Assembly: GCA_002730875.1 (NCBI GenBank)
Contig: PCBI01000019.1
Span: 124,001-188,000 of the forward strand
Reading direction: 5' to 3'
DNA: 64,000 nucleotides
Source: Spirochaetaceae bacterium
Lineage (GTDB): Bacteria; Spirochaetota; Leptospiria; Leptospirales; Leptonemataceae
Under the pieces are notes generated by a model. The model was not told where the DNA came from. It ran no database searches and saw only the letters and a program-made list of their open reading frames with translations. Position 1 is the stretch's first letter. Each line of letters begins with the position of its first letter. A program made the translations under genes and the position numbers. Shown here piece after piece: positions 1-64,000 of the stretch.

Positions 1-1240
1 CGGTTACTCGAAGCGGAGTGATTCGTTTGATGGTCCAGAAAAACAGAAGGGCCAGACCAAAGGCCCAGGCTGCGTTTACGCCCACGCCGGTGAGCTGAAT
101 CAGAATCTGTTCCATACGGCTCAGGGTTGTGCCGTCCACCTTGGCGAAGCTTTCCGGGTTGCCTACCAGAGCCAGCGCCACGGTTCCCCATACGCCGCAA
201 ACACTATGCACTGTGAATGCGCCAACCACATCGTCCAACCGAAAGGTGTGTTCCAGAACAATTACGAACAGCGCGGCAATCACTCCGGCTACGACTCCGA
301 CGAAGAGCGCCATGCTCGGACTTACCATATGGCAGCCCGCAGTGATTGCTACCAGTCCTCCCAGAACGCCGTTGATTCCATCTTCCACAGCCGGCGCGCC
401 AAATCGCAACCAGCTTACAATCATCGCCGAAAGAGCGCCGCCGGCGGCCGCTATGGTGGTGTTAACCAGAATCAGTGGGATTTCGCTGGTATAGGCCAGG
501 GTGCTTCCGCCGTTGAAACCCAGCCATCCAAACATCAAAATGAACGTTCCCAGCGCGGCTGCGGGGAGGTTGTGTCCTGTGATCTTTCGGGGCTTTCCGT
601 TTTCGTCAAATTTGTCCTGCCTGGCGCCCAACAAAATAATAGCCGCAAGAGCGATCCAGCCGCCGGTGGAATGCACCACGGTGCTGCCGGCGAAGTCAAT
701 AAAGCCGGCCTGGGAAAGCCAGCCGCCGCCCCAGGCCCAATGGCCGAAGACCGGGTAGATCCATAGCGATGCGAAAAGAGAAATCAGGATGTAGGCGCTG
801 AATCGCATACGCTCGGCCACAGCCCCCGATGCGATAGTGGCGGCAGTGCCCAGAAAAGTAGCCTGAAACAGAAAGAATGCAAATGTGGCCGGCTCGGTTA
901 CTCCTTCCAGTAGAAAGGCATCCGTTCCAATCCATCCCATATAAGAGGATCCAAACATAATTCCGTAGCCCAGCGCGAAGAAGGCGATGACACCGATGAA
1001 GAAATCGAACAAATTCTTGAAGGCAACGTTGATGGTGTTTTTGGCTCGCACCATACCGGTTTCCAGCATCAGAAATCCGGCCTGCATGAAGAGAACCAGC
1101 GCCGCGGCAATAATTACCCAGAGAATGTCCGCCTCTGCATGCGAAAAGGCTGCTACCCCTTCGCTTGCCAAAAGCGAAGAAGGAAAACCGAGCAGGGCGA
1201 TGGCAGATACGATTACTGGAAGAGAAAGACGGCGAACCAT
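1..1240 (-). CDS. amt: Ammonium transporter (Amt/MEP/Rh), 3' end outside window
   Basis: Inner-membrane channel protein for ammonium/ammonia uptake. Reading the minus strand from the ATG at 1240 gives an uninterrupted frame of 413 codons that runs off the window start. It opens with a cleavable-looking signal peptide (hydrophobic core, SLLAS near residue 26), as in AmtB. Family marks seen: GFLMLETGMVRAKN near residues 55-68, the conserved Asp in IDFAGS near 182, the first pore His in TVVHSTGG near 190 and the second pore His in FTVHSVCGVWGT near 345. About eleven hydrophobic segments follow one another. No glnK/PII gene is present on the visible (5') side, where it lies downstream of an acyl-CoA dehydrogenase gene. 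The gap before it holds a hairpin at 1394-1450. I found no sigma-54 site upstream. Confidence 0.95.
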   Translation of the reverse strand, partial: MVRRLSLPVIVSAIALLGFPSSLLASEGVAAFSHAEADILWVIIAAALVLFMQAGFLMLETGMVRAKNTINVAFKNLFDFFIGVIAFFALGYGIMFGSSYMGWIGTDAFLLEGVTEPATFAFFLFQATFLGTAATIASGAVAERMRFSAYILISLFASLWIYPVFGHWAWGGGWLSQAGFIDFAGSTVVHSTGGWIALAAIILLGARQDKFDENGKPRKITGHNLPAAALGTFILMFGWLGFNGGSTLAYTSEIPLILVNTTIAAAGGALSAMIVSWLRFGAPAVEDGINGVLGGLVAITAGCHMVSPSMALFVGVVAGVIAALFVIVLEHTFRLDDVVGAFTVHSVCGVWGTVALALVGNPESFAKVDGTTLSRMEQILIQLTGVGVNAAWAFGLALLFFWTIKRITPLRVT

Positions 1241-1393
1241 GTACCCATGGATTTGCTTTATCTATATGTCATCAATGCAAAAACATTCTGAGTGGCCTGT
1301 GCTCTGGGTAGTCTGCGTTAAACGTGGTCCTCAGGCGAAAGCGGCAGGTTCATTTTCTGAATAATGGTCAGGGGTCCTTTTTGCGATGCGAAG

Positions 1394-1450
1394 GAAGGCG
1401 GCGCTAACTTTTGTCCGAAGTTTTAACATTCGGATACAGCGCCGACCTTC
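1394..1450. other. Two-level hairpin in the acd-amt gap
   Basis: An outer stem of 12 bp (1394-1405 with 1438-1450, one bulged A) encloses an inner 6-bp stem TCCGAA/TTCGGA (1414-1419 with 1429-1434). On the plus strand it is followed by a short T run (1451-1455). On the minus strand, the direction in which acd and amt are read, no clean T run follows. It could be the acd terminator, an mRNA-stability element, or a leader structure of amt. The gap 1241-1543 holds no convincing gene. Confidence 0.5.
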
Positions 1451-1543
1451 TTTTTCGAGGAAATCCAGGGCAGGTTGCCAGGTATTTAAGCACTTAGCTC
1501 CCGGGTCGGTGGATCTTGCTTTCCATCCGGCCCGGTTTCTCGT

Positions 1544-2740
1544 TTAGCCCTGCAGATCCTCGTATTTCCTCTTGAGGTCTGCCGAGATATTCTTCTGCAT
1601 CGCTTCGTTCGTGCCGCCGCCAATGCTCAAGAGTATGGCATCGCGTAGCATTCGTTCTACGGGATATTCGCGGATGTAGCCGTAGCCGCCCAGCACCTGG
1701 ATAGCGTTTCGGGCCACTTCTTCGGCCATTCCCGTGGCCACGAGCTTGGCGCTGGCGGCTCCCAGGGAGTTTCGCTTTGTAGGATCCAGGTTGGCCGCCA
1801 CGTTGTACACCAGCGCTCGTGCCGCCTCCCACTTGGCGTAGCTTTCCGCTACCAGTCGTTGGATTTGTCCCATGTCGATCAGAGGCTTACCAAAAGCCTT
1901 CCTGTCCCGGATGGAATACTGACACATCATATCGATGCAACGCCGGGCAATTCCCAGAGATTGGGCCGCCAGAGTCACCCTTTCGATCTCCAGGTTCCGC
2001 ATCATGGAACTGGTTCCCTTGTCTTCTACACCGATTAGATTTTCCGCCGGAATCTCCACGTCGTCAAAGTGCAGGACGGCGGTGCTGGATGCTTTCATTC
2101 CCATCTTTTCTTCTTTCTTGCCCACGCGGAATCCGGGATAGGAAGACTCTACAATAAAGGAGGTGATTTGTCGCTTGCTGCGATCCTCAATCTTGGCATA
2201 GACTATGAAGACATCGCCTTCAAAGCCGTTGGTGATGAACTGCTTGGAGCCGTTCAGTATATATCTGTCGGACTTCTTCTGCACTACGCTCTGAAGTCCC
2301 AGAACGTCGGTGCCCGCGCCGGGTTCGGTCATACCCATGCCGCCGATCTTTTCCCCGCTGATTACTCCGGGTAAATACTTGCGTTTTTGTTCTTCGCTAC
2401 CGCTTACGAAGAGATTGTTTACGAATAAGACCTCATGAGCCAGGTAACTCAATGTAAAGGCCGGGTCCGCCATACTCATGGTTTCATGAACGATGACTTC
2501 CGCTACCGGATCCAGACCGGCTCCGCCGTAGTCCGGAGAAACCGTCAGGCCGAATATGCCCAGTTCGCTTCCCAGCGTATGGAAAAGATCCTTGTTGAAG
2601 GTTTCCTTTTCGTCGTGTTCGGCGGCCTGGGGCTCCAGAACCTGCCAGGTGAACTTCTCCACCATCTCCCGGAGCTGCGCATGCTCTTCGGTGGGATTGA
2701 ATAGATCGTTGGGTGCGGATTGGCTGCTGAGAGTTTGCAT
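1544..2740 (-). CDS. Acyl-CoA dehydrogenase, isovaleryl-CoA-dehydrogenase-like
   Basis: FAD enzyme that introduces the alpha-beta double bond into an acyl-CoA and passes electrons to ETF. It has 398 residues, normal for the family. Seen: GMTEPGAGTD near 136-145 (FAD/substrate loop), GSKQFITNG near 164-172, and QVLGGYGYIREYPVERMLRDA near the C-terminus. The C-terminal position that carries the catalytic Glu in short/medium-chain enzymes (IYEGT) is Gly here (IGGGTNE). Instead Glu253 in EIERVTLAA sits where isovaleryl-CoA dehydrogenase has its base. This argues for branched or otherwise isovaleryl-like substrates, though substrate cannot be fixed from sequence alone. The divergent etfB-etfA pair begins about 630 bp away and supplies the electron acceptor. 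The ATG start lacks a clear ribosome-binding site. Confidence 0.93.
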   Translation of the reverse strand: MQTLSSQSAPNDLFNPTEEHAQLREMVEKFTWQVLEPQAAEHDEKETFNKDLFHTLGSELGIFGLTVSPDYGGAGLDPVAEVIVHETMSMADPAFTLSYLAHEVLFVNNLFVSGSEEQKRKYLPGVISGEKIGGMGMTEPGAGTDVLGLQSVVQKKSDRYILNGSKQFITNGFEGDVFIVYAKIEDRSKRQITSFIVESSYPGFRVGKKEEKMGMKASSTAVLHFDDVEIPAENLIGVEDKGTSSMMRNLEIERVTLAAQSLGIARRCIDMMCQYSIRDRKAFGKPLIDMGQIQRLVAESYAKWEAARALVYNVAANLDPTKRNSLGAASAKLVATGMAEEVARNAIQVLGGYGYIREYPVERMLRDAILLSIGGGTNEAMQKNISADLKRKYEDLQG

Positions 2741-2814
2741 TTTTTCAGAATGTTCTTTTCAGCAAATACTCGCAATCAGATTTGTATCCTTCCGGTTTTT
2801 TTCCAGGTATTGCC

Positions 2815-3156
2815 ATGTGTAGTCTTTGTCTGATCATCTCTGCCGTAGTGGTAATGCTGCTGGGCTACCTTTCCTATCAGATCCAGACCCAGTATCGGTG
2901 GTCCCTTACCAGTGTTCAGGAAAAGAGCGCCGGAGTGATCCACTTCTACCGAACGCACATTGGACGAATGTTCCGGGAAGGGGACTTTGGACGGATTTCC
3001 CTCCAGTGTTCGATTCATTACTTTCTTCTAAATATAGTCGTGCCGCTGCTTTTCTTTGGATTCTTTCTGCGTTCTGATATCAATTTCCTGGGCGTGGTGG
3101 CCGGCGTCGTCACCAGTCTTCAGCTCATGAAGCACGTTTACCCCGGGCATAAATAG
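2815..3156 (+). CDS. Small two-span membrane protein, unknown
   Basis: I do not recognise a family. From the ATG at 2815 (AGG about 8 bases upstream) it encodes about 113 residues. A hydrophobic helix lies at about residues 3-23, a polar loop of about 45 residues with a basic/aromatic patch follows (YRTHIGRMFREGDFG), and a second hydrophobic stretch containing LLFFGFFL lies near 70-105, before a short basic tail. The frame also reads from an ATG at 2782, but that start places a polar tail before the first helix. It is divergent from the acyl-CoA dehydrogenase gene and in the same direction as etfB, 216 bp upstream of it. Hydrophobicity is gene-like, but there is no homology support. Confidence 0.5.
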   Translation: MCSLCLIISAVVVMLLGYLSYQIQTQYRWSLTSVQEKSAGVIHFYRTHIGRMFREGDFGRISLQCSIHYFLLNIVVPLLFFGFFLRSDINFLGVVAGVVTSLQLMKHVYPGHK

Positions 3157-3372
3157 GGCCGGTAGCGGGCCCCCTGAGGCCATCCGCGCGCGCCCCTGAG
3201 CCCTGTTTTGACCAGGTCACATAGGCTCTCATACGGCCGCCCAGCGGGGCCTTTAGCCCGATTGACTACGCGGTTTATTTCATTGACCCGAGTCCTTTAA
3301 GCCAAAATCTGTCCTTCGGTTCGACTGCTTCGGCTTGTCCGAACGATGCAAAATCTAAGGAGCCCTTGCTTT

Positions 3373-4134
3373 ATGAAAATTTTCGTACTGGTAAAACAAG
3401 TGCCCGATACCGAAACATCTATTAAGGTATCCGGCGCCTCAATTGTAGAAACCGGAGTAAAATGGATCGTGTCGCCGTTCGACGAGCATGCTCTGGAAGA
3501 ATCTCTCCGTCTGCGTGAGAAAACCGGCGGCGAGATCACAGCGGTATGTCTGGGACCGGAGCGCTCCGTAGAAGCCCTCCGCACGGCCTACGCTCTGGGT
3601 GTGGACAAAGCTGTTCACCTGAAAGACGACTCTTACAACGTCCTGGATACAGGTTACGCTGCCCGTCTGCTGGCCGCCTATCTGAAAGACCAGGCGCCGG
3701 ATGTAATCCTCACCGGTCATGTGGCCATTGACTCTTCTTCCTCCCTGGTGCCCACCATGGTAGCACAGCTCATGGGTGCCGCCAGCATCAACAATGCGGT
3801 TGAGCTTTCCGTAGAAAACGGAACAGTGAAGGCCAAAAGGGAAATTGAAGGTGGAACCGCCAATATGGAAGTTCCCTCTCCGGCTGTAGTGACCGCTGCG
3901 AAGAACCTGAACGATCCTCGCTATCCTTCTCTGAAAGGCATTATGGCTGCCAAGAAAAAGCAGATCGAAACCGTAGAAGCCTCCTCTCTGGGCGTTCAGC
4001 CTCCGAAGATCGAAGTTACCTCTCTGGAGATGCCTCCGGCGCGTCCAGAAGGCCGAGTGATCGAAGGCGAAGAGCCTGAAGCTAAAGCCGCTGAGCTTGT
4101 TAAACTACTCCGTGACGAGGCCAAAGTCGTTTAA
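3373..4134 (+). CDS. etfB: Electron transfer flavoprotein beta subunit
   Basis: Beta subunit of ETF, which accepts electrons from acyl-CoA dehydrogenases and binds the structural AMP. The start at 3373 is chosen because AAGGAG lies 10 bases upstream and the protein then begins MKIFVLVKQVPDTE, the usual ETF-beta N-terminus. An in-frame ATG at 3346 has no such support. Length is 253 residues, typical. Seen: SPFDEHALEESLRLRE, GVDKAVHLKD, and the ILTGHVAIDSSSSLVP segment, which aligns with the AMP-binding loop of the family. It is followed after 23 bp by etfA in one transcription unit that ends at the terminator near 5144. Confidence 0.96.
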   Translation: MKIFVLVKQVPDTETSIKVSGASIVETGVKWIVSPFDEHALEESLRLREKTGGEITAVCLGPERSVEALRTAYALGVDKAVHLKDDSYNVLDTGYAARLLAAYLKDQAPDVILTGHVAIDSSSSLVPTMVAQLMGAASINNAVELSVENGTVKAKREIEGGTANMEVPSPAVVTAAKNLNDPRYPSLKGIMAAKKKQIETVEASSLGVQPPKIEVTSLEMPPARPEGRVIEGEEPEAKAAELVKLLRDEAKVV

Positions 4135-4157
4135 GGCACGGTAAAAGGGAGAATATA

Positions 4158-5096
4158 ATGTCAGTATTAGCAGTAGCAGAAATCAAGGGCGATGCCCTGA
4201 AAAAAATCTCCAAAGAGCTGGTAAGCGCCGGTCAGAAGATGGGCGGACCTGTAACCGCTCTTCTGATCAATGGTACCGATGACCATGCAAAGGAACTGTT
4301 CAGCGCCGGAGCGGACGTAGTTGTTAAGGCTACCGTATCCGATTACTCTCCGCAAGCCTGGACCAATATTGCTGCCGAAGTAGCCAAAGAAAAGGGCGCC
4401 AAATTCGTATTGCTACCCCATTCCGTACAGGGGCGCGATTTCGCCGGTCGTCTGGCTATCGCTCTAGACGGTACCGCTGTAGCGGACGTGGTAGAAGTAA
4501 AAGGAAGCGGCGACGAAGTGGAAGTTCGCAAGCCAATCTATTCAGGAAAGGCTTTTGCAAACATCAAACTGAAGTCCCCGGCCGTTCTTACCATTCGACC
4601 CAACTCGCAAGAAGTTATTGATCACAAAGGTCCTGAAACCATCGAGGCTACCGAAAGCAACGGTGGCGATGTAAAAGACACTCTGAAAGACGTGGACGCT
4701 TCCGCAGGAAGCACTGTAACTCTGGCAGATGCTTCTATCATCGTTTCCGGCGGTCGCGGTATCAAAGGACCTGAGAACTGGCCCATCCTGCAGGCTCTTT
4801 GTGACACCATCGGCGCGGCTCTGGGCGCTTCCCGAGCGGCTGTTGATGCAGGTTGGATTCCTCACTCTCACCAGGTAGGGCAGACCGGTAAAACGGTATC
4901 TCCTAACTGCTACATCGCCTGTGGTATCTCTGGCGCGATTCAGCACCTGGCAGGTATGGGATCTTCCAAATACATCGTGGCCATTAACAAAGATCCGGAT
5001 GCTCCGATCTTCAAAGTAGCCACCTATGGTGTAGTGGACGATCTGTTCAAAGTAGTTCCTGCTCTGACAGACGAGTTCAAGAAGGTTCTGGGATAA
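4158..5096 (+). CDS. etfA: Electron transfer flavoprotein alpha subunit
   Basis: FAD-carrying subunit of ETF; it passes electrons from acyl-CoA dehydrogenases to the quinone pool through ETF:quinone oxidoreductase, which is not in this window. It has 312 residues. The N-terminal half is the ETF alpha/beta fold (VLAVAEIKGDALKK). The C-terminal FAD domain shows SIIVSGGRGIKGPENW near 195-210, GASRAAVDAGWIP, GQTGKTVSPNCYIACGISG near 244-262 and the closing INKDPDAPIF...VDDLFKVVP. A GGGAG sequence lies 8-9 bases before the ATG. Codon use in etfB and etfA leans to GTA, CTG and TCT, unlike the flanking genes, which suggests high expression. Confidence 0.97.
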   Translation: MSVLAVAEIKGDALKKISKELVSAGQKMGGPVTALLINGTDDHAKELFSAGADVVVKATVSDYSPQAWTNIAAEVAKEKGAKFVLLPHSVQGRDFAGRLAIALDGTAVADVVEVKGSGDEVEVRKPIYSGKAFANIKLKSPAVLTIRPNSQEVIDHKGPETIEATESNGGDVKDTLKDVDASAGSTVTLADASIIVSGGRGIKGPENWPILQALCDTIGAALGASRAAVDAGWIPHSHQVGQTGKTVSPNCYIACGISGAIQHLAGMGSSKYIVAINKDPDAPIFKVATYGVVDDLFKVVPALTDEFKKVLG

Positions 5097-5143
5097 ATCC
5101 GAGACCCGATATCTGCGGCTTTCATCAAAGGCGCAGCGCAAAA

Positions 5144-5170
5144 AGCCTCCGTTCTCGGGGGCTTTTTTTT
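5144..5170 (+). terminator. Intrinsic terminator after etfA
   Basis: Stem AGCCTCCG/CGGGGGCT (5144-5151 with 5156-5163, one G-T pair), loop TTCT, then a run of eight T. It lies about 50 bp after the etfA stop, so it closes the etfBA transcript. Confidence 0.9.
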
Positions 5171-5353
5171 GGAGCCCACCGGGATGCCTAAATTCGATGC
5201 CGTCCAATGGGAGTGCGACCAATTGCCTTCAAAACTCCCCGAAAGATCCGGCCTACAGGAATTGGCGTGACAGTTATACAGAAGCTTCTGATCTTTGAAT
5301 TGTTCGGCGTCGGTGCCTTCTGCCGGCGCCAAAAAGAGAGCCTTCATAAGTAA

Positions 5354-7153
5354 ATGGATCCCACTCTAACACGATCCCAGGCGCATAAGTACTTTGGAGA
5401 GTTGTATCAAAAGGAACGCTCTCCTGATGCGCAGAAGCAGGTGGATGATGTCGTTAAGAATGTGAGCGACATTTTCGTTCGAATCAAGCGCATCGAAGAA
5501 ATCGACGAGCAGTCCGGCGGAGGCTCCCGTGGCGTGGAGACCCGCGGCGACGGAAACCGACGACGCGGCTCCGGCGGTGCGAATCGCGGACCCGCCCGGA
5601 AACCGGCCGCCAAAAAGGCGCCGGCAAAGAAGCCAGGGCCGGCCCCGGCCAAACCAGGCTTCCTGACATCGCTGTTTGGCGGAGATCTGGCAAAATGGGG
5701 CGAGCGCACGGGAACGCTGGATTCCGGATTTCTTGCACTGAACCTTAAGCTCTCCAAATCCGTTCCCCGGGTGTTTGATCAGTTCGATGAGGACAGCATT
5801 ATTACAGCTATTCGAGCTTTTCGTTTCGCGGTGGTGAATGCCTGGGAAAGCTTTCCTCCGGAGAAATACAACATACTGGTTTGCGCCTATCAGCTATTCC
5901 AGGAGCTGATCAAGGTACCGGTTTTGTTCAAGAAACAGGACACGCCGGCTACGATTATTCAGGAGACATTAAAGGCGCAGGTGCTTTATGCCCAACTCCT
6001 AAAAATGCAGGGATGGGAAAAGGTTTTGGTGGACGAGTTCCCCGCCTGGGTGTCCAAAATGGAGGACATATCCAAGCTGGCCAATCAAACCGAAAAGGTA
6101 ATGCGCCAGATTGTTGGTCTGGAGAAGACCAGGCCGAAGCTTTCGGATTGCTTTCTGGCTGTGTATGCGATGGAGCGAAAGAAAATCATGGGCTGGCCCG
6201 AGCTCCTGGATGAGCTAAAAGTCAAGGATCCTGTGATGGACGAGTATCGCGCTCCCGAATCGGTGATGCAGCGAATCCATAAAAAGATTTCCAAACTCAA
6301 AGAAGAAATTCGCACTCGCAAAGAGTCCATTCAGGAAATTCAGGAAATTCGCAAGAACTATTTCAAAACCGACGAAAACGGCCGCGTCACCGTGGATTTT
6401 CTGGACAACATCTTGACCTTCATAATCCGAAAAACTCAACCCGACAAGGCCATGAACGAGGACTACATAAAGTCGCAGAAGTCCGAACCTCATCGCTTAC
6501 TACATCTGCTTCTGGCCGACTACGAAATGACAGTACTCAGTCTGCTTACCGGCACAGTTCAGGTAGATCATGATGCTGGCGGCGTAGGAGATGGTATACT
6601 GTTTAAGTCCGGTCTATTCAAGCTCGAAGCCGATGAAAGCCTGGGTGTACACCGGGAGATGGAAGAGTTCCTGCGCAAGTACAAGAATACGACCTTCACC
6701 TTCCAGGCCTACGTTGCAGGACTAAAGGCCGGAAGCAAGGATGCCATGATTGGCGGCTTTGCGCACGTGGTGGCACGGGCCAACAAGCTGTTCCGTCGAA
6801 CGGTGGCCAGTTTACGCCTGGTATTGCATAACCATGAGCAAGCGGTAGAAAAGGAGGCCAGCGGAAAGGCCAGCGATAACCTTCTCAGAACCAAGTCGTA
6901 CCCTATCGAAGTTCTGGAGCCGTCCCTGCGATTCATTCCCATGCATGATCGTGTGCTGGCAGGCAGTACCCGACTCAATGGGATGAGGGTAGAAGAAGCA
7001 ATAGAAACCATTGTGATGAATCTGTACAACTATCTCTACATTTTCCGGGATGATGAACTTGTTCGAACCCTGGCATCCATCCCCCGATTGAAATCCGAGA
7101 TTCAAGGCATCCAGAAGCGACTGACCCGATACGGCGAAGAAGTGCAGAATTAA
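5354..7153 (+). CDS. Conserved-looking cytoplasmic protein with RGG/PAKK linker, unknown
   Basis: No family recognised. It has 599 residues, no signal peptide and no membrane helix. Residues 1-52 are helical and acidic. Residues 53-80 are Gly/Arg-rich with RGG-like steps, and 81-101 form a basic Pro/Ala/Lys stretch (ARKPAAKKAPAKKPG), as seen in nucleic-acid-binding linkers. From about 105 to 599 it is a regular, mostly helical, charged globular region with a probable coiled coil near 310-335 (KKISKLKEEIRTRKESIQEI). The start is the ATG after the etfA terminator; the ribosome-binding site is weak. It stands alone, followed by a 413-bp gap before pfkA. The linker suggests contact with DNA or RNA, but nothing catalytic is visible. 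Confidence 0.8.
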   Translation: MDPTLTRSQAHKYFGELYQKERSPDAQKQVDDVVKNVSDIFVRIKRIEEIDEQSGGGSRGVETRGDGNRRRGSGGANRGPARKPAAKKAPAKKPGPAPAKPGFLTSLFGGDLAKWGERTGTLDSGFLALNLKLSKSVPRVFDQFDEDSIITAIRAFRFAVVNAWESFPPEKYNILVCAYQLFQELIKVPVLFKKQDTPATIIQETLKAQVLYAQLLKMQGWEKVLVDEFPAWVSKMEDISKLANQTEKVMRQIVGLEKTRPKLSDCFLAVYAMERKKIMGWPELLDELKVKDPVMDEYRAPESVMQRIHKKISKLKEEIRTRKESIQEIQEIRKNYFKTDENGRVTVDFLDNILTFIIRKTQPDKAMNEDYIKSQKSEPHRLLHLLLADYEMTVLSLLTGTVQVDHDAGGVGDGILFKSGLFKLEADESLGVHREMEEFLRKYKNTTFTFQAYVAGLKAGSKDAMIGGFAHVVARANKLFRRTVASLRLVLHNHEQAVEKEASGKASDNLLRTKSYPIEVLEPSLRFIPMHDRVLAGSTRLNGMRVEEAIETIVMNLYNYLYIFRDDELVRTLASIPRLKSEIQGIQKRLTRYGEEVQN

Positions 7154-7566
7154 GTCGGCTTGTTCCCGAGCTTCAGGCAACCGGCTGGCTGGTAGTCTGC
7201 CGTAACCCTGCTGACTCCTGACTTTCTTAACCTGGCCGGCTATTACCCTTCCACAACCTTGCTGGCTCATACCCTTCCGCAGACTCTATCGACTATTGCA
7301 TTTCCAAAGATTGCTGGGGCAAATCGCGCCCAGGAGTCCTGGCGAGGAATGCCAGGTCGGAACCTGACCAGTTCCGGCGAGGAATTGCCCGTCTCCGGGG
7401 CACGGCTCGCCGACCCGGACATTATTTTAGCTGTCTGGTTCAACGGCATTGGGTCTGCTATGAGAACGGCCCATCCCCGGATCGTAAGCTTCCATCGACA
7501 AGAGCTTTGTAACAGGATTTTGTGAATAATGGTTGAAGATTCGACTGCCATACCCACGTTATCGCC
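7154..7566. other. Gap with decayed repeat-like sequence
   Basis: There is no supported gene in these 413 bp. The first 140 bp repeat loosely similar pyrimidine-rich words (CTGACT, CTGGCTGG, ACCCTTCC twice) without a fixed period, resembling the decayed repeats found at other gene 3' ends in the window. The pfkA promoter should lie in the last 150 bp, but no convincing -35/-10 pair was seen. Confidence 0.35.
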
Positions 7567-8778
7567 ATGCTGAAGAAAATTGCAGTACTTACATCCGGTG
7601 GAGATTGCGGTGGTCTAAACGGAGTGATCCGTGGAGTAGCCCTCACCGCACTTAACCGAGGAACTCAGACCTATGTTATTCCCAATGGATATGCCGGGCT
7701 CTATAACCTGGTAGATTTGCCCGGACTCACCGAGCTAACTGAAGACCGACTGGCAGAGATCGCTGTATATCTGGCCGGTAGCGAAGCCGGCAACTCCAGG
7801 GTCAAGATTGCGAAAATCAAGGACGAAAACAAATACGAACGAATCAAGCAGGGACTACGGAAGTTCGGAATCGAAGCAGTAATCATTGCCGGCGGGGACG
7901 ATACCGGATCGGTCGTTGCTGACCTGGCCGAGAAAGGAATCCCCTGTTTGCACGTGCCCAAGACCATGGATCTGGATTTGATGACGTACAGCGTGGGCGG
8001 CGACTCCACTATTAATCGCATCGCTGACTTTGCGCGAGATCTGCGCACTACGGGCCAGACCCATAACCGAATCATTGTAATGGAAGTATTCGGTCGCTAT
8101 GCCGGGCATACCGCTTTTCGTGGAGGCGTGGCCGCGCAAGCCGATGCGGTACTGATCCCGGAAATCCCCGTCGATTTTGATTATCTGTACCAATTCTTGA
8201 AGAAGCGTTTCATGCATCGAGTGGAACTGAGCGATGTTCGCGCTGGTAGCGCCATGGTGCTTGTGGCCGAGGGTTTGCGCGACGCTTCCGGAAAGGAACT
8301 CGTGGATGAGAACTCGCCCGTGGACTCTTTCGGACACAGGAAACTAATGGGCGCCGGAAAATACGTGGTGAAAGAAATCGAAGAACGGATCAAAAAGGAT
8401 ACCGAAATCAGGGACTTCATGGTGCGCACCGGGCAGTTTGTGGAAGGGGTCTACGAAATCCCGGAAGTACGCGAAGTTCGTCCCGGTCACCTGGTGCGAT
8501 GTGGTTTTACGACTCCCATCGACGCCGCCTTTGGTTTGGAGGCCGGCGCAGGGGCCTACTATCTGGCCAGTCAGGGTATCTTTGGCGTAACCGTGGCGGG
8601 TTACAATGACGGAAAGATCAACTACATGGATACCAAGGAAGCGATCGTTCAAAGGCTTGTAGACGAACAAGAGGTGCGCATCTACGAAACCATGGGGACG
8701 AGCTTTGGCCGAAATCCCCAGGGTCTTTCCGATCCCAAATTGGAAAAGATCAGCGGTCGTCCGATCAGACCATACTAA
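7567..8778 (+). CDS. Phosphofructokinase, pyrophosphate-type active site
   Basis: Phosphorylates fructose 6-phosphate in glycolysis. It has 403 residues. Seen: the phosphate loop TSGGDCGGLNG at 9-19; GGDDT at 109-113; PKTMDLD at 131-137 (Thr133, Asp135 and Asp137 match the catalytic TIDND motif); and MEVFGRYAGH near 172-181. The two positions that separate donors are Asp112 (Gly in ATP enzymes) and Lys132 (Gly in ATP enzymes). Both have the pyrophosphate-enzyme residues, so PPi rather than ATP is the likely phosphoryl donor and the reaction would be reversible. This is an inference from known family rules. The gene stands alone and a long hairpin follows it at 8794-8824. Confidence 0.93.
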   Translation: MLKKIAVLTSGGDCGGLNGVIRGVALTALNRGTQTYVIPNGYAGLYNLVDLPGLTELTEDRLAEIAVYLAGSEAGNSRVKIAKIKDENKYERIKQGLRKFGIEAVIIAGGDDTGSVVADLAEKGIPCLHVPKTMDLDLMTYSVGGDSTINRIADFARDLRTTGQTHNRIIVMEVFGRYAGHTAFRGGVAAQADAVLIPEIPVDFDYLYQFLKKRFMHRVELSDVRAGSAMVLVAEGLRDASGKELVDENSPVDSFGHRKLMGAGKYVVKEIEERIKKDTEIRDFMVRTGQFVEGVYEIPEVREVRPGHLVRCGFTTPIDAAFGLEAGAGAYYLASQGIFGVTVAGYNDGKINYMDTKEAIVQRLVDEQEVRIYETMGTSFGRNPQGLSDPKLEKISGRPIRPY

Positions 8779-8793
8779 CCGCGCCGTTCCGTT

Positions 8794-8824
8794 GAAGCCT
8801 GTGACAGAATCCTGTCCAGGCTTC
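8794..8824 (+). other. Long hairpin after pfkA, no U tract
   Basis: GAAGCCTG (8794-8801) pairs with CAGGCTTC (8817-8824) and GACAG (8803-8807) with CTGTC (8812-8816), around the loop AATC with one bulged T. That makes 13 perfect pairs starting 15 bp after the pfkA stop. No T run follows, so it is either an unusual terminator or a 3'-end stabiliser. Confidence 0.6.
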
Positions 8825-8884
8825 CGGTCCCTGTTGCCAGATAGAATCTCTTTTCCAGATCCCTGTGTCTGACGTAATTGACCT

Positions 8885-10666
8885 ATGACTAGGGCCGTGC
8901 CGCAGAACAGAATCTTTATCCGTGTGGATGCTACCTTTCGAGAGGAGGGAAGCTACGTTCTATACTGGATGCAGATGCATCGCCGTCTGGAATACAACTT
9001 CGGCCTGCAGCATGCCCTGCGAATTTCTCAGGACCTGGGTAAACCTCTTCTGATCTATGAAGGGCTTCGGCCGGATTATCCTTTCGCGAGTCCGCGATAC
9101 CATAGCTTTATTCTGGATGGTATGGCCGAGCATATGGCATTCTTTCAACAGAGAGATGCATTGATCGCTTACACTGGTTTCCCGGGAAGCTCGTCCCGGG
9201 GCGCTTCGAGTGGGAAAGCGCAGGGCAAAAGCAACGGCTCTACCAGGGGGGATGCAAGCCGCCATTCCGGAGAAAAAACCAGAAGCGTCAGCAGAGCGAA
9301 TTCAAGCGCTACCTACAGAGATTCCACCGGGGGCTTCTCCGGTTCCAACTACTACCTGCCTTTCGTGCCACAAACAAAAGAGCAGTCGGCGGGCTTTTTG
9401 AAGCAGCTTGGCGAGCAGGCCTGTGCGGTTGTTTCTGATGAATTTCCGGTGTTCATCGTTCCCGAACAGAATGCGCGATTGGCCGGGCACCTCAAGGAGC
9501 GATCAATTCCTTTCCATACAGTTGACTCCAACGGAATCATCCCTCTCCAGGAGTCGGAGTCCGATCCTTATTCGGCCTACTTATTTCGGAAGATTCTGCA
9601 GAAGAAATTCAGTCGATCCTACGAGGCCTTCCCCGAAGAGGCTCCGCTTCTGGAAGAAACGATTCGCGGCCAGCTTCTGCTGGAGGATTTGAAGGTCGGA
9701 GAGTTACAAAAGACCGTAATCCAGTCAAGTCTGGAACTACTTGAGAAATGGCGAGCGCTAAATGAAAACAACCCCGGGAACCCGGCGGCCGTCGGCAAAA
9801 GCCACGGGGAGGTAGACCGGAAGATCGTCGTTAAAAAGACCGAACTGCTCAAGGATTTCCCGTTGGACTTCAATGTACCGGCAATTTCGGTGAATGGCTC
9901 TCGAGCTGCCGCCTTGAATCAAATGAAACGCTTCGTAGAGTCCATGAGCATCTATGAAAGCGATCGCAACAATCCGGATTCAAACGCCACCAGCGGCCTC
10001 TCGCCTTATTTGCACTTTGGTAAGATTAGCGCTCATGAGCTGGTAAGCAGAATCTTCGATACCTACGGACTCCAGGACTCCGTAAAGGCGCTGATCTACA
10101 ACAATGGCTCCAAAGGATTCTTTCCTGGGCCTCCGGAAGTGGACTCATTTCTGGACGAAGTCCTGACGTGGCGCGAAACCGGTTATCATTTTTGTTTTCA
10201 TCGTAAGGACTACGACAAATTCGATTCCCTGCCTGACTGGGCACGAAAGACGTTGCTGGAGCATAGCAGCGATGAACGCCCTTATCTGTATTCCCTTGAG
10301 CAATTGGAAGCAGCCGAGACCCACGATGAAATCTGGAACGCAGCCCAACGCGAACTAAAGCAAACAGGACGTATTCACAACTATCTTCGGATGCTATGGG
10401 GGAAAAAAATCCTGGAATGGAGCAAAGATCCCCGGGAAGGACTGGAGATCGCACTGCATCTTAACAACAAATATAGCATAGATGGCCGAAATCCGAACAG
10501 CTACAGCGGTGTGTTCTGGATCTTCGGTCGTTTTGATCGTCCCTGGCAAGAAAGGCCCATATTCGGAAAGATCCGCTACATGAGTTCTGAGCAGACGAAA
10601 AAGAAAGTGCAACTAAAGAATTACCTTCAGATGTTTGGCCCGCAGCAGCAGGGGACACTGTTATAG
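8885..10666 (+). CDS. phr: Deoxyribodipyrimidine photolyase, class II
   Basis: Light-driven repair enzyme that splits cyclobutane pyrimidine dimers in DNA using FADH. It has 593 residues, longer than the roughly 450-480 usual for class II. The N-terminal antenna domain is at about 8-215 and the FAD domain at about 330-585. Seen: SGLSPYLHFGKISAHEL near 380-396, LTWRETGYHFCFHR near 427-440, and the class II C-terminal run LNNKYSIDGRNPNSYSG and FGRFDRPW near 506-534. Two features add length: a Ser/Gly/Lys-rich low-complexity insert at about 100-155 inside the antenna domain and a polar segment near 285-305. The core motifs are intact, so activity is likely. The gene is monocistronic, and a tandem repeat follows it. 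Confidence 0.93.
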   Translation: MTRAVPQNRIFIRVDATFREEGSYVLYWMQMHRRLEYNFGLQHALRISQDLGKPLLIYEGLRPDYPFASPRYHSFILDGMAEHMAFFQQRDALIAYTGFPGSSSRGASSGKAQGKSNGSTRGDASRHSGEKTRSVSRANSSATYRDSTGGFSGSNYYLPFVPQTKEQSAGFLKQLGEQACAVVSDEFPVFIVPEQNARLAGHLKERSIPFHTVDSNGIIPLQESESDPYSAYLFRKILQKKFSRSYEAFPEEAPLLEETIRGQLLLEDLKVGELQKTVIQSSLELLEKWRALNENNPGNPAAVGKSHGEVDRKIVVKKTELLKDFPLDFNVPAISVNGSRAAALNQMKRFVESMSIYESDRNNPDSNATSGLSPYLHFGKISAHELVSRIFDTYGLQDSVKALIYNNGSKGFFPGPPEVDSFLDEVLTWRETGYHFCFHRKDYDKFDSLPDWARKTLLEHSSDERPYLYSLEQLEAAETHDEIWNAAQRELKQTGRIHNYLRMLWGKKILEWSKDPREGLEIALHLNNKYSIDGRNPNSYSGVFWIFGRFDRPWQERPIFGKIRYMSSEQTKKKVQLKNYLQMFGPQQQGTLL

Positions 10667-10753
10667 TGAATGAACCGCAATAGACCACCTGTTCTAGAAT
10701 CGACGCTTCGTTATCTAAGCTTTGCTGCGGCTTCTCTCTGGCTTCGTATCGGT

Positions 10754-10808
10754 TTCGTTCCGGCTTCGTTCCGGCTTCGTTCCGGCTTCGTTCCGGCTTC
10801 GTTCCGGC
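10754..10808. repeat. Perfect 11-bp tandem repeat, five copies
   Basis: Five identical back-to-back copies of TTCGTTCCGGC, with decayed copies before them (about 10725-10753). It lies between the 3' ends of the photolyase gene and the convergent DUF2784 gene. The period is not a multiple of three and no gene reads through it. Confidence 0.95.
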
Positions 10809-10833
10809 TTGGAGATTGGCGATCAAATTGAGT

Positions 10834-11232
10834 CTAGCGTTCGCCCCTCGTTCGAACCTCTTTTGAGCCACGGAAAACCAGTATGTTCCGGGTGATGCTG
10901 GCCAGAAGCGCCATCCCGAATAAGAGTCCGGTGAATAGATCGGTAAGATCGGCCGGCGGTCGCCATCCGGATACAGACTCCACCAGGTAGGCAATGTAGG
11001 AGCGGGGAAGATCAAAGTGCCCGAGTTTCCACAGCACCTGGTAATGCCAGTCAGTAAGAGGGCAATATCCCAGACCGTAGAAGGGAGCGAGCAAGATCCA
11101 GCTTGCGGCCGTAAGCAGCAATGTGACCAGATTATAGCGGAGAGTCGCTCGGTGGATCCACCCGAAGAGGTTAAAAAGAATAAGCGCTATATGAAAGACT
11201 TGAAAGAAGTAATGTAGGGCCAGCAGTTCCAA
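10834..11232 (-). CDS. DUF2784 family membrane protein
   Basis: Small integral membrane protein of unknown function, 132 residues, about four hydrophobic spans. The family mark is the GYCPLTDWHYQVLWKLG stretch near 54-70, matching the conserved CPLTDWE-like motif of DUF2784. The start is a TTG at 11232 with AAAGGAG six bases upstream. The C-terminal tail is basic (EVRTRGER) and so probably cytoplasmic. It stands alone and is convergent with the photolyase gene. The role is unknown. Confidence 0.8.
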   Translation of the reverse strand: MELLALHYFFQVFHIALILFNLFGWIHRATLRYNLVTLLLTAASWILLAPFYGLGYCPLTDWHYQVLWKLGHFDLPRSYIAYLVESVSGWRPPADLTDLFTGLLFGMALLASITRNILVFRGSKEVRTRGER

Positions 11233-11465
11233 TCCAGGCTCCTTTCTTCTTGTTCCGGCTATCCGGCGAGCTTACAGTCCCCGCCAGATAAATGGAGAAA
11301 GGTCAGGGAATGCCGATAGAGCCAGCCGGGAACTCATTATCAGTGTCCGAGCAGGCTCGAAAGGCGGTAGGCCAGCGCTCAGGAGGCGACGGCCTTCCCG
11401 CGAGCCTCAAGCGCGTCAATCGCACGCCAAAACTCCGGGGCCCACCCGTCCCGATCTACTACGAT
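11233..11465. other. Gap without a supported gene
   Basis: Between the start of the DUF2784 gene and the end of the cyclophilin gene. The short plus-strand frame here has no ribosome-binding site and no recognisable protein character. It should contain the DUF2784 promoter; I see no clear one. Confidence 0.3.
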
Positions 11466-12218
11466 CTATCGCTTATCGACGATTTCGACGCTTTCTATCT
11501 TTGAATTGCCATTTTCAGCAGCGATGATTTCGTTCAATACTGGAAAACTCTTCTCTTCGAGTTGACCGAAGAAGGTGTGCAGCCCGTTCAAATGAGGGGT
11601 CTCCACCTGGTTGATAAAAAATTGCGAACCGTTCGTGTTTGGACCGGAGTTGGCCATTCCCAGCGCTCCCTTCTTGGCCGGAATGGAGGGCAGATCGTTG
11701 TTGAAAGAGTAGCCCGCCATGGTGAGGATTTCTTCAGCGCTTTTTTCGCTTAGCTGGTCGGCTTGTCGCTGAATCTCATTCATGCGCTGATTGAATTCCT
11801 GCTGGCTCTGGATACCCAGTTTATCCACGACGATCTGGCTGATCTGGCGGTTATAGTATCCCTTTTCGCCGGCCTTCATCTCATCCAGTCCCAGGGCTTT
11901 TGCACTGATTTCGTCTTCGAACTTGTAGCCAGGTCCGCCGCGACCGGTGCCTTCCGGATCTCCGGTCTGCGCCATGAACTGGGGGATTACACGATGAAAG
12001 ATGATTCCATCGTAGAAGCCATCATTGGACAGCTTTACAAAGTTTTCTACGGTTTTGGGAGCGGCTTCGGGAAACAGTTCCACAATCAGGTCTCCCTTGT
12101 CGGTATGTATAACGGCGAACATTCCTTTTCTATCGGGCACATCGGCTCCGCATTGGAGGAAAAAAGAGAGAGCTAGAAGCGAAAGCGGAACAATAGATTT
12201 CAAGCGATTCAATTTCAT
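11466..12218 (-). CDS. Cyclophilin-type peptidyl-prolyl isomerase lipoprotein
   Basis: Catalyses cis-trans isomerisation of X-Pro bonds in exported proteins. It has 250 residues. The lipoprotein signal ends in FFLQC near residue 23, so it is probably an anchored periplasmic protein. The cyclophilin domain runs from about 33 to 248. Seen: GDLIVELFPEAAPKTVENFVKL, GFYDGIIFHRVIPQFMAQTGDP (catalytic Arg in HRVIPQF) and the later half LGMANSGPNTNGSQFFINQ, LNGLHTFFGQL. An insert of about 65 mostly helical residues (about 112-176, EFNQRMNEIQRQADQLSEKS) splits the domain after GYKFEDE. Start ATG with AAGGA eight bases upstream. It follows the CoA-binding gene on the same strand after 105 bp. Confidence 0.92.
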   Translation of the reverse strand: MKLNRLKSIVPLSLLALSFFLQCGADVPDRKGMFAVIHTDKGDLIVELFPEAAPKTVENFVKLSNDGFYDGIIFHRVIPQFMAQTGDPEGTGRGGPGYKFEDEISAKALGLDEMKAGEKGYYNRQISQIVVDKLGIQSQQEFNQRMNEIQRQADQLSEKSAEEILTMAGYSFNNDLPSIPAKKGALGMANSGPNTNGSQFFINQVETPHLNGLHTFFGQLEEKSFPVLNEIIAAENGNSKIESVEIVDKR

Positions 12219-12323
12219 GGTTGGTCCTTAAATCGACGATCCGGTGCTTGGAGGCAGGGACCGCCGGCATTCTACAGATCGCAGGTTTTCCGGGTTACGA
12301 GAGGATCTCGATTCCGGAACCGG

Positions 12324-12719
12324 CTATCTTCTTGATTCGACCATAACACATGCATCCATGAGATACTCAAACCCATTTTCGTCCAGGTAGCTTCGCACCG
12401 TGGGATCGCCCGCGCCCGGCTGCACCCATACCTTTTTCAGGCCCAGGTCCTGAGCCTCTTTGAGGCTTTCCAGGGTATGCTTCGGAGGGACCACATAGAC
12501 AACCAATCCCAGGTCATGATCCTTCTGGGCGCTGACCAGATCCGGATAAGCCGTCACATCGTTCACCGTGGTTGCCCTGGGATTCACGGGCACCACTTCG
12601 TAGCCTTTGGAGACCATGTCTCTGAAGATGATGTTTCCGAATTTCGTGGAGTTGTTAGTAGCGCCCACCAATGCCATTTTGGGGCCTTCGTTCAAATAAG
12701 ATACCAGATCCAGTTGCAT
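12324..12719 (-). CDS. CoA-binding domain protein (CoA_binding_2)
   Basis: 131-residue single-domain Rossmann protein of the YccU-like CoA-binding family. Seen: MALVGATNNSTKFGN near 14-28 (nucleotide loop), KGYEVVPVNPRATTVNDVTAYPDL, DLGLVVYVVPP, KKVWVQPGAGD. The exact role in such stand-alone domains is not established. Neighbours give no clear pathway: the cyclophilin gene lies downstream on the same strand and bioA is divergent. Length is normal for the family. Confidence 0.88.
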   Translation of the reverse strand: MQLDLVSYLNEGPKMALVGATNNSTKFGNIIFRDMVSKGYEVVPVNPRATTVNDVTAYPDLVSAQKDHDLGLVVYVVPPKHTLESLKEAQDLGLKKVWVQPGAGDPTVRSYLDENGFEYLMDACVMVESRR

Positions 12720-12962
12720 ATAAATAGGAAAGTCTTACCCTGGCCTCTTTTCCATCACTTTTCCGAGTCTGAAATCGGGCGGTCGGTTGTTCAAGAGGTT
12801 GGATTCTATTGAGGCGGCTCGCCGCCCGGACGCCAGTCCACCGTCCGGTTCTGCGAATTGTGGCCCTCCGACTGCCCGGAGTTCATTGGTCTCAAGATGA
12901 TCCGGATTCAGGCCTCCGTTCTTTTTTCTTGGCTGGATGGCAGGTCCTATCATTGTAACCGT

Positions 12963-14294
12963 ATGGAAGATCGCTTCAGGGAAATTCATGACCGGCATGC
13001 CTGGCAGCCGTTTACTCAGATGAAACTGGCTCATACACCGTACAAGATCGATCGTGCTTCCGGAGTTTACCTCTACGAAGGGGAGCGTGCCATTATTGAC
13101 GCTGTGGGCTCCTGGTGGGTCAATCTGTTCGGCCACTGCAATCCGCGAATCAATGAAGCCGTGGCAAGGCAACTGAATACCCTGGAGCATGCCATGTATG
13201 CCGGCATGACCCATGAGCCGGCCTTGAAGCTGAGCGCGGCGCTATCCGAGCAATCCGGCCATGCCCTTCCGCGAGCGTTCTTTTCCGATAACGGATCTAC
13301 GGCGGTGGAGATTGCCCTCAAGATGGCCTTCCAGTACTTTCGCAATGCCGGCAGGGACGAAAAGCAAGAGTTTATTTCGCTCAAGGACGGATACCACGGC
13401 GATACCATCGGCACAATGTCTGTGGGTACACGAAGCGTATTTCATAAGCTGTACGAACCAATGCTCTTTGACGTTAACCACGTAATGTCGCCGGCAGATG
13501 AGTTCGATTTCGCATCCGGCAAGGTGCAAACCGGCGCCTGCGACGCCGCCCTCGAAGATCTGGAAAGCCTGCTCAAAGAAAAGGGAGAACGGATCTGCGG
13601 ATTCATTCTGGAGCCCCTGATTCAGGGCGCCGGAGGAATGAAGTTCTATTCCCCGGAATACTTAAAAGGCGCGCGAAAACTCTGCGATGAGCACGACGTT
13701 TTTCTGATAGCCGACGAAGTCTTCGTAGGAACCGGTCGATTGGGAAGCTACTTCGCTTTCGAACAGTCCGGAGTCTGGCCCGATCTAATTGCGCTCAGTA
13801 AAGGTTTATCCGGCGGATACTTTCCGTTCGCAGCCACTCTTGCTACAGAAAAGGTCTACCAGGGTTTCTACAGCGATGATCGCATCCATACTCTTTTTCA
13901 CGGACATTCCATGACCGGAAACCCGCCGGGATGTATCGCCTCTCTTGTGAGTCTGGAGATTTTCGAAGAGCTTCGTCAGAACGGCGTAGTGCTTGAAGTG
14001 GAGCAATGGCATCGTCGATTGCTCATTAACCTCATGGAAGGACCGGCTGGAAAGCATGTGAAGAACTGCCGATATTGGGGCTCGGTGGCCGCTCTGGACG
14101 TGAATCTGGAGAGCGGCTACACCGGGAACTTCGCTCCGCAGATGCTTGCGAAGTCCATCGAAAAGGGAGCCTTAATTCGTCCTCTGGCGAATACTGTGTA
14201 TCTGACTCCGCCTTTGATAATAGAGGAGGAGCAACTGGATACTGTGTATGAAATCCTGGAGTCCAGCCTGGAGGAGATTGTCGGCGGGTCGTGA
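12963..14294 (+). CDS. bioA: Adenosylmethionine-8-amino-7-oxononanoate aminotransferase
   Basis: PLP enzyme of biotin synthesis that converts KAPA to DAPA with S-adenosylmethionine as amino donor. The ATG at 12963 is chosen because the family start (MEDRFREIHDRHAWQPFTQM) begins there; the frame continues upstream to 12858 in a non-conserved stretch. It has 443 residues. Seen: GSWWVNLFGHCNP, LEHAMYAGMTHEPAL, FFSDNGSTAVEIALKMAFQY, the DEVFVGTGRLG loop and the PLP lysine in IALSKGLSGG. No other bio gene is adjacent. A TTGTAACC word overlaps the start region, but no partner half-site for BirA was found. A decayed 50-bp tandem repeat follows the gene. Confidence 0.95.
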   Translation: MEDRFREIHDRHAWQPFTQMKLAHTPYKIDRASGVYLYEGERAIIDAVGSWWVNLFGHCNPRINEAVARQLNTLEHAMYAGMTHEPALKLSAALSEQSGHALPRAFFSDNGSTAVEIALKMAFQYFRNAGRDEKQEFISLKDGYHGDTIGTMSVGTRSVFHKLYEPMLFDVNHVMSPADEFDFASGKVQTGACDAALEDLESLLKEKGERICGFILEPLIQGAGGMKFYSPEYLKGARKLCDEHDVFLIADEVFVGTGRLGSYFAFEQSGVWPDLIALSKGLSGGYFPFAATLATEKVYQGFYSDDRIHTLFHGHSMTGNPPGCIASLVSLEIFEELRQNGVVLEVEQWHRRLLINLMEGPAGKHVKNCRYWGSVAALDVNLESGYTGNFAPQMLAKSIEKGALIRPLANTVYLTPPLIIEEEQLDTVYEILESSLEEIVGGS

Positions 14295-14325
14295 ATCGGA
14301 TTCACCGCTCCCTGAGGGGCTATGA

Positions 14326-14524
14326 CCGCAGAGTTCTGGCTAAAGCGGCCCGGCGGTGCTTATGCGAACCGGTCTCGGCGAAGTTCGGGTTAAAGCGGTC
14401 GGGCGGTGCTTATGCGAACCGCGCTCGGCAGAGTTCGGATTAAAGCGGCCCGGCGGTGCTTATGCGAACCTGGCGCTCGGCGAAGTTCGTGTTAAGACGG
14501 CCCGGCGGCGATTATGCGAACCGC
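14326..14524. repeat. 50-bp tandem repeat, three full copies plus partials
   Basis: Copies at 14341-14390, 14391-14440 and 14441-14492 (50, 50 and 52 bp), with a half copy before (14326-14340) and a partial copy after (14493-14524). Shared words include TAAAGCGG, CGGCGGTGCTTATGCGAACC and CTCGGC. It sits between the converging 3' ends of bioA and the TetR gene, and copies differ by a few substitutions. Confidence 0.95.
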
Positions 14525-14535
14525 GGACCGCTATT

Positions 14536-15159
14536 CTAGATATCCACGCCGCTTCGCAAGAGCGCAACAAACATGCGAATGCCTTCATCAATAGGATGAC
14601 TCCCCGGTCGGGCATGTACGAGATCGGTCATTTCCAGGGTGATCACCCCGAACATCCAGGCCCACATGGTTCGGGCAATGGCGCGATACTGATCCCGGCC
14701 GTGGGGGATGGCGCCAGTCTGACTCCCGTAACGCAAGGCTTCCAGATAGACACGGTAGCTAGTTGGCAGGGAAGGAAAAACGCGCCGGTAGCTTGCGCCG
14801 CTCTTGGAAGAGCCAAACATCACCCGGTGCAATTCCCGGTTCTCGGTGGCAAAATCCCAGTAGGTATAGGCGATGGCCGCCAGCTGATCGAAGACATCAT
14901 CTGAGCTCCGTCGGGCCTGTTGCAGCTTGCTGGTGAGGTCTGCTTCTCCTTGAATAATCAGCGTTCGGACAATGTCGTCCTGGCTTTTGAAATAGGCATA
15001 GGGGCTGGCCACACTACAGCCCAGTTTTCGGGCGATGTTGCGCATACTCAGCTTATCCAGACCTTCCTGATGCAGAATATCCAGAGCCGCTGTCAGAATT
15101 TCCTCCCGACTTAAACTGCCCCGGACCCGCCTGGTCCCCATTCTTTTCACAGCCGGCAT
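14536..15159 (-). CDS. TetR-family transcriptional regulator
   Basis: 207-residue DNA-binding repressor. The helix-turn-helix domain is at about 18-64 (EEILTAALDILHQEGLDKLS, then MRNIARKLGCSVASPYAYFKSQDDI). The C-terminal ligand domain resembles the WHG/TetR_C_33 type (AIARTMWAWMFGVITLEMTDL). It is divergent from the fatty-acid desaturase gene, and the shared gap carries a near-perfect inverted repeat overlapping the desaturase promoter. By analogy with DesT/FadR-like TetR regulators it probably senses an acyl-CoA or fatty acid and represses desaturation; that is inference from position. An alternative start at 15141 would remove six residues. Confidence 0.93.
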   Translation of the reverse strand: MPAVKRMGTRRVRGSLSREEILTAALDILHQEGLDKLSMRNIARKLGCSVASPYAYFKSQDDIVRTLIIQGEADLTSKLQQARRSSDDVFDQLAAIAYTYWDFATENRELHRVMFGSSKSGASYRRVFPSLPTSYRVYLEALRYGSQTGAIPHGRDQYRAIARTMWAWMFGVITLEMTDLVHARPGSHPIDEGIRMFVALLRSGVDI

Positions 15160-15234
15160 AGCAAGAGCATGGCCGGGCCGGCCGGGTTGACAAGTGAATT
15201 ACTCAATTTTTTTGTGCGCCGCGCAAAATGCCGA

Positions 15235-15264
15235 TTGACCGTATCTAACGCGGTTAAATATATG
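15235..15264 (+). promoter_or_regulatory. Probable sigma-70 promoter of the desaturase gene
   Basis: -35 TTGACC (15235-15240) and -10 TATATG (15259-15264), spacer 18 bp, 39 bp before the desaturase ATG. The -10 box lies inside the inverted repeat 15242-15281. Confidence 0.55.
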
Positions 15265-15281
15265 TCGAACGCCGTTAGATA
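15242..15281. promoter_or_regulatory. Probable TetR operator (inverted repeat)
   Basis: The left arm TATCTAACGCGGTT (15242-15255) and right arm AACGCCGTTAGATA (15268-15281) are inverted copies with 12 of 14 positions matching, separated by 12 bp. It overlaps the desaturase promoter and lies between the divergent TetR and desaturase genes, as expected for an autoregulated repressor. Confidence 0.75.
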
Positions 15282-15303
15282 AAGCGGAAGGGAGGTACCA
15301 AAT

Positions 15304-16410
15304 ATGGAACAGACCGTTAGAAATGACACCGTAGCCGATCGGTTTTCGGAGAGAAAGCTTACCTGGAAATCGATCAAGGATAGTATTCCGGCCACTGCCT
15401 ATGAGAACCCGACTTTGCGGGGACTGCTCTACTTTGCCCGTGATCTATTCGTTTTTGCCGGAATCTTCGGATTGCTATACTTTGCCGAAAGCTGGTATTT
15501 CCTGCTTCCGCTGTGGTTCTTTGCGGCTTTGAGCATTAGCTCGCTTTTTGTAATCGGCCATGACGCCGCCCATGGGGCTCTGTTTCAGTCCAAGAGGCTC
15601 TCTTACTGGGTAGGCCAGATCGCCATGCTGCCATCGCTGCATGCCTACAATCAATGGGCCTACGGCCATAACAGAGTGCATCACGGTCATACGATCAAGC
15701 TGGAAGCGGACTTCGTATGGCATCCGGTCTCCCCCGAGCAGTACCAGAAGATGAACCTGTTTCAGCGTATGCTTCATCGCCTCTACTGGTCTCCAGTCGG
15801 CGCAGGTCCCTACTATTTTACGGAAATCTGGCTCAAAGGGATGCTGCTTTACACGGCGCCGCAAAAAGGCGCTCTCCGGGATAAGCTCCTGGTTATCGGA
15901 TTTCTGCTATCTGTTAGCGGCGGACTGTTTCTGGCGGGAGCCTATGCGGGGAGCGGTTTTGAGCCCATGGCCGGGCTATGGATGTGGACCAAGGTATTTC
16001 TGATTCCTTTCATTGGCTGGAACTACACCATGGGATTTACGGTCTATGTGCACCACATCAATGATCAAATCCCCTGGAAGGGTCGAAAGGATTGGTCTCC
16101 GGCTTATGGACAGCTGTTCGGAACCGTGAACTACCATATTCCGGCTCTCTTTAACTTCTTTTTTCACAATATCTTCATCCATATGCCCCACCATGTTCAG
16201 GTGCGAATTCCTTTCTATCATCTGAACACGGCTCTGGAAGGGATTAAGTCCGTTTACGGGGAATACGTAATAGAACGTCGCACGGTATTCCGTGATTATT
16301 TCCACTCTACCATGAACTGCAAGTTATTCGACCCGGAAAAAGGCGAATGGCTGAGCTACAAAGAAGGCCGTCTTTCAGGGGGTGGCTTACCGGCGATTAC
16401 ATCTGCCTGA
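15304..16410 (+). CDS. Membrane fatty-acid desaturase
   Basis: Di-iron integral membrane enzyme that adds a double bond to acyl chains of membrane lipids. It has 368 residues. All three histidine boxes are present: HDAAHG near 89-94, HNRVHH near 123-128 and HMPHH near 298-302. Hydrophobic pairs lie at about 48-86 and 200-245. The spacing fits the delta-12/omega-type bacterial desaturase family; regioselectivity cannot be read from sequence. The start is firm: GGGAGG eight bases before the ATG. It is controlled, by inference, by the divergent TetR protein. Confidence 0.95.
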   Translation: MEQTVRNDTVADRFSERKLTWKSIKDSIPATAYENPTLRGLLYFARDLFVFAGIFGLLYFAESWYFLLPLWFFAALSISSLFVIGHDAAHGALFQSKRLSYWVGQIAMLPSLHAYNQWAYGHNRVHHGHTIKLEADFVWHPVSPEQYQKMNLFQRMLHRLYWSPVGAGPYYFTEIWLKGMLLYTAPQKGALRDKLLVIGFLLSVSGGLFLAGAYAGSGFEPMAGLWMWTKVFLIPFIGWNYTMGFTVYVHHINDQIPWKGRKDWSPAYGQLFGTVNYHIPALFNFFFHNIFIHMPHHVQVRIPFYHLNTALEGIKSVYGEYVIERRTVFRDYFHSTMNCKLFDPEKGEWLSYKEGRLSGGGLPAITSA

Positions 16411-16580
16411 ATCATCGGAACCCCAGAAGCGGACGCTGTGTATTGATAAATACTCCATTTCAGAATTAGAATCTTCGTCTGGCCGTCACCAGGATATCTG
16501 CTAAATGGGAGAATCCGGTGATGGCCTTTTCTTTCTTTTCTCTGATTCGCGCCGCTTTAGCCCCGATTCTTTTGTCTTTC

Positions 16581-16657
16581 CGCTTATCGCTTATCGCTTA
16601 TCGCTTATCGCTTATCGCTTATCGCTTATCGCTTATCGCTTATCGCTTATCGCTTAT
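16581..16657. repeat. Perfect 7-bp tandem repeat, eleven copies
   Basis: Eleven uninterrupted copies of CGCTTAT in the 350-bp gap between the desaturase stop (16410) and the convergent suppressor-of-fused gene end (16761). Seven is not a multiple of three, so copy-number change would shift any frame. Two plus-strand frames stay open across it (starting near 16505 and 16518), but neither looks like a protein. The rest of the gap 16411-16760 holds nothing else I can support. Confidence 0.97.
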
Positions 16658-16760
16658 CGTCCGGGTCTTTGCAGCCAGAAGTATCAGTATTTGTCTTGCT
16701 ACTTTGACTTTCCGTCCCATGCGTCCCTATACGGGGGCGTGCAAGTTGTCCTTGCATGAA

Positions 16761-17867
16761 TCAACTACCGGCGGACCTGGATCGTTTATCCAGCCAGAAG
16801 TCGGCTCCCTTTTGTCGAGCCACAAGCAGATCCTCCTGGGTGGCGGGCAGTGCGAAAAGAGGCGAAAGGCTATGTCCTTCGATGTTATAGTGCTCCATGA
16901 TTCCGGCCATGGATTCGCTCGAAAGTCCGGTGGGAGCAGGGCTTTCGGAGAAAATAAAGTCGCAGTAGTTGGTGGCCATACCGCTTTCGAATAGATGTCC
17001 ATGATCCAGAGCGGCGGAAACAATCCAGGGGTATCGTGCCAGTCGACCCACCAGCCCGGGATAGTTGGCCCGAATCTGATTTAACGCATCGCCCATGTTT
17101 GCGTAATCGTCGGGCGCGCCAGGGCTTCCCGGATTCGGGCTAAAGAGAAAGATTTCCCTTCTTACGAAGTGCTCGGGTTCGGATTTCAGAAGTTCGATTC
17201 CCGGCATAGGTTGCCGCGACATTCCCAGGCTACAGTACAGAATGCCGGTTTCCAGCGCGAACTCCAACACGGCCAGCGTGGGGAATTTCACGTCGGTGAG
17301 CGCATAGTACTGGGAGTGCTTGCCGAAGAGGGACTCGAAATGATTCAGCAGTTGATCTCTAAATTCGTTCCAATCCTCCGGTCGGGTGCGCCGGTCCCAG
17401 AAGTCCAGGTTCTCCTGCAAACGGGTGTAGATGGCGGAGTTTTCTGGAGGCAACGGCAGAGTATTGCTTTGATAACCCAGGGCCTCTTTGCTATAGCCCG
17501 ACACATTTTCGCGACCAGACCAGGTGGGCAGAATGGCTTCGAGCTTTCCTTCATTATATAAAGTCACTCCGTTGCCTTCCGGAAACCATACAAAGTCCAG
17601 GTTCTGAGGATTGTAAGTCAGCGCGCCTTCCGGATGATTGCATCCCTGTACGTGCATAAGCGGAGGCCGCCCCTCTTTGATGGAGTCCCGGTCGGGTTCA
17701 TCCGGCGCCGGCACCAGATTCCTTAGCCAAACCGCATGGGCGGGAAGGTTTTCATTCTTTGTGGGCAATAGATAGAGGTAAACAGTCCGATTGTCGGACT
17801 CCACCACCGCGGCGTAGTTCTCGAATGGGTTTTCTTCTTCTTTCAGTATGGTGCTTTGTTCTGACAT
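16761..17867 (-). CDS. Suppressor-of-fused domain protein
   Basis: 368 residues, no signal peptide. The N-terminal half carries the part often paired with this domain in bacteria (NRTVYLYLLP, AVWLRNLVPAPDE, VQGCNHPEGALTYNPQNLDFVWFPEGNG). The C-terminal half, about 170-365, is the SUFU fold (FGKHSQYYALTDVKFPTLAVLEFALE, HFVRREIFLFSPNPG, the terminal NIEGHSLSPLFALPAT). Bacterial members are thought to act in protein-protein contacts, some as immunity proteins, but no toxin gene is next to it. The role here is unknown. Neighbours: convergent desaturase; the cupin gene is divergent. Confidence 0.85.
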   Translation of the reverse strand: MSEQSTILKEEENPFENYAAVVESDNRTVYLYLLPTKNENLPAHAVWLRNLVPAPDEPDRDSIKEGRPPLMHVQGCNHPEGALTYNPQNLDFVWFPEGNGVTLYNEGKLEAILPTWSGRENVSGYSKEALGYQSNTLPLPPENSAIYTRLQENLDFWDRRTRPEDWNEFRDQLLNHFESLFGKHSQYYALTDVKFPTLAVLEFALETGILYCSLGMSRQPMPGIELLKSEPEHFVRREIFLFSPNPGSPGAPDDYANMGDALNQIRANYPGLVGRLARYPWIVSAALDHGHLFESGMATNYCDFIFSESPAPTGLSSESMAGIMEHYNIEGHSLSPLFALPATQEDLLVARQKGADFWLDKRSRSAGS

Positions 17868-18106
17868 CGTTAATGATCGCTACGGACTTTCCTTGCCAGG
17901 CCTTGCAACGCATGTAATTGCGGGCCAGGCCCCCGGGTTCCGGACTACCAGGCTTCCCCGTCCCGCGGACACCGGCTCCAGGTATCCGTCTACGCCTCGC
18001 TCCACCGGGCCTGGTATTTCCAGGTGCTTGCCCGGCTTGAACCCAGCAACCAAAAACATCAGAGAATTGCTTGAGCCTGCACTGCATCGGTCTTTTTTTA
18101 TTGATC

Positions 18107-18655
18107 ATGAAGCAGATCCATTGGCTTACCGAAAGCCTTTTCGATGAAGTGCTGGAAAAAGCCAGAAGCAGTCCCCGCTTGCGAACCAATCATAACTTTC
18201 ATGACAGTATGGAGGAGAATCCCCATCGTTTCCTGAATGTGATGCTTCGTGGTACCTACATTCGACCCCATCGCCATCTAAAACCGCCCAAAACAGAGTC
18301 TTTTCTCATCATTCGAGGTGCCGTTGCCTTTACCATTTTTGACGAGTCGGGGAAAATCCAGGAGTGTCGTCTATTGGGCGAAAAGCAGGCTCCGGATGCA
18401 GTCTTCTGTCAGGAGTATGGCTTTGGTGACGGATTGGAGAGTCAGGGGATTGGCGTAGATATCGTGCCCGGACTGTGGCATACCCTTACCGTGATTTCCG
18501 ACGAGTGTGTTTGCTTCGAAGTTAAGCCCGGCCCCTATCAGCCTGCAGACGACAAGGAATTCGCCGCCTGGGCTCCGAAAGAGGGGGAGGCGAACGTTCC
18601 GGACTTTGTTAAATCTATGGAAACAAAAGTAGCGGCTGCGTTGCAAACAAAGTAG
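18107..18655 (+). CDS. WbuC-family cupin metalloprotein
   Basis: Small beta-barrel protein of the WbuC cupin family, found near polysaccharide genes in other bacteria; its reaction is unknown. The start at 18107 gives MKQIHWLTESLFDEVLEKA, the usual N-terminus, and 182 residues. Seen: RTNHNFHDSMEENPHRFLNVMLRGTYIRPHRH (metal-binding His pair), KTESFLIIRGAVAFTIFD, and IVPGLWHTLTVIS with the late His. The C-terminus is extended by about 30 residues (AAWAPKEGEANVPDFVKSME) beyond the barrel. No sugar-nucleotide genes are nearby. Confidence 0.88.
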   Translation: MKQIHWLTESLFDEVLEKARSSPRLRTNHNFHDSMEENPHRFLNVMLRGTYIRPHRHLKPPKTESFLIIRGAVAFTIFDESGKIQECRLLGEKQAPDAVFCQEYGFGDGLESQGIGVDIVPGLWHTLTVISDECVCFEVKPGPYQPADDKEFAAWAPKEGEANVPDFVKSMETKVAAALQTK

Positions 18656-18742
18656 GCCCCAGGAAAGCCCTGGCTTCATCAAGCGTGGGCTGTATTGCAC
18701 GGAAACTCCAGGCCCCGATCTGCCGGTTATCAAGTCGATATT

Positions 18743-19561
18743 TTAGACTCGGTCTGCTCCAGAGTCTATCAGTGGCTGGTCTACCCTGGACGGAGGCAAA
18801 GGCGCCAACCGTGTATAGTAAAGCTGACAGGCGCCGGCAACGCAGGCAATGGGCGCCAGAAGGGCGCCGAATATGGGAATGGCAAGTAGCAATACAAAGA
18901 GCAGTCCCAGGCCAAGAATCTCGGCCCGGTATCGCGAAAACTCCTGGCTGCGAACCCGGTTATTGGGAAAATCTCTTTCAAGAATCACCGAAAAAGCGCC
19001 GTAGCCGTAGAAGTAGCCGTCGGCCAGACCTACCAGAAATGGCTGCAAAGGGCCGGCGAAAATCGAGATAATAAGAACCAGCAGCCCCGCGATGGCCTGC
19101 ACCAGACCCACCCATGCGCCGTATAAAGTTGAAGTGAAGTCCTCCTTGAAGCTGGTTTCCGTCTTTTGTCCACGATATTGCAGCTCCAGGCGATCTACCA
19201 TGGGCCCGAGTAATGGAAAAATAACCAGGGATATTATGAATCTGTAGAGTCCGATGTACACAAAGAAAGAAGCGATAACGCTCAAAACAACAGCCAGCGA
19301 TCCGAGCCAGGAAAGCCAACTGGTATCCAGAGCGCCGCTGGCTTCCAATCCTTCAATCAGCCAGTAATGCAATAGACTGTAGGTTCCGTAGGCTAGAGTC
19401 ACACCCGCTAGCAGTCCGATGGCTGCCGGTAGGATGGCATAAACAATCAGTCCTTCTTTAAACAGACTCTGCAGCCCTTGAAGGCCGGCTTTGAAGCCCC
19501 GGCTCATACGGGCAAAGAAGCTATTGGATGGATTCATATTTGGCTTTAGCCCTACCTGCAT
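18743..19561 (-). CDS. EI24-domain integral membrane protein
   Basis: 272 residues with about six hydrophobic segments. The EI24/CysZ-like pattern is seen: GFKAGLQGLQSLFKEGLIVYAILPAAIG at the start, FPLLGPMVDRLE near 120-131, ADGYFYGYGAFSVILERDF near 190-208, and a late GALLAPIACVAGACQLYYTRL. CysZ members carry sulfate, but no cys genes are nearby, so I do not assign that function. A second ATG at 19537 (residue 9) is an equally good start. It is followed on the same strand by nothing, as the cupin gene converges on it. Confidence 0.8.
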   Translation of the reverse strand: MQVGLKPNMNPSNSFFARMSRGFKAGLQGLQSLFKEGLIVYAILPAAIGLLAGVTLAYGTYSLLHYWLIEGLEASGALDTSWLSWLGSLAVVLSVIASFFVYIGLYRFIISLVIFPLLGPMVDRLELQYRGQKTETSFKEDFTSTLYGAWVGLVQAIAGLLVLIISIFAGPLQPFLVGLADGYFYGYGAFSVILERDFPNNRVRSQEFSRYRAEILGLGLLFVLLLAIPIFGALLAPIACVAGACQLYYTRLAPLPPSRVDQPLIDSGADRV

Positions 19562-19747
19562 GCTTCAGAGTTATTCCGGCCGATTCATCTTCAAGCATTT
19601 CCTGGCATGCCTGAATCGACGAGCGGAGGGCACAGGGAGAGGAACGGAAGTATAGGAACGCAAAAGGGGCGGGCCCGAAAGGTGCAGGCGAGGATGCCGT
19701 TCTCCGTGGAAGAGCCGGCTGACAACAAGTTCAAAGGGAATGGGGAG

Positions 19748-20113
19748 CTACAGTACCGCAGGTTCCAGGATGCGATTGGACTCATCCACGTGAACTACCT
19801 GAGGCTCAAAATCCATGGGCACGTCTTCTGGATTGAAGAAGCCGTAGCTTATGATGATGATCTTATCTCCTACCTGACCCAGCCGAGCAGCCGCTCCGTT
19901 CAGGCAAATCACGCCGCTGCCTCTCTCTCCCCGAATGGTATATGTCTCCAAACGAGCACCGTTGTTCACATTTACCACGGATACCTGCTCGTACGGGCGC
20001 ATTCCTGCCCGTTCCAGCAGTTCCTCGTCCACGGTCAACGAACCCATATAGTGCAGCTCTGCCTGGGTTACGGTTGCCCTGTGGATTTTCGATTTGCACA
20101 GAGAAATAAACAT
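19748..20113 (-). CDS. panD: Aspartate 1-decarboxylase proenzyme
   Basis: Makes beta-alanine for pantothenate and CoA. The proenzyme cleaves itself between Gly24 and Ser25 to form the pyruvoyl cofactor. The ATG at 20113 is chosen because it places the YMGSLTVDEEL cleavage motif exactly at Gly24-Ser25; the frame also reads back to 20152. It has 121 residues, standard. Seen: KSKIHRATVTQAEL (Lys9 of the active site), NGARLETYTIRGERGSG, CLNGAAARLGQVGDKIIIISY. It is monocistronic and divergent from the HD-GYP gene. Confidence 0.96.
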   Translation of the reverse strand: MFISLCKSKIHRATVTQAELHYMGSLTVDEELLERAGMRPYEQVSVVNVNNGARLETYTIRGERGSGVICLNGAAARLGQVGDKIIIISYGFFNPEDVPMDFEPQVVHVDESNRILEPAVL

Positions 20114-20372
20114 GGCCACTCTCAAAAAAGCCAGCGGCGATAAGTGGGTCAAGTATTTCTATTGACGAAGTCTGGATATACGCTCTTCCCTATAGTATTT
20201 GCAGGAATGGGCCCAATAGGGGCCAGAGAAGGCATCTGCCAGGGAATGCAGGCGGAGTAGGAAGAGAAAAAGCCGCGCGGCGGCGCGCAGAAATGCGAAG
20301 GCAGCCAGGGCCCGTCAGGGCCCGGGTTTTGAGCCGACGGTCGATATATACAGAATTGCAGAGAGTAGGATT

Positions 20373-22451
20373 GTGCGAAATAACCAGGAAAAGCCGTCAG
20401 ATATTGAGCCTCTAAAACAGGATCCGGGAGAAACGGAAGTTACTCTTTTCCCTATCTGCATCCTGGATGCCAGCCTGGCCCATTATCGGTCCGCCATTCC
20501 CGACTCCCTGGAAACCCATGTACTTCCAGAAAACGACTACCTGCCTCAGCTGGAAGACCATTCCTCCGAAATCCGTCGGATGGAACTGGTTGCCTTTGTT
20601 GTCACCCGACAGTTTCTGGAGAGCTTTCGCCTGGATCTATGGAATTGGATCAAGGAGTCTCCCCTACGCGAGGTACGATTCATCGTTCTAAGCGATGAAG
20701 AGGTGGACAACGCGGCTCTGGATCCGCTACCGGACGAATTGATTCACCTGGTTTTACCGGTAAAGGTTTCGCCCTCCATCTTGATGGATGTAATAAGAAA
20801 TGCGCTTTACCAGTTGGAGCTCCGCTACGAGCGGCTTACCCTGCAGTCCCGGCTGGCGCTCAGCACTCAGGAGATGCGCAGGATCATTCGTGTGGGTCAG
20901 GCGATGTCCACGGAGCGAGATTTCGACAAACTTATAGATCTGATTCTGCAGCAGGCCCGGGAATTGGTGGGAGCGGACGCCGGCTCCATCTACGTTACCG
21001 AATCTCCCCGGGGAAACGAAAAACCGCAATATATACGATTTAAGAAGTCCGCTCTGGAGCTAAATGCGAACGAGTTTTTGCTTCCTATCGACAGCTCATC
21101 CATTGCCGGCTATGTAGCTCTTCGCGGGGAACCCTTGCTCATCGACGATGTATACGCGTTGTCCGAAGACGAGCCGTATCGCTTTAACTTCGAGTTTGAT
21201 CGATTGCATAACTACTATACCCGGTCTATGCTGGTGATTCCCATGAAGAATCACTCCGGCGAAGTGATTGGCGTTATTCAGCTTATCAACAAGCGAGCGA
21301 ATTTCAATCGTCCGCTCAATCTGGAAGAGATGCGTAGCGGTCAGGTTAGGCCCTTTACGCAGAAATGCAATGAGATGGTGAGCGCACTGGCCGGTCAGGC
21401 TGCCGTGGCCATTCAGAACAACAAGCTACTGCAAAACATACACAACCTGTTCGAAGGCTTCGTGAAAGCCTCCGTTACCGCCATTGAACAGCGGGATCCA
21501 ACAACGTCCGGTCATTCCTTTCGCGTGGCGGAATACACCACTCATCTTGCCATGGCTCTGGATCGGGTTCGGGACGGAGAGTTTCAGCATATTCGCTTTT
21601 CGCCCGAGCAGATTCGCGAGATTCGCTACGCTTCTTTGCTGCATGACTTTGGGAAAGTAGGCGTCCGTGAACAGGTACTGGTAAAGGCAAAGAAACTCTA
21701 CGAGCATCAACTGGAGTTGATTCAATGGCGGTTTCGCTATATAAAGAAGGCGCTGGAAAAAGAATATCTGGAAAAGAAGCTCCATTTCTTGAAGGATGGC
21801 GGTCATACCGGTTTTGATTACTACGAGAAGTATCTGGATCTAGAGCTCAGAGATAGAATGCAGGAAGTGGAGCATATGCTTCATACGATTGAAGCGTCCA
21901 ACGAGCCTTCGGTACTGGAATCGGCCACCTTTGCTCAACTGGAACAGATTGCCCAGAACCGCATTCGCCTGGAAACCGGCAAAGAAGTTCCTTTCCTGAA
22001 GCAAAACGAACTGGTGAGCCTGCAGGTCCGGCGCGGAACTCTTGACCAGGCGGAAAGACTGGAAATAGAGAGTCATGTTACCCACACGTACCGCTTTTTG
22101 ATTCAAATTCCCTGGACTTCGGATCTACGAAACGTTCCGGACATTGCCCACGGTCATCATGAGAAGATCGATGGTTCCGGCTACCCGCTCAGACTACGCG
22201 GCCAGGAGATTCTACCCCAGTCGAAGATGATGACCATCGCCGACATTTTTGACGCACTAACCGCGCCGGACCGACCCTATAAGCGATCCCTTTCTGCGGA
22301 GCAGGCGCTCGATATCCTCAAGATTGAGGCGCGGGAAAATCGAGTGGATGAGAAGATGCTGGATCTTTTTATAGAAGCCGGCATCTACAAGACCGTGGAA
22401 CCCCAGTCCTACCAGGCGGAGACGCAGAACGTTATTCGAGTCACCGGCTGA
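20373..22451 (+). CDS. GAF and HD-GYP domain signalling protein
   Basis: 692-residue cytoplasmic protein likely to degrade cyclic di-GMP. Residues 25-150 resemble a degenerate receiver-like domain. A GAF domain spans about 175-355 (VGADAGSIYVTE, GEVIGVIQLINK). The HD-GYP domain starts near 370: HSFRVAEY at 381-388, LLHDFGKVG at 422-430 and HHEKIDGSGYP at 595-605. All metal and GYP marks are present, but about 165 residues separate the last two motifs instead of the usual 60 or so. The extra part is charged and helical (about 445-560). The start is a GTG with GTAGGA just upstream. A terminator follows at 22464-22484. No cognate cyclase is adjacent. Confidence 0.92.
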   Translation: MRNNQEKPSDIEPLKQDPGETEVTLFPICILDASLAHYRSAIPDSLETHVLPENDYLPQLEDHSSEIRRMELVAFVVTRQFLESFRLDLWNWIKESPLREVRFIVLSDEEVDNAALDPLPDELIHLVLPVKVSPSILMDVIRNALYQLELRYERLTLQSRLALSTQEMRRIIRVGQAMSTERDFDKLIDLILQQARELVGADAGSIYVTESPRGNEKPQYIRFKKSALELNANEFLLPIDSSSIAGYVALRGEPLLIDDVYALSEDEPYRFNFEFDRLHNYYTRSMLVIPMKNHSGEVIGVIQLINKRANFNRPLNLEEMRSGQVRPFTQKCNEMVSALAGQAAVAIQNNKLLQNIHNLFEGFVKASVTAIEQRDPTTSGHSFRVAEYTTHLAMALDRVRDGEFQHIRFSPEQIREIRYASLLHDFGKVGVREQVLVKAKKLYEHQLELIQWRFRYIKKALEKEYLEKKLHFLKDGGHTGFDYYEKYLDLELRDRMQEVEHMLHTIEASNEPSVLESATFAQLEQIAQNRIRLETGKEVPFLKQNELVSLQVRRGTLDQAERLEIESHVTHTYRFLIQIPWTSDLRNVPDIAHGHHEKIDGSGYPLRLRGQEILPQSKMMTIADIFDALTAPDRPYKRSLSAEQALDILKIEARENRVDEKMLDLFIEAGIYKTVEPQSYQAETQNVIRVTG

Positions 22452-22463
22452 TCGCAACTGCGG

Positions 22464-22484
22464 CCGGCCGATGCCGGTTCTTTT
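22464..22484 (+). terminator. Short intrinsic terminator after the HD-GYP gene
   Basis: Stem CCGGC/GCCGG (22464-22468 with 22473-22477), loop CGAT, then TTCTTTT. It lies 12 bp after the stop codon, between two converging genes. Confidence 0.6.
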
Positions 22485-22501
22485 GCGCTAAAGTTTCAGG
22501 T

Positions 22502-23857
22502 TTATTTGTAGGGTTCTACGGTCAATACTACCAGGGTAACGTCGTCCTCAAAACCGCGTCCGGAAGTGAAGTTTTCCAGTTCGCTTACGATGCGGTCGGC
22601 CACATTTTCGCTGGCCTCCAGAGATGAAATACCTGTAAGAAGCGCTTCCAATTGCCCCTGGCTCAATTGCTCGCCACGGGCATTCCTGCACTCGTCAATT
22701 CCGTCCGTGAAAAATACAATTCGATCGCCGGGCTCCAGTCTTACCTGGTATTGATTTAGCCTGGGCTCTTCGATTACACCAAGAACGCTTCCCTGGCCTT
22801 CCAGTAATCGGGCCGGCTCTCCAGGCCTTACAAGATAGGGCGGGGGGTTGCCGGCAACGCAGTATTCCAGCTTTCTTCTTCGCGCATGATATAGCGCGTA
22901 GATGGCGGCCACAAAATGTAGATTCGTTCGATCCAGAATGGCTCGATTCAATGAGCTCAAAAAATGTCTGGGGTGATGAATCTTATCCTTGTGCTGTTCT
23001 GCTGCCATCTTGGTCATACTTGCAACCAGCGCCGCCGGAACGCCGTGACCTGCAGCATCAGCTACCAGAATGCCATGATGTCCCTCTCTCTTCATAAAAA
23101 AATCCAGATAATCGCCTCCCACTTCATGGAGCGCGATGTACCGGCTTTCCAGTTTGAAACCTTTTCCTTCAACGGTCTTCGAAGGGATCAGGGTTTCCTG
23201 AATCTTACGGGCTACAACCAATTCATCTTTGATCATGCGATTCTTGGCGGCCAGGTCTCGGTTTACCTCCTGGAAATCCTCGGCCTGTTTGATTAGAGTT
23301 TCGTTCTTGCTCTCCAGGGATCGCACCAGACCGCGAATCATAAAGTAAACGCCAAAGCAAATGACAGTTACCAGAGTTAAGCTCTGGGCCATTTCCAGAG
23401 GGTCCGGCCGTCGGATGGGGCCTACAATGTTTCGCGGTTCCAGCCAGTCCATAGCCATGGCGACCGTGAGACCGGAATAGAGAATGACGATGTAGGCGGC
23501 GGCGAACAACCCCTGAGGAGCCCTTGAGTTCATGGAGGAAACCGCAACCACGTATACGTAAATTAGTAGCGCGGTAGAAAGCGTTCCTCCCGTGAAATAG
23601 ATGTAAACTGTAAGAAGAGTGATGTCAAAGAAAGTGGGCAAAAGGGATAGATATCCGCTCTGCAGTTCCGCGCTGATCCAGAGCAATGTGATCAGAAGCC
23701 ATAATACTGCAAAGAGAAGCAGGATAGCCAGAATCCAGCCGGGCGCCACTTGCCCGGCCTGAAATGTCAGAAAACAGGCCAGACCTGTGAAAACTGTTCG
23801 AAGGGTATTGATTACGGTGAATCTGGCCGTGGGCTCCCTATCATCTGCCGGGTTCAT
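22502..23857 (-). CDS. Membrane SpoIIE/PP2C serine phosphatase
   Basis: 451 residues from the ATG at 23857; the frame continues upstream to 24025 through an Arg-rich stretch that includes repeat DNA, so the shorter start is preferred. About six membrane helices (residues 15-185) form a sensor-like region, then a coiled coil (about 190-235, SLESKNETLIKQAEDFQEVN) leads to the phosphatase: HEVGGDYLDFF, ADAAGHGVPAALVASM, FFTDGIDECRN and FEDDVTLVVL. These are the metal-binding Asp motifs of PP2C, all intact. Such enzymes usually dephosphorylate anti-anti-sigma (STAS) proteins; none is encoded here. It is convergent with the HD-GYP gene. Confidence 0.92.
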   Translation of the reverse strand: MNPADDREPTARFTVINTLRTVFTGLACFLTFQAGQVAPGWILAILLLFAVLWLLITLLWISAELQSGYLSLLPTFFDITLLTVYIYFTGGTLSTALLIYVYVVAVSSMNSRAPQGLFAAAYIVILYSGLTVAMAMDWLEPRNIVGPIRRPDPLEMAQSLTLVTVICFGVYFMIRGLVRSLESKNETLIKQAEDFQEVNRDLAAKNRMIKDELVVARKIQETLIPSKTVEGKGFKLESRYIALHEVGGDYLDFFMKREGHHGILVADAAGHGVPAALVASMTKMAAEQHKDKIHHPRHFLSSLNRAILDRTNLHFVAAIYALYHARRRKLEYCVAGNPPPYLVRPGEPARLLEGQGSVLGVIEEPRLNQYQVRLEPGDRIVFFTDGIDECRNARGEQLSQGQLEALLTGISSLEASENVADRIVSELENFTSGRGFEDDVTLVVLTVEPYK

Positions 23858-23910
23858 TCTGGCTACAAGAGCGCTGCCGCATGCCGGGAGGCAACGAGAA
23901 AATGGCCTTT

Positions 23911-23942
23911 CAGGCGGCGATCTGAGCAGGCGGCGATCTGAA
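23911..23942. repeat. 16-bp direct repeat, two copies
   Basis: Two adjacent copies of CAGGCGGCGATCTGAG/A in the 5' flank of the SpoIIE gene, at 23911-23926 and 23927-23942. They fall within the upstream open extension of that frame. Confidence 0.9.
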
Positions 23943-24131
23943 CAGGGCACGATCCTGCGGGCGGACGGCAGAAGCAGAAAAACTATTTTCCGATGACATC
24001 GAAAGTCTGCCTTGCTGAGAATCAAAACAAAGCGTTATACCGGATGTCCTGAAATACTACAGATGCGGCCGAGCAATCAATCAATTGCCGGCACCTTTCC
24101 TGCGCTACAGTTCCTATAGCCAGAAGAAACC

Positions 24132-24563
24132 TCAAGGTGCCTGAAGTATCAATCCGCCAAAGATCAATGTCCATGCTACGGTGCGATACCAGTTGCTTGT
24201 GATCAGCAGCCGAATCGCAGGCTCATCCTTTCCTATCCGCTGAAGCTTTCCGTGCAGAGGCATCTGAACGAGAAACGTGGAGAGCCAGATGGAGAGTACC
24301 AGAGTTGAGTTACCGTAAAGGAACCAGGGCGTGGCTACGAAGTAAGCCAGGGCCAGGCAGGCGCCCAGTTCCACAAGCATGGTGGGCGCCACAATCCAGC
24401 CGGTGCGGCGAACGTGTTCCTTTTCGTATTCCGGAAAGTCTGCAGAAGAGATTCGCAAAAAAAGCGGATAATGATTGATTTGCACGAACCAGACCAGGCC
24501 TGTCATCAGGCCACTGGCGAAAACCTGGGCGGCCCAGAGGTAAGAAATGAGTGGTTCAGTCAT
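24132..24563 (-). CDS. Four-span integral membrane protein, unknown
   Basis: 143 residues from the ATG at 24563; the frame extends to 24620, but the first 19 residues are polar and unlikely. Four hydrophobic helices lie at about 8-28, 55-75, 80-100 and 120-140. The first loop has VWFVQINHYPLFLRISSADFPEYEKEHVRRTGWIV, a pattern (HYPLF, YE.EH.RRTG) I know from small uncharacterised bacterial membrane proteins without a named function. It is 70 bp downstream of the glycyl-tRNA synthetase gene's stop, counted along the minus strand, so the two may be cotranscribed. Confidence 0.75.
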   Translation of the reverse strand: MTEPLISYLWAAQVFASGLMTGLVWFVQINHYPLFLRISSADFPEYEKEHVRRTGWIVAPTMLVELGACLALAYFVATPWFLYGNSTLVLSIWLSTFLVQMPLHGKLQRIGKDEPAIRLLITSNWYRTVAWTLIFGGLILQAP

Positions 24564-24696
24564 TGCTACTACGGGTTCTGCCTGGCAGTCTTCGCCATGG
24601 TTTTGAGGAGCGCTTCGCATTCTGCGTCGCGGACTCCTTCTGGCTGCTGGCCCCTTGCTATTCCTTTCTCCGGGTCAGGATTTTCCGGTTAATCTG

Positions 24697-26079
24697 TCAG
24701 TCGTCCAGACGATCGCGAATATAGTTTACCATCTGGTCCAGGCTTACCCGTTCCTGGTTTTTGGAATCCCTTTCGCGTACCGTGGCTTTCTGATCGTCTT
24801 TGGAGTCGTAATCCACTGTAATGCAGAAGGGCGTGCCCAGTTCATCCTGACGATAGTAGCGCTTGCCAATGTTTCCGGAGGTGTCGTAGTCCACCGGCCA
24901 GTGCTTTGCCAGATCCTTGTAGAGCTTCTCGGCGATCTCGGGCAGGCCATCTTTTTTTACCAGGGGAAAGATGCCCGCTTTTACCGGGGCCAGCGACGGA
25001 TGCAGCTTTAGCAACACTCGTTGCTCTTTGGTGCCCGCATCTTCTACTTCGTAGGCATCGCAAAGGACGGCCAGAAACAATCGGTTTAGCCCAAGAGCCG
25101 GTTCCACAACGAAAGGCACGTATTTTTCTTTGGTTTCAGGATCCTGATATTCCAGCTTCTTGCCCGAGAACTCCATATGTTTGCCAAGGTCGTAGCTGGT
25201 GCGCGAAGCGATGCCCCACAGTTCGCCCCATCCAAAAGGAAAGTTATACTCAAGGTCCACGGTTCCTTCTGAATAAAAGGCCAGTTCTTCCGGATCGTGG
25301 GATCGCACCCGCAGGTTCTCCGATTGAATTCCCAGTCCTTCGAGCCAGGACTTGCAGAAATCTACCCAGTGCTCAAACCACTCCTTCTGAGTGCCTGGAG
25401 CGCAGAAGTATTCCATTTCCATCTGTTCGAATTCGCGGGTGCGAAATACGAACTGACGTGCAATGATTTCATTGCGAAAGCTTTTGCCTATTTGAGCGAT
25501 TCCAAACGGGACTCGAACGCGACAGGTATCCACCACATTTCTGAAGTTAATGAAGATTCCCTGGGCTGTTTCCGGTCGCAGATAGACTGTTAGGTCGGAA
25601 CCGGCGGTGGCGCCCATCTTCGTTTCGAACATTAGATTAAATTGCCGGGGCTCGGTGAAATCCTTCGCGCCGCAACTGGGGCACTTCAGGTCCGGATTCT
25701 CCAGTAGTTTCTTCTTTATTCCATCCAGATCCAGATTTGATGTTTCGATTCCCAGTTGGTCTTCGAGGTACTGATCCGCTCTGTACCTGGCGCGGCAGTT
25801 CTTACAGTCGATCATGGGATCGTTGAAGCTGGAGACATGGCCCGATGCCTCCCATACCCGGGGATGTAGTAGAATACCGCTGTCCAGTCCCACCACATCG
25901 GCCCTTTCACTTACGAAAGCCTTCCACCAGCGGTTCTTCAGGTTTCTCAGAAGTTCAGAGCCATAGGGTCCATAGTCGAAAGTGTTGGAAAGTCCTCCAT
26001 ATATCTCGGAGCCGGGGAATACGAAGCCTCTTCTCTTGCACAATGCTACTATGTCTTTCAATGGATCTTCTATGGCCAT
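24697..26079 (-). CDS. glyS: Glycyl-tRNA synthetase, dimeric class II
   Basis: Charges tRNA-Gly with glycine. It has 460 residues, the single-chain (alpha-2) type rather than the two-subunit bacterial type. Seen: FVFPGSEIYGGLSNTFDYGPYG at 19-40, the zinc-like Cys pairs CKNC near 92-95 and CPSC near 133-136, RPETAQGIFINF near 167-178, SFRNEIIARQFVFRTREFEQMEMEYFC (motif 2), and PSLAPVKAGIFPL in the anticodon domain. The C-terminal RERDSKNQERVSLDQMVNYI is complete. It is divergent from xerD with a 137-bp gap. Confidence 0.97.
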   Translation of the reverse strand: MAIEDPLKDIVALCKRRGFVFPGSEIYGGLSNTFDYGPYGSELLRNLKNRWWKAFVSERADVVGLDSGILLHPRVWEASGHVSSFNDPMIDCKNCRARYRADQYLEDQLGIETSNLDLDGIKKKLLENPDLKCPSCGAKDFTEPRQFNLMFETKMGATAGSDLTVYLRPETAQGIFINFRNVVDTCRVRVPFGIAQIGKSFRNEIIARQFVFRTREFEQMEMEYFCAPGTQKEWFEHWVDFCKSWLEGLGIQSENLRVRSHDPEELAFYSEGTVDLEYNFPFGWGELWGIASRTSYDLGKHMEFSGKKLEYQDPETKEKYVPFVVEPALGLNRLFLAVLCDAYEVEDAGTKEQRVLLKLHPSLAPVKAGIFPLVKKDGLPEIAEKLYKDLAKHWPVDYDTSGNIGKRYYRQDELGTPFCITVDYDSKDDQKATVRERDSKNQERVSLDQMVNYIRDRLDD

Positions 26080-26216
26080 GCTGTACAGGTCAAATAGGGG
26101 CTATATTGGAGCAACTTTTATTCCTGCAAAAAAACGCTCCAGACGGCCCGCCGGACAAAAATGTTTCAAAAAAAGAGACATAGCTATCCGATTATGTAGT
26201 TGTAGGGAGCGGAACT

Positions 26217-27107
26217 TTGACCAGGCCTAATATACTGAAAGAATTCCAGGATTTTCTGTTAGTGGAGCGCGGATTGAGTGAAAACTCCATTCATGCCTAC
26301 TCATACGATCTAAAGAAGTTTGAAGACTTTGTGGCGGCGCGTCGCAAAGACCTTCTTACCGTAAACACCGAAGACGTGGTGGGCTTTCTGCAGGATCAGA
26401 AAGAGAAGCAAATCTCCAGTCGATCAAGAGCACGGGCTCTGGCTGCGCTAAGGCAGTTCTATCGGTATCTGAAAGATGAGAACCGACTGGAAGCAAACCC
26501 CACCGAAAACGTAGATACCCCTGAAGTCAAAAAGACTCTGCCCGACTACCTCACGGTAGAGGAGATCAAAGAGCTCTTCGATTGCTTCAACGAAAAGGAT
26601 CCCTACGAAATGCGGGACAAAGCAATCTTTGAACTGCTCTATTCCAGCGGGTTGCGAATTTCTGAAGCTTGCAATTTGCGTCTGGAGGACCTGGATCTGG
26701 AGAATCTGTTTTTGACGGTTCGCGGAAAAGGGGGAAGGGAACGTCTCGTGCCTTTCGGCCAGAAGTCTCTGGAAGTGATCCAGAACTATATGGACAATGC
26801 CAGAGAGAAGATCCTCAAGTCTCGTTACAGCCAGTATCTGTTCATTAGCAAGAAGGGCGATTTGCTCAACCGTAAATCGGTCTGGCGACTACTGAAGAAA
26901 TACATCTCGCGCACCGGTATAAAAAAGCCGGTCACTCCGCATACCTTCAGACACAGCTTTGCTACGCACCTTATCGAAAACAACGCCGATCTGCGAAGCG
27001 TACAGGAGTTACTGGGTCATCTGGATATCTCCACAACGCAGATTTACACGCACATGGCCAGCCGTACCTTGAAAGAGGTGCACAAGAAATTCCATCCTCG
27101 CGGATGA
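26217..27107 (+). CDS. xerD: Tyrosine recombinase XerD-like
   Basis: Site-specific recombinase expected to resolve chromosome dimers at dif during division. It has 296 residues. The SAM-like N-terminal domain is at about 6-90 and the catalytic domain at about 110-290. Catalytic residues seen: Arg147 (SGLRISE), Lys171, His242 and Arg245 (HTFRHSF), His268 (GHLDISTTQ) and Tyr277. The start is a TTG with AGGGAG about 8 bases upstream. It is chromosomal and not flanked by attachment sites or cargo, so it is the housekeeping type, not a phage integrase. XerC and XerD are hard to tell apart without comparison. A terminator follows. Confidence 0.92.
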   Translation: MTRPNILKEFQDFLLVERGLSENSIHAYSYDLKKFEDFVAARRKDLLTVNTEDVVGFLQDQKEKQISSRSRARALAALRQFYRYLKDENRLEANPTENVDTPEVKKTLPDYLTVEEIKELFDCFNEKDPYEMRDKAIFELLYSSGLRISEACNLRLEDLDLENLFLTVRGKGGRERLVPFGQKSLEVIQNYMDNAREKILKSRYSQYLFISKKGDLLNRKSVWRLLKKYISRTGIKKPVTPHTFRHSFATHLIENNADLRSVQELLGHLDISTTQIYTHMASRTLKEVHKKFHPRG

Positions 27108-27157
27108 GATAGCAGTAATGCGACCCTTCCCGGGCAAAACCCGTCCCATCATCATGA

Positions 27158-27183
27158 AACGCTCTGGCTTCCAGGGCGTTTTC
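27158..27183 (+). terminator. Intrinsic terminator after xerD
   Basis: Stem AACGCTCTGG/CCAGGGCGTT (27158-27167 with 27171-27180, one G-T pair), loop CTT, followed by TTCTG. It lies 50 bp after the stop. Confidence 0.75.
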
Positions 27184-27754
27184 TGTATGCATTGCCAAAG
27201 GATCGTCTTGCGATCTCAATGAGCATCCGTTAACGCGCACGTCCAGGACATTAGCTTCCAGGACATGTGTCCGCCGGATGGGGGCCTTTCAGAGCGGCTT
27301 CTGAAGGCCAAGGGCTTTCTATGAGCTCCGTTCTGCACCTTCCTTCTACGACTGCCCCTCTGCGAGCTCCGTTCTCCAATTACCCTTCCAGGAGTTGTGT
27401 TCCTTTCTTTAAGTCCTCCGGCTTAATTCTAGCGGATTACCCGTTAGCGGTAGTTCGCGGAATCCACTGTTAAGATTTCGTAACAAGACTGTGACACGAT
27501 GCTGCCCTGGCGCAAGCCCCTCTCCATCGACGTATAACCGGCCGCTCCTTTTGCATCGCTCAAGGATAATCCCTTGCCTATAGGATAACCGGTTTATCGA
27601 AAACGTTTGGCGGACCGGCGCCGTATCGTGTTGCGCGAAAAATTCTCCAATTTCTGCTGGAAATTCGCAGGCTCCATTGTGTACTAACTGCAACTGCCTC
27701 TTTAGCGCCTAAACCAGGACATCCGAGAGGGAAAGAACAGGCAGGGAGGAATAT
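27184..27754. other. Large gap with decayed repeats upstream of a lipoprotein gene
   Basis: 570 bp without a supported gene. At about 27320-27410 the word GAGCTCCGTTCT occurs twice, 46 bp apart, in similar pyrimidine-rich contexts (CTTCCTTCTAC, ACCCTTCCAGG), a decayed tandem repeat. The later part (27440-27740) is of ordinary composition and should hold the promoter of the next operon. No clear -35/-10 pair was identified. Confidence 0.4.
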
Positions 27755-27952
27755 ATGAAAAGATTACTTGCGATTGCGGCCGTTTCTGTCCTGTCCTTTG
27801 CATCTTGCAGTATGCTGGGACTGGAAGAAGAAGACAACAAGGACGAACAATTTCAGCTACTGGCGCTGTGGGCTTTGCTTCAGCCCCGCACGAGCTGTAC
27901 CAATAACTCGGGGATGGTGGTTTGCATTCCGCCCGGGTTCGTTACGAACTAA
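27755..27952 (+). CDS. Small lipoprotein, unknown
   Basis: 65 residues. Signal peptide with a spirochaete-type lipobox (LSFASC, Cys18), then an acidic linker (LEEEDNKDE) and a short mature part of about 47 residues with Cys48 and Cys56. Strong ribosome-binding site GGGAGG before the ATG. It is followed after 12 bp by a larger exported protein gene with its own AAGGAGG site, so the two form an operon. No family recognised. The mature peptide is too short for an enzyme, so a partner or anchor for the next protein is possible (inference). Confidence 0.75.
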   Translation: MKRLLAIAAVSVLSFASCSMLGLEEEDNKDEQFQLLALWALLQPRTSCTNNSGMVVCIPPGFVTN

Positions 27953-27964
27953 AAGGAGGTTCCT

Positions 27965-29089
27965 ATGAACAAGAAATGGATTTTTTCTACGGCGGCTTTA
28001 TTGGCCTTTCTGGGAGCCTCCGTAGTCATTTATGAAGTAAAGACGTATAGAATCGACGATCCCCTGGATCTTCGCATTGATTTATCCGGCATCCAGCCGG
28101 TCCATGCGGATGAAAGCGCCTGGGGCGGGGTTCGCCAGTCGGTCACCTGGGCCAATAACAACGGGGCATTGATTGATTCCATTTTAACCGCATTGAACAG
28201 CAATGGATTCTTTGGTCTGCCCGATGGACTCTATACTCGTATTAATGTGGCCATGGGCACCTTTACGGCCAAGATTCGCATAGACAAGACATCCAGCTCA
28301 ACGTCCTTTCAGATTACCTGCTCTGCCTGCGAAACTCAGAAGAACTTCAAGCATCGGATGATTCTATGGAGAAATTCGGATGATGCCAAAGCTCTGGAGT
28401 TATATTTCAACGACTACGGAAACGTGAGCGGCGACGGGGCCATCGTGATTTACCGCACCAATGTCTTGAATCCCACTCAGTTTAATGGAAGTGACACGTA
28501 TGTGGAGAGCTGGGTGTACCAAACGTCCAATGGAATGGCCCAGACCTACTCCTGGGTAAATGGACCGCTAGCAAGCGGAGGTCCTACGGATCGTGCCCGC
28601 ATCTTTCTGGAGAACATGAATAGCGGAGAGCTTCTATGCGTAAAAGCGGTAATCCGCCTGAACTCCACAACTGCCACTCAGTTCAGATCGAATGCACCCT
28701 GGGCGACATGCAATGGTGCGCAGAGTCTGTATTATACGGTGGCTTATGGACAGAAGAATGCCAGCCCCTTTGAGACTACAGCCAAGGTAGCTATCTGGGA
28801 CGGCGACAATTACGGTCAGTCCAGCAAGATATGTGACTTCACTCATAGTCTGGATTTTGGATTGTTCAACGGAAATGGTTTCATCACTGATGGCGTTGCG
28901 GCTTCGGCAATTCCTGCGGGCCACCGGGATGGTGCGGCCATAAACACGCTTTTCGCCAGCATCCAAAACGACCCTGGTGCCGGGAATCGTTATCAGGACC
29001 TGCGTCAGGCAACCATTGATGGTTTAACGACCTCTAACGTGACGTTTCACTCTACGGGAGTCATGGCTCCCACAGGAAACTCATTCTAG
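27965..29089 (+). CDS. Exported protein of 374 residues, unknown
   Basis: An N-terminal membrane anchor or uncleaved signal (about 5-24, WIFSTAALLAFLGASVVIY) is followed by a beta-rich, Asn/Ser/Thr-rich exported domain. Paired Cys occur at CSAC (near 119-122), at about 225, at about 249 and at about 288, suggesting disulfides. Segments such as WVYQTSNGMAQTYSW and IAVAYGQ-like strands look like a surface beta-sandwich, but I recognise no family. Strong ribosome-binding site (AAGGAGG). It is second gene of an operon with the small lipoprotein, closed by the terminator at 29150. Surface location is inferred. Confidence 0.8.
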   Translation: MNKKWIFSTAALLAFLGASVVIYEVKTYRIDDPLDLRIDLSGIQPVHADESAWGGVRQSVTWANNNGALIDSILTALNSNGFFGLPDGLYTRINVAMGTFTAKIRIDKTSSSTSFQITCSACETQKNFKHRMILWRNSDDAKALELYFNDYGNVSGDGAIVIYRTNVLNPTQFNGSDTYVESWVYQTSNGMAQTYSWVNGPLASGGPTDRARIFLENMNSGELLCVKAVIRLNSTTATQFRSNAPWATCNGAQSLYYTVAYGQKNASPFETTAKVAIWDGDNYGQSSKICDFTHSLDFGLFNGNGFITDGVAASAIPAGHRDGAAINTLFASIQNDPGAGNRYQDLRQATIDGLTTSNVTFHSTGVMAPTGNSF

Positions 29090-29149
29090 GTCAGTAAGTA
29101 GCCTGATACTGACAGCGCATCAGGCCATTATGGCACCTTCGATGATACG

Positions 29150-29175
29150 GGCCGGTCCGCAGGGCTGGCCTTTTT
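29150..29175 (+). terminator. Intrinsic terminator after the 374-residue exported protein gene
   Basis: Stem GGCCGG/CTGGCC (29150-29155 with 29165-29170, one wobble pair), 9-base loop, then TTTTTC. 60 bp after the stop. Confidence 0.7.
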
Positions 29176-29302
29176 CTTTTCTGCTTCTTGCACATATTCC
29201 CGTGGGATCTCTTCGCACTCGCTCCGCCTGGGTACTGCGCTTCGCCACAGCCCTCTTGCCTGCCATCCGGGCCACGGTGGCACTGTCGTCAGGGGCTGTT
29301 GT

Positions 29303-29743
29303 CTAATCCGAATCCTCCATTTGCTTGCGAAGCTTTTTGAGCGACTTTAGCAGTGCCCGGGTTTCTGCTTCGGACAGTGTTCCCAGTATTTCCTGGAAGT
29401 GCCCCAGTAGCGCCGGCGGAACCTCCTTCTCCAGCTTGCGCCCGCTGGGAGTTAATTCGACCCGGAAAGAGCGTTTGTCTGTGGCATCCGCTCCTCGTTT
29501 TATCCAGCCGTTGTCCTCCATCCGTTTGATCATGCGGGATATGGAAGGTAAATCCTGAAGGGTTATCTCGCGGATCTCGCTGGGACTCAAGGCGGTTTCG
29601 CTTTGCCACAATACATTCAAGGTTTGCCACTGCTCCGGAGTCATTCCTTCGTACGGTCGTAGGGCCCTTATTAGTTCCCTTCTAAAGAGCATCGCCGTGC
29701 GGTTCAAGTTGTAGCCCAGTTGATCTTCCAGATTTAGCGCCAT
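29303..29743 (-). CDS. MarR-family transcriptional regulator
   Basis: 146 residues with the winged-helix pattern of MarR: MTPEQWQTLNVLWQ, LSPSEIREITLQDLPSISRMIKRMEDNGWIKRGADATDKRSFRVELTPSGRKL (recognition helix near 68-82, wing near 85-100), with dimer helices at each end. It is divergent from the doxX gene. The 214-bp gap carries three copies of a palindromic site, one adjacent to its own start, so autoregulation and control of doxX are likely. The ligand is unknown; DoxX partners often point to quinones, thiols or oxidants. Confidence 0.93.
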   Translation of the reverse strand: MALNLEDQLGYNLNRTAMLFRRELIRALRPYEGMTPEQWQTLNVLWQSETALSPSEIREITLQDLPSISRMIKRMEDNGWIKRGADATDKRSFRVELTPSGRKLEKEVPPALLGHFQEILGTLSEAETRALLKSLKKLRKQMEDSD

Positions 29744-29763
29744 AACCCAGAAGCCACATCGTT

Positions 29764-29848
29764 AGTTGTGCTGACAACGTTTTTGCAGGCTACAGGAGAA
29801 AAGTAGTTGTGCGGACAAGTAGAATACATCATGGTTGTGCGGACAACT
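29764..29848. promoter_or_regulatory. Three copies of the probable MarR operator
   Basis: Sites at 29765-29778 (GTTGTGCTGACAAC), 29806-29819 (GTTGTGCGGACAAG) and 29834-29847 (GTTGTGCGGACAAC). The best copy extends to AGTTGT-N4-ACAACT-like symmetry. Centre spacing is 41 and 28 bp. They lie between the divergent marR and doxX genes. Confidence 0.8.
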
Positions 29849-29957
29849 AAACCCCGAGGGGCTACTTCCTGGAGCGAAGCTACAGGGGATGCTGAATCGG
29901 CGGAAATCAAGATAAAGCCCGTGAGTAATGGCGAGGGAAGCGGGCGAGGAAGGAACA

Positions 29958-30452
29958 ATGAAAGACAAGAACAGCATACAGCGGAAAGAGGCGCATTCGG
30001 ATTCGACGCTTCCGATCAAGGACTTCTTCATACAGCATCTCAGAGAGGTCCCGATCTGGATTATGAGCGCTCTTTTTCTGCTCTTTGGAGCCTCCAAATT
30101 CTATCCGTTCATGCCTACGCCGCCGGTGGCCCCGGAGGCCGGTCGTTTCATGGGCGCTTTGCTCAGCACCGGCTATGTCTGGCAATTCGTAGGTCTGGTG
30201 GAGATCGTAGGAGGAGCGCTACTGCTGGTGCGAAATACGCGACTGATAGGGGCGCTTCTGCTTTTACCGGTGATCGCGCACATTGTTCCGTATTTGTGGA
30301 TCCTGGCGCGGACAGTTCCAGGAATTCCCATGGGGTTGTTTTTGATCGCTATGGAAGGCTGGATTCTGTGGGAGAACCGAAGAAAGCTTTCCGGTCTTCT
30401 GGGTTCAGCCTCTTCGGCGCATCGTGAGCAGGAGATCGAAAAGCTCAACTGA
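29958..30452 (+). CDS. DoxX-family membrane protein
   Basis: 164 residues from the ATG at 29958, chosen for the GGAAGGA ribosome-binding site; an ATG at 29928 is in frame but unsupported. Four hydrophobic spans (from about residue 33) with DoxX marks: ALFLLFGASKFYPF, GRFMGALLSTGYVWQFVGLVEIVGGALLLV, and GALLLLPVIAHIVPYLW. The family is linked to oxidative and thiol stress in some bacteria; the reaction is unknown. It is probably under the divergent MarR regulator. A polar N-terminal tail of about 30 residues and a helical C-terminal tail are extra. A long hairpin follows at 30519. Confidence 0.85.
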   Translation: MKDKNSIQRKEAHSDSTLPIKDFFIQHLREVPIWIMSALFLLFGASKFYPFMPTPPVAPEAGRFMGALLSTGYVWQFVGLVEIVGGALLLVRNTRLIGALLLLPVIAHIVPYLWILARTVPGIPMGLFLIAMEGWILWENRRKLSGLLGSASSAHREQEIEKLN

Positions 30453-30518
30453 CTGTGGATCCCATATTACTCCGGGAATCCGATAGCATCGGTAAAGCCG
30501 GCAAGATACGCGAGAGTC

Positions 30519-30544
30519 GCCGGGCAGCCTTTTCTCTGCCCGGC
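30519..30544 (+). other. Perfect 9-bp hairpin after doxX, no U tract
   Basis: GCCGGGCAG (30519-30527) pairs exactly with CTGCCCGGC (30536-30544) around an 8-base pyrimidine loop. It lies 66 bp after the doxX stop. No T run follows. Confidence 0.6.
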
Positions 30545-30660
30545 ATTATGCGTCCTACAGGCTTACCTGTCAGCGTCGTTGTGGCGTTAGTGAAGGCGAA
30601 AAACGGGTTTTCTAAATCCTGGCTTGGCCTGTTTACTGTTGTGAACCCTGGCCGCCGGAA

Positions 30661-31461
30661 TCAGAATACCATCATCATGCCGAACTGCACGTTGTCCTTT
30701 CCGGCAGGCACAACGTAGCCATACACTCGTCCTGGTTGCAAGCCATCGCCCTCTTGCGAAAGCCAGGAGGCGCCCTTAAAGGAGGTTGTATGCCAGTAAG
30801 TCAGGCCTGCATGAATCAAAGAGGTAATCAAATAGCCCCGGAGGTTGTTCCTGAAGTTGGAGTCCGAGTCTTTCTTGGAACGTACCTTCTGAGTCAGCAC
30901 TGTCTTCACAGGGTAGTAGCTGTCGTTATACTTGGTAATGGATTCCAGTGTGAGGTAGTTATCTACCGGGCTTCGACTAAAAAAGCCGCCAAAGTCCAGG
31001 CCCAGTAGCAACTCGTTGGCGGATTGTCCGTGATCCAGGGGGCCTTTCCAGTACTGGGGGTTATCCCATCCGATGTTTCTACGTAGCCCGGGCATGTTAT
31101 CAATGGCGCCCAGTGCGTAGATCCCCTGCAGAGTAGCGAAGAAGAGTCCGAATTCCTCGTCCTCCGTCTCGTAAAAGCCGCTGTAAAAGGGGATGAAGCT
31201 CCGAAGCGCCGTATTTAATGGTTCAACCGGCTGGCGATCGATACGGACAATCCTGGGCCCGCCGGGTCTTTCGCGTTCCAGTATATCTTCTTTTCGTATG
31301 GTAAAAGTGCCTGTACCGGTTTCGATGACCAGGAGCTTTTCTGATTCATCTACCACTTCTCCTTCCAGAATTTGCCCGCCATTGAGACGAATGACGTCGG
31401 CAAAAAGGCTGGTAGCCGCGAATAATACGGTGAAGAGAATTAATCTGAACGCTAACTTCAT
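30661..31461 (-). CDS. Exported protein with an NG-LEG beta module, unknown
   Basis: 266 residues. Cleavable signal peptide (cut likely after LFA at 19-21). Residues 22-66 form a small beta module (DVIRLNGGQILEGEVVDE, then TGTFTIRKEDILERER) that recurs three times in the protein encoded at 32527. The rest (about 80-266) resembles an envelope protein with several Tyr/Trp/Gly-rich strands and amphipathic helices (SFIPFYSGFYETEDEEFGLFFATLQGIYALGAI). The end KDNVQFGMMMVF, with a terminal Phe, hints at outer-membrane insertion, though it is too short to be sure. AGGA lies eight bases before the ATG. No named family is recognised with certainty. Confidence 0.75.
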   Translation of the reverse strand: MKLAFRLILFTVLFAATSLFADVIRLNGGQILEGEVVDESEKLLVIETGTGTFTIRKEDILERERPGGPRIVRIDRQPVEPLNTALRSFIPFYSGFYETEDEEFGLFFATLQGIYALGAIDNMPGLRRNIGWDNPQYWKGPLDHGQSANELLLGLDFGGFFSRSPVDNYLTLESITKYNDSYYPVKTVLTQKVRSKKDSDSNFRNNLRGYLITSLIHAGLTYWHTTSFKGASWLSQEGDGLQPGRVYGYVVPAGKDNVQFGMMMVF

Positions 31462-31838
31462 TTTTGGAATCCTGCGCCGGTAGCTCCGACTTATGTATTT
31501 TCGATTACTTTATATTCAATATGAAGTGAAAGCGCAAAACAAATTTCTCTATTACGCCCCCGGTTTTCGCCGAAGGCCCGGGAACATCGGATCGGACGGT
31601 CTGGCCTACCCGGAGTTGGTTACTTCGGGCGCTGTTTTGATCGCCGTAGGAATAAATACGGAAGCCGTACCAGGCTACAGGATGTGGATTGCGTCAAATG
31701 GGGCTGAATCGTTCGCCGGTTTCGTGGGCAAGCAGCGTTAGTCCGGAGTATTTTTTTGCTTCAAGCGATTATTTTCATTTGGCTTGAATCTCATAGCAGA
31801 TATTACCGATTCTCTAAAGTAGACTCAGGAGGGATTTA
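31462..31838. other. Gap upstream of a lipoprotein gene
   Basis: 377 bp. An 82-codon plus-strand frame (31493-31741) spans much of it, but it has no ribosome-binding site or protein-like composition and I do not call it. An inverted repeat TTCAAGC/GCTTGAA (31760-31766 with 31782-31788) lies 50 bp before the next gene and could be an operator or promoter-proximal structure. Confidence 0.35.
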
Positions 31839-32291
31839 ATGATTCCATCGAAATTTTATAGATATTCCAGGTCCATAATTGTAGGTGCATTAGTGCTTCT
31901 ATTGGCAAGCTGTTCCGCATTCCAGGTGCGCCATATTGACGAAACCGGCAAAACCAGAACCTACGTCACCGATACCGTATTCACCGGTACCGGCACCATT
32001 CTGGATTGTGTGATCTCACCGTTTCACTGGGCGGGGGGATTGTTCTACATGCAGCCCTATATCAAGACGAATGGATTGAACTACCCCAATTTTGGGGCCG
32101 CTGGATGTTTTGGCAAAGCCTACGGCGACGGAGTCACCGATCTCATGGGCCTGGCCCCGGGAATGCTTAATCCCCGAGGCGGACCTGCCCGAGCGCATTT
32201 TGTGGACCTGAATGGAAAAGAAATCACCATTACTGGCGGAGCCATTGAAGTTGTCCGCGTGACCAAAAGGCTGCACTTCGGATTCAACTGA
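31839..32291 (+). CDS. Lipoprotein of 150 residues, unknown
   Basis: Signal peptide with lipobox LLASC (Cys25). The mature part of about 125 residues begins with a beta hairpin (VRHIDETGKTRTYVTDTVF), then a Gly-rich middle (GTGTILDCVISPFHWAGGLFYMQPYI) and a domain that ends in a Val-rich strand. The pattern CVISPFHWAGGL resembles small exported proteins annotated only as conserved lipoproteins. Strong ribosome-binding site AGGAGGG before the ATG. It stands alone. No function can be assigned. Confidence 0.78.
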   Translation: MIPSKFYRYSRSIIVGALVLLLASCSAFQVRHIDETGKTRTYVTDTVFTGTGTILDCVISPFHWAGGLFYMQPYIKTNGLNYPNFGAAGCFGKAYGDGVTDLMGLAPGMLNPRGGPARAHFVDLNGKEITITGGAIEVVRVTKRLHFGFN

Positions 32292-32526
32292 GCGAGACAT
32301 AATCAGGTTTTTCCTGCTGACTCATAGGAAACACACTGAAGACGTTAGTGGGGATACTCTGTTAGAGGTTCCTGGGGACATAGAAGGGCGAAAGCTCGCC
32401 GGGCAGGGGAGTTCGGAATCCGAATACCGACATTTGGGCGCCCGATACGGGAGATTCAGGAATCTTTAAAGAAAGAAAACAATCCTTGATTTTCCATCGT
32501 CCAATGTTAATGTCAGAGTACAGATT

Positions 32527-33654
32527 ATGAGACCATCAGAAAAAAAAGCCCTGGCATTGGCTCTCGGAGTGGGATACGGTATCTCCGTCCCCGCCTTTGC
32601 CGATTTGCTTATCCTGCGAAACGGGGATAAACTGGAAGGTAGCGTTACCGGCCAGACGATTTCCAGCGTCAACTTTGTAGGAGATGATGGTCGTGTTCAG
32701 ATAATCCCCAAGTCAAGCATCGCCACGATATTCTATTTCTCCCGGCAGGACAAACAGAAACAAGAAGTCAAGCTGGTAGCTCTCAAGAAAGAAGAGCAGC
32801 GCAAAGAGAGAGAAGAAGAGCTCAAAAAGAAGCGCGAAGAAGATCGTAAACGACGCGAGAAAGAGCTTCAGGAGAAGCGCGAAAAGGAAAGACTGGCCAG
32901 GCTGGAGAAAAAGCAAGAGAAAGAAGCCCTGGAGAAAGCTCTTCAAAAAGAAAAAGAAGAGCAAAAAGCAGAGGAGCTTGCTGAAAAGGAACGGGATGCA
33001 GAGGCGCTCAGGCTCGAGGAGCAGAAGCGTCTTGCACAACAGGAGCGCCGTCGCTTGGAGGCTTTGAGGCTTCAGAAGACCTCTGGATTGGTGAGGCTGT
33101 GGAGCGGTCAGGAGATTCGTGGCACGTTTGTAAGTCGCCATGGAGAGGTTTTTACCCTGGAGACTACCGCTGGACTTATGGATTTCCATCGATCTGAGAT
33201 TGAACAGATGGAGATTTCTGTAGAAGAGAACGGCGTCAGCCGCGAGCAGGTTCTGGCACCCTCTGAACTGGAAGCGGTTGAAACCGTGGCCTTGAGCAAG
33301 GATCAAATCGACCTTTCCAGCGGAGTCACTGTGAATTACAAGTCGGTCAGGTTTGATGGTTTTAATACGGAAGTGGAATCGGAATACGGGGAACTGAGTC
33401 TTCGCCCCGAAGATGCGGAAACATCCAGTAACCCGGTTACCGGAATGGACCTGATGGTGGGCGAATATGGCTACGTGATGCTACATAGCGGCCAGAAAGT
33501 CTCGGGAGATCTAATTCTCCGATCCCGGCATCAATGGATTCTTCACACCGAAAAAGGCGATGTTAGCTTGAATCCCGATGAAATCGTCTTTGCCCGAAAA
33601 GAACAAAGGGTTTCCGGGGATTCCTTTCCGGCCAGCCTGGTTTTCTGGCGATAA
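32527..33654 (+). CDS. Exported coiled-coil protein with repeated NG-LEG beta modules
   Basis: 375 residues. Signal peptide cut probably after AFA near residue 25. A beta module follows at 26-70 (ADLLILRNGDKLEGSV, then RVQIIPKSSIATIFYF), then a highly charged coiled coil at about 75-185 (Glu/Lys/Arg only in places). Two further clear modules lie near 187-230 (LVRLWSGQEIRGTFV, LMDFHRSEIEQM) and 312-355 (YVMLHSGQKVSGDL, DVSLNPDEIVFAR), with a degenerate one near 265-300. Each is about 45 residues: x-L-x-x-G-x-x-L/V-x-G, a gap, then a closing strand ending in a buried Ile. The modules look like small Sm/SH3-like barrels (inference). It is probably periplasmic. The same module opens the protein encoded at 30661-31461. 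Confidence 0.8.
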   Translation: MRPSEKKALALALGVGYGISVPAFADLLILRNGDKLEGSVTGQTISSVNFVGDDGRVQIIPKSSIATIFYFSRQDKQKQEVKLVALKKEEQRKEREEELKKKREEDRKRREKELQEKREKERLARLEKKQEKEALEKALQKEKEEQKAEELAEKERDAEALRLEEQKRLAQQERRRLEALRLQKTSGLVRLWSGQEIRGTFVSRHGEVFTLETTAGLMDFHRSEIEQMEISVEENGVSREQVLAPSELEAVETVALSKDQIDLSSGVTVNYKSVRFDGFNTEVESEYGELSLRPEDAETSSNPVTGMDLMVGEYGYVMLHSGQKVSGDLILRSRHQWILHTEKGDVSLNPDEIVFARKEQRVSGDSFPASLVFWR

Positions 33655-33740
33655 CTTCGGAGGCTCCTTCCAGCCGAACACTTCCTTCCAGCCAAAAGGT
33701 TCCTTCCTGCGGATGGGTTCCCGCCTGCCGATGGGTTCTC
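33655..33740. repeat. Decayed 18-bp tandem repeat, about five copies
   Basis: Between the converging genes ending at 33654 and 33739. Read in one plus-strand frame it gives six-residue steps of the type SFQPNT, SFQPKG, SFLRMG, SRLPMG, which shows the 18-bp period. Copies differ at several positions. Confidence 0.75.
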
Positions 33741-34419
33741 AAACCGGCAGATCTTCTGCTCTGGCAATATAATACACCAGAATAGCATTCCGTCCATCGT
33801 CTAGAAGAGAGTGATTTTTCTGCACATAGCCGCTAACCAGTTCGGCAGCTACTCGATCCGTGGTGTGATAAAAGATTCTTTCGTAGGGGCCCGGGGCTGC
33901 GGTGGGTCTGCCATCGTTATAACTCAATAGAGAAAGCATTCGCCGCATTCGGGCAAGCGGTAGATCCGTGGATTTCCTTATTTCATCCAGGTCCTCGGTT
34001 CTTAATTCCAGGACGTTACAGTCTTCGAAAGGATTGGGAAAGGGGATGGGGCCTTTTTCCGGCGGAATCAAATCGCAAAGAAAGCGGAGAATTCCCGTTC
34101 GTCGGGTCATGCTCAGTACATATAGATCTCGTCGCTTCTGAGCGTGGGTGCGGGCTGTGGTCCGAACCAATTCCGGAGGCAGGATATTGAACGCGCTTGA
34201 ATCCTTGAGCACATCGTAGGGAAAATGATCTAGGGAATAGTACTCCGGGAGCGCTTTGCCTTCCTGCCCTTTGAGGATTCCATTCTGAAAATACTTGAGA
34301 ACGTCTGCCGTGCTGGCGGCCATTCCCAGAATTCCCACCGCAGGATGCTTCACTTTCCAGACATTGGTTTCGTGGAATAGAACGCTGTCGAAATCGAATA
34401 TGGCTGCCTGGTTTGCCAC
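33739..34419 (-). CDS. HAD-like protein, uncertain
   Basis: 226 residues from a GTG start. Residues 6-13 (IFDFDSVL) match HAD motif I (DxDxx[TV]) right at the N-terminus, where HAD phosphatases carry it. A Thr in the middle (VLSMTRRTG near 104-112) could be motif II. No clear motif III/IV Lys and acidic pair was found, although SLLSYNDGRPT and SLLDDGRNAI are acidic loops. It may be a degenerate HAD hydrolase or an unrelated Rossmann protein. No ribosome-binding site was seen upstream of the GTG. It is divergent from the alpha-galactosidase gene with a 74-bp gap. Confidence 0.6.
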   Translation of the reverse strand: MANQAAIFDFDSVLFHETNVWKVKHPAVGILGMAASTADVLKYFQNGILKGQEGKALPEYYSLDHFPYDVLKDSSAFNILPPELVRTTARTHAQKRRDLYVLSMTRRTGILRFLCDLIPPEKGPIPFPNPFEDCNVLELRTEDLDEIRKSTDLPLARMRRMLSLLSYNDGRPTAAPGPYERIFYHTTDRVAAELVSGYVQKNHSLLDDGRNAILVYYIARAEDLPV

Positions 34420-34493
34420 AGCGTCAGTGAAAGGAAAACCAGCATAGAATCAAGCTCATAACAATGCCCGGGGGTGTTCTGTGATCCAGGAAA

Positions 34494-36467
34494 ATGAATT
34501 GCCCGACACCGGTACCATTTCAAAGCGTAAGCATGTCCCTGTTTCAAGACTATTCCTGCCACATTATCTATCGAAAATCCGGTAAGTTGCTGGAGGAAGA
34601 ATTTGAAACCAGCGGCATCGTGCGCAACAGCAATAGCAATACCTTTCAGCTAAAGGATCAAAGCCAGGAAGATACACTCAGATTCAGGTTGAAGCAGCTG
34701 GCTTCGGAGGAAACATTCCTGGAACGGTTCGAGATCCGTTTTCGAGATCCTCAGGGACGCTTCTTTGCCGGGCAACATGGAATACGAATGTTCCAACATG
34801 GTTATCACTCCTGGTCTCATTGCCAGGTTGTAGGCGCCAGGGATCGAGACCTGCAATCCCGTTTTCGCTGGAAACATGATATGGACGAAAATCCGGAGAC
34901 TCCGTTTCCTTCCAGGTTTCCGGGCAGGCTTCATTCTACAGCGCAAAGGGGGCTTTTTCATTCCGAAGGGGTAGTCGCCCTGGTATCGGAGTCCGGAAAG
35001 ATGGTTTTCCTGGGACAGGGCGAAGTCGGTTCCCAGCATGTTCGTTACCGCGTTCATTTGCATCCTTCGGATGGATCCATGAAGGATTTACGGATTATCT
35101 GGGACTTCAACGGTCAGAAATCGGTATCCCATTCCATCCTGCCCGTGAGCTCGGTGCGGGCCTTTCAATCCAGCGAACCCAATCAAAGCTTTTTTACATT
35201 CATAGATAAATCCTTCTTTGAGATCAGTCGCGAATTACCGGATCCCCCGAATCGCTCGGCTAACTTCACCGGATGGTGCTCCTGGTATCATTACTATACG
35301 GGCATCAATGAAGAAAACCTGTCGCACAACTTGATGCTTCTTAAAGCCCGGGAAGTTAAGATGGATGTCTTTCAGATCGATGACGGCTATCAGAAAAACA
35401 TCGGCGACTGGCTCCACACCAACGAGAAGTTCCCCAGGGGACTGGGTCCGCTGGTCAAAGAAATCAAGAAGGCCGGGTATCGCGCCGGGGTATGGTATGC
35501 GCCCTTTCTGACCCGTCCGGATGCGGATCTCATCAAGAAGCATCCCGAGATACTTTTACGAAATCATGCAGGACGCCCGGTGCGCGCATTAATCAATCCG
35601 AACTGGGGAGGAAAAACCTACGCCCTGGACGTTACGCATCCGGCCTATCTGGAATACATCTTCCGGGTAACCAGGCATTTCGTGGAACTTGGCTTCACAT
35701 ATCTCAAGTTAGACTTCCTGTTCACACCGTACTTTCGCGGTCAGTACTATTCGCCGGATACCACCGGCTCCATGCGATTGCGAAAGGCTCTGGAGACGAT
35801 CCGCAAAGCGGCTGGTAAAAAAACCTTCCTGCTTGGATGCGGTTGCCCCCTGTATCCCAGCGTGGGAATCGTTGATGGTCAGCGAGTGAGCATGGACGTT
35901 AATCATATGTGGGAGAAGCCCTTTCTGGGAAAAATCCTGGGCGATCGGAACTTCCCGGCTTTGCGGCCGGCCCTGCAGAACAATCTGCTCAGGTCGTTTA
36001 TGCATCAGCGGCTCTGGCTGAACGATCCCGATTGTCTGATGCTCAGAAATAGAGAAACAGAATTGAACGATGCGCAGATCCGACTTTCGGCCGTTATCAT
36101 GACCCTGGTGGGCGGCATGATTTTGATCAGCGACGATTTGCAGCTATTGGATACCGCTCGCTTCGACTGGCTGCAAAACATCCTGGAAATCAACAAGAAG
36201 TGCTCCGTCAAGCCCTCCATTCCCCTGGAGGCGCTGAACAACCCTTTCCCTCTGGGCGCCTACAATCCGGCGGGTTATCTCGGCCTCTGGAACCCTACGG
36301 ATAAACCGGCCAGAATCGAGGTCGCTTTGCCCGCCGGGCTTTCCACCGGCGATCTCAAACGCCGCACGGACCTGTTCGATGGCCAGCTCATACCCTGGAC
36401 AGTCTCCAAAGAAAGCATCTCGATTAGCATGGCCCCCTACGAAAGCTTCCTGACGAAGCTTTCGTAG
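34494..36467 (+). CDS. Alpha-galactosidase, GH36
   Basis: Retaining glycosidase expected to remove terminal alpha-galactose from oligosaccharides; no signal peptide, so probably cytoplasmic. It has 657 residues from the ATG at 34494; an ATG at 34533 is also possible. An N-terminal beta-sandwich (to about 240) is followed by a TIM barrel: GWCSWYHYYTG at 260-270, DVFQIDDGYQ at 291-300, GVWYAPF, and YLKLDF at 403-408 with the nucleophile Asp407. The acid/base is probably Asp458 in RVSMDVNHMW. A C-terminal beta domain closes it. No sugar transporter or regulator is adjacent. A long hairpin follows at 36509. Confidence 0.9.
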   Translation: MNCPTPVPFQSVSMSLFQDYSCHIIYRKSGKLLEEEFETSGIVRNSNSNTFQLKDQSQEDTLRFRLKQLASEETFLERFEIRFRDPQGRFFAGQHGIRMFQHGYHSWSHCQVVGARDRDLQSRFRWKHDMDENPETPFPSRFPGRLHSTAQRGLFHSEGVVALVSESGKMVFLGQGEVGSQHVRYRVHLHPSDGSMKDLRIIWDFNGQKSVSHSILPVSSVRAFQSSEPNQSFFTFIDKSFFEISRELPDPPNRSANFTGWCSWYHYYTGINEENLSHNLMLLKAREVKMDVFQIDDGYQKNIGDWLHTNEKFPRGLGPLVKEIKKAGYRAGVWYAPFLTRPDADLIKKHPEILLRNHAGRPVRALINPNWGGKTYALDVTHPAYLEYIFRVTRHFVELGFTYLKLDFLFTPYFRGQYYSPDTTGSMRLRKALETIRKAAGKKTFLLGCGCPLYPSVGIVDGQRVSMDVNHMWEKPFLGKILGDRNFPALRPALQNNLLRSFMHQRLWLNDPDCLMLRNRETELNDAQIRLSAVIMTLVGGMILISDDLQLLDTARFDWLQNILEINKKCSVKPSIPLEALNNPFPLGAYNPAGYLGLWNPTDKPARIEVALPAGLSTGDLKRRTDLFDGQLIPWTVSKESISISMAPYESFLTKLS

Positions 36468-36508
36468 CAAAGAGAATGTTTATCGAGGCCACAGGCCGCA
36501 CCGTTGGG

Positions 36509-36545
36509 CCGTCCGGAAGAATACATGGAAGTATTTTCCGGACGG
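36509..36545 (+). other. 15-bp hairpin between the galactosidase gene and fliY, no U tract
   Basis: The left arm 36509-36524 pairs with the right arm 36531-36545 (CCGTCCGGAA against TTCCGGACGG, then AATAC against GTATT) with one bulged G and the loop ATGGAA. It lies 42 bp after the galactosidase stop and about 60 bp before the fliY start. No T run follows. Confidence 0.65.
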
Positions 36546-36608
36546 GCACTCTAAAGATTCTAATGGCTCTATTTGACAATATGTCCGATAATACCCACAG
36601 GTAGCACT

Positions 36609-37682
36609 ATGGCTGACGGTTCATTAACGCAAGAAGAGATAGATCTATTATTGCAGGGGGCAGATGACCTTTCCGGTCAGGCCCAGGAATCAGGTCCTGC
36701 ACAGAGTCAGGGCGGGGGAGACGATTTATCTCCTCTGGAGAAGGAAAACCTGGCGGATATTGCCTATCAGGGGCTCCGTTCGGGTACCCAGTCTCTATCC
36801 ATGATTCTTTCCAGGTCGGTGAACCTGGGAAATCCCTATGCCGAAGTCCGTTCTACAGAAGAAGCGGAGAAGGAATTCTCCAGCGGCTATGTTTACTTTT
36901 CTCAAAACCTGACGGGAGCTCTCTCCGGTTCCGTTGCTCTTTTTCTGTCCGTTTCCGATGCCAGCAAGATCAGCTCCCTCTTGATGGGGGGCGATGCCTC
37001 GGAAGAGGCCGGGGATAGTCTGGATAGCGCCCAGATCGCTACAATCAAGGATGCCATGGGCCCTCTGTTGTTCTCCATGGTGAACCAGTTCTCTGTAAAG
37101 GCCGGGGAAGCGGTAACGCCTCTCGGATTGGACGTCAAGAATGTGTCCGATGAGCCCACCTTTCCCGTGGGAGGCGGCCGAATACTCAGAGTGCAAATCC
37201 CTCTGAAAGTCGAGAATACGATCGACTCCCGGGTTACTCTTCTCCTGCCGCTGGAGATGGCCCGATTGCTTCACGATCGATCCCGACGGGCCGCAGCCGG
37301 GGCTCAGATGATGAATCCGGATATGGCGAATCAGCCCCAGGGACCACAGCCGGGTCAGAACCCGCTCAAGAACGTGGGTTTTCCTCAGCTATCCAATGCC
37401 GGCATGGGTCCGCTTACTCCCAACATGGATCTCCTCATGGATGTGGAGATGACTCTCACTGTAGAGTTGGGAAGAACCAAGAAATACATCAAAGAGATCC
37501 TCAGCCTCGGGGAGGGCTCGATCATCGAACTGGATAAACTGGCCGGTGAGCCGGTGGACCTGCTGGTGAACGGTAAGCTAATTGCTAAAGGCGAGGTGGT
37601 TGTAATTGACGAGAACTTCGGTGTTCGTGTAACGGATATTGTGAGCCAGGCTGAAAGGCTAAAGGCACGAAAACAAAACTGA
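36609..37682 (+). CDS. fliN: Flagellar motor switch protein FliY/FliN
   Basis: C-ring component of the periplasmic flagella that sets rotation sense and takes part in export. The ATG at 36609 is chosen because the protein then begins MADGSLTQEEIDLLL, the CheY-binding start typical of FliM/FliY; AGGTAG lies upstream. It has 357 residues. A CheC-like middle domain (about 50-225, GSVALFLSVSDASKISSLLMGG) is followed by a Pro/Gln/Asn-rich linker (about 235-275) and the SpoA/FliN domain (about 280-355, VEMTLTVELGRTKKYIKEILSLGEGSIIELDKLAGEPVDLLVN). The CheC part and length make it FliY-like. No other flagellar gene is adjacent. Nine bases separate it from the SET gene, so they may share a transcript. 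Confidence 0.93.
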   Translation: MADGSLTQEEIDLLLQGADDLSGQAQESGPAQSQGGGDDLSPLEKENLADIAYQGLRSGTQSLSMILSRSVNLGNPYAEVRSTEEAEKEFSSGYVYFSQNLTGALSGSVALFLSVSDASKISSLLMGGDASEEAGDSLDSAQIATIKDAMGPLLFSMVNQFSVKAGEAVTPLGLDVKNVSDEPTFPVGGGRILRVQIPLKVENTIDSRVTLLLPLEMARLLHDRSRRAAAGAQMMNPDMANQPQGPQPGQNPLKNVGFPQLSNAGMGPLTPNMDLLMDVEMTLTVELGRTKKYIKEILSLGEGSIIELDKLAGEPVDLLVNGKLIAKGEVVVIDENFGVRVTDIVSQAERLKARKQN

Positions 37683-37690
37683 AGTAACGA

Positions 37691-38338
37691 ATGAAAAAGA
37701 AAACTCCCTCAAAAGCAAAAAAGAAATCCAGCAACCCCGCGGCGAAGAAAAGGCCCTCCGCAAAGAAGAAACCCGCCGCGAAAAAAAAGCCAGCGGCCAA
37801 GAAGAAGTCTTCGGCGAAGAAAAAGCCGGCGGCCAAAAAGTCTGCCGGAACAAAGAAGCCCGCGAAAAAGGCCGATAGCAAGAAAAAACCTGCAGGAAGC
37901 AAGAAGACCTCGGGTCATCGCACTGTAGAGAAAAAGCACTCATCCAGCTCGTCTCGTCCCCGGATACTTCCTGCGGACACTCCGTTCCCCGTAAAGTTTA
38001 CGGAGAAGTCCAACAAAGCCATCGCAAAGTATGTTTACAACAAGAACAGCTCCATTCATGGAATGGGCGCCTTTGCAAAGAGTCGCATTCCCAAAGGAGC
38101 CTATGTTGGTTCTTACGAAGGAATACCCTCTCTGGATGATGATATATACGTACTATGGGTGGAACAGGACAACGGTTCCTGGCGGGGCATCGACGGAAAG
38201 AACGAATTGCGGTATCTGAATCATAGCTCCCGTCCCAATGTAGAGTGGAACGAAAACCGGCTCTACAGTACTCGCGTCATTGAGCCCCATGAGGAGCTCA
38301 CTTTCCATTACGGCGACGAGTGGGACGACGTGGACTAG
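37691..38338 (+). CDS. SET-domain methyltransferase with histone-H1-like tail
   Basis: 215 residues. Residues 1-85 are almost only Lys, Ala, Pro and Ser in short repeats (KKKPAAKKKPAAKKK and similar), like the C-terminal tail of histone H1 or the bacterial Hc1/HCT proteins. Residues 88-95 are a Ser run. Residues 100-215 form a SET domain: SSIHGMGAFAKSRIPKG (the GxG of the cofactor site) near 119-135, RYLNHSSRPNVEW near 176-188 (the NHSxxPN knot) and EELTFHYGDEW near 203-213. There is no post-SET Cys cluster. SET proteins methylate lysines using S-adenosylmethionine, so the tail could be a DNA tether, a substrate, or both. It is 8 bp after fliY. Its 3' end overlaps the 3' end of lnt by 41 bp. 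Confidence 0.9.
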   Translation: MKKKTPSKAKKKSSNPAAKKRPSAKKKPAAKKKPAAKKKSSAKKKPAAKKSAGTKKPAKKADSKKKPAGSKKTSGHRTVEKKHSSSSSRPRILPADTPFPVKFTEKSNKAIAKYVYNKNSSIHGMGAFAKSRIPKGAYVGSYEGIPSLDDDIYVLWVEQDNGSWRGIDGKNELRYLNHSSRPNVEWNENRLYSTRVIEPHEELTFHYGDEWDDVD

Positions 38339-40274
38339 TCTTCTTTCCCCGGGGCATCTGTACCCGGGCCGGCGAGCTCTCCAGGGCAGGGCTACTTCCC
38401 GTTGCATCGCTTCGGGAACGGCCCTGATTACCGGACCTCCGGTTGCCTGGCTTTTTCCTTCCAACGAACCAGAATCCCACCAGAGCCAGAAAAGGAATCA
38501 GAAACCAGCTATCGCCGTAGCTGACATAGAACGTGTCTTCGGATCTGTGTACGGGCACACGGAAGATTTGAAAGTCCTTAACTTCCTGGCCAGTAAGCCT
38601 GGGGCCCACTTCCGGCGTTACGTAATTGCCGGCAATATCCACCATGCCGGACGTTCCGCTGTTGGTAGAGCGCAAGATAGCCCTTCGAGTTTCAATGGCG
38701 CGAATGCGACCCAGCTCAAAGTGCTGGAAGGTTTCTATAGTCTTTCCGTACCACTTGTCCTGAGTAATGTTTACCATGAAGTCCGGATTGGCCGAATTTT
38801 CATGAAAGAAATCGCGAATGTAGTCCGGGCTTAGAATCTCATAGCAGATCAATGGCATGAATTGACCGGTGGGCTGAAAATCGCGACTCTCCAGCTTTCT
38901 TGTCAGAGCCTGAATATCTTCGGTCTTGATTGCCTGCGGATCGGACAGGTTTCCGTAGCGGACTTCTACCTGGGCCCGGGAATTCATGTCTTTGCTCTGA
39001 TAGGGCAGCAAAGTGTATTCGGTTCCGGGACGAAATCGGCTGTAGCGCACGCTTTCCGGAACGAGCATGATCAGGCCCGTATCCTCTAGAAATGTCGCAT
39101 AAGGTATTTGTTCGCCAAAAGCGATGAGTATCTGCTTATGGTAGTAGCCGGCGCGCTGACCGTTTCGGGCAAACAGTGACGATGAATTGTGTACGTCTCT
39201 TCGCGGCATCCCGGTGTTCGGATCCCGACTGATTCCAAAAGCGTTCTGGTTGAAGAACACTTCGGCTTCGAATGCATCTGCCAGGTCCAGGACCATCTTT
39301 TCATATTCGGGACGGTAACCGTAGGTTAGCTTGCGTGTAAGAAAGTTATCCTGAGTGGTGAAATAGGGGACCGCCGACTCCGGAAGCACTACCAGTTCTA
39401 CATCCAGATCTTTCTTGCGGGCCTCTTCTTTGGCCTGCTGGGCCAGATCCGGAATGGTGATTTCCATGATATCGCGGATCACCGGCCAGGTGACTTCCTG
39501 CGCGCCCCCGGCCTTCTCCAGCGGAGCATCCGGCTGAATGGTCAGGGCCGTAACATGGGGAAGATCCTTCTGGAGGTCTTCCATAGAGGATTTCTTGTAT
39601 GCGCCGAACACCAGGCCGGCAACGGCCACCGCAACGATAGGACTGGCTGCTTTCCAGCGCTGGACGCTCTTGAAACGGTTCCAGTAGATGCCAGTCCAGG
39701 GTTGGCCTTTCAATAGCTTGAAAGAACCGTAGGAAAGAAAGACCAGCAGAAAGCTCAGCCCGTGGATGCCCACATATTCAGCCAGTTGTGCGAAGTAAGG
39801 GTTTCCGGCGATCAGGTTGCCCCAGTACCAATTGAATACCTGGGGAAAAAGCAGATCCAGAGCCACAGCTACGGTGGGGATAAGGATAAGGGACGGCAGT
39901 CGTAACCTGCGATACTTCTTCCGGTTTAGAACGCCCAGGGCCAGCATCAAAAAGGGAATCTTTAAATTGAGCAGGAATGTGTAGGGAATGAACGTGAACA
40001 CCGCCACATAGATAGGCAGTCCGCCGTACACAGTAAAGAGATGGATGGTCCAGTAGAAGCCGAAAACGCAGAGCCAGAAGGCCGCCATGAAGCCGAACCA
40101 GAGAAGTCTTTTCGCAGAAAGGCTCTGTTTCTGGGCCTGATAAAAAAGGATCCACAGAGCCAGATAGGTCGTGAGAGGAAAATTGAAAGGGGCCAGGGAA
40201 AGGGCCGAAAGAATACCAAATACTATGGCAGAAAAAACCATTGATTGAAAGGGGGCTTTCAGGAGCTTAATCAT
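38298..40274 (-). CDS. lnt: Apolipoprotein N-acyltransferase
   Basis: Adds the third acyl chain to the N-terminal Cys of lipoproteins in the inner membrane. It has 658 residues, longer than the usual 510-550. An N-terminal block of about six membrane helices (residues 8-215) is followed by the nitrilase domain at about 240-590. The catalytic triad is seen: Glu299 (VVLPES), Lys380 (YYHKQ), Cys477 (LICYEIL). A last helix near 590-605 is followed by an Arg/Ser-rich tail of about 50 residues, which overlaps the end of the SET gene on the other strand. The many lipobox proteins in the window are its likely substrates. Its ATG and that of divergent pyrE are two bases apart. Confidence 0.95.
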   Translation of the reverse strand: MIKLLKAPFQSMVFSAIVFGILSALSLAPFNFPLTTYLALWILFYQAQKQSLSAKRLLWFGFMAAFWLCVFGFYWTIHLFTVYGGLPIYVAVFTFIPYTFLLNLKIPFLMLALGVLNRKKYRRLRLPSLILIPTVAVALDLLFPQVFNWYWGNLIAGNPYFAQLAEYVGIHGLSFLLVFLSYGSFKLLKGQPWTGIYWNRFKSVQRWKAASPIVAVAVAGLVFGAYKKSSMEDLQKDLPHVTALTIQPDAPLEKAGGAQEVTWPVIRDIMEITIPDLAQQAKEEARKKDLDVELVVLPESAVPYFTTQDNFLTRKLTYGYRPEYEKMVLDLADAFEAEVFFNQNAFGISRDPNTGMPRRDVHNSSSLFARNGQRAGYYHKQILIAFGEQIPYATFLEDTGLIMLVPESVRYSRFRPGTEYTLLPYQSKDMNSRAQVEVRYGNLSDPQAIKTEDIQALTRKLESRDFQPTGQFMPLICYEILSPDYIRDFFHENSANPDFMVNITQDKWYGKTIETFQHFELGRIRAIETRRAILRSTNSGTSGMVDIAGNYVTPEVGPRLTGQEVKDFQIFRVPVHRSEDTFYVSYGDSWFLIPFLALVGFWFVGRKKPGNRRSGNQGRSRSDATGSSPALESSPARVQMPRGKKTSPRRPTRRRNGK

Positions 40275-40276
40275 GT

Positions 40277-40873
40277 ATGAGTTCCGAGTCTGTTTTCGAT
40301 ACCAGCGCTTTGTTTAATCTTATCAAGGATCATGCCTATGCGTACCGGCAGGAACCTTTTACACTAGCTTCAGGCAAAACGTCTCATCACTACTTCAATT
40401 GCAAGAAGATTACGTTACATCCGGCCAGGCTCAGTCTGCTATGCGATCATATCTATTTGCGTTTCTTTGTTGATGGGCCTCTGGAGTTGCCTGTAGCCGT
40501 AGGCGGACTCACCCTGGGAGCGGATCCGCTATCCTACGGAATCTCGCTGCGTTTCATCGCGGCGGACCATCTATGCTATCCGCTGGTCGTCCGCAAAGAG
40601 GCGAAGGGTCATGGAATGGCGCGCTTGATTGAAGGGGAAGTAGAAGCCATCGCCGGTGAGGAAGTGCTGGCTCTGGACGATGTGATCACTACCGGCGGCA
40701 GCACTTTAAAGGCTGTAAAGGCTCTGAGAGAGGCCGGATTCAAAGTGAATCGCGCCCTTTGTATCGTGGACCGGCAGGAAGGGGGCGAAGAGGCTCTCGG
40801 CGCCGAGGGCGTTGCATTACTCTCTCTGTTTCGGAAAAGCGACTTCATTGAAGAAGGCATGAACGCGAATTAG
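40277..40873 (+). CDS. pyrE: Orotate phosphoribosyltransferase
   Basis: Pyrimidine synthesis: joins orotate and PRPP to give OMP. It has 198 residues. Seen: PFTLASGKTSHHYFNCKKI near 27-45 (orotate site), VAVGGLTLGADPLS, the flexible RKEAKGHGMARLIEGEV loop, and the PRPP motif VLALDDVITTGGS near 130-142. AGGAG lies 11 bases before the ATG, inside the lnt coding region. Only two bases separate its start from that of lnt. Its last 29 bp overlap the converging endonuclease gene. Confidence 0.96.
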   Translation: MSSESVFDTSALFNLIKDHAYAYRQEPFTLASGKTSHHYFNCKKITLHPARLSLLCDHIYLRFFVDGPLELPVAVGGLTLGADPLSYGISLRFIAADHLCYPLVVRKEAKGHGMARLIEGEVEAIAGEEVLALDDVITTGGSTLKAVKALREAGFKVNRALCIVDRQEGGEEALGAEGVALLSLFRKSDFIEEGMNAN

Positions 40874-41831
40874 GGTTGTTCGCTCCTTTCCGGTCCGGGT
40901 TAAAGTGGGCGGGGCTATTCGTCGTGGATGTGTAGTCCATGGGCCATCCGGACCCGCTCCCATCTGTTCTATCCGATGCTTTTTTCCCGTCTTCGGGGGC
41001 TGCGCCATAGCCATACAGAAAAGGGTTCGAGTTCCCCTGGAGTTTGCGTATCATTCGGTCCCGTGCGAATTCGGCGGGACCGGGGGGATACTTTCTGTGC
41101 CAGCCAAGGTACCGGTCTTTTTCTGAATCGCTTAGCCTGATTCCATAGACAGCATTCATGTAGAGATAGCTACGAGCGATTATTCCGCGAGCGGATTCCG
41201 GAGGTTCGGCGAGGTCCGTTTCGCTGGAAATCTCCATATCGCAGGCGCCGTATTCTCTTCTTTCGCCGGGGATATCGCCAAAATTGTAGTTCTGCCGGTG
41301 CCGATTGATTTCGCCTATTGCCGGACGCAGATTATGAAGATCCGCTTCCATTGCGCGAAATATCGGATCTAATTTCCGACAACAGCTTCGACCGCCGTAC
41401 AAAACGCCGCTGCTTCGTTGGCAGCCATCGGACCAGCACGGGCGGTCTCCACCCAGTCTGGATGCGGGTACCACATGCTCCCAGTGGACCTTGTACTGGC
41501 GGTCTCTGTCATTCGGATCTCGGGGCGAAAAGGAGCAGTTCTCGGCGCCGGCCAGCTTACGATCGGGATCAAACGAGCAGTTGCAGTACAACGTGTTTTC
41601 CGGTCTTTTTCTGTAGATATCTCTGAGAACCGAATTCGCCTCGCGATAGCTAGAGATACGGAGATTTCGATTCCCCTGGAGCCAGATTTCCTGGGCTTCG
41701 TCATTAGCCGGATCAAAGCTAACAGGCTCGGGGGAAAGGCAGCTTGCCCCGGCCAGGGAAAAGAGCGCCAGAACCAGCGGCCCCAGCAAAGATAGCCGGG
41801 TTGACCAGAGGGGCTTTCTGCGAGAGTTCAC
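40845..41831 (-). CDS. Endonuclease I family lipoprotein
   Basis: Probable secreted or surface DNase of the Vvn/EndA (endonuclease I) type. Seen: YKVHWEHVVPASRLGG (catalytic His in EHVVPAS) and DLHNLRPAIGEINRHRQNYNFG (metal site Asn). Several Cys in the first half (CNCSF, ENCSF, CCRK) suggest disulfides. The signal peptide ends in a lipobox (LAGASC). The GTG at 41831 gives 328 residues and a normal N-region; the frame also starts at an ATG at 41951 that overlaps the stop of the upstream PilZ gene (TAATG), but that would add 40 polar residues. A low-complexity tail of about 55 residues closes it, overlapping pyrE. Confidence 0.85.
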   Translation of the reverse strand: MNSRRKPLWSTRLSLLGPLVLALFSLAGASCLSPEPVSFDPANDEAQEIWLQGNRNLRISSYREANSVLRDIYRKRPENTLYCNCSFDPDRKLAGAENCSFSPRDPNDRDRQYKVHWEHVVPASRLGGDRPCWSDGCQRSSGVLYGGRSCCRKLDPIFRAMEADLHNLRPAIGEINRHRQNYNFGDIPGERREYGACDMEISSETDLAEPPESARGIIARSYLYMNAVYGIRLSDSEKDRYLGWHRKYPPGPAEFARDRMIRKLQGNSNPFLYGYGAAPEDGKKASDRTDGSGSGWPMDYTSTTNSPAHFNPDRKGANNPNSRSCLLQ

Positions 41832-41950
41832 TGCGATGCTTTCATGCCTTTGTAGCTTTGTATCGCTATGATCTTGAGGCGTTGCGCCGCTGCAGTCTTC
41901 TCTCTTTGAACCGCTATGTATGCGGCCCTTTGCGCTACGGCTGCGGATCA

Positions 41951-43123
41951 TTAGCTCCTTGCTCGTTTGAGCTGCTGTTTCTTTGCTTCCAGACGGGCTT
42001 TCGCTTCTTGCTCCATCTTATCTACGTTTCCCAGAAATCTCTTATAGCTTGCTTCGTCCGAGTTACCCGCGATCTGGACCCCCAGGAGCAATTCGCCCGA
42101 GGCCATTTTTTTCTGAGAGCGAATCTGGCCAAACAGAGTGATGGGAGCCTGCATACGAAACACCAGGTCGAAAGTAAATCCGTTTTGTCGGGCCAGATAC
42201 GTTCGCAGCTCTTCATGGGTGATTCGTACTCGAATCCCGCCGCGCGAAACGTTCACAACCTGCTGTTTCTCTTTGATCATTACCGTGTTGGATCCGCGAA
42301 TCTTTTCTACCATATCCGCCGAGGCATTGTAGAGTTTATCCAGGGTTCCTTCCGGGAAGGTTCCCTTCTTTCCCTGCACATGAATGTAGCCAATAGGAAT
42401 GGGGCTACGGTCATGGGTCATGTAGATCACAGGTACAATGGCTTCCGCCTTTACCTTGTGATTTCTATACTCAATGATCTTCTCCTGTAACTTGTTGCCC
42501 AGAAGTGCGGCTGCATCCAGGCATCGGTCATCCTGCGGACGATAGGAATGGGGATCTTCTGTTGCGGGAATATAGATAGACTTGCCGTGTTTTTTGACCT
42601 GGTCCAACCAGGTGCCTCGTTTTCCAAAAGCGTCAATCTTCACGATTTCAAAATCCCTTTTCAGGATTTGCTCGTACTCCCCGAAGCCCACTTTCACCGA
42701 AGTCGGAATGGTCAGTGTATCTGTGTCGATAGTATGTCTACTCGCCAGGATATTTGTAATGTGTGCTTGATCCGGGCTGAGAGGAATCCGCATATTGGAT
42801 CGCTCTTTTTTGGCAATGGCGGCGCTGTTTACCTGGATATTGTACAGATTCTCGCCGGACTTTTTCAGAACCTCGCAGTGCAGCTCGATGTATCTGCCCA
42901 GGATCCTGAACAGCTGAAGCTTCATCTCTGGCTCCAGGGTTACTTTCTTACTCTCGAGTAAAATTCGGTTATTTAGATCGAATTCGTGGACCAGGGCTTC
43001 GGCCGGCGGATCCTGGCCCTTGAGAAACATGGTGCGGCCTTTCAGGTGCCGGGCCAGCAGGTGTTGAATCTTATCCGCGCCATACAGGTACTCCAGCTCT
43101 CTCTCTTGAACAGGCTCTGACAT
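41951..43123 (-). CDS. DUF1577-like protein with C-terminal PilZ domain
   Basis: 390-residue cytoplasmic protein. It resembles the Leptospira DUF1577 group, in which a long N-terminal region (about 1-270) precedes a PilZ domain. Seen: RxxxR at Arg108-Arg112 (ERSNMR) and a later VVNVSRGGIRVRI near 303-315, matching the (D/N)xSxxG motif of c-di-GMP-binding PilZ. PilZ proteins bind c-di-GMP through these two motifs. Here they lie about 190 residues apart, so binding is uncertain. A coiled coil ends the protein (EQEAKARLEAKKQQLK). It overlaps the start frame of the downstream nuclease. The HD-GYP gene at 20373 would degrade the same messenger. Confidence 0.75.
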   Translation of the reverse strand: MSEPVQERELEYLYGADKIQHLLARHLKGRTMFLKGQDPPAEALVHEFDLNNRILLESKKVTLEPEMKLQLFRILGRYIELHCEVLKKSGENLYNIQVNSAAIAKKERSNMRIPLSPDQAHITNILASRHTIDTDTLTIPTSVKVGFGEYEQILKRDFEIVKIDAFGKRGTWLDQVKKHGKSIYIPATEDPHSYRPQDDRCLDAAALLGNKLQEKIIEYRNHKVKAEAIVPVIYMTHDRSPIPIGYIHVQGKKGTFPEGTLDKLYNASADMVEKIRGSNTVMIKEKQQVVNVSRGGIRVRITHEELRTYLARQNGFTFDLVFRMQAPITLFGQIRSQKKMASGELLLGVQIAGNSDEASYKRFLGNVDKMEQEAKARLEAKKQQLKRARS

Positions 43124-43194
43124 CCACTAATCTCTGACTGTAAGTCTCATTACAGGCAATTCCTTTTTTGCGGCCTGTACCACAGAAGCATCCT

Positions 43195-43325
43195 TCGCGG
43201 CTTTCCGGCGAATGGACTACTCGGGCCTCTATGGGGCTTCCCGGGAAATGGCCCACTCGGAGCCTCTCACTCGGAGCCTCTATAGGGCTTTCCAGCGAAT
43301 GGTCGATTTGAAGCCTCTATCGGCC
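43195..43325. repeat. Decayed tandem repeat, about 36 bp
   Basis: Upstream of the outer-membrane protein gene and of the PilZ gene start. About three and a half units share the words TTCC.GCGAATGG, ACTCGG and GCCTCTAT.GGGC (for example at 43201, 43235 and 43287). Copies differ in length and sequence. Confidence 0.7.
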
Positions 43326-43510
43326 ATTCAGGTTTTTTTTGGGCAATACCTGCTTCCATTGAGACCGATTCTGCAGCAGATGAGCTCCATTACGGGGGCC
43401 TCTGCCTGGCGACTGCCTAGTAACGGGGCATTTTTTCTCTAAAACAGGCAGAATGACTCCAGCGATCTCGGATTTTCTTTCTTATTGCCTCCCTGTGGGC
43501 CCAATCAGGC

Positions 43511-43526
43511 TGGCACAGTTCCTGCA
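43511..43526 (+). promoter_or_regulatory. Sigma-54-type promoter of the outer-membrane protein gene
   Basis: TGGCACAGTTCCTGCA: -24 element TGGCAC (43511-43516) and -12 element CTGCA (43522-43526), with GG and GC exactly 12 bp apart. It differs from the TGGCAC-N5-TTGCA consensus by one base. The start of transcription would be near 43537, the ribosome-binding site is at 43544 and the TTG start at 43558. Spacing is what a real sigma-54 promoter would have. Confidence 0.7.
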
Positions 43527-43557
43527 CTACTATGGCAAAACACAGGAGGATAACACC

Positions 43558-44703
43558 TTGGAAACCAGAAGAAATGCAAGAAAGACCTGGTCCTCTATCC
43601 TGATTGGTTCAGTGTTGCTAAGTACAGCTACTCTATCAGCGGAGCCCGGCATCGACGTAGATGCTACTGTAGTATCTAACTACATTTTCCGTGGAACTGA
43701 TATTCATCAGGGTAAATTCAGCCAGGACGGAGAGGAAATCTCCGGCTTCAATATGGCTCCGGCTTTCCAGCCGAGCATTAACTTTAACCTGGACAATGGA
43801 ATGTTCTTTAATATCTGGACTTCTTTCGCCCTTACCGGCCGAGAAGACGTGGATACTGACGGACAGTACCAATATGGTCCAGGAGGCGCTACTGCAGCCA
43901 ATATCCTGACTCCAGGTGTTGATCTGGTAGCTCCTTTCACCAACACATCCACCGGATGTACTGCTGCTGGTACTGCCTGTACAAGCGCAGAAGTACTGGC
44001 TGCTGTTGCGGCCGGAACTTACACAGCTCCAGGATTCTACAACGAGCGTAATGGCCTGCGTCGTTTCGACGAAGTGGACCTTACTCTTGGTTACGAAGTA
44101 GAAAGCAAGCTGGGAACCATGAGCGGCGGTATCGTTGCTTACGTTCTTCCCAACCCTGCAGCTGGCGTTACCGGTGCTGATCAATTCACTGAATTCTTCG
44201 TAGGATTTGCCCCTGCTGCCCTTCCGGGTCTGGGAATCACCTACTACGCAGAAGTGAATGGTGATGGAGCAGAAGGCACAACCTATACCTATATCGACTA
44301 CGGTTACGATATTGACCTGGGCAATGATATGTCTCTGGGTCTGGGTGTAGGAGCCGGTTATCAGGTTCAAAACCAGCTTCAGGGCTGGAGAAACGTAGAC
44401 GCGGGCGTTAGCTTCGGTATTGGCGGATTCTCTGTAGGATTCAACGCTATCTATCGACCTAACCTGGCTTTCTTCGACAGCGACACAGCTGGCAAGAATG
44501 TTCCTGCGTGGCTGGCTAACGGTTCAACCAAGTTCGACGGACTGGTTGCCGATCCTAGCAAGACCACTGGCCTGGCAAACGCCTATATCAACAACCTGGT
44601 TTCTACAGCAGTAGATCCTTCCGGGGGATGGACTTATACTCCGCGGCAAAAACTGCCCAGCGTAGTATACTATGTTTCTCTCGGATACAGCATGAGCTTC
44701 TAA
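43558..44703 (+). CDS. Outer-membrane beta-barrel protein
   Basis: 381 residues from a TTG start, chosen because AGGAGGA ends eight bases upstream and the protein then opens with a signal peptide cut after TLSA near residue 28. The mature part begins IDVDATVVSNYIFRGTDI, the pattern of Gcw_chp/TorF-like outer-membrane proteins (VSNYxFRG). Alternating strands follow (YIDYGYDIDLGNDMSLGLGVGAGYQ, VSFGIGGFSVGFNAIYRP), and the C-terminus is YVSLGYSMSF with the terminal Phe of barrel proteins. A Thr/Ala/Cys loop near 120-165 is probably surface exposed. Codon choice is biased, suggesting abundance. A sigma-54 promoter precedes it and a strong terminator follows. Channel function is inferred. Confidence 0.88.
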   Translation: METRRNARKTWSSILIGSVLLSTATLSAEPGIDVDATVVSNYIFRGTDIHQGKFSQDGEEISGFNMAPAFQPSINFNLDNGMFFNIWTSFALTGREDVDTDGQYQYGPGGATAANILTPGVDLVAPFTNTSTGCTAAGTACTSAEVLAAVAAGTYTAPGFYNERNGLRRFDEVDLTLGYEVESKLGTMSGGIVAYVLPNPAAGVTGADQFTEFFVGFAPAALPGLGITYYAEVNGDGAEGTTYTYIDYGYDIDLGNDMSLGLGVGAGYQVQNQLQGWRNVDAGVSFGIGGFSVGFNAIYRPNLAFFDSDTAGKNVPAWLANGSTKFDGLVADPSKTTGLANAYINNLVSTAVDPSGGWTYTPRQKLPSVVYYVSLGYSMSF

Positions 44704-44734
44704 TTTTATTAGAATCTTCCGATCTGTCGCTCTG

Positions 44735-44764
44735 GCCGCCTTGCAAAAGGCGGCTCTTTTTTTA
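44735..44764 (+). terminator. Intrinsic terminator after the outer-membrane protein gene
   Basis: Perfect stem GCCGCCTT/AAGGCGGC (44735-44742 with 44747-44754), loop GCAA, then TC and a T run. 32 bp after the stop. Confidence 0.95.
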
Positions 44765-44920
44765 TCTGTCATCAGTATCTATTCTTAGAAGGTTGGCGCA
44801 AAGGCGCGAAGACCGGGGCCTCCTGGTTTCTTTAGATGTGATTTCAAGGTCTTCTCAATGCGCAGTCCATCCTCTGCCAGGCGCTTCGTAGATACCGGGC
44901 TGGGCAGATTCCGGTGCGAT

Positions 44921-46297
44921 CTATGGATTGATACGCACGGATTTCTGATTCACGAACTCCAGTAATCCTTCCCGGCTCATTTCCCGACCGAAACCCGAAT
45001 CCTTGATGCCGCCGAAGGGCATGCGAACATCCGAACGCAGCAGGTCGTTTATGGTTATGCTTCCCGTCTCAACGAGCCTGGCCAGGCTGGCCCCTTTCTC
45101 CAGGTCCGAGGTCCACAGGCTTCCTCCCAGACCAAAGCGACTCTGATTGGCAAGCTCCACGGCCGTATTTTCATCCTCGGCCACAATCACGGCCGCCAGA
45201 GGACCAAAGGTCTCCTCCTGCAAGGCATGATTATAAATGGAATCCGACTGGATCAAAGTAACTGGATAATAGAAACCGGGGCCCCGGCCAGGTTCTCCGC
45301 CAAGAAGCAGTCGGGCGCCTTCCTGCAGACTCCGTTGCAGCTGCTCATGCAGATCATCCTTTAGATCTTTACGCGCCAGCGGACCGACGTCAGTCTCTTC
45401 ATTTGTGGGATCGCCCATTCTGAGCTTCGAAAGTTCGCCGCGGAAAGCCTCCAGGAAGGCGTCGGAAACGCTCTTCTCGACTATGAACCGCTTTGCAGCG
45501 ATGCAGCTTTGACCGGAATTGATACAACGGGCCTGGGCGGCCGCCGCGGCAGCTTTGTCGATATTGGCGTCTTTCAGAACTATGAATGGGTCGCTACCTC
45601 CCAGTTCCAGAACGCATTTCTTCAAGTTCTGTCCTGCCAGGGCGGCCACTGCTCGGCCGGCAGCTTCGCTACCGGTAAGTGTAACTCCTCGCACATCCGG
45701 ATGGGCAATAATCTGCTCCATTTTGGAGCCGGAGACCACCAGAGTCTGAAACAGATGGTCCGGAAATCCGGCCTCGCGAAATATCTCCGCAACCTTTAAC
45801 GAACATCCCGTTACATTGGAAGCATGCTTCAGAAGGACAGAATTTCCGGCGCAGATAGCCGGCACCGCAGCCCGAAACACCTGCCAGAACGGAAAATTCC
45901 AGGGCATAATGGCTAGAATGGGGCCCAGGGGATCGTAGCGTACGAAGCTGTCCTTGCTTTCCGTGGGTATGATTCGGGAACCCAGCATATCTGCCGAGTT
46001 TTCAGCATAAAAACGGCAAAGGACCGCGCATTTCTCTACTTCGGCCACGGCCTGGTTTATGGGTTTTCCCATTTCGGCGGTTATCAATTCACCGTAGGAC
46101 CGGGAGTGCTGCTCCAGAATCTCCGCCAGTTTGCCCACGGACTCCAGTATTTCAGGCTGTGGCGCCGCTCCCTTCCGTCGGAGACCGAGGAAAGCTTGCA
46201 TGGATTGCTCCAGAATGGTCTGAATCTGTTCTTCGGTGTGCGGTTGGTACTCCCCAATAAGTATTTCATTGGCTGGATTGATCGATTGAATAGGCAT
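44921..46297 (-). CDS. NAD(P)-dependent aldehyde dehydrogenase, succinate-semialdehyde type
   Basis: Oxidises an aldehyde to the acid; closest in pattern to the GabD1/Sad group. The ATG at 46297 is chosen because GGAG precedes it and MPIQSINPANEIL is the usual start; the frame reads on to 46438. It has 458 residues. Seen: MPWNFPFWQVFRAAVPAICAGN near 132-153, LTGSEAAGRAV, the general base Glu in ELGGSDPFIVL, the catalytic Cys in NSGQSCIAAKRFIVE, and the closing MPFGGIKDSGFGREMSREG. No transaminase or gab gene is adjacent, so the physiological substrate is open. The stop lies about 155 bp beyond the converging outer-membrane protein terminator. Confidence 0.92.
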   Translation of the reverse strand: MPIQSINPANEILIGEYQPHTEEQIQTILEQSMQAFLGLRRKGAAPQPEILESVGKLAEILEQHSRSYGELITAEMGKPINQAVAEVEKCAVLCRFYAENSADMLGSRIIPTESKDSFVRYDPLGPILAIMPWNFPFWQVFRAAVPAICAGNSVLLKHASNVTGCSLKVAEIFREAGFPDHLFQTLVVSGSKMEQIIAHPDVRGVTLTGSEAAGRAVAALAGQNLKKCVLELGGSDPFIVLKDANIDKAAAAAAQARCINSGQSCIAAKRFIVEKSVSDAFLEAFRGELSKLRMGDPTNEETDVGPLARKDLKDDLHEQLQRSLQEGARLLLGGEPGRGPGFYYPVTLIQSDSIYNHALQEETFGPLAAVIVAEDENTAVELANQSRFGLGGSLWTSDLEKGASLARLVETGSITINDLLRSDVRMPFGGIKDSGFGREMSREGLLEFVNQKSVRINP

Positions 46298-46735
46298 GCT
46301 TGGCTCCAGTGTACCGGATTTAAGGAAAGCTGCCCAGTGTAAAGGGAACTGTAGCAGGGTATCTGTTTGCTGGTAGGAGACCGATCTATACGAATCTCTG
46401 TCTCCGGCCCGGGTAAGTCCGGATGAACGGAGTAGCATCCCGATTTGTAGTCTTCTTTTTTTGATGGGAGCAAAGCGTGAAAACTGTTTACAGATGTATG
46501 CAGGTAGGTAGGATTTTGAGGAGTCTACTGCCGATAAAGAGACCTGAGTCCGGTGCTACCGTAGTTATCCTGGCATCCTGTGCCCGGCATGGCTGCCCAT
46601 GATCGATAGGCAGACTGTGCATGCGGAGATTGTACGGAAGGCTCAGGTCGGTTACGGGGGCCGGAAACCAGCCGCCCGGGTCGGGGCGGTCTCAACCTCT
46701 GCGGGGTTGCCGTAGATAGAAAAAGGAAGATCATC
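46298..46735. other. Gap between divergent genes
   Basis: 438 bp without a supported gene. It should hold the promoters of the aldehyde dehydrogenase (minus) and the PP2C-TPR gene (plus). A GCCGATAA word at about 46531-46538 matches a sigma-28 -10 box, but no TAAA box sits 15 bp upstream. A 40-codon GTG frame near 46477 is too short to call. Confidence 0.35.
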
Positions 46736-49700
46736 ATGCTGCATACCTACTACTCTGTCGCCGCGCTTAACTTTGTCGCTTTCGCCGCCTTCTTTACAGT
46801 CTTCCTTTTCAGTATTCGTAAGAAGTCCAGGGCTACCTGGAATCTGGCCATCGCTTTCACATTCTATTCCAGCATGGGGGTGGTCTATTTTTTCTCCGCT
46901 GCCTACGACGATCCCTCCCTTGCCTTTCACCGATGGCAGACCGTTCTGGGTACCTTCTTTGGCTGCCTTTTTCTCGGGATGTTTTTCCTTTCTTTCCCCC
47001 GCCCGGTAAGAGGCTGGATATACTGGCTGTACTTTGGAATCGTCTCTGTTCTCGCCACCCTGCTAACCGCTAACTTTGCCTGGCAAACACTGGAAGCTCC
47101 CCGGGAGTTTAGATTTGCGGGCCATTACTGGGATTTCGCTGCAGATAAGGCTTCGCTGTTTGTTGCGGTGTGGATTCTCGGTTTCATCATATTGTATACG
47201 GTCCCGGCGGTGTATCGAATCATTCGGGAGAAGGGGCTAAGCCGGATAGGCTCCATCGGCATCTATATTGGTTTCATTATCGCCGTCATTATTCCATCCA
47301 TATTTAATGCCCTGAGTCGGGATGGCGCCATGGACCGGGGAACCATGCAAACTGCATGGGTTATGCTCGGGGTTCTGGGTTTATTCTGGATCCTGGTATT
47401 CTTTGTTTCCACGTCTGGCGAAAAAAACAATCTACTATCGCGCATTTTTGCCATTAGTCTGGCAACCACGCTTCTGGCCATTCAGGCGATTAGCTATCCG
47501 GTCTTTGTAGAAAAAGAGAAAGACTTTGATAAGATCTACTTTGAAAGGGCCCAGCGACTATTGATCGAGGAAGATCAACGTCCGGATGACTTGCTCTACA
47601 TCAGTAATTATGATACAGAATCCAGAGCCATTCAATTGTCGTACAATCGAATGGATGACTCTCCTGTGCAATCCACGTGGAGTAATGAGTATCGAAATGC
47701 TGCATTGCGTCGTGAGGTGCTGGAGGCCAGCGATCGTCAAAGCTTTCTGAGACGAGCGGCCCTGGAGGATTATCAAACTGGATACAGAGCTCTGATGATG
47801 CGCAGTGAAACCCCGCTGTCGGAACTCTGGGACTCTACCGTTACGGACCGTGCCTATCTGGCTTCCAAAATCCGAAAGCTACCGGATGAAAGCTTTCGCG
47901 TCGGAGTGCTGGATTTGCTCGGAAAAGATCAGGGCATCCTGGAGCCTCTGGCCAATGTGATGGAAAAGTATGTAAACGAGTCCAAACTGGAAGGGGCCGA
48001 ACTGAAGGCTGGAGTTATGGATTATCTAACTCCCATGTATGGAAGAGGGGAGAGGATTTACAGAAGTCTGGAAAATGACCAGCGAGTGATCTCCTATCTG
48101 GTCTACAGAAAGGGTAGCATATCCGAGGTGGCTTTCGATTATCTGGCCTACCGTCACTTCATGCATCCTCAAGCGGAGAGCTTCATTGTCGTGATTCTTT
48201 CGATCATGGCCATAGTCATCATCGGCTATCCGTTGTTCTTCTATACGGCGCTACTTCGACCGTTGCATTCGCTTCTGAGCGGGGTTCGTCGTGTGAATGA
48301 TGGCGACCTGGACGTAGAACTCAAAGTAGGCATTGAAGATGAGCTTGGCTTCCTTTCCAGAAGCTTTAACGACATGGTGCGTTCTATTCGAGGCGCGCGA
48401 AGAGAACTGCGGGACTATGCCGACAAACTGGAAGAAAAGGTACAGGAGCGTACCCGGGAACTCGAAGAAACATTGAAGTCGGTGCGGGAATTAAAGCATC
48501 AGCAGGACGGAGATTACTTCCTGACATCCTTGCTCATTAAACCCCTGGGAACCAATACAGTGCCGGAAGGTCCCGTGTCAGTGGATTTCATTCTAAAGCA
48601 AAAGAAATCCTTTGAGTTCAAACATTGGAAGGAGCGTATTGGCGGGGATCTGTGCGGCGCCCACAGGATCTATCTGCAAAGTCGACCTTTTACCTTTTTC
48701 TTTAACGTGGATGCCATGGGTAAGTCCATGCAGGGGGCCAGTGGCGCTCTGGTTCTGGGCTCCGTTATGGAATCCATAATCGAGCGAACGAAAATGTCTC
48801 CGCTGGAACGGGATCGCTTCCCGGAAAAATGGCTCAAGAATACATTCATCGAATTGCACACAGTTTTCGAAAGCTTCGACGGTTCCATGCTGATTTCCGG
48901 CATTTTTGGCCTGGTGGATGAAGGCAGCGGTCTGATCTACTTCATCAATGCCGAGCATCCCACGGCAGTGCTCTATCGAAACAAGGGCGCAAGTTTCGTC
49001 GAAGAGAAGAACTATTATCGCAAGCTGGGAACGTCGGGAGTGCAGGGAGGCATTCATCTGGAAACCCTGCAAATGCAGCCCGGCGACGTATTGCTCATTG
49101 GATCGGACGGAAAAGACGATCTGGTGATGGGCGAAAAAGACGGGCAGCGAATCATCAACGAAGACGAGACCTTGTTTCTGAAACACGTAGAAAAGGCGGA
49201 GGGCGACCTGGAAGCCATCTTCCATCTGATTCAAAACACCGGGGAAATGATGGACGACTTTTCTCTACTGCGGCTGGGCTACAGAGAAGAAGATTGGCCA
49301 GCCAAGGCCGCGGTGCTTTCCGGCGAAAACAAGGAGAAGTATCTTCAGGCCCGGGAACTGGAAAACAACGGCGATTTGAAAGGAGCTATGGAGCTGCTGG
49401 AAGAGGTAGCCAGCGATACGCCGGAATTGGACCCTCTCTATCGCAAGATGGCCTCTCTGGCTACTCGTCTGGGCGAATACTGGAAAGCGGCCATCTACTC
49501 CGAGCGCTACAGTATGCTGCGTCCCGAAGATGAAGAGATGATCTTTGCTTCGGCAAGTTTCTACCGTAAAGCGGGGGAGTTTGCCAAAGCGGCGGATTTT
49601 GCCGAGCGATTGCGATTGCGAAAACCGGAGGATCCACACGTGCATCTCTTTCTGGCGGATATCTATATGCGCTTGAAAAACCTCAAGAGAGCCGAGCGTA

Positions 49701-49795
49701 TGCTGGAAACCGCCGAACGGCTGGATCCCGAAGAGGAGCGCAACGCCAGGATACGCGAGAAATTGGAAGAGCTAAAGTCGGCTTCCGCAACCTAG
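46736..49795 (+). CDS. Membrane sensor with HAMP, PP2C phosphatase and TPR repeats
   Basis: 1019 residues. About seven membrane helices at 8-255, an exported loop at about 260-480, a further helix near 482-505, HAMP at about 506-560 (LLRPLHSLLSGVRRVNDGDLDVEL) and a coiled coil to 600. The PP2C/SpoIIE domain spans about 605-850: RIGGDLCGAHRI, NVDAMGKSMQGASGAL, LIGSDGKDDL and MDDFSLLRL. These align with the four PP2C metal motifs, though the GGDyyD Asp is Gly here and the GHG loop reads GKS. TPR repeats fill about 865-1010. AAAGGAAG precedes the ATG. It probably senses an envelope signal and sets phosphorylation of a STAS protein (inference). Confidence 0.88.
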   Translation: MLHTYYSVAALNFVAFAAFFTVFLFSIRKKSRATWNLAIAFTFYSSMGVVYFFSAAYDDPSLAFHRWQTVLGTFFGCLFLGMFFLSFPRPVRGWIYWLYFGIVSVLATLLTANFAWQTLEAPREFRFAGHYWDFAADKASLFVAVWILGFIILYTVPAVYRIIREKGLSRIGSIGIYIGFIIAVIIPSIFNALSRDGAMDRGTMQTAWVMLGVLGLFWILVFFVSTSGEKNNLLSRIFAISLATTLLAIQAISYPVFVEKEKDFDKIYFERAQRLLIEEDQRPDDLLYISNYDTESRAIQLSYNRMDDSPVQSTWSNEYRNAALRREVLEASDRQSFLRRAALEDYQTGYRALMMRSETPLSELWDSTVTDRAYLASKIRKLPDESFRVGVLDLLGKDQGILEPLANVMEKYVNESKLEGAELKAGVMDYLTPMYGRGERIYRSLENDQRVISYLVYRKGSISEVAFDYLAYRHFMHPQAESFIVVILSIMAIVIIGYPLFFYTALLRPLHSLLSGVRRVNDGDLDVELKVGIEDELGFLSRSFNDMVRSIRGARRELRDYADKLEEKVQERTRELEETLKSVRELKHQQDGDYFLTSLLIKPLGTNTVPEGPVSVDFILKQKKSFEFKHWKERIGGDLCGAHRIYLQSRPFTFFFNVDAMGKSMQGASGALVLGSVMESIIERTKMSPLERDRFPEKWLKNTFIELHTVFESFDGSMLISGIFGLVDEGSGLIYFINAEHPTAVLYRNKGASFVEEKNYYRKLGTSGVQGGIHLETLQMQPGDVLLIGSDGKDDLVMGEKDGQRIINEDETLFLKHVEKAEGDLEAIFHLIQNTGEMMDDFSLLRLGYREEDWPAKAAVLSGENKEKYLQARELENNGDLKGAMELLEEVASDTPELDPLYRKMASLATRLGEYWKAAIYSERYSMLRPEDEEMIFASASFYRKAGEFAKAADFAERLRLRKPEDPHVHLFLADIYMRLKNLKRAERMLETAERLDPEEERNARIREKLEELKSASAT

Positions 49796-49850
49796 AAAGA
49801 GCCTGTCCGGGCGCTCGTCGATTCATTGTTGCATCGTAGAGTGTGGTATC

Positions 49851-51848
49851 TCAGGATCGTCTTGCTCGCCAGAGATGGTGCGTGAAAAACGCGGCCGGCG
49901 TTGCTATCAGTAAGCATGCCAGGGCGGCCCCAAACTGGCCCAGCAGTAGATAGCCGGGTACCAGCATACCGCTTAAGATCGCCACGTTGCCGGCCAGCCA
50001 GAGCCTTACATCCTGATAAAATTCCTTTCGCGCACGTTCGGGATGATTGGAGTTTGGCCAGAATCCCGTCGGGTCGATTTTCTCTCTAAAAGCATCGAGT
50101 ACCGGTTCCGGAGTGGGGGCGGTAAGCAAAGTTACAGTTATGCAGATTAAGGCCGATCCCAGGGCCGTAAAAGCCAGTCCATGTTCGGCCTGCAGTTCAC
50201 CCCAGCCGAATTGCGATTGCAGCAGCGGATAGAGCGAATACAGAACAATCGTAAGCACCAGCGAAGCAAGCATACCTGAAATCTCGGTGTAGGCGTTGGC
50301 TCGCCACCAGATCCAGCGAAGGATCTGAGGCAGACCCATACCTGCGGCCAGAGCGATCAGAAACTTCCAGGCCGCTTCGATGCTTCCTATCTGCGAAGCC
50401 ACCAGAACCGAAATAGCGGCCACCAGAAGCACCGACCATCGGCTGGCGGATACTTGCTCTTTGGCCGGCGCATTGGGTCGAACGAATCTAAGGTATACAT
50501 CGTTTACCAGATATGATCCGGCCCAGTTAATGTGCGTATCCACTGTACTCATGAAGGCGGCCATCAGCCCTGCGAAGACGAAACCAAGCAAACCCGCCGG
50601 AAGCACATATTTCATCAGCACCGGATAGCCCATTTCCGGGTCCACACATACCATGCGAATGTCGGCCGCGCTGATTGAGGAGCCGGAGCTTCCCGGTGCC
50701 ACCGGGGAGATCCCGGTTGGCGTACCGGAGGGCAGGGAAGGCGTCCCGGAAGGGCTGATCTGCGAATTTCCCAGGCCGGCGCAATGCGCTGCCAGTTCAT
50801 CGCCGGATAAGCCAGAGTCCCAGACGCTTAGCGGAAAAATAGCCAGAGTTACCAGCCCGACAATGACCCAGGGCCAGGTGCGAAGCATAAAGTTAGCAAA
50901 TACAAACCACAACGACCCTTTTGTGGCATCCCGGGGCGTGCGAGCGGTGTTCATCCGCTGAGCCAGGTAGCCGGAACCATCCGAGAAATACTGACTCCAC
51001 CATTGGATCAAAAAATACACCGCGAAAAGACTGATCGTCATGGTGGTCAGATCTGGCATCAAAGAAAGCTTGTTACTTCCGCCGCCGGCATACTGCTCCT
51101 GGATGGATTGAATCATCCGGTCCGTTCCGCCGGCAAAATCTACAGCCAGGTACGCAAAAATGAATGAACCGATCATGGCCAGGGCAAACTGAATCAAATC
51201 AGTGAGGATGACGCCGCGAATTCCACCCAGAATAGAGTACACAACCACTCCGGCAAAAAGAAGCAAAAGGGTGATTGTATGGTTCAGGTTCGCCGTTTCG
51301 GTATAGCCTTCTACTCCAAAGAGTAGAACCTGCGGCCAGTAATCCAGCAGACCCTGGTAGAACGAGGCCGGTAGGATCTCATTCCAGCGAATAAAGGGAG
51401 TCGTAATCTTGGCCATGGCGCGAAATACCCAGCCCAGAATGATGCTGTTCATAACCAGGCTCATGTAGCCCGCTTTGAACAATCTTAGATAGGATCCTGC
51501 ATCGCTTCCGTATCTCAGCTCAATGAATTCAATGTCGGTAAGTACTTCCGATCTCCTCCATTTGCGGGCGAAGAAGATGGCTCCCGCCATGTAGGTCAGG
51601 GCCCAGCTCCACCAGAACCAGTTTCCGGAAATGCCATTCTTTACTGTGATGCCCGTAATGGCCAGCGGAGTGTCGGCGGCGAACGTCGTGGCCACCATGG
51701 ATGTGCCCAGCCACCACCAGGGGAGATTCCGCCCGGCCAGGAAGTATGATTCCATGTTGGACGAGGCTTTCTTGCTCAGGGCCAGACCGGCAATCAATGC
51801 CACAAGAATGTAAAGTCCGAGTATGATCCAGTCCAGAGCCGCAAACAT
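49851..51848 (-). CDS. Sodium:solute symporter family transporter
   Basis: 665 residues from the ATG at 51848 (MFAALDWIILGLYILVALIAGL); the frame continues upstream to 51965, overlapping the divergent EamA gene. About 13-15 membrane helices. SSS family marks: SYFLAGRNLPWWWLGTSMVATTFAADTPLAITG near 34-66, VYSILGGIRGVILTDLIQF near 200-220, and GLMAAFMSTVDTHINWAGSYLVNDVYLRF near 434-462. A Ser/Gly/Pro-rich loop sits near 370-395. The solute cannot be read from sequence. It is divergent from the EamA exporter with about 40 bp between starts. Confidence 0.9.
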   Translation of the reverse strand: MFAALDWIILGLYILVALIAGLALSKKASSNMESYFLAGRNLPWWWLGTSMVATTFAADTPLAITGITVKNGISGNWFWWSWALTYMAGAIFFARKWRRSEVLTDIEFIELRYGSDAGSYLRLFKAGYMSLVMNSIILGWVFRAMAKITTPFIRWNEILPASFYQGLLDYWPQVLLFGVEGYTETANLNHTITLLLLFAGVVVYSILGGIRGVILTDLIQFALAMIGSFIFAYLAVDFAGGTDRMIQSIQEQYAGGGSNKLSLMPDLTTMTISLFAVYFLIQWWSQYFSDGSGYLAQRMNTARTPRDATKGSLWFVFANFMLRTWPWVIVGLVTLAIFPLSVWDSGLSGDELAAHCAGLGNSQISPSGTPSLPSGTPTGISPVAPGSSGSSISAADIRMVCVDPEMGYPVLMKYVLPAGLLGFVFAGLMAAFMSTVDTHINWAGSYLVNDVYLRFVRPNAPAKEQVSASRWSVLLVAAISVLVASQIGSIEAAWKFLIALAAGMGLPQILRWIWWRANAYTEISGMLASLVLTIVLYSLYPLLQSQFGWGELQAEHGLAFTALGSALICITVTLLTAPTPEPVLDAFREKIDPTGFWPNSNHPERARKEFYQDVRLWLAGNVAILSGMLVPGYLLLGQFGAALACLLIATPAAFFTHHLWRARRS

Positions 51849-51891
51849 TTTTTCAGATGACGATGCAGCCCATACCCGGCAATTGATTTTC

Positions 51892-52899
51892 GTGTCTGTC
51901 CGCCTGCGCGCCGATCTAATGCTTCTACTCTGTGCTCTCTTCTGGGGCGGGACTTTTGTGGCCATTGAGATGGCCGTCCATCAGATGCCTCCCTATCTGA
52001 TGGTGGCGTTGCGTTTCCTTTCCGCTGCGGCTGCGTTCTTTCCTTTTTTTCTGTATCTCAAGCTTAAGCGCGAACCCGCGCCCGGGAAGGCCGCCTCGAC
52101 AGCATTGACTTCTGTCGATTCGCCTTCCAGCAACACCAGGACCTGGTGGAGCCCATTTCTGGGCCCCCTGGCCGGTCTGGCGCTGGGCGTGGTTTCTTTT
52201 GCCGGCTATGGATTGCAGACCCACGGACTGGTCTTTACCACACCGGCCCGATCCGCATTCATTACCCAGCTTCTGGTAGTTTTTACTTTTCCGATGCAGA
52301 TACTGTTTCTGCGTCGAAAGGTGATTCCAAGCGCCTATGCAGGGCTTGCGCTGGTGCTGTGCGGCGCCTATTTCCTGCTGGGCTCGCCGGCCGGTGGAAA
52401 CTGGAATCAAGGGGATTGGCTTACCATTGGCTGTGCTCTTTACTTTGCTCTGCTCATCGTCTTGCTGGATGTCTTCTCCAGACGATTTGGCACGGCGGAC
52501 CTTACATTCTATCAGATCCTCGGAACCGGCGTTCTGGCGGCTGCGGCCAGCGGTCTTGGGCTGGACAAGGCGTACCTTCCGGAAGAAGAAAACGGCCGGG
52601 ATTTTCTGCTGAATCATTCCTATGACGGACAGCTAATCTTGGCGCTGCTTTATCTGGCGCTACCGGCCACCATTGGAACGGTGCTCCTACAGGTTCGATT
52701 TCAAAAGGAAACTTCGCCGGCGCGCGCTTCGCTGCTCTATGCCATGGAGCCGGTGTTTGCCGGACTCTTCGCCTATTTGATCCTGGGGCAATTCCTGGGA
52801 TGGAGCGAAAGCTTCGGAGCCCTGCTTATTGTAATCGGAGTAATTGTGTCAGAAGTGTTTTCGGCGAAAAAGACGAATCACAACCAAAGCGGTGATTAG
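51892..52899 (+). CDS. EamA/DMT-family exporter
   Basis: Drug/metabolite transporter with ten membrane helices in two EamA halves. Start uncertain: GTG at 51892 or TTG at 51883 both put the first helix (LMLLLCALFWGGTFVAIEMAV) near the N-terminus; the frame extends back to 51823 inside the symporter gene. It has about 335 residues. Seen: PPYLMVALRFLSAAAAFFPF, FTTPARSAFITQLLVVFTFPMQILF, and the second-half TSPARASLLYAMEPVFAGLFAYLILGQ. A polar insert near 60-80 (SVDSPSSN) is extra. The last 51 bp overlap the converging gene at 52849. The substrate is unknown. Confidence 0.88.
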   Translation: MSVRLRADLMLLLCALFWGGTFVAIEMAVHQMPPYLMVALRFLSAAAAFFPFFLYLKLKREPAPGKAASTALTSVDSPSSNTRTWWSPFLGPLAGLALGVVSFAGYGLQTHGLVFTTPARSAFITQLLVVFTFPMQILFLRRKVIPSAYAGLALVLCGAYFLLGSPAGGNWNQGDWLTIGCALYFALLIVLLDVFSRRFGTADLTFYQILGTGVLAAAASGLGLDKAYLPEEENGRDFLLNHSYDGQLILALLYLALPATIGTVLLQVRFQKETSPARASLLYAMEPVFAGLFAYLILGQFLGWSESFGALLIVIGVIVSEVFSAKKTNHNQSGD

Positions 52900-54648
52900 T
52901 TCCAGGGTAGCCAGAAACCCGAGCTGTGAGGGCGCCAATGCATACTCCACAAATCGGCCCTCCCAGGCCAATTGAATCAATCGCGAAAGCTCAACGGCCC
53001 CGTTTTCCCAGTATTCCGTGCCGGCGAAAAGTGGAAAAGGACCGGGACCCAGAATCAACAGGGCCAGAAAGAAATGCAAAAGGTAGACGATAAGAATCCA
53101 GGCGCCGTATCCAGGCCGCCGAAATACCAGTAGCGCCGATCCGGCGTAGAACAATCCTGAAACCAGAAGGCTTTGTAGCGTAAGCAGTAGTCCGCGAAGC
53201 AACCGGGAAGTCGTAACAGCCTCTTTAGCATGGTTTAAGGACTGTTCCCAATGAGGAATGCGATTTTGTAGATACCTGTGAAAAGCAGAAGTTGCGCTAC
53301 CGGTTTTAAGATCCAGGCTACGATTGGCGCGCATCAATAATGCGGAACCAGCCAGGATCCAGCCCAGGGACATATCCGTATGGCTCAGGTGGAAACGAGC
53401 GCTGGCCATGCTCTGCTCGAGGAAGGGAAATGTAGAGAGAGCTAGAGCACTAATCAGTATGTAGCCCAGGAGTTTCCCGGTTCGCATGCGAAGATAGGAA
53501 AACAGCATGGACGGGATACTGAGCTTGAGGGCATTTTTCACGCCGCTCACGTTTAGCTTTTGATTTATGAATTTACCGCCATTTCGCTTTACGATCATGG
53601 ATACGGAAAGCGGATGCTTCTTCACTTCTTCCGGGTGCAGATCTGCCAACAATGAAGCCGTCCAGGCCGGATACACTCGGATGGGAGAGTCAGGATACAC
53701 TGTTCCGGCCACAAACCGCAATACCAGCCCCTTGAGCCAGCCGTAGGGATTTCGCATGCGATAATCCACGGCCTGCACTACGAAGTGCCTCTTGCCCATA
53801 TTCTTCTCTTCCTGAATAAACCGGTCCAACAAAGGAAGACTCATGGAAGGATCCACCGAACCCCGGGAAAAGTCGACGATCACCTTTCGTCCTCGACTGA
53901 ACGCCAGGCCAGATCGCAAGGCGCCATAAGGGCCGGTGGGCCTGTAGTGGTCTACCTTGCGAACCGCATCCGCTTCCAATTCCAGGGGAGGGGGGTCCAG
54001 GCGCGAATCCTCGACGTAGACAAGTTGCACTTCGTCAAAGCGCTTCTCTTTCAAAAAGGAATCCCACCGGATCAGCATTTTGGCAGCCGCTGTGCGATCC
54101 TCCGGCATGAGCATTACTACGCTTATTCCGGAGCGACTGGACGGAGATTGGCTGAATTTCTTTTGAAGAATGACAAAAAGGCCCTGGCCGCCGTAGAAAG
54201 AAAGCGCCGGAAACGTGGCCAATTTGCCGGCCCGGAAGATCCGTTTTATCCAGGAAGCGGGAACCGGTAACCCTTCTTTAGTGAATGCGATCTTCTGACC
54301 CGGACTTACCGAGCTATAGAAGAGTATCCGAAATCCGGTTCCTTCGCAGGCCTGTCGCAATCCCTTTACGGTCCAGTGTTTCCGGGACAAAAAGAGCACG
54401 GCAATACCTCCCGGTGCCAGGGTTTCCAGCTGACCGGTGAGTTGCCGGGAGTCCCGGGCTGCATCTTCACCATCCAGGTAGATGCCATCCAGACTGGAAG
54501 AAGGCGCCAGGTCCAAGGGTATGGGACTGGTTCTTTCGGGAAACAGGGCTGCCAACTCCGGCCTGGAAGGGGGGATGCCCACTCGTTCGGTCCAGGGAGG
54601 CAGAAAGGCGGATATGATGTTCTTTATGAGGGATTGTTCCAGGCTCAT
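52849..54648 (-). CDS. Membrane protein with methyltransferase-like and glycosyltransferase-like parts, unknown
   Basis: 599 residues. The first 160 resemble a Rossmann methyltransferase second half (LDGIYLDGEDAARDSRQLTGQLETLAPGGIAVLFL, then GTGFRILFYSSVSPGQKIAF). Residues 168-310 read like a degenerate family 2 glycosyltransferase (ISVVMLMPEDRTAAAKMLIRW, VQLVYVEDS, GALRSGLAFSRGRKVIVDFSRGS). About four membrane helices and an inner cytoplasmic part fill 385-599. Key GT2 DxD residues are not obvious, so activity is uncertain. The ATG overlaps the stop of the cytochrome c gene (ATGA), so it is translationally coupled and is the last gene of the pdh run. Confidence 0.65.
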   Translation of the reverse strand: MSLEQSLIKNIISAFLPPWTERVGIPPSRPELAALFPERTSPIPLDLAPSSSLDGIYLDGEDAARDSRQLTGQLETLAPGGIAVLFLSRKHWTVKGLRQACEGTGFRILFYSSVSPGQKIAFTKEGLPVPASWIKRIFRAGKLATFPALSFYGGQGLFVILQKKFSQSPSSRSGISVVMLMPEDRTAAAKMLIRWDSFLKEKRFDEVQLVYVEDSRLDPPPLELEADAVRKVDHYRPTGPYGALRSGLAFSRGRKVIVDFSRGSVDPSMSLPLLDRFIQEEKNMGKRHFVVQAVDYRMRNPYGWLKGLVLRFVAGTVYPDSPIRVYPAWTASLLADLHPEEVKKHPLSVSMIVKRNGGKFINQKLNVSGVKNALKLSIPSMLFSYLRMRTGKLLGYILISALALSTFPFLEQSMASARFHLSHTDMSLGWILAGSALLMRANRSLDLKTGSATSAFHRYLQNRIPHWEQSLNHAKEAVTTSRLLRGLLLTLQSLLVSGLFYAGSALLVFRRPGYGAWILIVYLLHFFLALLILGPGPFPLFAGTEYWENGAVELSRLIQLAWEGRFVEYALAPSQLGFLATLELITALVVIRLFRRKHF

Positions 54649-55076
54649 TGCTGTAGCCAGCGTATGTATTGCGCAATTGCTGTAAGGTTGTCCGGCCCAA
54701 TGTTTTGGTAGGCCTGCATACCTGTTCGGCCTCCATTCACTCCGAATTCAATGGAATTGCGAATTTCTGCTATGGAGCTGCCATGTCTGTAGCTGTCCGC
54801 TTGCCTGAAGTTGGGCGTATCAAAACGTCTGGATTTGTTCAGCGGACCGTCGCCTCCGCCGCGCAGACCGTGGCAGGCCTGACAATTGTTCACCACGTAC
54901 TGGTCAAAGCCCGGCCGGAATTGATCCGGCACGGATTCCCTTTGCTTCTGAACTTCCGGGTCGGATAAGGGATCTCCGCAACTCAGAATAAACAGAGATA
55001 CTAAAATCGGAACCAGCCAGCCTACCAACCTTCCAACCGGTCGGAAGGGTTTTCTTGCCAGAAAAGAGCCTTTCAT
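54645..55076 (-). CDS. Cytochrome c lipoprotein
   Basis: 143 residues. Signal peptide with lipobox LFILSC (Cys33); the mature domain is a small class I cytochrome c: CQACH at 65-69 binds haem, and Met120 in GGRTGMQAY is the likely sixth ligand. The end (GPDNLTAIAQYIRWLQQ) is the usual final helix. The membrane-anchored periplasmic location fits electron transfer to an oxidase. It overlaps pdhC at its start (ATGA) and the next gene at its end (ATGA), so its level is tied to pyruvate dehydrogenase. Which redox partner it serves is unknown. Confidence 0.92.
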   Translation of the reverse strand: MKGSFLARKPFRPVGRLVGWLVPILVSLFILSCGDPLSDPEVQKQRESVPDQFRPGFDQYVVNNCQACHGLRGGGDGPLNKSRRFDTPNFRQADSYRHGSSIAEIRNSIEFGVNGGRTGMQAYQNIGPDNLTAIAQYIRWLQQ

Positions 55077-56578
55077 GAACCCACAATTAGAGTATGGGGG
55101 TTTTCGATAAAGCCTTTAAGGGTTTGCAGAAATTTGGCTCCCTCGGCGCCATCCACTACCCGATGATCGCAACTCAGCGTCATGGTGATGGTTCTTTCTA
55201 TTATAATCTCGCCGTCTTTCACCACGGGTTTCTCTGCCAGACCGCCCACCGCCAGCAGGGCGGCTTCCGGTTCATTGATAATGGCCGAGAACTCCTTAAT
55301 CCCAAACATGCCCAGGTTGGAAATTGTAAAGGTCCCGTTCGTGAATTCGTCCGGCTTAAGTTTTCGTACTCTGGCTCGTTTCACAAGATCGGCGGCGCTC
55401 CTGGACAATTGAATCAAGCTGATCTGGTCGGCATTTCGCACATAAGGAGTGATCAACCCGCCGTCGATGGCCACTGCCACGCCAATGTCTATGCGCCCGT
55501 GCTCCAGTACATGATCCCCCTGCCAGGAACTGTTCACTACCGGATGCCTTCGCAGGCTAAGGGCCACGGCTCGAGTGATTAAATCGTTGAGGGAGAACTT
55601 ATGCGGTTCTTCGCCTTCGCTCACCATCTGCGCAAGGTCCTGGTTTAGAGATTTACGCAGGTTAAGAATGGACTCCGCATTGTATTCTACGGTGAGATAG
55701 AAATGCGGGATATTGTTCTTTGCGTCGTGGAGGCGAGATGCGATGACCTTTCGCATATTCGAAAGTTCCACTTTGCGGTCCGGACGCTGCTCCATTCCGG
55801 GCAAGGAAACGCCCCGGTTTTTCTGGGTGCGATTCACATCTTCTTCGGTGATGGTTTCCCCCCGGCCGGTGGGTTCGACCAGAGAAAGGTCTACGCCTCT
55901 CTCTTTGGCGACCTTACGGGCCAGCGGTGTGGCTCGTACATTGCTTTTACTTTTCTTGAATAGTATCTTGTGCGAAGGAAGCGCAATGACACCATTCTGT
56001 GCCGGCGCGTCCAGGATGGGTTTTTCCACCGAGCTTACTTTAATATCGCCGGACGGTCTTGCGCGGGAGGTCGGTCGCGAAGCTCGGGCGGGTTCCGCGC
56101 CGGAATCCTGTCCGGTCTGACCCGATGGCTGCGATTCACCGCTTTGCGAAGACCCGGCATCGCTGTCCTGGCTATTGGAATCCTCGCTGCTTTTGCGTGC
56201 GGATTGAGCGCCACCGGAGCTCTCTTTGGAGTCTTCTTTGGAGCCACCGCTATCCTTTTCGTCGGAGTCGCTTCCGCTGGATTCCTTTGCTTCTTTGAGT
56301 TTCTTTTTGGCTTTTTCCAGTAAATCGGAGATCTCTTCGCCCATTTCGCCCAGTATGCCCATGGGTGCGCCCACCGGTAGACGATCCCCTTCTTCGGCCA
56401 GAGTGGCCAGCAGGATGCCGGAATCCAGGGCCTCCATTTCCATGACAGCCTTATCGGTTTCGACCTCTGCGATAACATCCCCCGGGTCTACCGAGTCGCC
56501 TTTGTTAATGGTCCATCGAACAAAGTTTCCTTCGCTCATGGTGGGGCTAAGTTGTGTTAATTCAATTAATTGTGCCAT
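55073..56578 (-). CDS. pdhC: Pyruvate dehydrogenase E2 (dihydrolipoamide acetyltransferase)
   Basis: Core subunit that moves the acetyl group from lipoate to CoA. It has 501 residues. One lipoyl domain at 1-78 (VETDKAVMEME, lipoyl Lys43), a Ser/Asp/Gly-rich linker (about 95-175), the peripheral subunit-binding domain at about 212-250 (RATPLARKVAKERGVDLSLV) and the catalytic domain at about 275-500 with SCDHRVVDGAEGAKFL (catalytic His). The single lipoyl domain and the alpha/beta E1 type match the PDH of Gram-positives and spirochaetes. The E1-beta gene lies 34 bp upstream. No E3 (lpd) gene is adjacent. Confidence 0.95.
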   Translation of the reverse strand: MAQLIELTQLSPTMSEGNFVRWTINKGDSVDPGDVIAEVETDKAVMEMEALDSGILLATLAEEGDRLPVGAPMGILGEMGEEISDLLEKAKKKLKEAKESSGSDSDEKDSGGSKEDSKESSGGAQSARKSSEDSNSQDSDAGSSQSGESQPSGQTGQDSGAEPARASRPTSRARPSGDIKVSSVEKPILDAPAQNGVIALPSHKILFKKSKSNVRATPLARKVAKERGVDLSLVEPTGRGETITEEDVNRTQKNRGVSLPGMEQRPDRKVELSNMRKVIASRLHDAKNNIPHFYLTVEYNAESILNLRKSLNQDLAQMVSEGEEPHKFSLNDLITRAVALSLRRHPVVNSSWQGDHVLEHGRIDIGVAVAIDGGLITPYVRNADQISLIQLSRSAADLVKRARVRKLKPDEFTNGTFTISNLGMFGIKEFSAIINEPEAALLAVGGLAEKPVVKDGEIIIERTITMTLSCDHRVVDGAEGAKFLQTLKGFIENPHTLIVGS

Positions 56579-56612
56579 AGTCTATTTCCCCTGTGTGCCC
56601 TCGTGGATGACC

Positions 56613-57593
56613 TCAGTTCATTAGCTCCTCAACCGCCGCAAGGATCCGGGCAGGGTTGGGCAAACTGGCGGCCTCCAGGTTTTTCGCATAGGGCATGGGC
56701 ACGTCTTCCTGGGTCACTCGTAGCACCGGACTGTGCAGATCGTAGAAGCAGTTTCGCTGGATTAGATCGGAAACGTAGGAGCCCACCGAGGCCCTGGGCC
56801 AGGATTCCTCGATGATTAATGCCCGCCCGGTTTTCCTTACGGTTTCGTAGATGGCGCTTTCATCCATAGGACGGAGACTGCGAAGGTCCAGGATTTCCGG
56901 ATCGTAGCCCGCTTTCTGAATCTCGTCCATGGCTTCCAGAGCAAAATGATATCCCCGGGACCAGCAAATTATGCTGAAGTCTTTTCCTTCTTTTTTGAGG
57001 TCTGCCTGACCCAGCGGTATCAGAAACTCCTCTTCCGGCACTTCACCGGTAACGTTGTAGAGAACCTCGCCTTCTATGAATACAACTGGATTATTGTCCC
57101 GGATGGATGTTTTTAGAAGCCCCAGCGCGTCGTAAGGAGTGGAGGGTGTAACCACCTTCAATCCCGGACAGTGTACATAAAGCGATTCCAGCGCCTGCGA
57201 GTGCTGGGCCGCCAGCATACCGCCGGCGCCTCCGGGACCGCGAAAGGTAACCGGTATGGGAAACTGACCGCCGCTCATGGACATCATTTTCGCGGCGTTG
57301 TTGTAGATCTGGTCAAAAGCTACCAGCGAGAAGTTCCAGGTCATGAACTCAATTATCGGGCGCAGCCCGCACATGGCGGCGCCGATACCGACTCCGGCGA
57401 ACCCCTGTTCGGAGATGGGAGTATCCACTACCCGTTCTTCGCCAAACTCTTTCAGCAAGCCCTGCGTGGCTTTGTAGGCTCCTTCGTAGTAGCCCACTTC
57501 TTCGCCCATAAGAAACACATTCTTGTCCCGTTGCATTTCTTCGAAGAGAGCTCTTCGTATGGCTTCTCTGTAGCTGATCTTTGTTTTACCCAT
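56613..57593 (-). CDS. pdhB: Pyruvate dehydrogenase E1 component beta subunit
   Basis: Pairs with PdhA to decarboxylate pyruvate with thiamine diphosphate. It has 326 residues, normal. Seen: YREAIRRALFEEMQRDKNVFLMGEEVGYYEGAYKATQGL near 8-46, RVVDTPISEQGFAGVGIGAAM near 54-74, PIPVTFRGPGGAGGMLAAQHSQ (His of the active site), VTPSTPYDALGLLKTSI, and the closing LEAASLPNPARILAAVEEL. It is the second gene of pdhA-pdhB-pdhC; a 180-bp gap separates it from pdhA. Confidence 0.96.
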   Translation of the reverse strand: MGKTKISYREAIRRALFEEMQRDKNVFLMGEEVGYYEGAYKATQGLLKEFGEERVVDTPISEQGFAGVGIGAAMCGLRPIIEFMTWNFSLVAFDQIYNNAAKMMSMSGGQFPIPVTFRGPGGAGGMLAAQHSQALESLYVHCPGLKVVTPSTPYDALGLLKTSIRDNNPVVFIEGEVLYNVTGEVPEEEFLIPLGQADLKKEGKDFSIICWSRGYHFALEAMDEIQKAGYDPEILDLRSLRPMDESAIYETVRKTGRALIIEESWPRASVGSYVSDLIQRNCFYDLHSPVLRVTQEDVPMPYAKNLEAASLPNPARILAAVEELMN

Positions 57594-57773
57594 GTTCTAT
57601 GCCTGTATGTCCTGCTTTGCTCTGAAGCTCTCTTTGGCTCGAGGCTCTCCCGGTTCTGACGCCTACTGTAATCTGACGCTTACTCTACCCCGGAGCTCTC
57701 TTTGCGCTTTCGTTTCGAATCCCTTATTTCTTCTTGCCCTTTCACTGTTTTCTATATCTCCCCGAGCAGGGCG
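57594..57773. other. pdhA-pdhB gap with decayed repeat-like sequence
   Basis: 180 bp within an operon that otherwise has overlapping or near-touching genes. It holds no open frame that looks real. The words AGCTCTCTTTG and TCTGACGC recur (for example 57628 and 57690), resembling the decayed repeats at other 3' ends. No promoter was seen. Confidence 0.4.
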
Positions 57774-58790
57774 CTACGGAGCATATATATCTGTGAATAG
57801 ATCCGATGCTGCCGGGGCCTCGGAGTTTTCTGCAAATTCCATGGCCTGATCCAGGCGATGACTGACTTCGGATTCCATGCGGGAAAGATCCTTTTCCGGA
57901 ACCCCGCTTTCCATTAGAGTATCATAGGCGCGCCGGAGCGGATCCATCTTCTTGTAGGTTTCTACTTCATCTTTAGTGCGATACTTGGCGGGGTCGGACA
58001 TGCTGTGTCCGCGAAAACGATACGTACTGATTTCCAGAAGAGCGGGCCCTTCGCCAGCCCGGGCCGCATCAACGTATTGCTTTACTTTTCGTTCCACATC
58101 CAGCACGTCGCCGCCGCTAAAATGGTCTCGGGCCATATCGTAGGCAACCGCTCGAATGCTCACGTCCGCCACGGACAGGGATCGGTATTCCGGAGTGCCC
58201 ATACTGTAATGGTTGTTTTCGCAGATGAATATGACAGGCAGGTTCCACAGACTTGCCAGGTTCAGCCCTTCATGGAAAGCGCCGATGTTGGCTGCCCCTT
58301 CGCCAAAGAAGCAGATACAGACGTTGTCTTTCTTATTATAACGAATGGACCATCCAATACCGGATGCCAGCGCTACGTGACCGCCTACGATTCCATGTCC
58401 GCCCATGAAGTTCTTTTCTTTGCTGAAGAAATGCATGGAGCCGCCTTTGCCTTTAACAATGCCGGTCTTTTTGCCTAACAATTCGGCCATTAGGGCTGCG
58501 GGATCCAATCCTCTCTGTAGGGCATGTCCGTGGTCCCGGTAGGTACTTACGACATAGTCATCTTCCCGAAGAGCGTTCAAAGCGCCTACGCCCACAGCTT
58601 CCTGTCCGATGTAGAGGTGGCAGAATCCGCCAAACTTGCCCTGGGCATAGGCTTTGGCGGCCATCTCTTCGAAACGACGAATGAGTAACATTTCGCCGTA
58701 CATTTTTAGTAGCAGGTCTCGATCATTTCCTTCTACTTTTTTGATTGGAATCTCTTCCGGCAAAGGAATGGAATGGCTACGTTCTTTCAC
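57774..58790 (-). CDS. pdhA: Pyruvate dehydrogenase E1 component alpha subunit
   Basis: 338 residues from a GTG start. Seen: EMLLIRRFEEMAAKAYAQGKFGGFCHLYIGQEAVGVGALNAL near 30-72, DYVVSTYRDHGHALQRG, KGGSMHFFSKEKNFMGGHGIVGGHV, the thiamine diphosphate motif CFFGEGAANIGAFHEGLNLASLWNLPVIFICENN (GDG-like GEG...NN) near 172-205, and the phosphorylation-loop region FRGHSMSDPAKYR. A lysine/acid-rich N-terminal tail is short. It is first gene of the pdh run, divergent from the M15 peptidase gene. Confidence 0.96.
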   Translation of the reverse strand: MKERSHSIPLPEEIPIKKVEGNDRDLLLKMYGEMLLIRRFEEMAAKAYAQGKFGGFCHLYIGQEAVGVGALNALREDDYVVSTYRDHGHALQRGLDPAALMAELLGKKTGIVKGKGGSMHFFSKEKNFMGGHGIVGGHVALASGIGWSIRYNKKDNVCICFFGEGAANIGAFHEGLNLASLWNLPVIFICENNHYSMGTPEYRSLSVADVSIRAVAYDMARDHFSGGDVLDVERKVKQYVDAARAGEGPALLEISTYRFRGHSMSDPAKYRTKDEVETYKKMDPLRRAYDTLMESGVPEKDLSRMESEVSHRLDQAMEFAENSEAPAASDLFTDIYAP

Positions 58791-58924
58791 GGTTCAGAGT
58801 AGAACACTATCCCCTGCCATGGGCAAGCGGATTTTTAAAGTTTCTAATTGAGTTCCTTATGATTGTCTTTACATGCTTGCCCGGGCTGCAGATATAAGAA
58901 AGGAGTAGCATCCTGCACGGTGCA

Positions 58925-59818
58925 GTGCACACAACAGAAGCTATGATAGATAACATGGACAGAAAATTCGACACATTATCGTCAGAAAGAATCCAACCCT
59001 CATTGGAAACCGGGAAGGCGGCGGGTCTTCGCCAGCGTAGCCACGGCCCCAGAGCCTTTTTCACCGCCTTGTTTTTGATTACTGTCAGTCTGGCTTGCGG
59101 GCCGGCGGAGTCGGGACCTCCGGACAACCTTGGCAAAGAGCAACTCTACGGCGCCACAGAAGACCGGCTGTACCTTTCCGGCCAGTTTGATCCTTATTCG
59201 CATCCCGATTTCGTATCTCTGGACAAATCCGGAATTCAGGTATCCCGCAAGGGCATGGTTCTTCGCAAGGAAACAGTGGAAGCCCTTAAAAAGCTCCATT
59301 ATCGCTTCAAGAAAGACCATCCCGAAATTCGTTTCTGGGTGCAGAGCGCCACCCGTCCTTTTTATTCTCAAAAAGGAATCTGGGAGGCCAAGTGGAACGG
59401 ACAGCGCAAGGTATCTGGCAAGGATCTAAGGACGGTGAAGGATCCTCTGGAAAGAGCCCGGATGATCCTGCAGTATTCCAGCATGCCGGGCACTTCCAGA
59501 CATCATTGGGGCACAGACTTTGACATTAACAGCTTGAACCCGGCGTATTACAGAAGTGGCACCGGAAAAGTAATCTACGAGTGGATGCTGGAAAACGCGC
59601 CGGACTTTGGTTTCTGTCTCGTGTACACCGAAGGGCGAAGCGGCGGCTATCAATGGGAGCCCTGGCATTGGTCCTATCGTCCGCTGGCTGCGCCCATGTT
59701 GAGTGATTGGAATAGACTCTATGAAGATAAAAAGATTCGCGCCGAGTTTGCCGGCTCCAGCGCTGCCTTTCATCTGGCGCCGGAATATGTAAATACTATC
59801 GGCGCAGCCTGCAAATAA
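58925..59818 (+). CDS. M15-family D,D-carboxypeptidase lipoprotein
   Basis: Peptidoglycan-trimming enzyme of the VanY/LdcB type. Three possible starts: GTG 58925, ATG 58943 and ATG 58955; the lipobox SLAC (Cys at about residue 58 from the GTG) makes even the shortest N-region unusually long. Seen: FWVQSATRPFYSQKGIWEAKW, SSMPGTSRHHWGTDFDI (metal His and Asp) and YQWEPWHWSY (catalytic Glu and metal His). CTGCACGGTGCAG, an exact palindrome, ends on the first base of the GTG. The converging amidase gene at 60003 also acts on the wall. Confidence 0.9.
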   Translation: MHTTEAMIDNMDRKFDTLSSERIQPSLETGKAAGLRQRSHGPRAFFTALFLITVSLACGPAESGPPDNLGKEQLYGATEDRLYLSGQFDPYSHPDFVSLDKSGIQVSRKGMVLRKETVEALKKLHYRFKKDHPEIRFWVQSATRPFYSQKGIWEAKWNGQRKVSGKDLRTVKDPLERARMILQYSSMPGTSRHHWGTDFDINSLNPAYYRSGTGKVIYEWMLENAPDFGFCLVYTEGRSGGYQWEPWHWSYRPLAAPMLSDWNRLYEDKKIRAEFAGSSAAFHLAPEYVNTIGAACK

Positions 59819-60002
59819 GGAATCCTTCTATTTAACAAGCTACCCGGGACCCGGACCGTGCGATTCGCAGTCGAAATCAAAGCCGGAACGGGAAACCCGG
59901 GTGGAGCGGCCTGGAACTGGTAATCTGTCGTTCGAAAGTACGACGAGGCGAAACGATTGGCTAAATCCATCGTTCGAAGGCTTCAATCCGTTTCGATTGG
60001 TT

Positions 60003-60614
60003 TCAATCCTCCGCTCGCTTTCGTTGGATGGCCCGGGCCACATCTGCGCGCACCTTACTCATATCTAAATGCTTGCCGGGACATTGCGTGTTCTGAAGCT
60101 CTCCGTGGCCGACGATCCTTTCCGGCGGAATACTATATCGAAGCGAAAGGTTTGCAAGAAGCTGAATCAAGGCCTCGTACTGGAGCGGATGGACGTCATG
60201 GTTTTCGAAGTTTCCCACCAGAGCTACGGCAATACCCAGGTAGTTCACGTAGGAAATCTTCGTAGAGTAATTGAGCGTTCGTTTCTCCCATAGGCCGCTT
60301 ACCTCAATTTGGCCGATGGAGGTGTTCATGCTGCCGTTGTTGATCAGGAAGTGGTAGGCGATATCCGGCCAGCCATGCTTTTTCTTATGCAGGGTGCGAT
60401 AATACTCCATGTTTCCGCTGTCCGCGGCCGTATGATGCACCACAATGAAGCGCCATCGCATTTCTCTCCACATGTAATCTCCCAATAAGTACAATAGAAA
60501 GAATGCGGCCCCGATCAACAGATACTTCAGATAGGGGCGCCGTTTAACAGGCAAGGAAGGCGAAACAGGAGGCGCATTGTTTCGTCGAGTTTGTTGGAAG
60601 AGCCGGGAACCCAT
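60003..60614 (-). CDS. N-acetylmuramoyl-L-alanine amidase (Amidase_2), membrane anchored
   Basis: Cleaves the amide bond between muramic acid and the stem peptide. It has 203 residues. A basic cytoplasmic tail (1-28) precedes one membrane helix (about 29-45, LKYLLIGAAFFLLYLLGDYM). The catalytic domain shows zinc ligands in VVHHTAAD near 58-65 and the late GHGELQNTQCPGKHLD near 168-183, with AYHFLINNGSMNTSIG between. An Amidase_2/PGRP fold is likely. It probably trims or recycles the wall from the periplasmic face. It converges with the carboxypeptidase gene. Confidence 0.9.
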   Translation of the reverse strand: MGSRLFQQTRRNNAPPVSPSLPVKRRPYLKYLLIGAAFFLLYLLGDYMWREMRWRFIVVHHTAADSGNMEYYRTLHKKKHGWPDIAYHFLINNGSMNTSIGQIEVSGLWEKRTLNYSTKISYVNYLGIAVALVGNFENHDVHPLQYEALIQLLANLSLRYSIPPERIVGHGELQNTQCPGKHLDMSKVRADVARAIQRKRAED

Positions 60615-60678
60615 ATCTCAGATTACATTTTTAGGTGACGCTTACCTCACGGAAAGTGTTTTCCGGAGCCTGCATCGG

Positions 60679-60718
60679 GAGTCATCCAGAGTCATCTTGA
60701 GTCGTCTTGAGTCATCAT
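60679..60718. repeat. 10-bp tandem repeat, four copies
   Basis: GAGTCATCCA, GAGTCATCTT, GAGTCGTCTT and GAGTCATCAT in a row, between the amidase start and the end of cobC. Confidence 0.9.
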
Positions 60719-60743
60719 CAGCAATCCGGCGCGGGCTCTCTGC

Positions 60744-61466
60744 CTATTCGGTCGCCTGGAGATCGGTTGAATCGTGGGGGAGGGTAAACGAGAGGATATC
60801 GCCGTAATCGATCTTCAGGCAGAACGACTGTTCCAGCGGAACCTGTAATAGCAATTTCAGAAAACATCGAATCACTCCGCCATGGGTTACGATCACAGTA
60901 TCTGCGCTTCGTTCCGCTTTCTCGGTGGAATCGTTTCGATCACTTTGTGTTTGCTCAGCGCGTGTTTGCTCACTACCCGCTGGATTGTTCGCTTTCTGAT
61001 TGTCGCCGTTTGCAAACCTGCGGACTATTCTCTCGTAGGCCCGTTTCACTCGTTCGTATAACTCCAGGTAGCTTTCTCCTCCTGGAGGTCGGCGATGTAG
61101 AAAATCCTGCATCCACGGCTGCAGTTCGTCCCCGGGGATTTCATTGTAGAACCTGCCTTCCCATTCGCCAAAATCCAGCTCCATTAGATCCTGCTCGATT
61201 AAGACTGTGGGGGACTGGCTATCCGGAGGGGCGTTTTCCCGGGCCGGGGATTCGTTGTACTGGGCGGCGAGAAAGTTGGCCAGGCTGTGGCATCGCTTCA
61301 ACGGACTGGACCAAATGGTGTCCACGCTTTCGCATCGATCCTTTAGCCTGTTCCAAAGCTGGCCAAATTGTTGGGGATAATCGGGCTCCAGATCCAGATT
61401 CGTCTGACCGTAACACATTCCTGTGGGAGCTATGGTGCGCGTATGTCGAACTATATGCAGATTCAG
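60744..61466 (-). CDS. cobC: Alpha-ribazole phosphatase-like histidine phosphatase, apparent CTG start
   Basis: Removes phosphate from alpha-ribazole (5'-phosphate) in the last steps of cobalamin synthesis. The first ATG (61418) would cut off the catalytic His. The same frame upstream encodes LHIVRHTRTIAPTG, the RHxxT motif of CobC proteins, followed by MCYGQTNLDL. No ATG, GTG or TTG occurs between the upstream in-frame stop and that motif. A CTG at 61466, six bases after GGGGGAG, is the likely start (a second CTG is at 61460). It has about 240 residues. Later marks: SSPLKRCHSLANFLA, LMELDFGEWEGR and VTHGGV with the second His. A Gln/Asn/Ser-rich insert sits near 155-190. It follows cobS after 39 bp. 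Confidence 0.85.
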   Translation of the reverse strand: MNLHIVRHTRTIAPTGMCYGQTNLDLEPDYPQQFGQLWNRLKDRCESVDTIWSSPLKRCHSLANFLAAQYNESPARENAPPDSQSPTVLIEQDLMELDFGEWEGRFYNEIPGDELQPWMQDFLHRRPPGGESYLELYERVKRAYERIVRRFANGDNQKANNPAGSEQTRAEQTQSDRNDSTEKAERSADTVIVTHGGVIRCFLKLLLQVPLEQSFCLKIDYGDILSFTLPHDSTDLQATE

Positions 61467-61505
61467 TTCAGTCTCCCCCTCACATACATTTTAGAGCTGT
61501 ACCTT

Positions 61506-62423
61506 TCATTGAAGAAGGCTTTTTGCGATTTCGAGCAAAGTTCCTGGCGCTGTTTGGAGCAGGCTCCTTGCGCTTTCGAACAGGTTTCCCGGCATTGTTT
61601 CCAGTTTAGTGCTGAGCATTGCATCTAGCGAATTTTCTGGCATTGTTAGCGCAACGGCGAAAAGATAAATAATAAGCTCCGTGTATTGCTGGAGCGCGCC
61701 CAGGGCATCGCCGGTATAGCCACCGATCCATTTTTCCAGAAATCGGACCCAGTACAGGCTGAACAATGCAGCGGGCAGAAATCCCAGGATAACAAGCGGA
61801 GCGTCGATCAGCGGCAAGCAACTCGCGCAAAGAGTCGTAAGAGCCAGGAGCCTATATTTAGACGGAAGCGGTGTGCTGGCCATGGGCTTAACTTTGCTGC
61901 CCTGGTCTCTTGCATAAGGGGCCGCTTCCACGACCCAGGAGGCCAGATACCGGCTGGCAGTATGTGCGAAAACCAGGGTGCCTGCGTATGCATAAACGCT
62001 TTCGGATGCAAGGGAAAATCCGGCGGTGAATTTGAGCCCCAGAACAAGGATTAAGGCCACGGTGCCGAACGTGCCGATTCTACTATCCTTCATGATCGCC
62101 AGTATCTGTTCCCGCGACCAGCCGCCGCCAAGAGCATCCATGGAGTCGGCCAGGCCGTCTTCGTGGAAAGCGCCGGTGAGCCAGATCGAAAATGCCATGG
62201 AAAGCAAGACAGCGATGGCAACCGGTAGTAGTACGGCCGCAACACCGAACATGGTCGCGCAGAGACAGCTCAGGATTAGCCCTACCAGAGGGAAGTAGGC
62301 CCGGGATCTCTGTAAATCTTCCGGGCTGAATTGAATGCTAAAGGGAACTGGAATGCGAGTGTAGAAGGTCCAGGAAATGAGAAAGCGGTTCCATTCCCGC
62401 TGTAGACCGGGAAAGAAACCCAT
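61506..62423 (-). CDS. cobS: Adenosylcobinamide-GDP ribazoletransferase (cobalamin synthase)
   Basis: Inner-membrane enzyme that joins GDP-cobinamide with alpha-ribazole. The ATG at 62423 overlaps the cobT stop (TGATG); the frame continues upstream inside cobT. It has 305 residues with about seven hydrophobic spans. Seen: FYTRIPVP, FHEDGLADSMDALGGGWSREQILAIMKDSRIGTFG near 84-118 and GGYTGDALGALQQYTELIIYL near 235-255. The last 35 residues, after the usual end, are two copies of a PGxLxExAxSLLQ-type step (about 14 residues); this part corresponds to repeat DNA at 61508-61600. The gene order cobT-cobS-cobC is compact. Confidence 0.94.
   Translation of the reverse strand: MGFFPGLQREWNRFLISWTFYTRIPVPFSIQFSPEDLQRSRAYFPLVGLILSCLCATMFGVAAVLLPVAIAVLLSMAFSIWLTGAFHEDGLADSMDALGGGWSREQILAIMKDSRIGTFGTVALILVLGLKFTAGFSLASESVYAYAGTLVFAHTASRYLASWVVEAAPYARDQGSKVKPMASTPLPSKYRLLALTTLCASCLPLIDAPLVILGFLPAALFSLYWVRFLEKWIGGYTGDALGALQQYTELIIYLFAVALTMPENSLDAMLSTKLETMPGNLFESARSLLQTAPGTLLEIAKSLLQ
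61508..61600. repeat. Decayed repeat inside the 3' end of cobS
   Basis: Two to three decayed units of about 42-45 bp containing TTTCGA.CA.GTT.CC.GGC-like words at about 61527-61600. They encode the repeated tail of CobS on the minus strand. Confidence 0.6.
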
Positions 62424-63574
62424 CAGCTGGATCCGGACACACCGGCGCTTTTGAAGCTGGCCATTTCGTTCAAGAAAGCGACAGCGCTTCGAAGCAATGG
62501 ATAGGCCAGCGCGCACCCGGTACCTTCGCCGAGACGCAACCCCAGATCCAGCACCGGATCCGCACCCAGTTGCTGCAACAAAGCGCTATGACCTTTTTCT
62601 CGGGATTGATGACAGAATATGGCGGAGGACTGAATCTCCGGCAACTCCGCCCGGGCCGCCAGGAAAGCTGTGCTGGAAATAAATCCATCGATAAGGAGAA
62701 TCATACCTCGCTTATGGGCCTCCTTCATGGCCGCGCTCATTTGAGCGATTTCGAAACCGCCAAAGGCTTTCATTGCCTCTCGGGCTGTGGAAATGTCGGG
62801 CCGTCGCCTGGTCGCCTTCGTCAATACCGCAAGCTTCGCATGGATTCCGGACTCATTCAGTCCGGTGCCGGCCCCCACGCACTGCTCCAGCGGAATGCCG
62901 GTAAGGCAATGCATGATGAGCGATGCGCTGGATGTGTTTCCTATCCCCATTTCACCAAAGCCCAGAACGTTGGTTCCGCGGACCTCAAGTCTGTTTACCA
63001 GGTCTGTGGCGTAGCGTTCGCAGATTTGTAACTGCTCTTCGCTCATTGCGTCGTGCGTTACGTAGTCGGCGGTGCCTTCCGCGACACGGGATTGAATCAG
63101 ATTGGGATGATCGATGGGCGGACCGGCCACGCCGCAGTCGCATACGCAGAGTTCCATCCCGGACTGTCGCGCCAGAACGTTGATGGCTGCTCCTCCGCTT
63201 AGAAAGTTCAGCACCATCTGGCGAGTGACCTCGGCTGGAAAAGCGCTTATGGGATGTTTTGACGCTCCATGGTCGGCAGCAAACACTGCAATAGTTGGTC
63301 GATTTAGAAACGGGCTTTCCGTATTCTGTATCAGTCCAATCCGAAGCGCCAATTCTTCTAGCTTGCCCAGGGAGCCCGGCGGTTTGGTTTTGCCGTCGAT
63401 TCGTCCCTGCAATAGGGCGCGAAGGGATTCCTTACGGCCTCTCAGGGCTTCTTCGTCGAAAGAGTGTTCCTTTGCCGTGAAATCGCCGGCCCTGATCTCG
63501 GACGGAATCTTCGCCTGACTCTGGTCTGGCCTTACCGGCTCTTCATCTACTGTTGGTTTCAAGATGGCGTCCAA
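62423..63574 (-). CDS. cobT: Nicotinate-nucleotide-dimethylbenzimidazole phosphoribosyltransferase
   Basis: Makes alpha-ribazole phosphate, the activated lower ligand of cobalamin. It has 383 residues from a TTG at 63574, about 30 longer than usual; the non-conserved N-terminal part (to about 55) means the start could be further in, but no ATG is available there. Seen: IDGKTKPPGSLGKLEELALRIG near 58-80, VFAADHGASKHPISAFPAEVT, NVLGFGEMGIGNTSSAS near 203-219, and LDLGLRLGEGTGCALA with the catalytic Glu near 353. It is first of the cobT-cobS-cobC run, each joined by overlap or a short gap. Confidence 0.94.
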   Translation of the reverse strand: MDAILKPTVDEEPVRPDQSQAKIPSEIRAGDFTAKEHSFDEEALRGRKESLRALLQGRIDGKTKPPGSLGKLEELALRIGLIQNTESPFLNRPTIAVFAADHGASKHPISAFPAEVTRQMVLNFLSGGAAINVLARQSGMELCVCDCGVAGPPIDHPNLIQSRVAEGTADYVTHDAMSEEQLQICERYATDLVNRLEVRGTNVLGFGEMGIGNTSSASLIMHCLTGIPLEQCVGAGTGLNESGIHAKLAVLTKATRRRPDISTAREAMKAFGGFEIAQMSAAMKEAHKRGMILLIDGFISSTAFLAARAELPEIQSSAIFCHQSREKGHSALLQQLGADPVLDLGLRLGEGTGCALAYPLLRSAVAFLNEMASFKSAGVSGSS

Positions 63575-63602
63575 AGTGCGGCTCGGTGGAACCGCGTTCT
63601 GA

Positions 63603-63639
63603 AAGGGTAGCCCGGGATTTGTTATCCTGGACTACCCTT
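63603..63639 (-). other. Long hairpin between the DUF6580 gene and cobT
   Basis: The arms 63603-63618 and 63624-63639 pair along 16 positions (AAGGGTAG with CTACCCTT, then GG/CC and GGAT/ATCC with one mismatch and one G-T pair) around a 5-base loop. It lies 39 bp past the DUF6580 stop and about 30 bp before the cobT start. No T run follows on the minus strand. No cobalamin riboswitch core was seen. Confidence 0.65.
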
Positions 63640-63677
63640 GCGTATCTTTTGTTGGGTCTAACTTCAGACCAGGACTC

Positions 63678-64000
63678 TCAGGCTCTGGCGGAAACCGCTT
63701 CCGGCATCGCATAGATCTGAATCATGCGCACCGCGCCCAGAAGAATCCCGGAGTAGAGCAGATCGCCGGCCAGGGTATTCCAGAAGAATGGAATGGCATT
63801 GATGTAGCAAAGAGCCAGTCCGCTGATGTTATGGGCATACATTCCGCTGAAGGCGAATACTGCCAGGTTCGAAATCACAAAGAAAGCGATGGAAGAACCC
63901 AGGCTCGCTACGGGTACTCCCAGAGCAAAGCTTTTGTTGTCTTTGCCGCGCAGAAATCCGCCTGCAAATACTGCCAGCATCAGTCCGCCATATACGGCCA
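63678..64000 (-). CDS. DUF6580-like membrane protein, 5' end outside window
   Basis: The last 107 codons of a membrane protein; the frame stays open to the window edge (an ATG at 63980 is internal). The pattern FALGVPVASLGSSIAFFVISNLAVFAFSG, then LALCYINAIPFFWNTLAGDLLYSGILLG matches DUF6580, small proteins similar to ECF-transporter substrate (S) subunits. Its position just before cobT-cobS-cobC on the same strand makes a role in corrinoid or lower-ligand uptake possible, but that is inference only. Confidence 0.75.
   Translation of the reverse strand, partial: AVYGGLMLAVFAGGFLRGKDNKSFALGVPVASLGSSIAFFVISNLAVFAFSGMYAHNISGLALCYINAIPFFWNTLAGDLLYSGILLGAVRMIQIYAMPEAVSARA

Follow-up and report, generated by a model that had tools for sequence, protein, structure and literature searches.

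SET-domain lysine methyltransferases are best known from the chromatin of animals and plants. Here, we ask what such an enzyme might do in marine relatives of Leptospira, one genus of which encodes it, directly behind the flagellar motor switch gene fliY, in a single chain with a long tail that resembles histone H1 in composition. To our knowledge, almost nothing has been established about the targets of bacterial SET enzymes that are not secreted, and the open-access full-text literature yielded nothing specific on SET proteins in Leptospira or on SET proteins with H1-like tails. Each part of the fusion is ordinary by itself; what is unusual is that they are combined, and for its target we can name candidates only.

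The gene lies in a 64-kb stretch of DNA that was analyzed as a whole and is called the window below. The original prediction for this locus, made from the letters of the DNA, described a basic tail of about 85 residues and a SET domain in one chain, 8 bp behind fliY, and this description held in every part. A single open reading frame (ORF) of 215 codons occupies exactly the predicted interval, the tail counts about 88 residues, the motifs GMGAFA, NHSSRPN, and EELTFHYG are all present, and 8 nt separate the fliY stop codon (37680-37682) from the SET ATG at 37691 (Table 1).

Table 1. Parts of the tailed SET gene and its upstream partner, in positions of the window
Feature	Position	Strand	Evidence
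fliY (flagellar motor switch FliY/FliN family), upstream partner	36609..37682	+	NF005995 FliY 3e-68; PF01052 3e-26
Gap, fliY stop to SET start, 8 nt	37683..37690	+	Sequence
Tailed SET protein, 215 aa	37691..38338	+	ORF, profile match, congeners
Polycationic disordered tail, residues 1-88 (K/A/S/P), net +34	37691..37954	+	Composition; AF2 pLDDT
Tandem repeat, 18/36-bp, encoding KKKPAA-type hexapeptides	37736..37840	+	Repeat analysis
Linker RPRILPxDTPFP (genus-conserved) and short helix into SET, residues 89-123	37955..38059	+	Alignment, AF2
SET domain, residues 124-208	38060..38314	+	PF00856 4.4e-10; residue conservation; AF2; Foldseek
Acidic C-terminal end DEWDDVD, W211 invariant	38315..38335	+	Alignment of relatives

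The SET domain is of a compact, vSET-like type

The SET domain matched the profile PF00856 with 40.3 bits, above the curated cut-off of 22.4, and all motifs of the S-adenosylmethionine (SAM)-binding and active sites (GxG, N-H-S-x-x-P-N, and E-E-L-T-F-x-Y) are in place. GxG corresponds to G124/G126 and NHSSRPN to N177-N183, and Y207 is the catalytic-type tyrosine. Residues G124, G126, N177, H178, N183, E202, and Y207 are invariant in 26 relatives, and P182 is kept in at least 90% of them. The AF2 model, built from 26 sequences, reached a pLDDT of about 90-98 in the SET core. Foldseek returned 364 PDB matches at E<=0.001, and the matches listed were all SET or related PR domains; those to the SET core include MLL, G9a, SETD8, PRDM, and vSET. 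Between congeners, the core differs at nonsynonymous sites by a pN of 0.04-0.13 and at synonymous sites by a pS of 0.64-0.89, which is saturated or nearly so. Its dN/dS is about 0.03-0.05 where measurable, at a dS of at least 1.4 or saturated in congener pairs; judged by these ratios, the SET core is under purifying selection.

The cysteine of the canonical NHSCxPN motif is replaced by serine, the C terminus contains no cysteines, and the Cys-rich zinc-binding post-SET region of the MLL and SUV39 types was thus not found in this protein. Since vSET likewise has no Cys-rich post-SET region, this absence excludes the MLL/SUV39 subtype and not the SET superfamily, and together with the Ser-for-Cys replacement it indicates a compact, vSET-like type. 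The protein is therefore best read as a putative compact vSET-like protein lysine methyltransferase, with a SET core of about 115 residues and a catalytic activity predicted from its motifs and modeled fold. vSET itself, from the chlorella virus PBCV-1 (PDB 1n3j and 3kma), is similar in the size of its SET core (about 110-120 residues), in profile (9e-9), and in structure (Foldseek E 8e-7; TM 0.70 by target length). It differs in being tailless and in acting on histone H3 Lys27, as the PDB entries name it.

The long tail was gained in one genus

A protein search of 61 genomes for the tailed SET protein recovered the same tail-SET architecture in four congeners (G001-G004, MAGs labeled Leptospiraceae or Spirochaetaceae), and the tailed proteins form a clade in the SET tree with a support of 100/99. 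Outside this genus (g1), the proteins either lack the tail or have about 25 basic residues in its place. In genus g6 (G009), the SET gene behind fliY encodes a tailless protein of 123 aa; in genus g2 (G005, G019, and G021), its product starts with a short basic N terminus of about 25 residues; G017 also has a fliY-linked SET gene; and in G015 and G016 the gene lies apart from fliY and its product is tailless. A tail general to Leptospirales, the order across which the original prediction had proposed to look for it, is thereby ruled out: it is confined to one genus, with sister fliY-linked SET proteins lacking it. The same prediction had counted absence of the tail from close relatives against its proposal; beyond the genus the tail is indeed absent, and within it the tail is present in all four congeners found.

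Wider surveys placed this pattern in context. PF00856 searches of 296 Spirochaetota and 274 gammaproteobacterial genomes, pooled with the remaining loci, gave 136 distinct SET cores, among which a comparably long tail occurs solely in the five congeners and in one gammaproteobacterial protein (L114). Two further proteins (L044 and L009) exceeded the numerical tail threshold and were discounted, because they were translated from before the probable start codon. When 84,980 species genomes were scanned by pattern, further compact SET proteins emerged, none of them tailed, in Planctomycetota, Myxococcota, Acidimicrobiales, Kiritimatiellota, and others. The compact SET proteins of Planctomycetota, Myxococcales, Acidimicrobiales, and Kiritimatiellota and of Leptonema-type relatives belong to the same subfamily, sharing YVLW, NHSxxPN, and FHYGxxW and the lack of post-SET cysteines; they differ in having no H1-like tail, and linkage to fliY is absent outside three genera. 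Tail gain is thus mapped, on the sequences compared, to a single event in one genus, and this genus-level innovation has at least one independent parallel.

That parallel, L114 (L114:1237-1869:-, genome G326), likewise joins a SET domain and a long H1-like K/A/T tail in one chain. However, its tail of about 50 residues, with KAKTKAK repeats, is C-terminal, its post-SET region is canonical and Cys-rich, and its SET domain falls into another subfamily, all of which marks it, by sequence, as an independent fusion.

The compact SET gene and fliY form an older unit

In genera g1, g6, and g2, the SET gene directly follows fliY, with a spacing of 8 nt in all five congeners of g1, an ATGA overlap in g6, and 2-6 nt in the two g2 species read. 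A wider block, fliY-SET-lnt-pyrE, is common to g1 and g6. In the g2 regions fetched, no ORF apart from fliY and SET matched the window, and the neighbors are signaling and dnaX-like genes. The link to fliY that the original prediction proposed is thus real, and stronger than a single locus could show, as the pair is conserved in three genera. FliY was found in 33 of the 33 genomes searched, and a SET gene follows it in these three genera only. The SET-linked FliY proteins form one clade, albeit not a strongly supported one (85/96), and the fliY-linked SET proteins form another (98/96); the inner order of the FliY clade is g1 versus (g6, g2), and the SET groups allow the same order. Most likely, as far as these trees can tell, the fliY-SET linkage arose once and before the long tail, so that fliY plus a compact SET gene would be the conserved unit and the tail a later addition. 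Since the pair is older than the tail, the basic job of the enzyme cannot depend on the tail.

In several other genera and in f2, the gene downstream of fliY encodes a membrane protein of putative FliO type, as judged from N termini. A FliO-like gene in this position in SET-less genera suggests that, in the lineage acquiring SET, fliY moved out of its flagellar operon. At the individual SET-less loci (L166, L170, L171, L174, and L179-L185), a gene for a short protein with an N-terminal membrane segment often starts within a few nucleotides 3' of fliY.

The strongest rival to a tether on DNA, introduced below, starts from this linkage: the enzyme would methylate FliY or another flagellar protein, and the tail would be an accessory of one genus, serving solubility or contact with an acidic partner or the ribosome and having no part in chromatin. 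A pair of single origin kept in three genera at such tight spacing argues for this, as does the g2 context, since fliY is all that the fliY-linked tailless relatives share around the SET gene. However, no FliY/FliN homolog was detected within 6 kb of the wider compact-SET relatives, the FliM/FliN family is missing altogether from 8 of 15 of their genomes, and G015 and G016, although members of the family, hold their SET genes away from fliY. A Lys-rich FliY C terminus unique to SET-linked species, considered as an obvious substrate, was rejected, since this C terminus is just slightly more basic in g2 and g6. We regard a flagellar substrate as possible, though on balance unlikely.

The basic composition of the tail is maintained

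The tail consists of 39% K, 17% A, 17% S, and 9% P, with 2% hydrophobic residues, and is predicted to be disordered (pLDDT of about 47-61 in the AF2 model built from 26 sequences). The label "histone-H1-like" given in the original prediction is apt for this Lys/Ala/Pro-rich, disordered, and strongly basic composition and does not extend to family membership, as no curated H1-like family matched: the Burkholderia-type H1-like model NF038053 scored 15 bits against the tailed protein at a cut-off of 80, and the Pfam profile search gave no match within the tail. A phmmer search of its own genome with the tail as query, limited by low-complexity correction, returned only the protein itself at E<=0.01. 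As for a second protein with a similar tail as a partner, a KKKPAA consensus search added just one spurious match (E 1.5).

No ATG, GTG, or TTG codon occurs between M1 and the SET core, so that the tail is always made when SET is translated from a standard start. With the frame kept in five species and no alternative start before SET, an artifact of low complexity or of an antisense frame is ruled out; a chance reading frame is likewise excluded, because the four other species keep the tail in frame while dS is saturated and the dN/dS of the core is low. Across the five species, the tail is 68-93 residues long, with a net charge of +23 to +34, 30-39% K, and 1-4% acidic residues, at an identity of 0.42-0.66 in an alignment that is itself uncertain for the tail. 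Because synonymous sites are saturated while composition and charge hold, we conclude from these comparisons that the tail is under selection at the protein level, which appears to keep its basic composition and not its sequence.

An 18-bp array of 5.4 copies (37736-37833) covers part of the tail, and slippage in this repeat might have extended a short basic N terminus like that of g2 into a low-complexity expansion without a specific role. Such an origin would account for the repeat itself and for the variation of the tail in length and sequence between species. Yet drift would have erased the character of the tail, whereas charge and composition persist in five species, acidic and hydrophobic residues being nearly absent. 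Moreover, the codons are mixed, with both AAA and AAG for Lys and similarly varied codons for Ala and Pro, which argues against a purely DNA-level repeat. We consider a roleless expansion improbable.

A possible tether to DNA

Tentatively, and with something short of even confidence, we propose that the tail localizes the enzyme, as a tether to DNA, rather than defining its substrate, since the sister enzymes manage without it. According to this proposal, a compact SET lysine methyltransferase would be translated together with FliY in one clade of the family, and this genus would have gained a disordered, H1-like N-terminal tail whose charge would tether the enzyme to a polyanion, nucleoid DNA being the most likely one. 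The tether would concentrate the enzyme near DNA-bound Lys-rich substrates, the HU protein of the genome being a candidate, and the tail would probably present some of its own lysines for methylation in cis. The intact motifs, the disorder of the tail, the retention of its charge, the AKK-rich tail of HU, and the precedent of automethylation in NUE count for this proposal. Against it count the absence of the tail from sister fliY-linked SET proteins, which makes it unnecessary for the core function, the occurrence of an HU tail in a genome without SET, and the fliY linkage, which suggests a flagellar substrate instead.

The HU protein in question (G000:C6:854451-854696; L145:1480-1989:-) is the sole PF00216 protein found in the genome. 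It begins MAKKAAKKSAKKTAKKSAVKASSNGK (N terminus, AKKAAKKSAKKTAKK), with about 25 residues forming an AKK-rich N-terminal tail. Three congeners have a similar AKK-rich HU start, and no HU was found in the incomplete genome of the fourth (G004). The AKK-type tail is common to relatives in the family and missing in genus g3. In G012, the HU tail is present and a homolog of the tailed SET protein is absent, so that HU tail and SET do not track strictly and their association across these genomes is suggestive only. A profile search of the same genome for Hc1 (PF07432) found none.

Chlamydial SET methyltransferases offer the nearest bacterial comparison. The original prediction had NUE methylating the histone-like Hc1; as described in the passages of the reports used here, Chlamydia trachomatis NUE did not methylate Hc1 in vitro and automethylates K209/K210, outside its SET domain (PMC2904774), and it is Chlamydia pneumoniae cpnSET that is reported to methylate the H1-like Hc1 (PMC3980110). 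By these descriptions, both are bacterial SET methyltransferases like the protein studied here; the chlamydial case differs in that the histone-like protein is encoded by a separate gene and NUE is a type III secreted effector, and the same passages mention neither a long polycationic tail nor linkage to fliY (PMC2904774, PMC3980110). By analogy, putative methylation of the protein's own tail, or of HU, is plausible.

A self-modifying nucleoid protein, whose tail would be both a DNA compactor and the only substrate and whose methylation would tune its DNA affinity, fits an enzyme with a polylysine substrate-like tail in the same chain and the NUE precedent, but is highly improbable, given that the SET core is just as conserved in fliY-linked relatives that have no such tail, so that a substrate in trans must exist, and that nothing points to the abundance expected of a nucleoid protein. 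We give even less credence to the most far-reaching version of the tether proposal, in which a DNA-tethered, chromatin-type writer would methylate both its own tail and the AKK-rich tail of HU and, through coexpression with the flagellar switch, would couple nucleoid state to flagellar assembly.

If a DNA-tethered SET enzyme does methylate HU-like tails, bacteria would have an equivalent of the methylation of histone tails. Sister genera of the clade, in which the same fliY-linked enzyme either has an H1-like tail or lacks one, amount to a natural experiment, and candidate substrates fall into two short lists, FliY and other flagellar proteins on the one hand and HU and the enzyme's own tail on the other.

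Other SET genes and neighboring loci

Two further SET proteins are encoded in the same genome. One (G000:C3:289162-289446; L001:955-1857:-) is a fusion of PF00856 with an S-adenosylmethionine-decarboxylase-like domain (PF02675) and thus joins a SAM user to a paralog of SAM decarboxylase; its gene adjoins an AdoMetDC gene (PF02675, 4.6e-41), and several genera of Leptospirales have proteins like it. The other (G000:C19:121775-122068; L002), 157 aa long from its ATG, is encoded about 2 kb left of the start of the window and about 40 kb from the tailed SET gene, beside a serine-hydrolase-like gene, with the same neighbors in the congener G004 (L025). Within the window, a gene for an endonuclease I family protein (PF04231; 40845-41951, minus strand) adjoins a gene for a DUF1577 protein (41951-43123).
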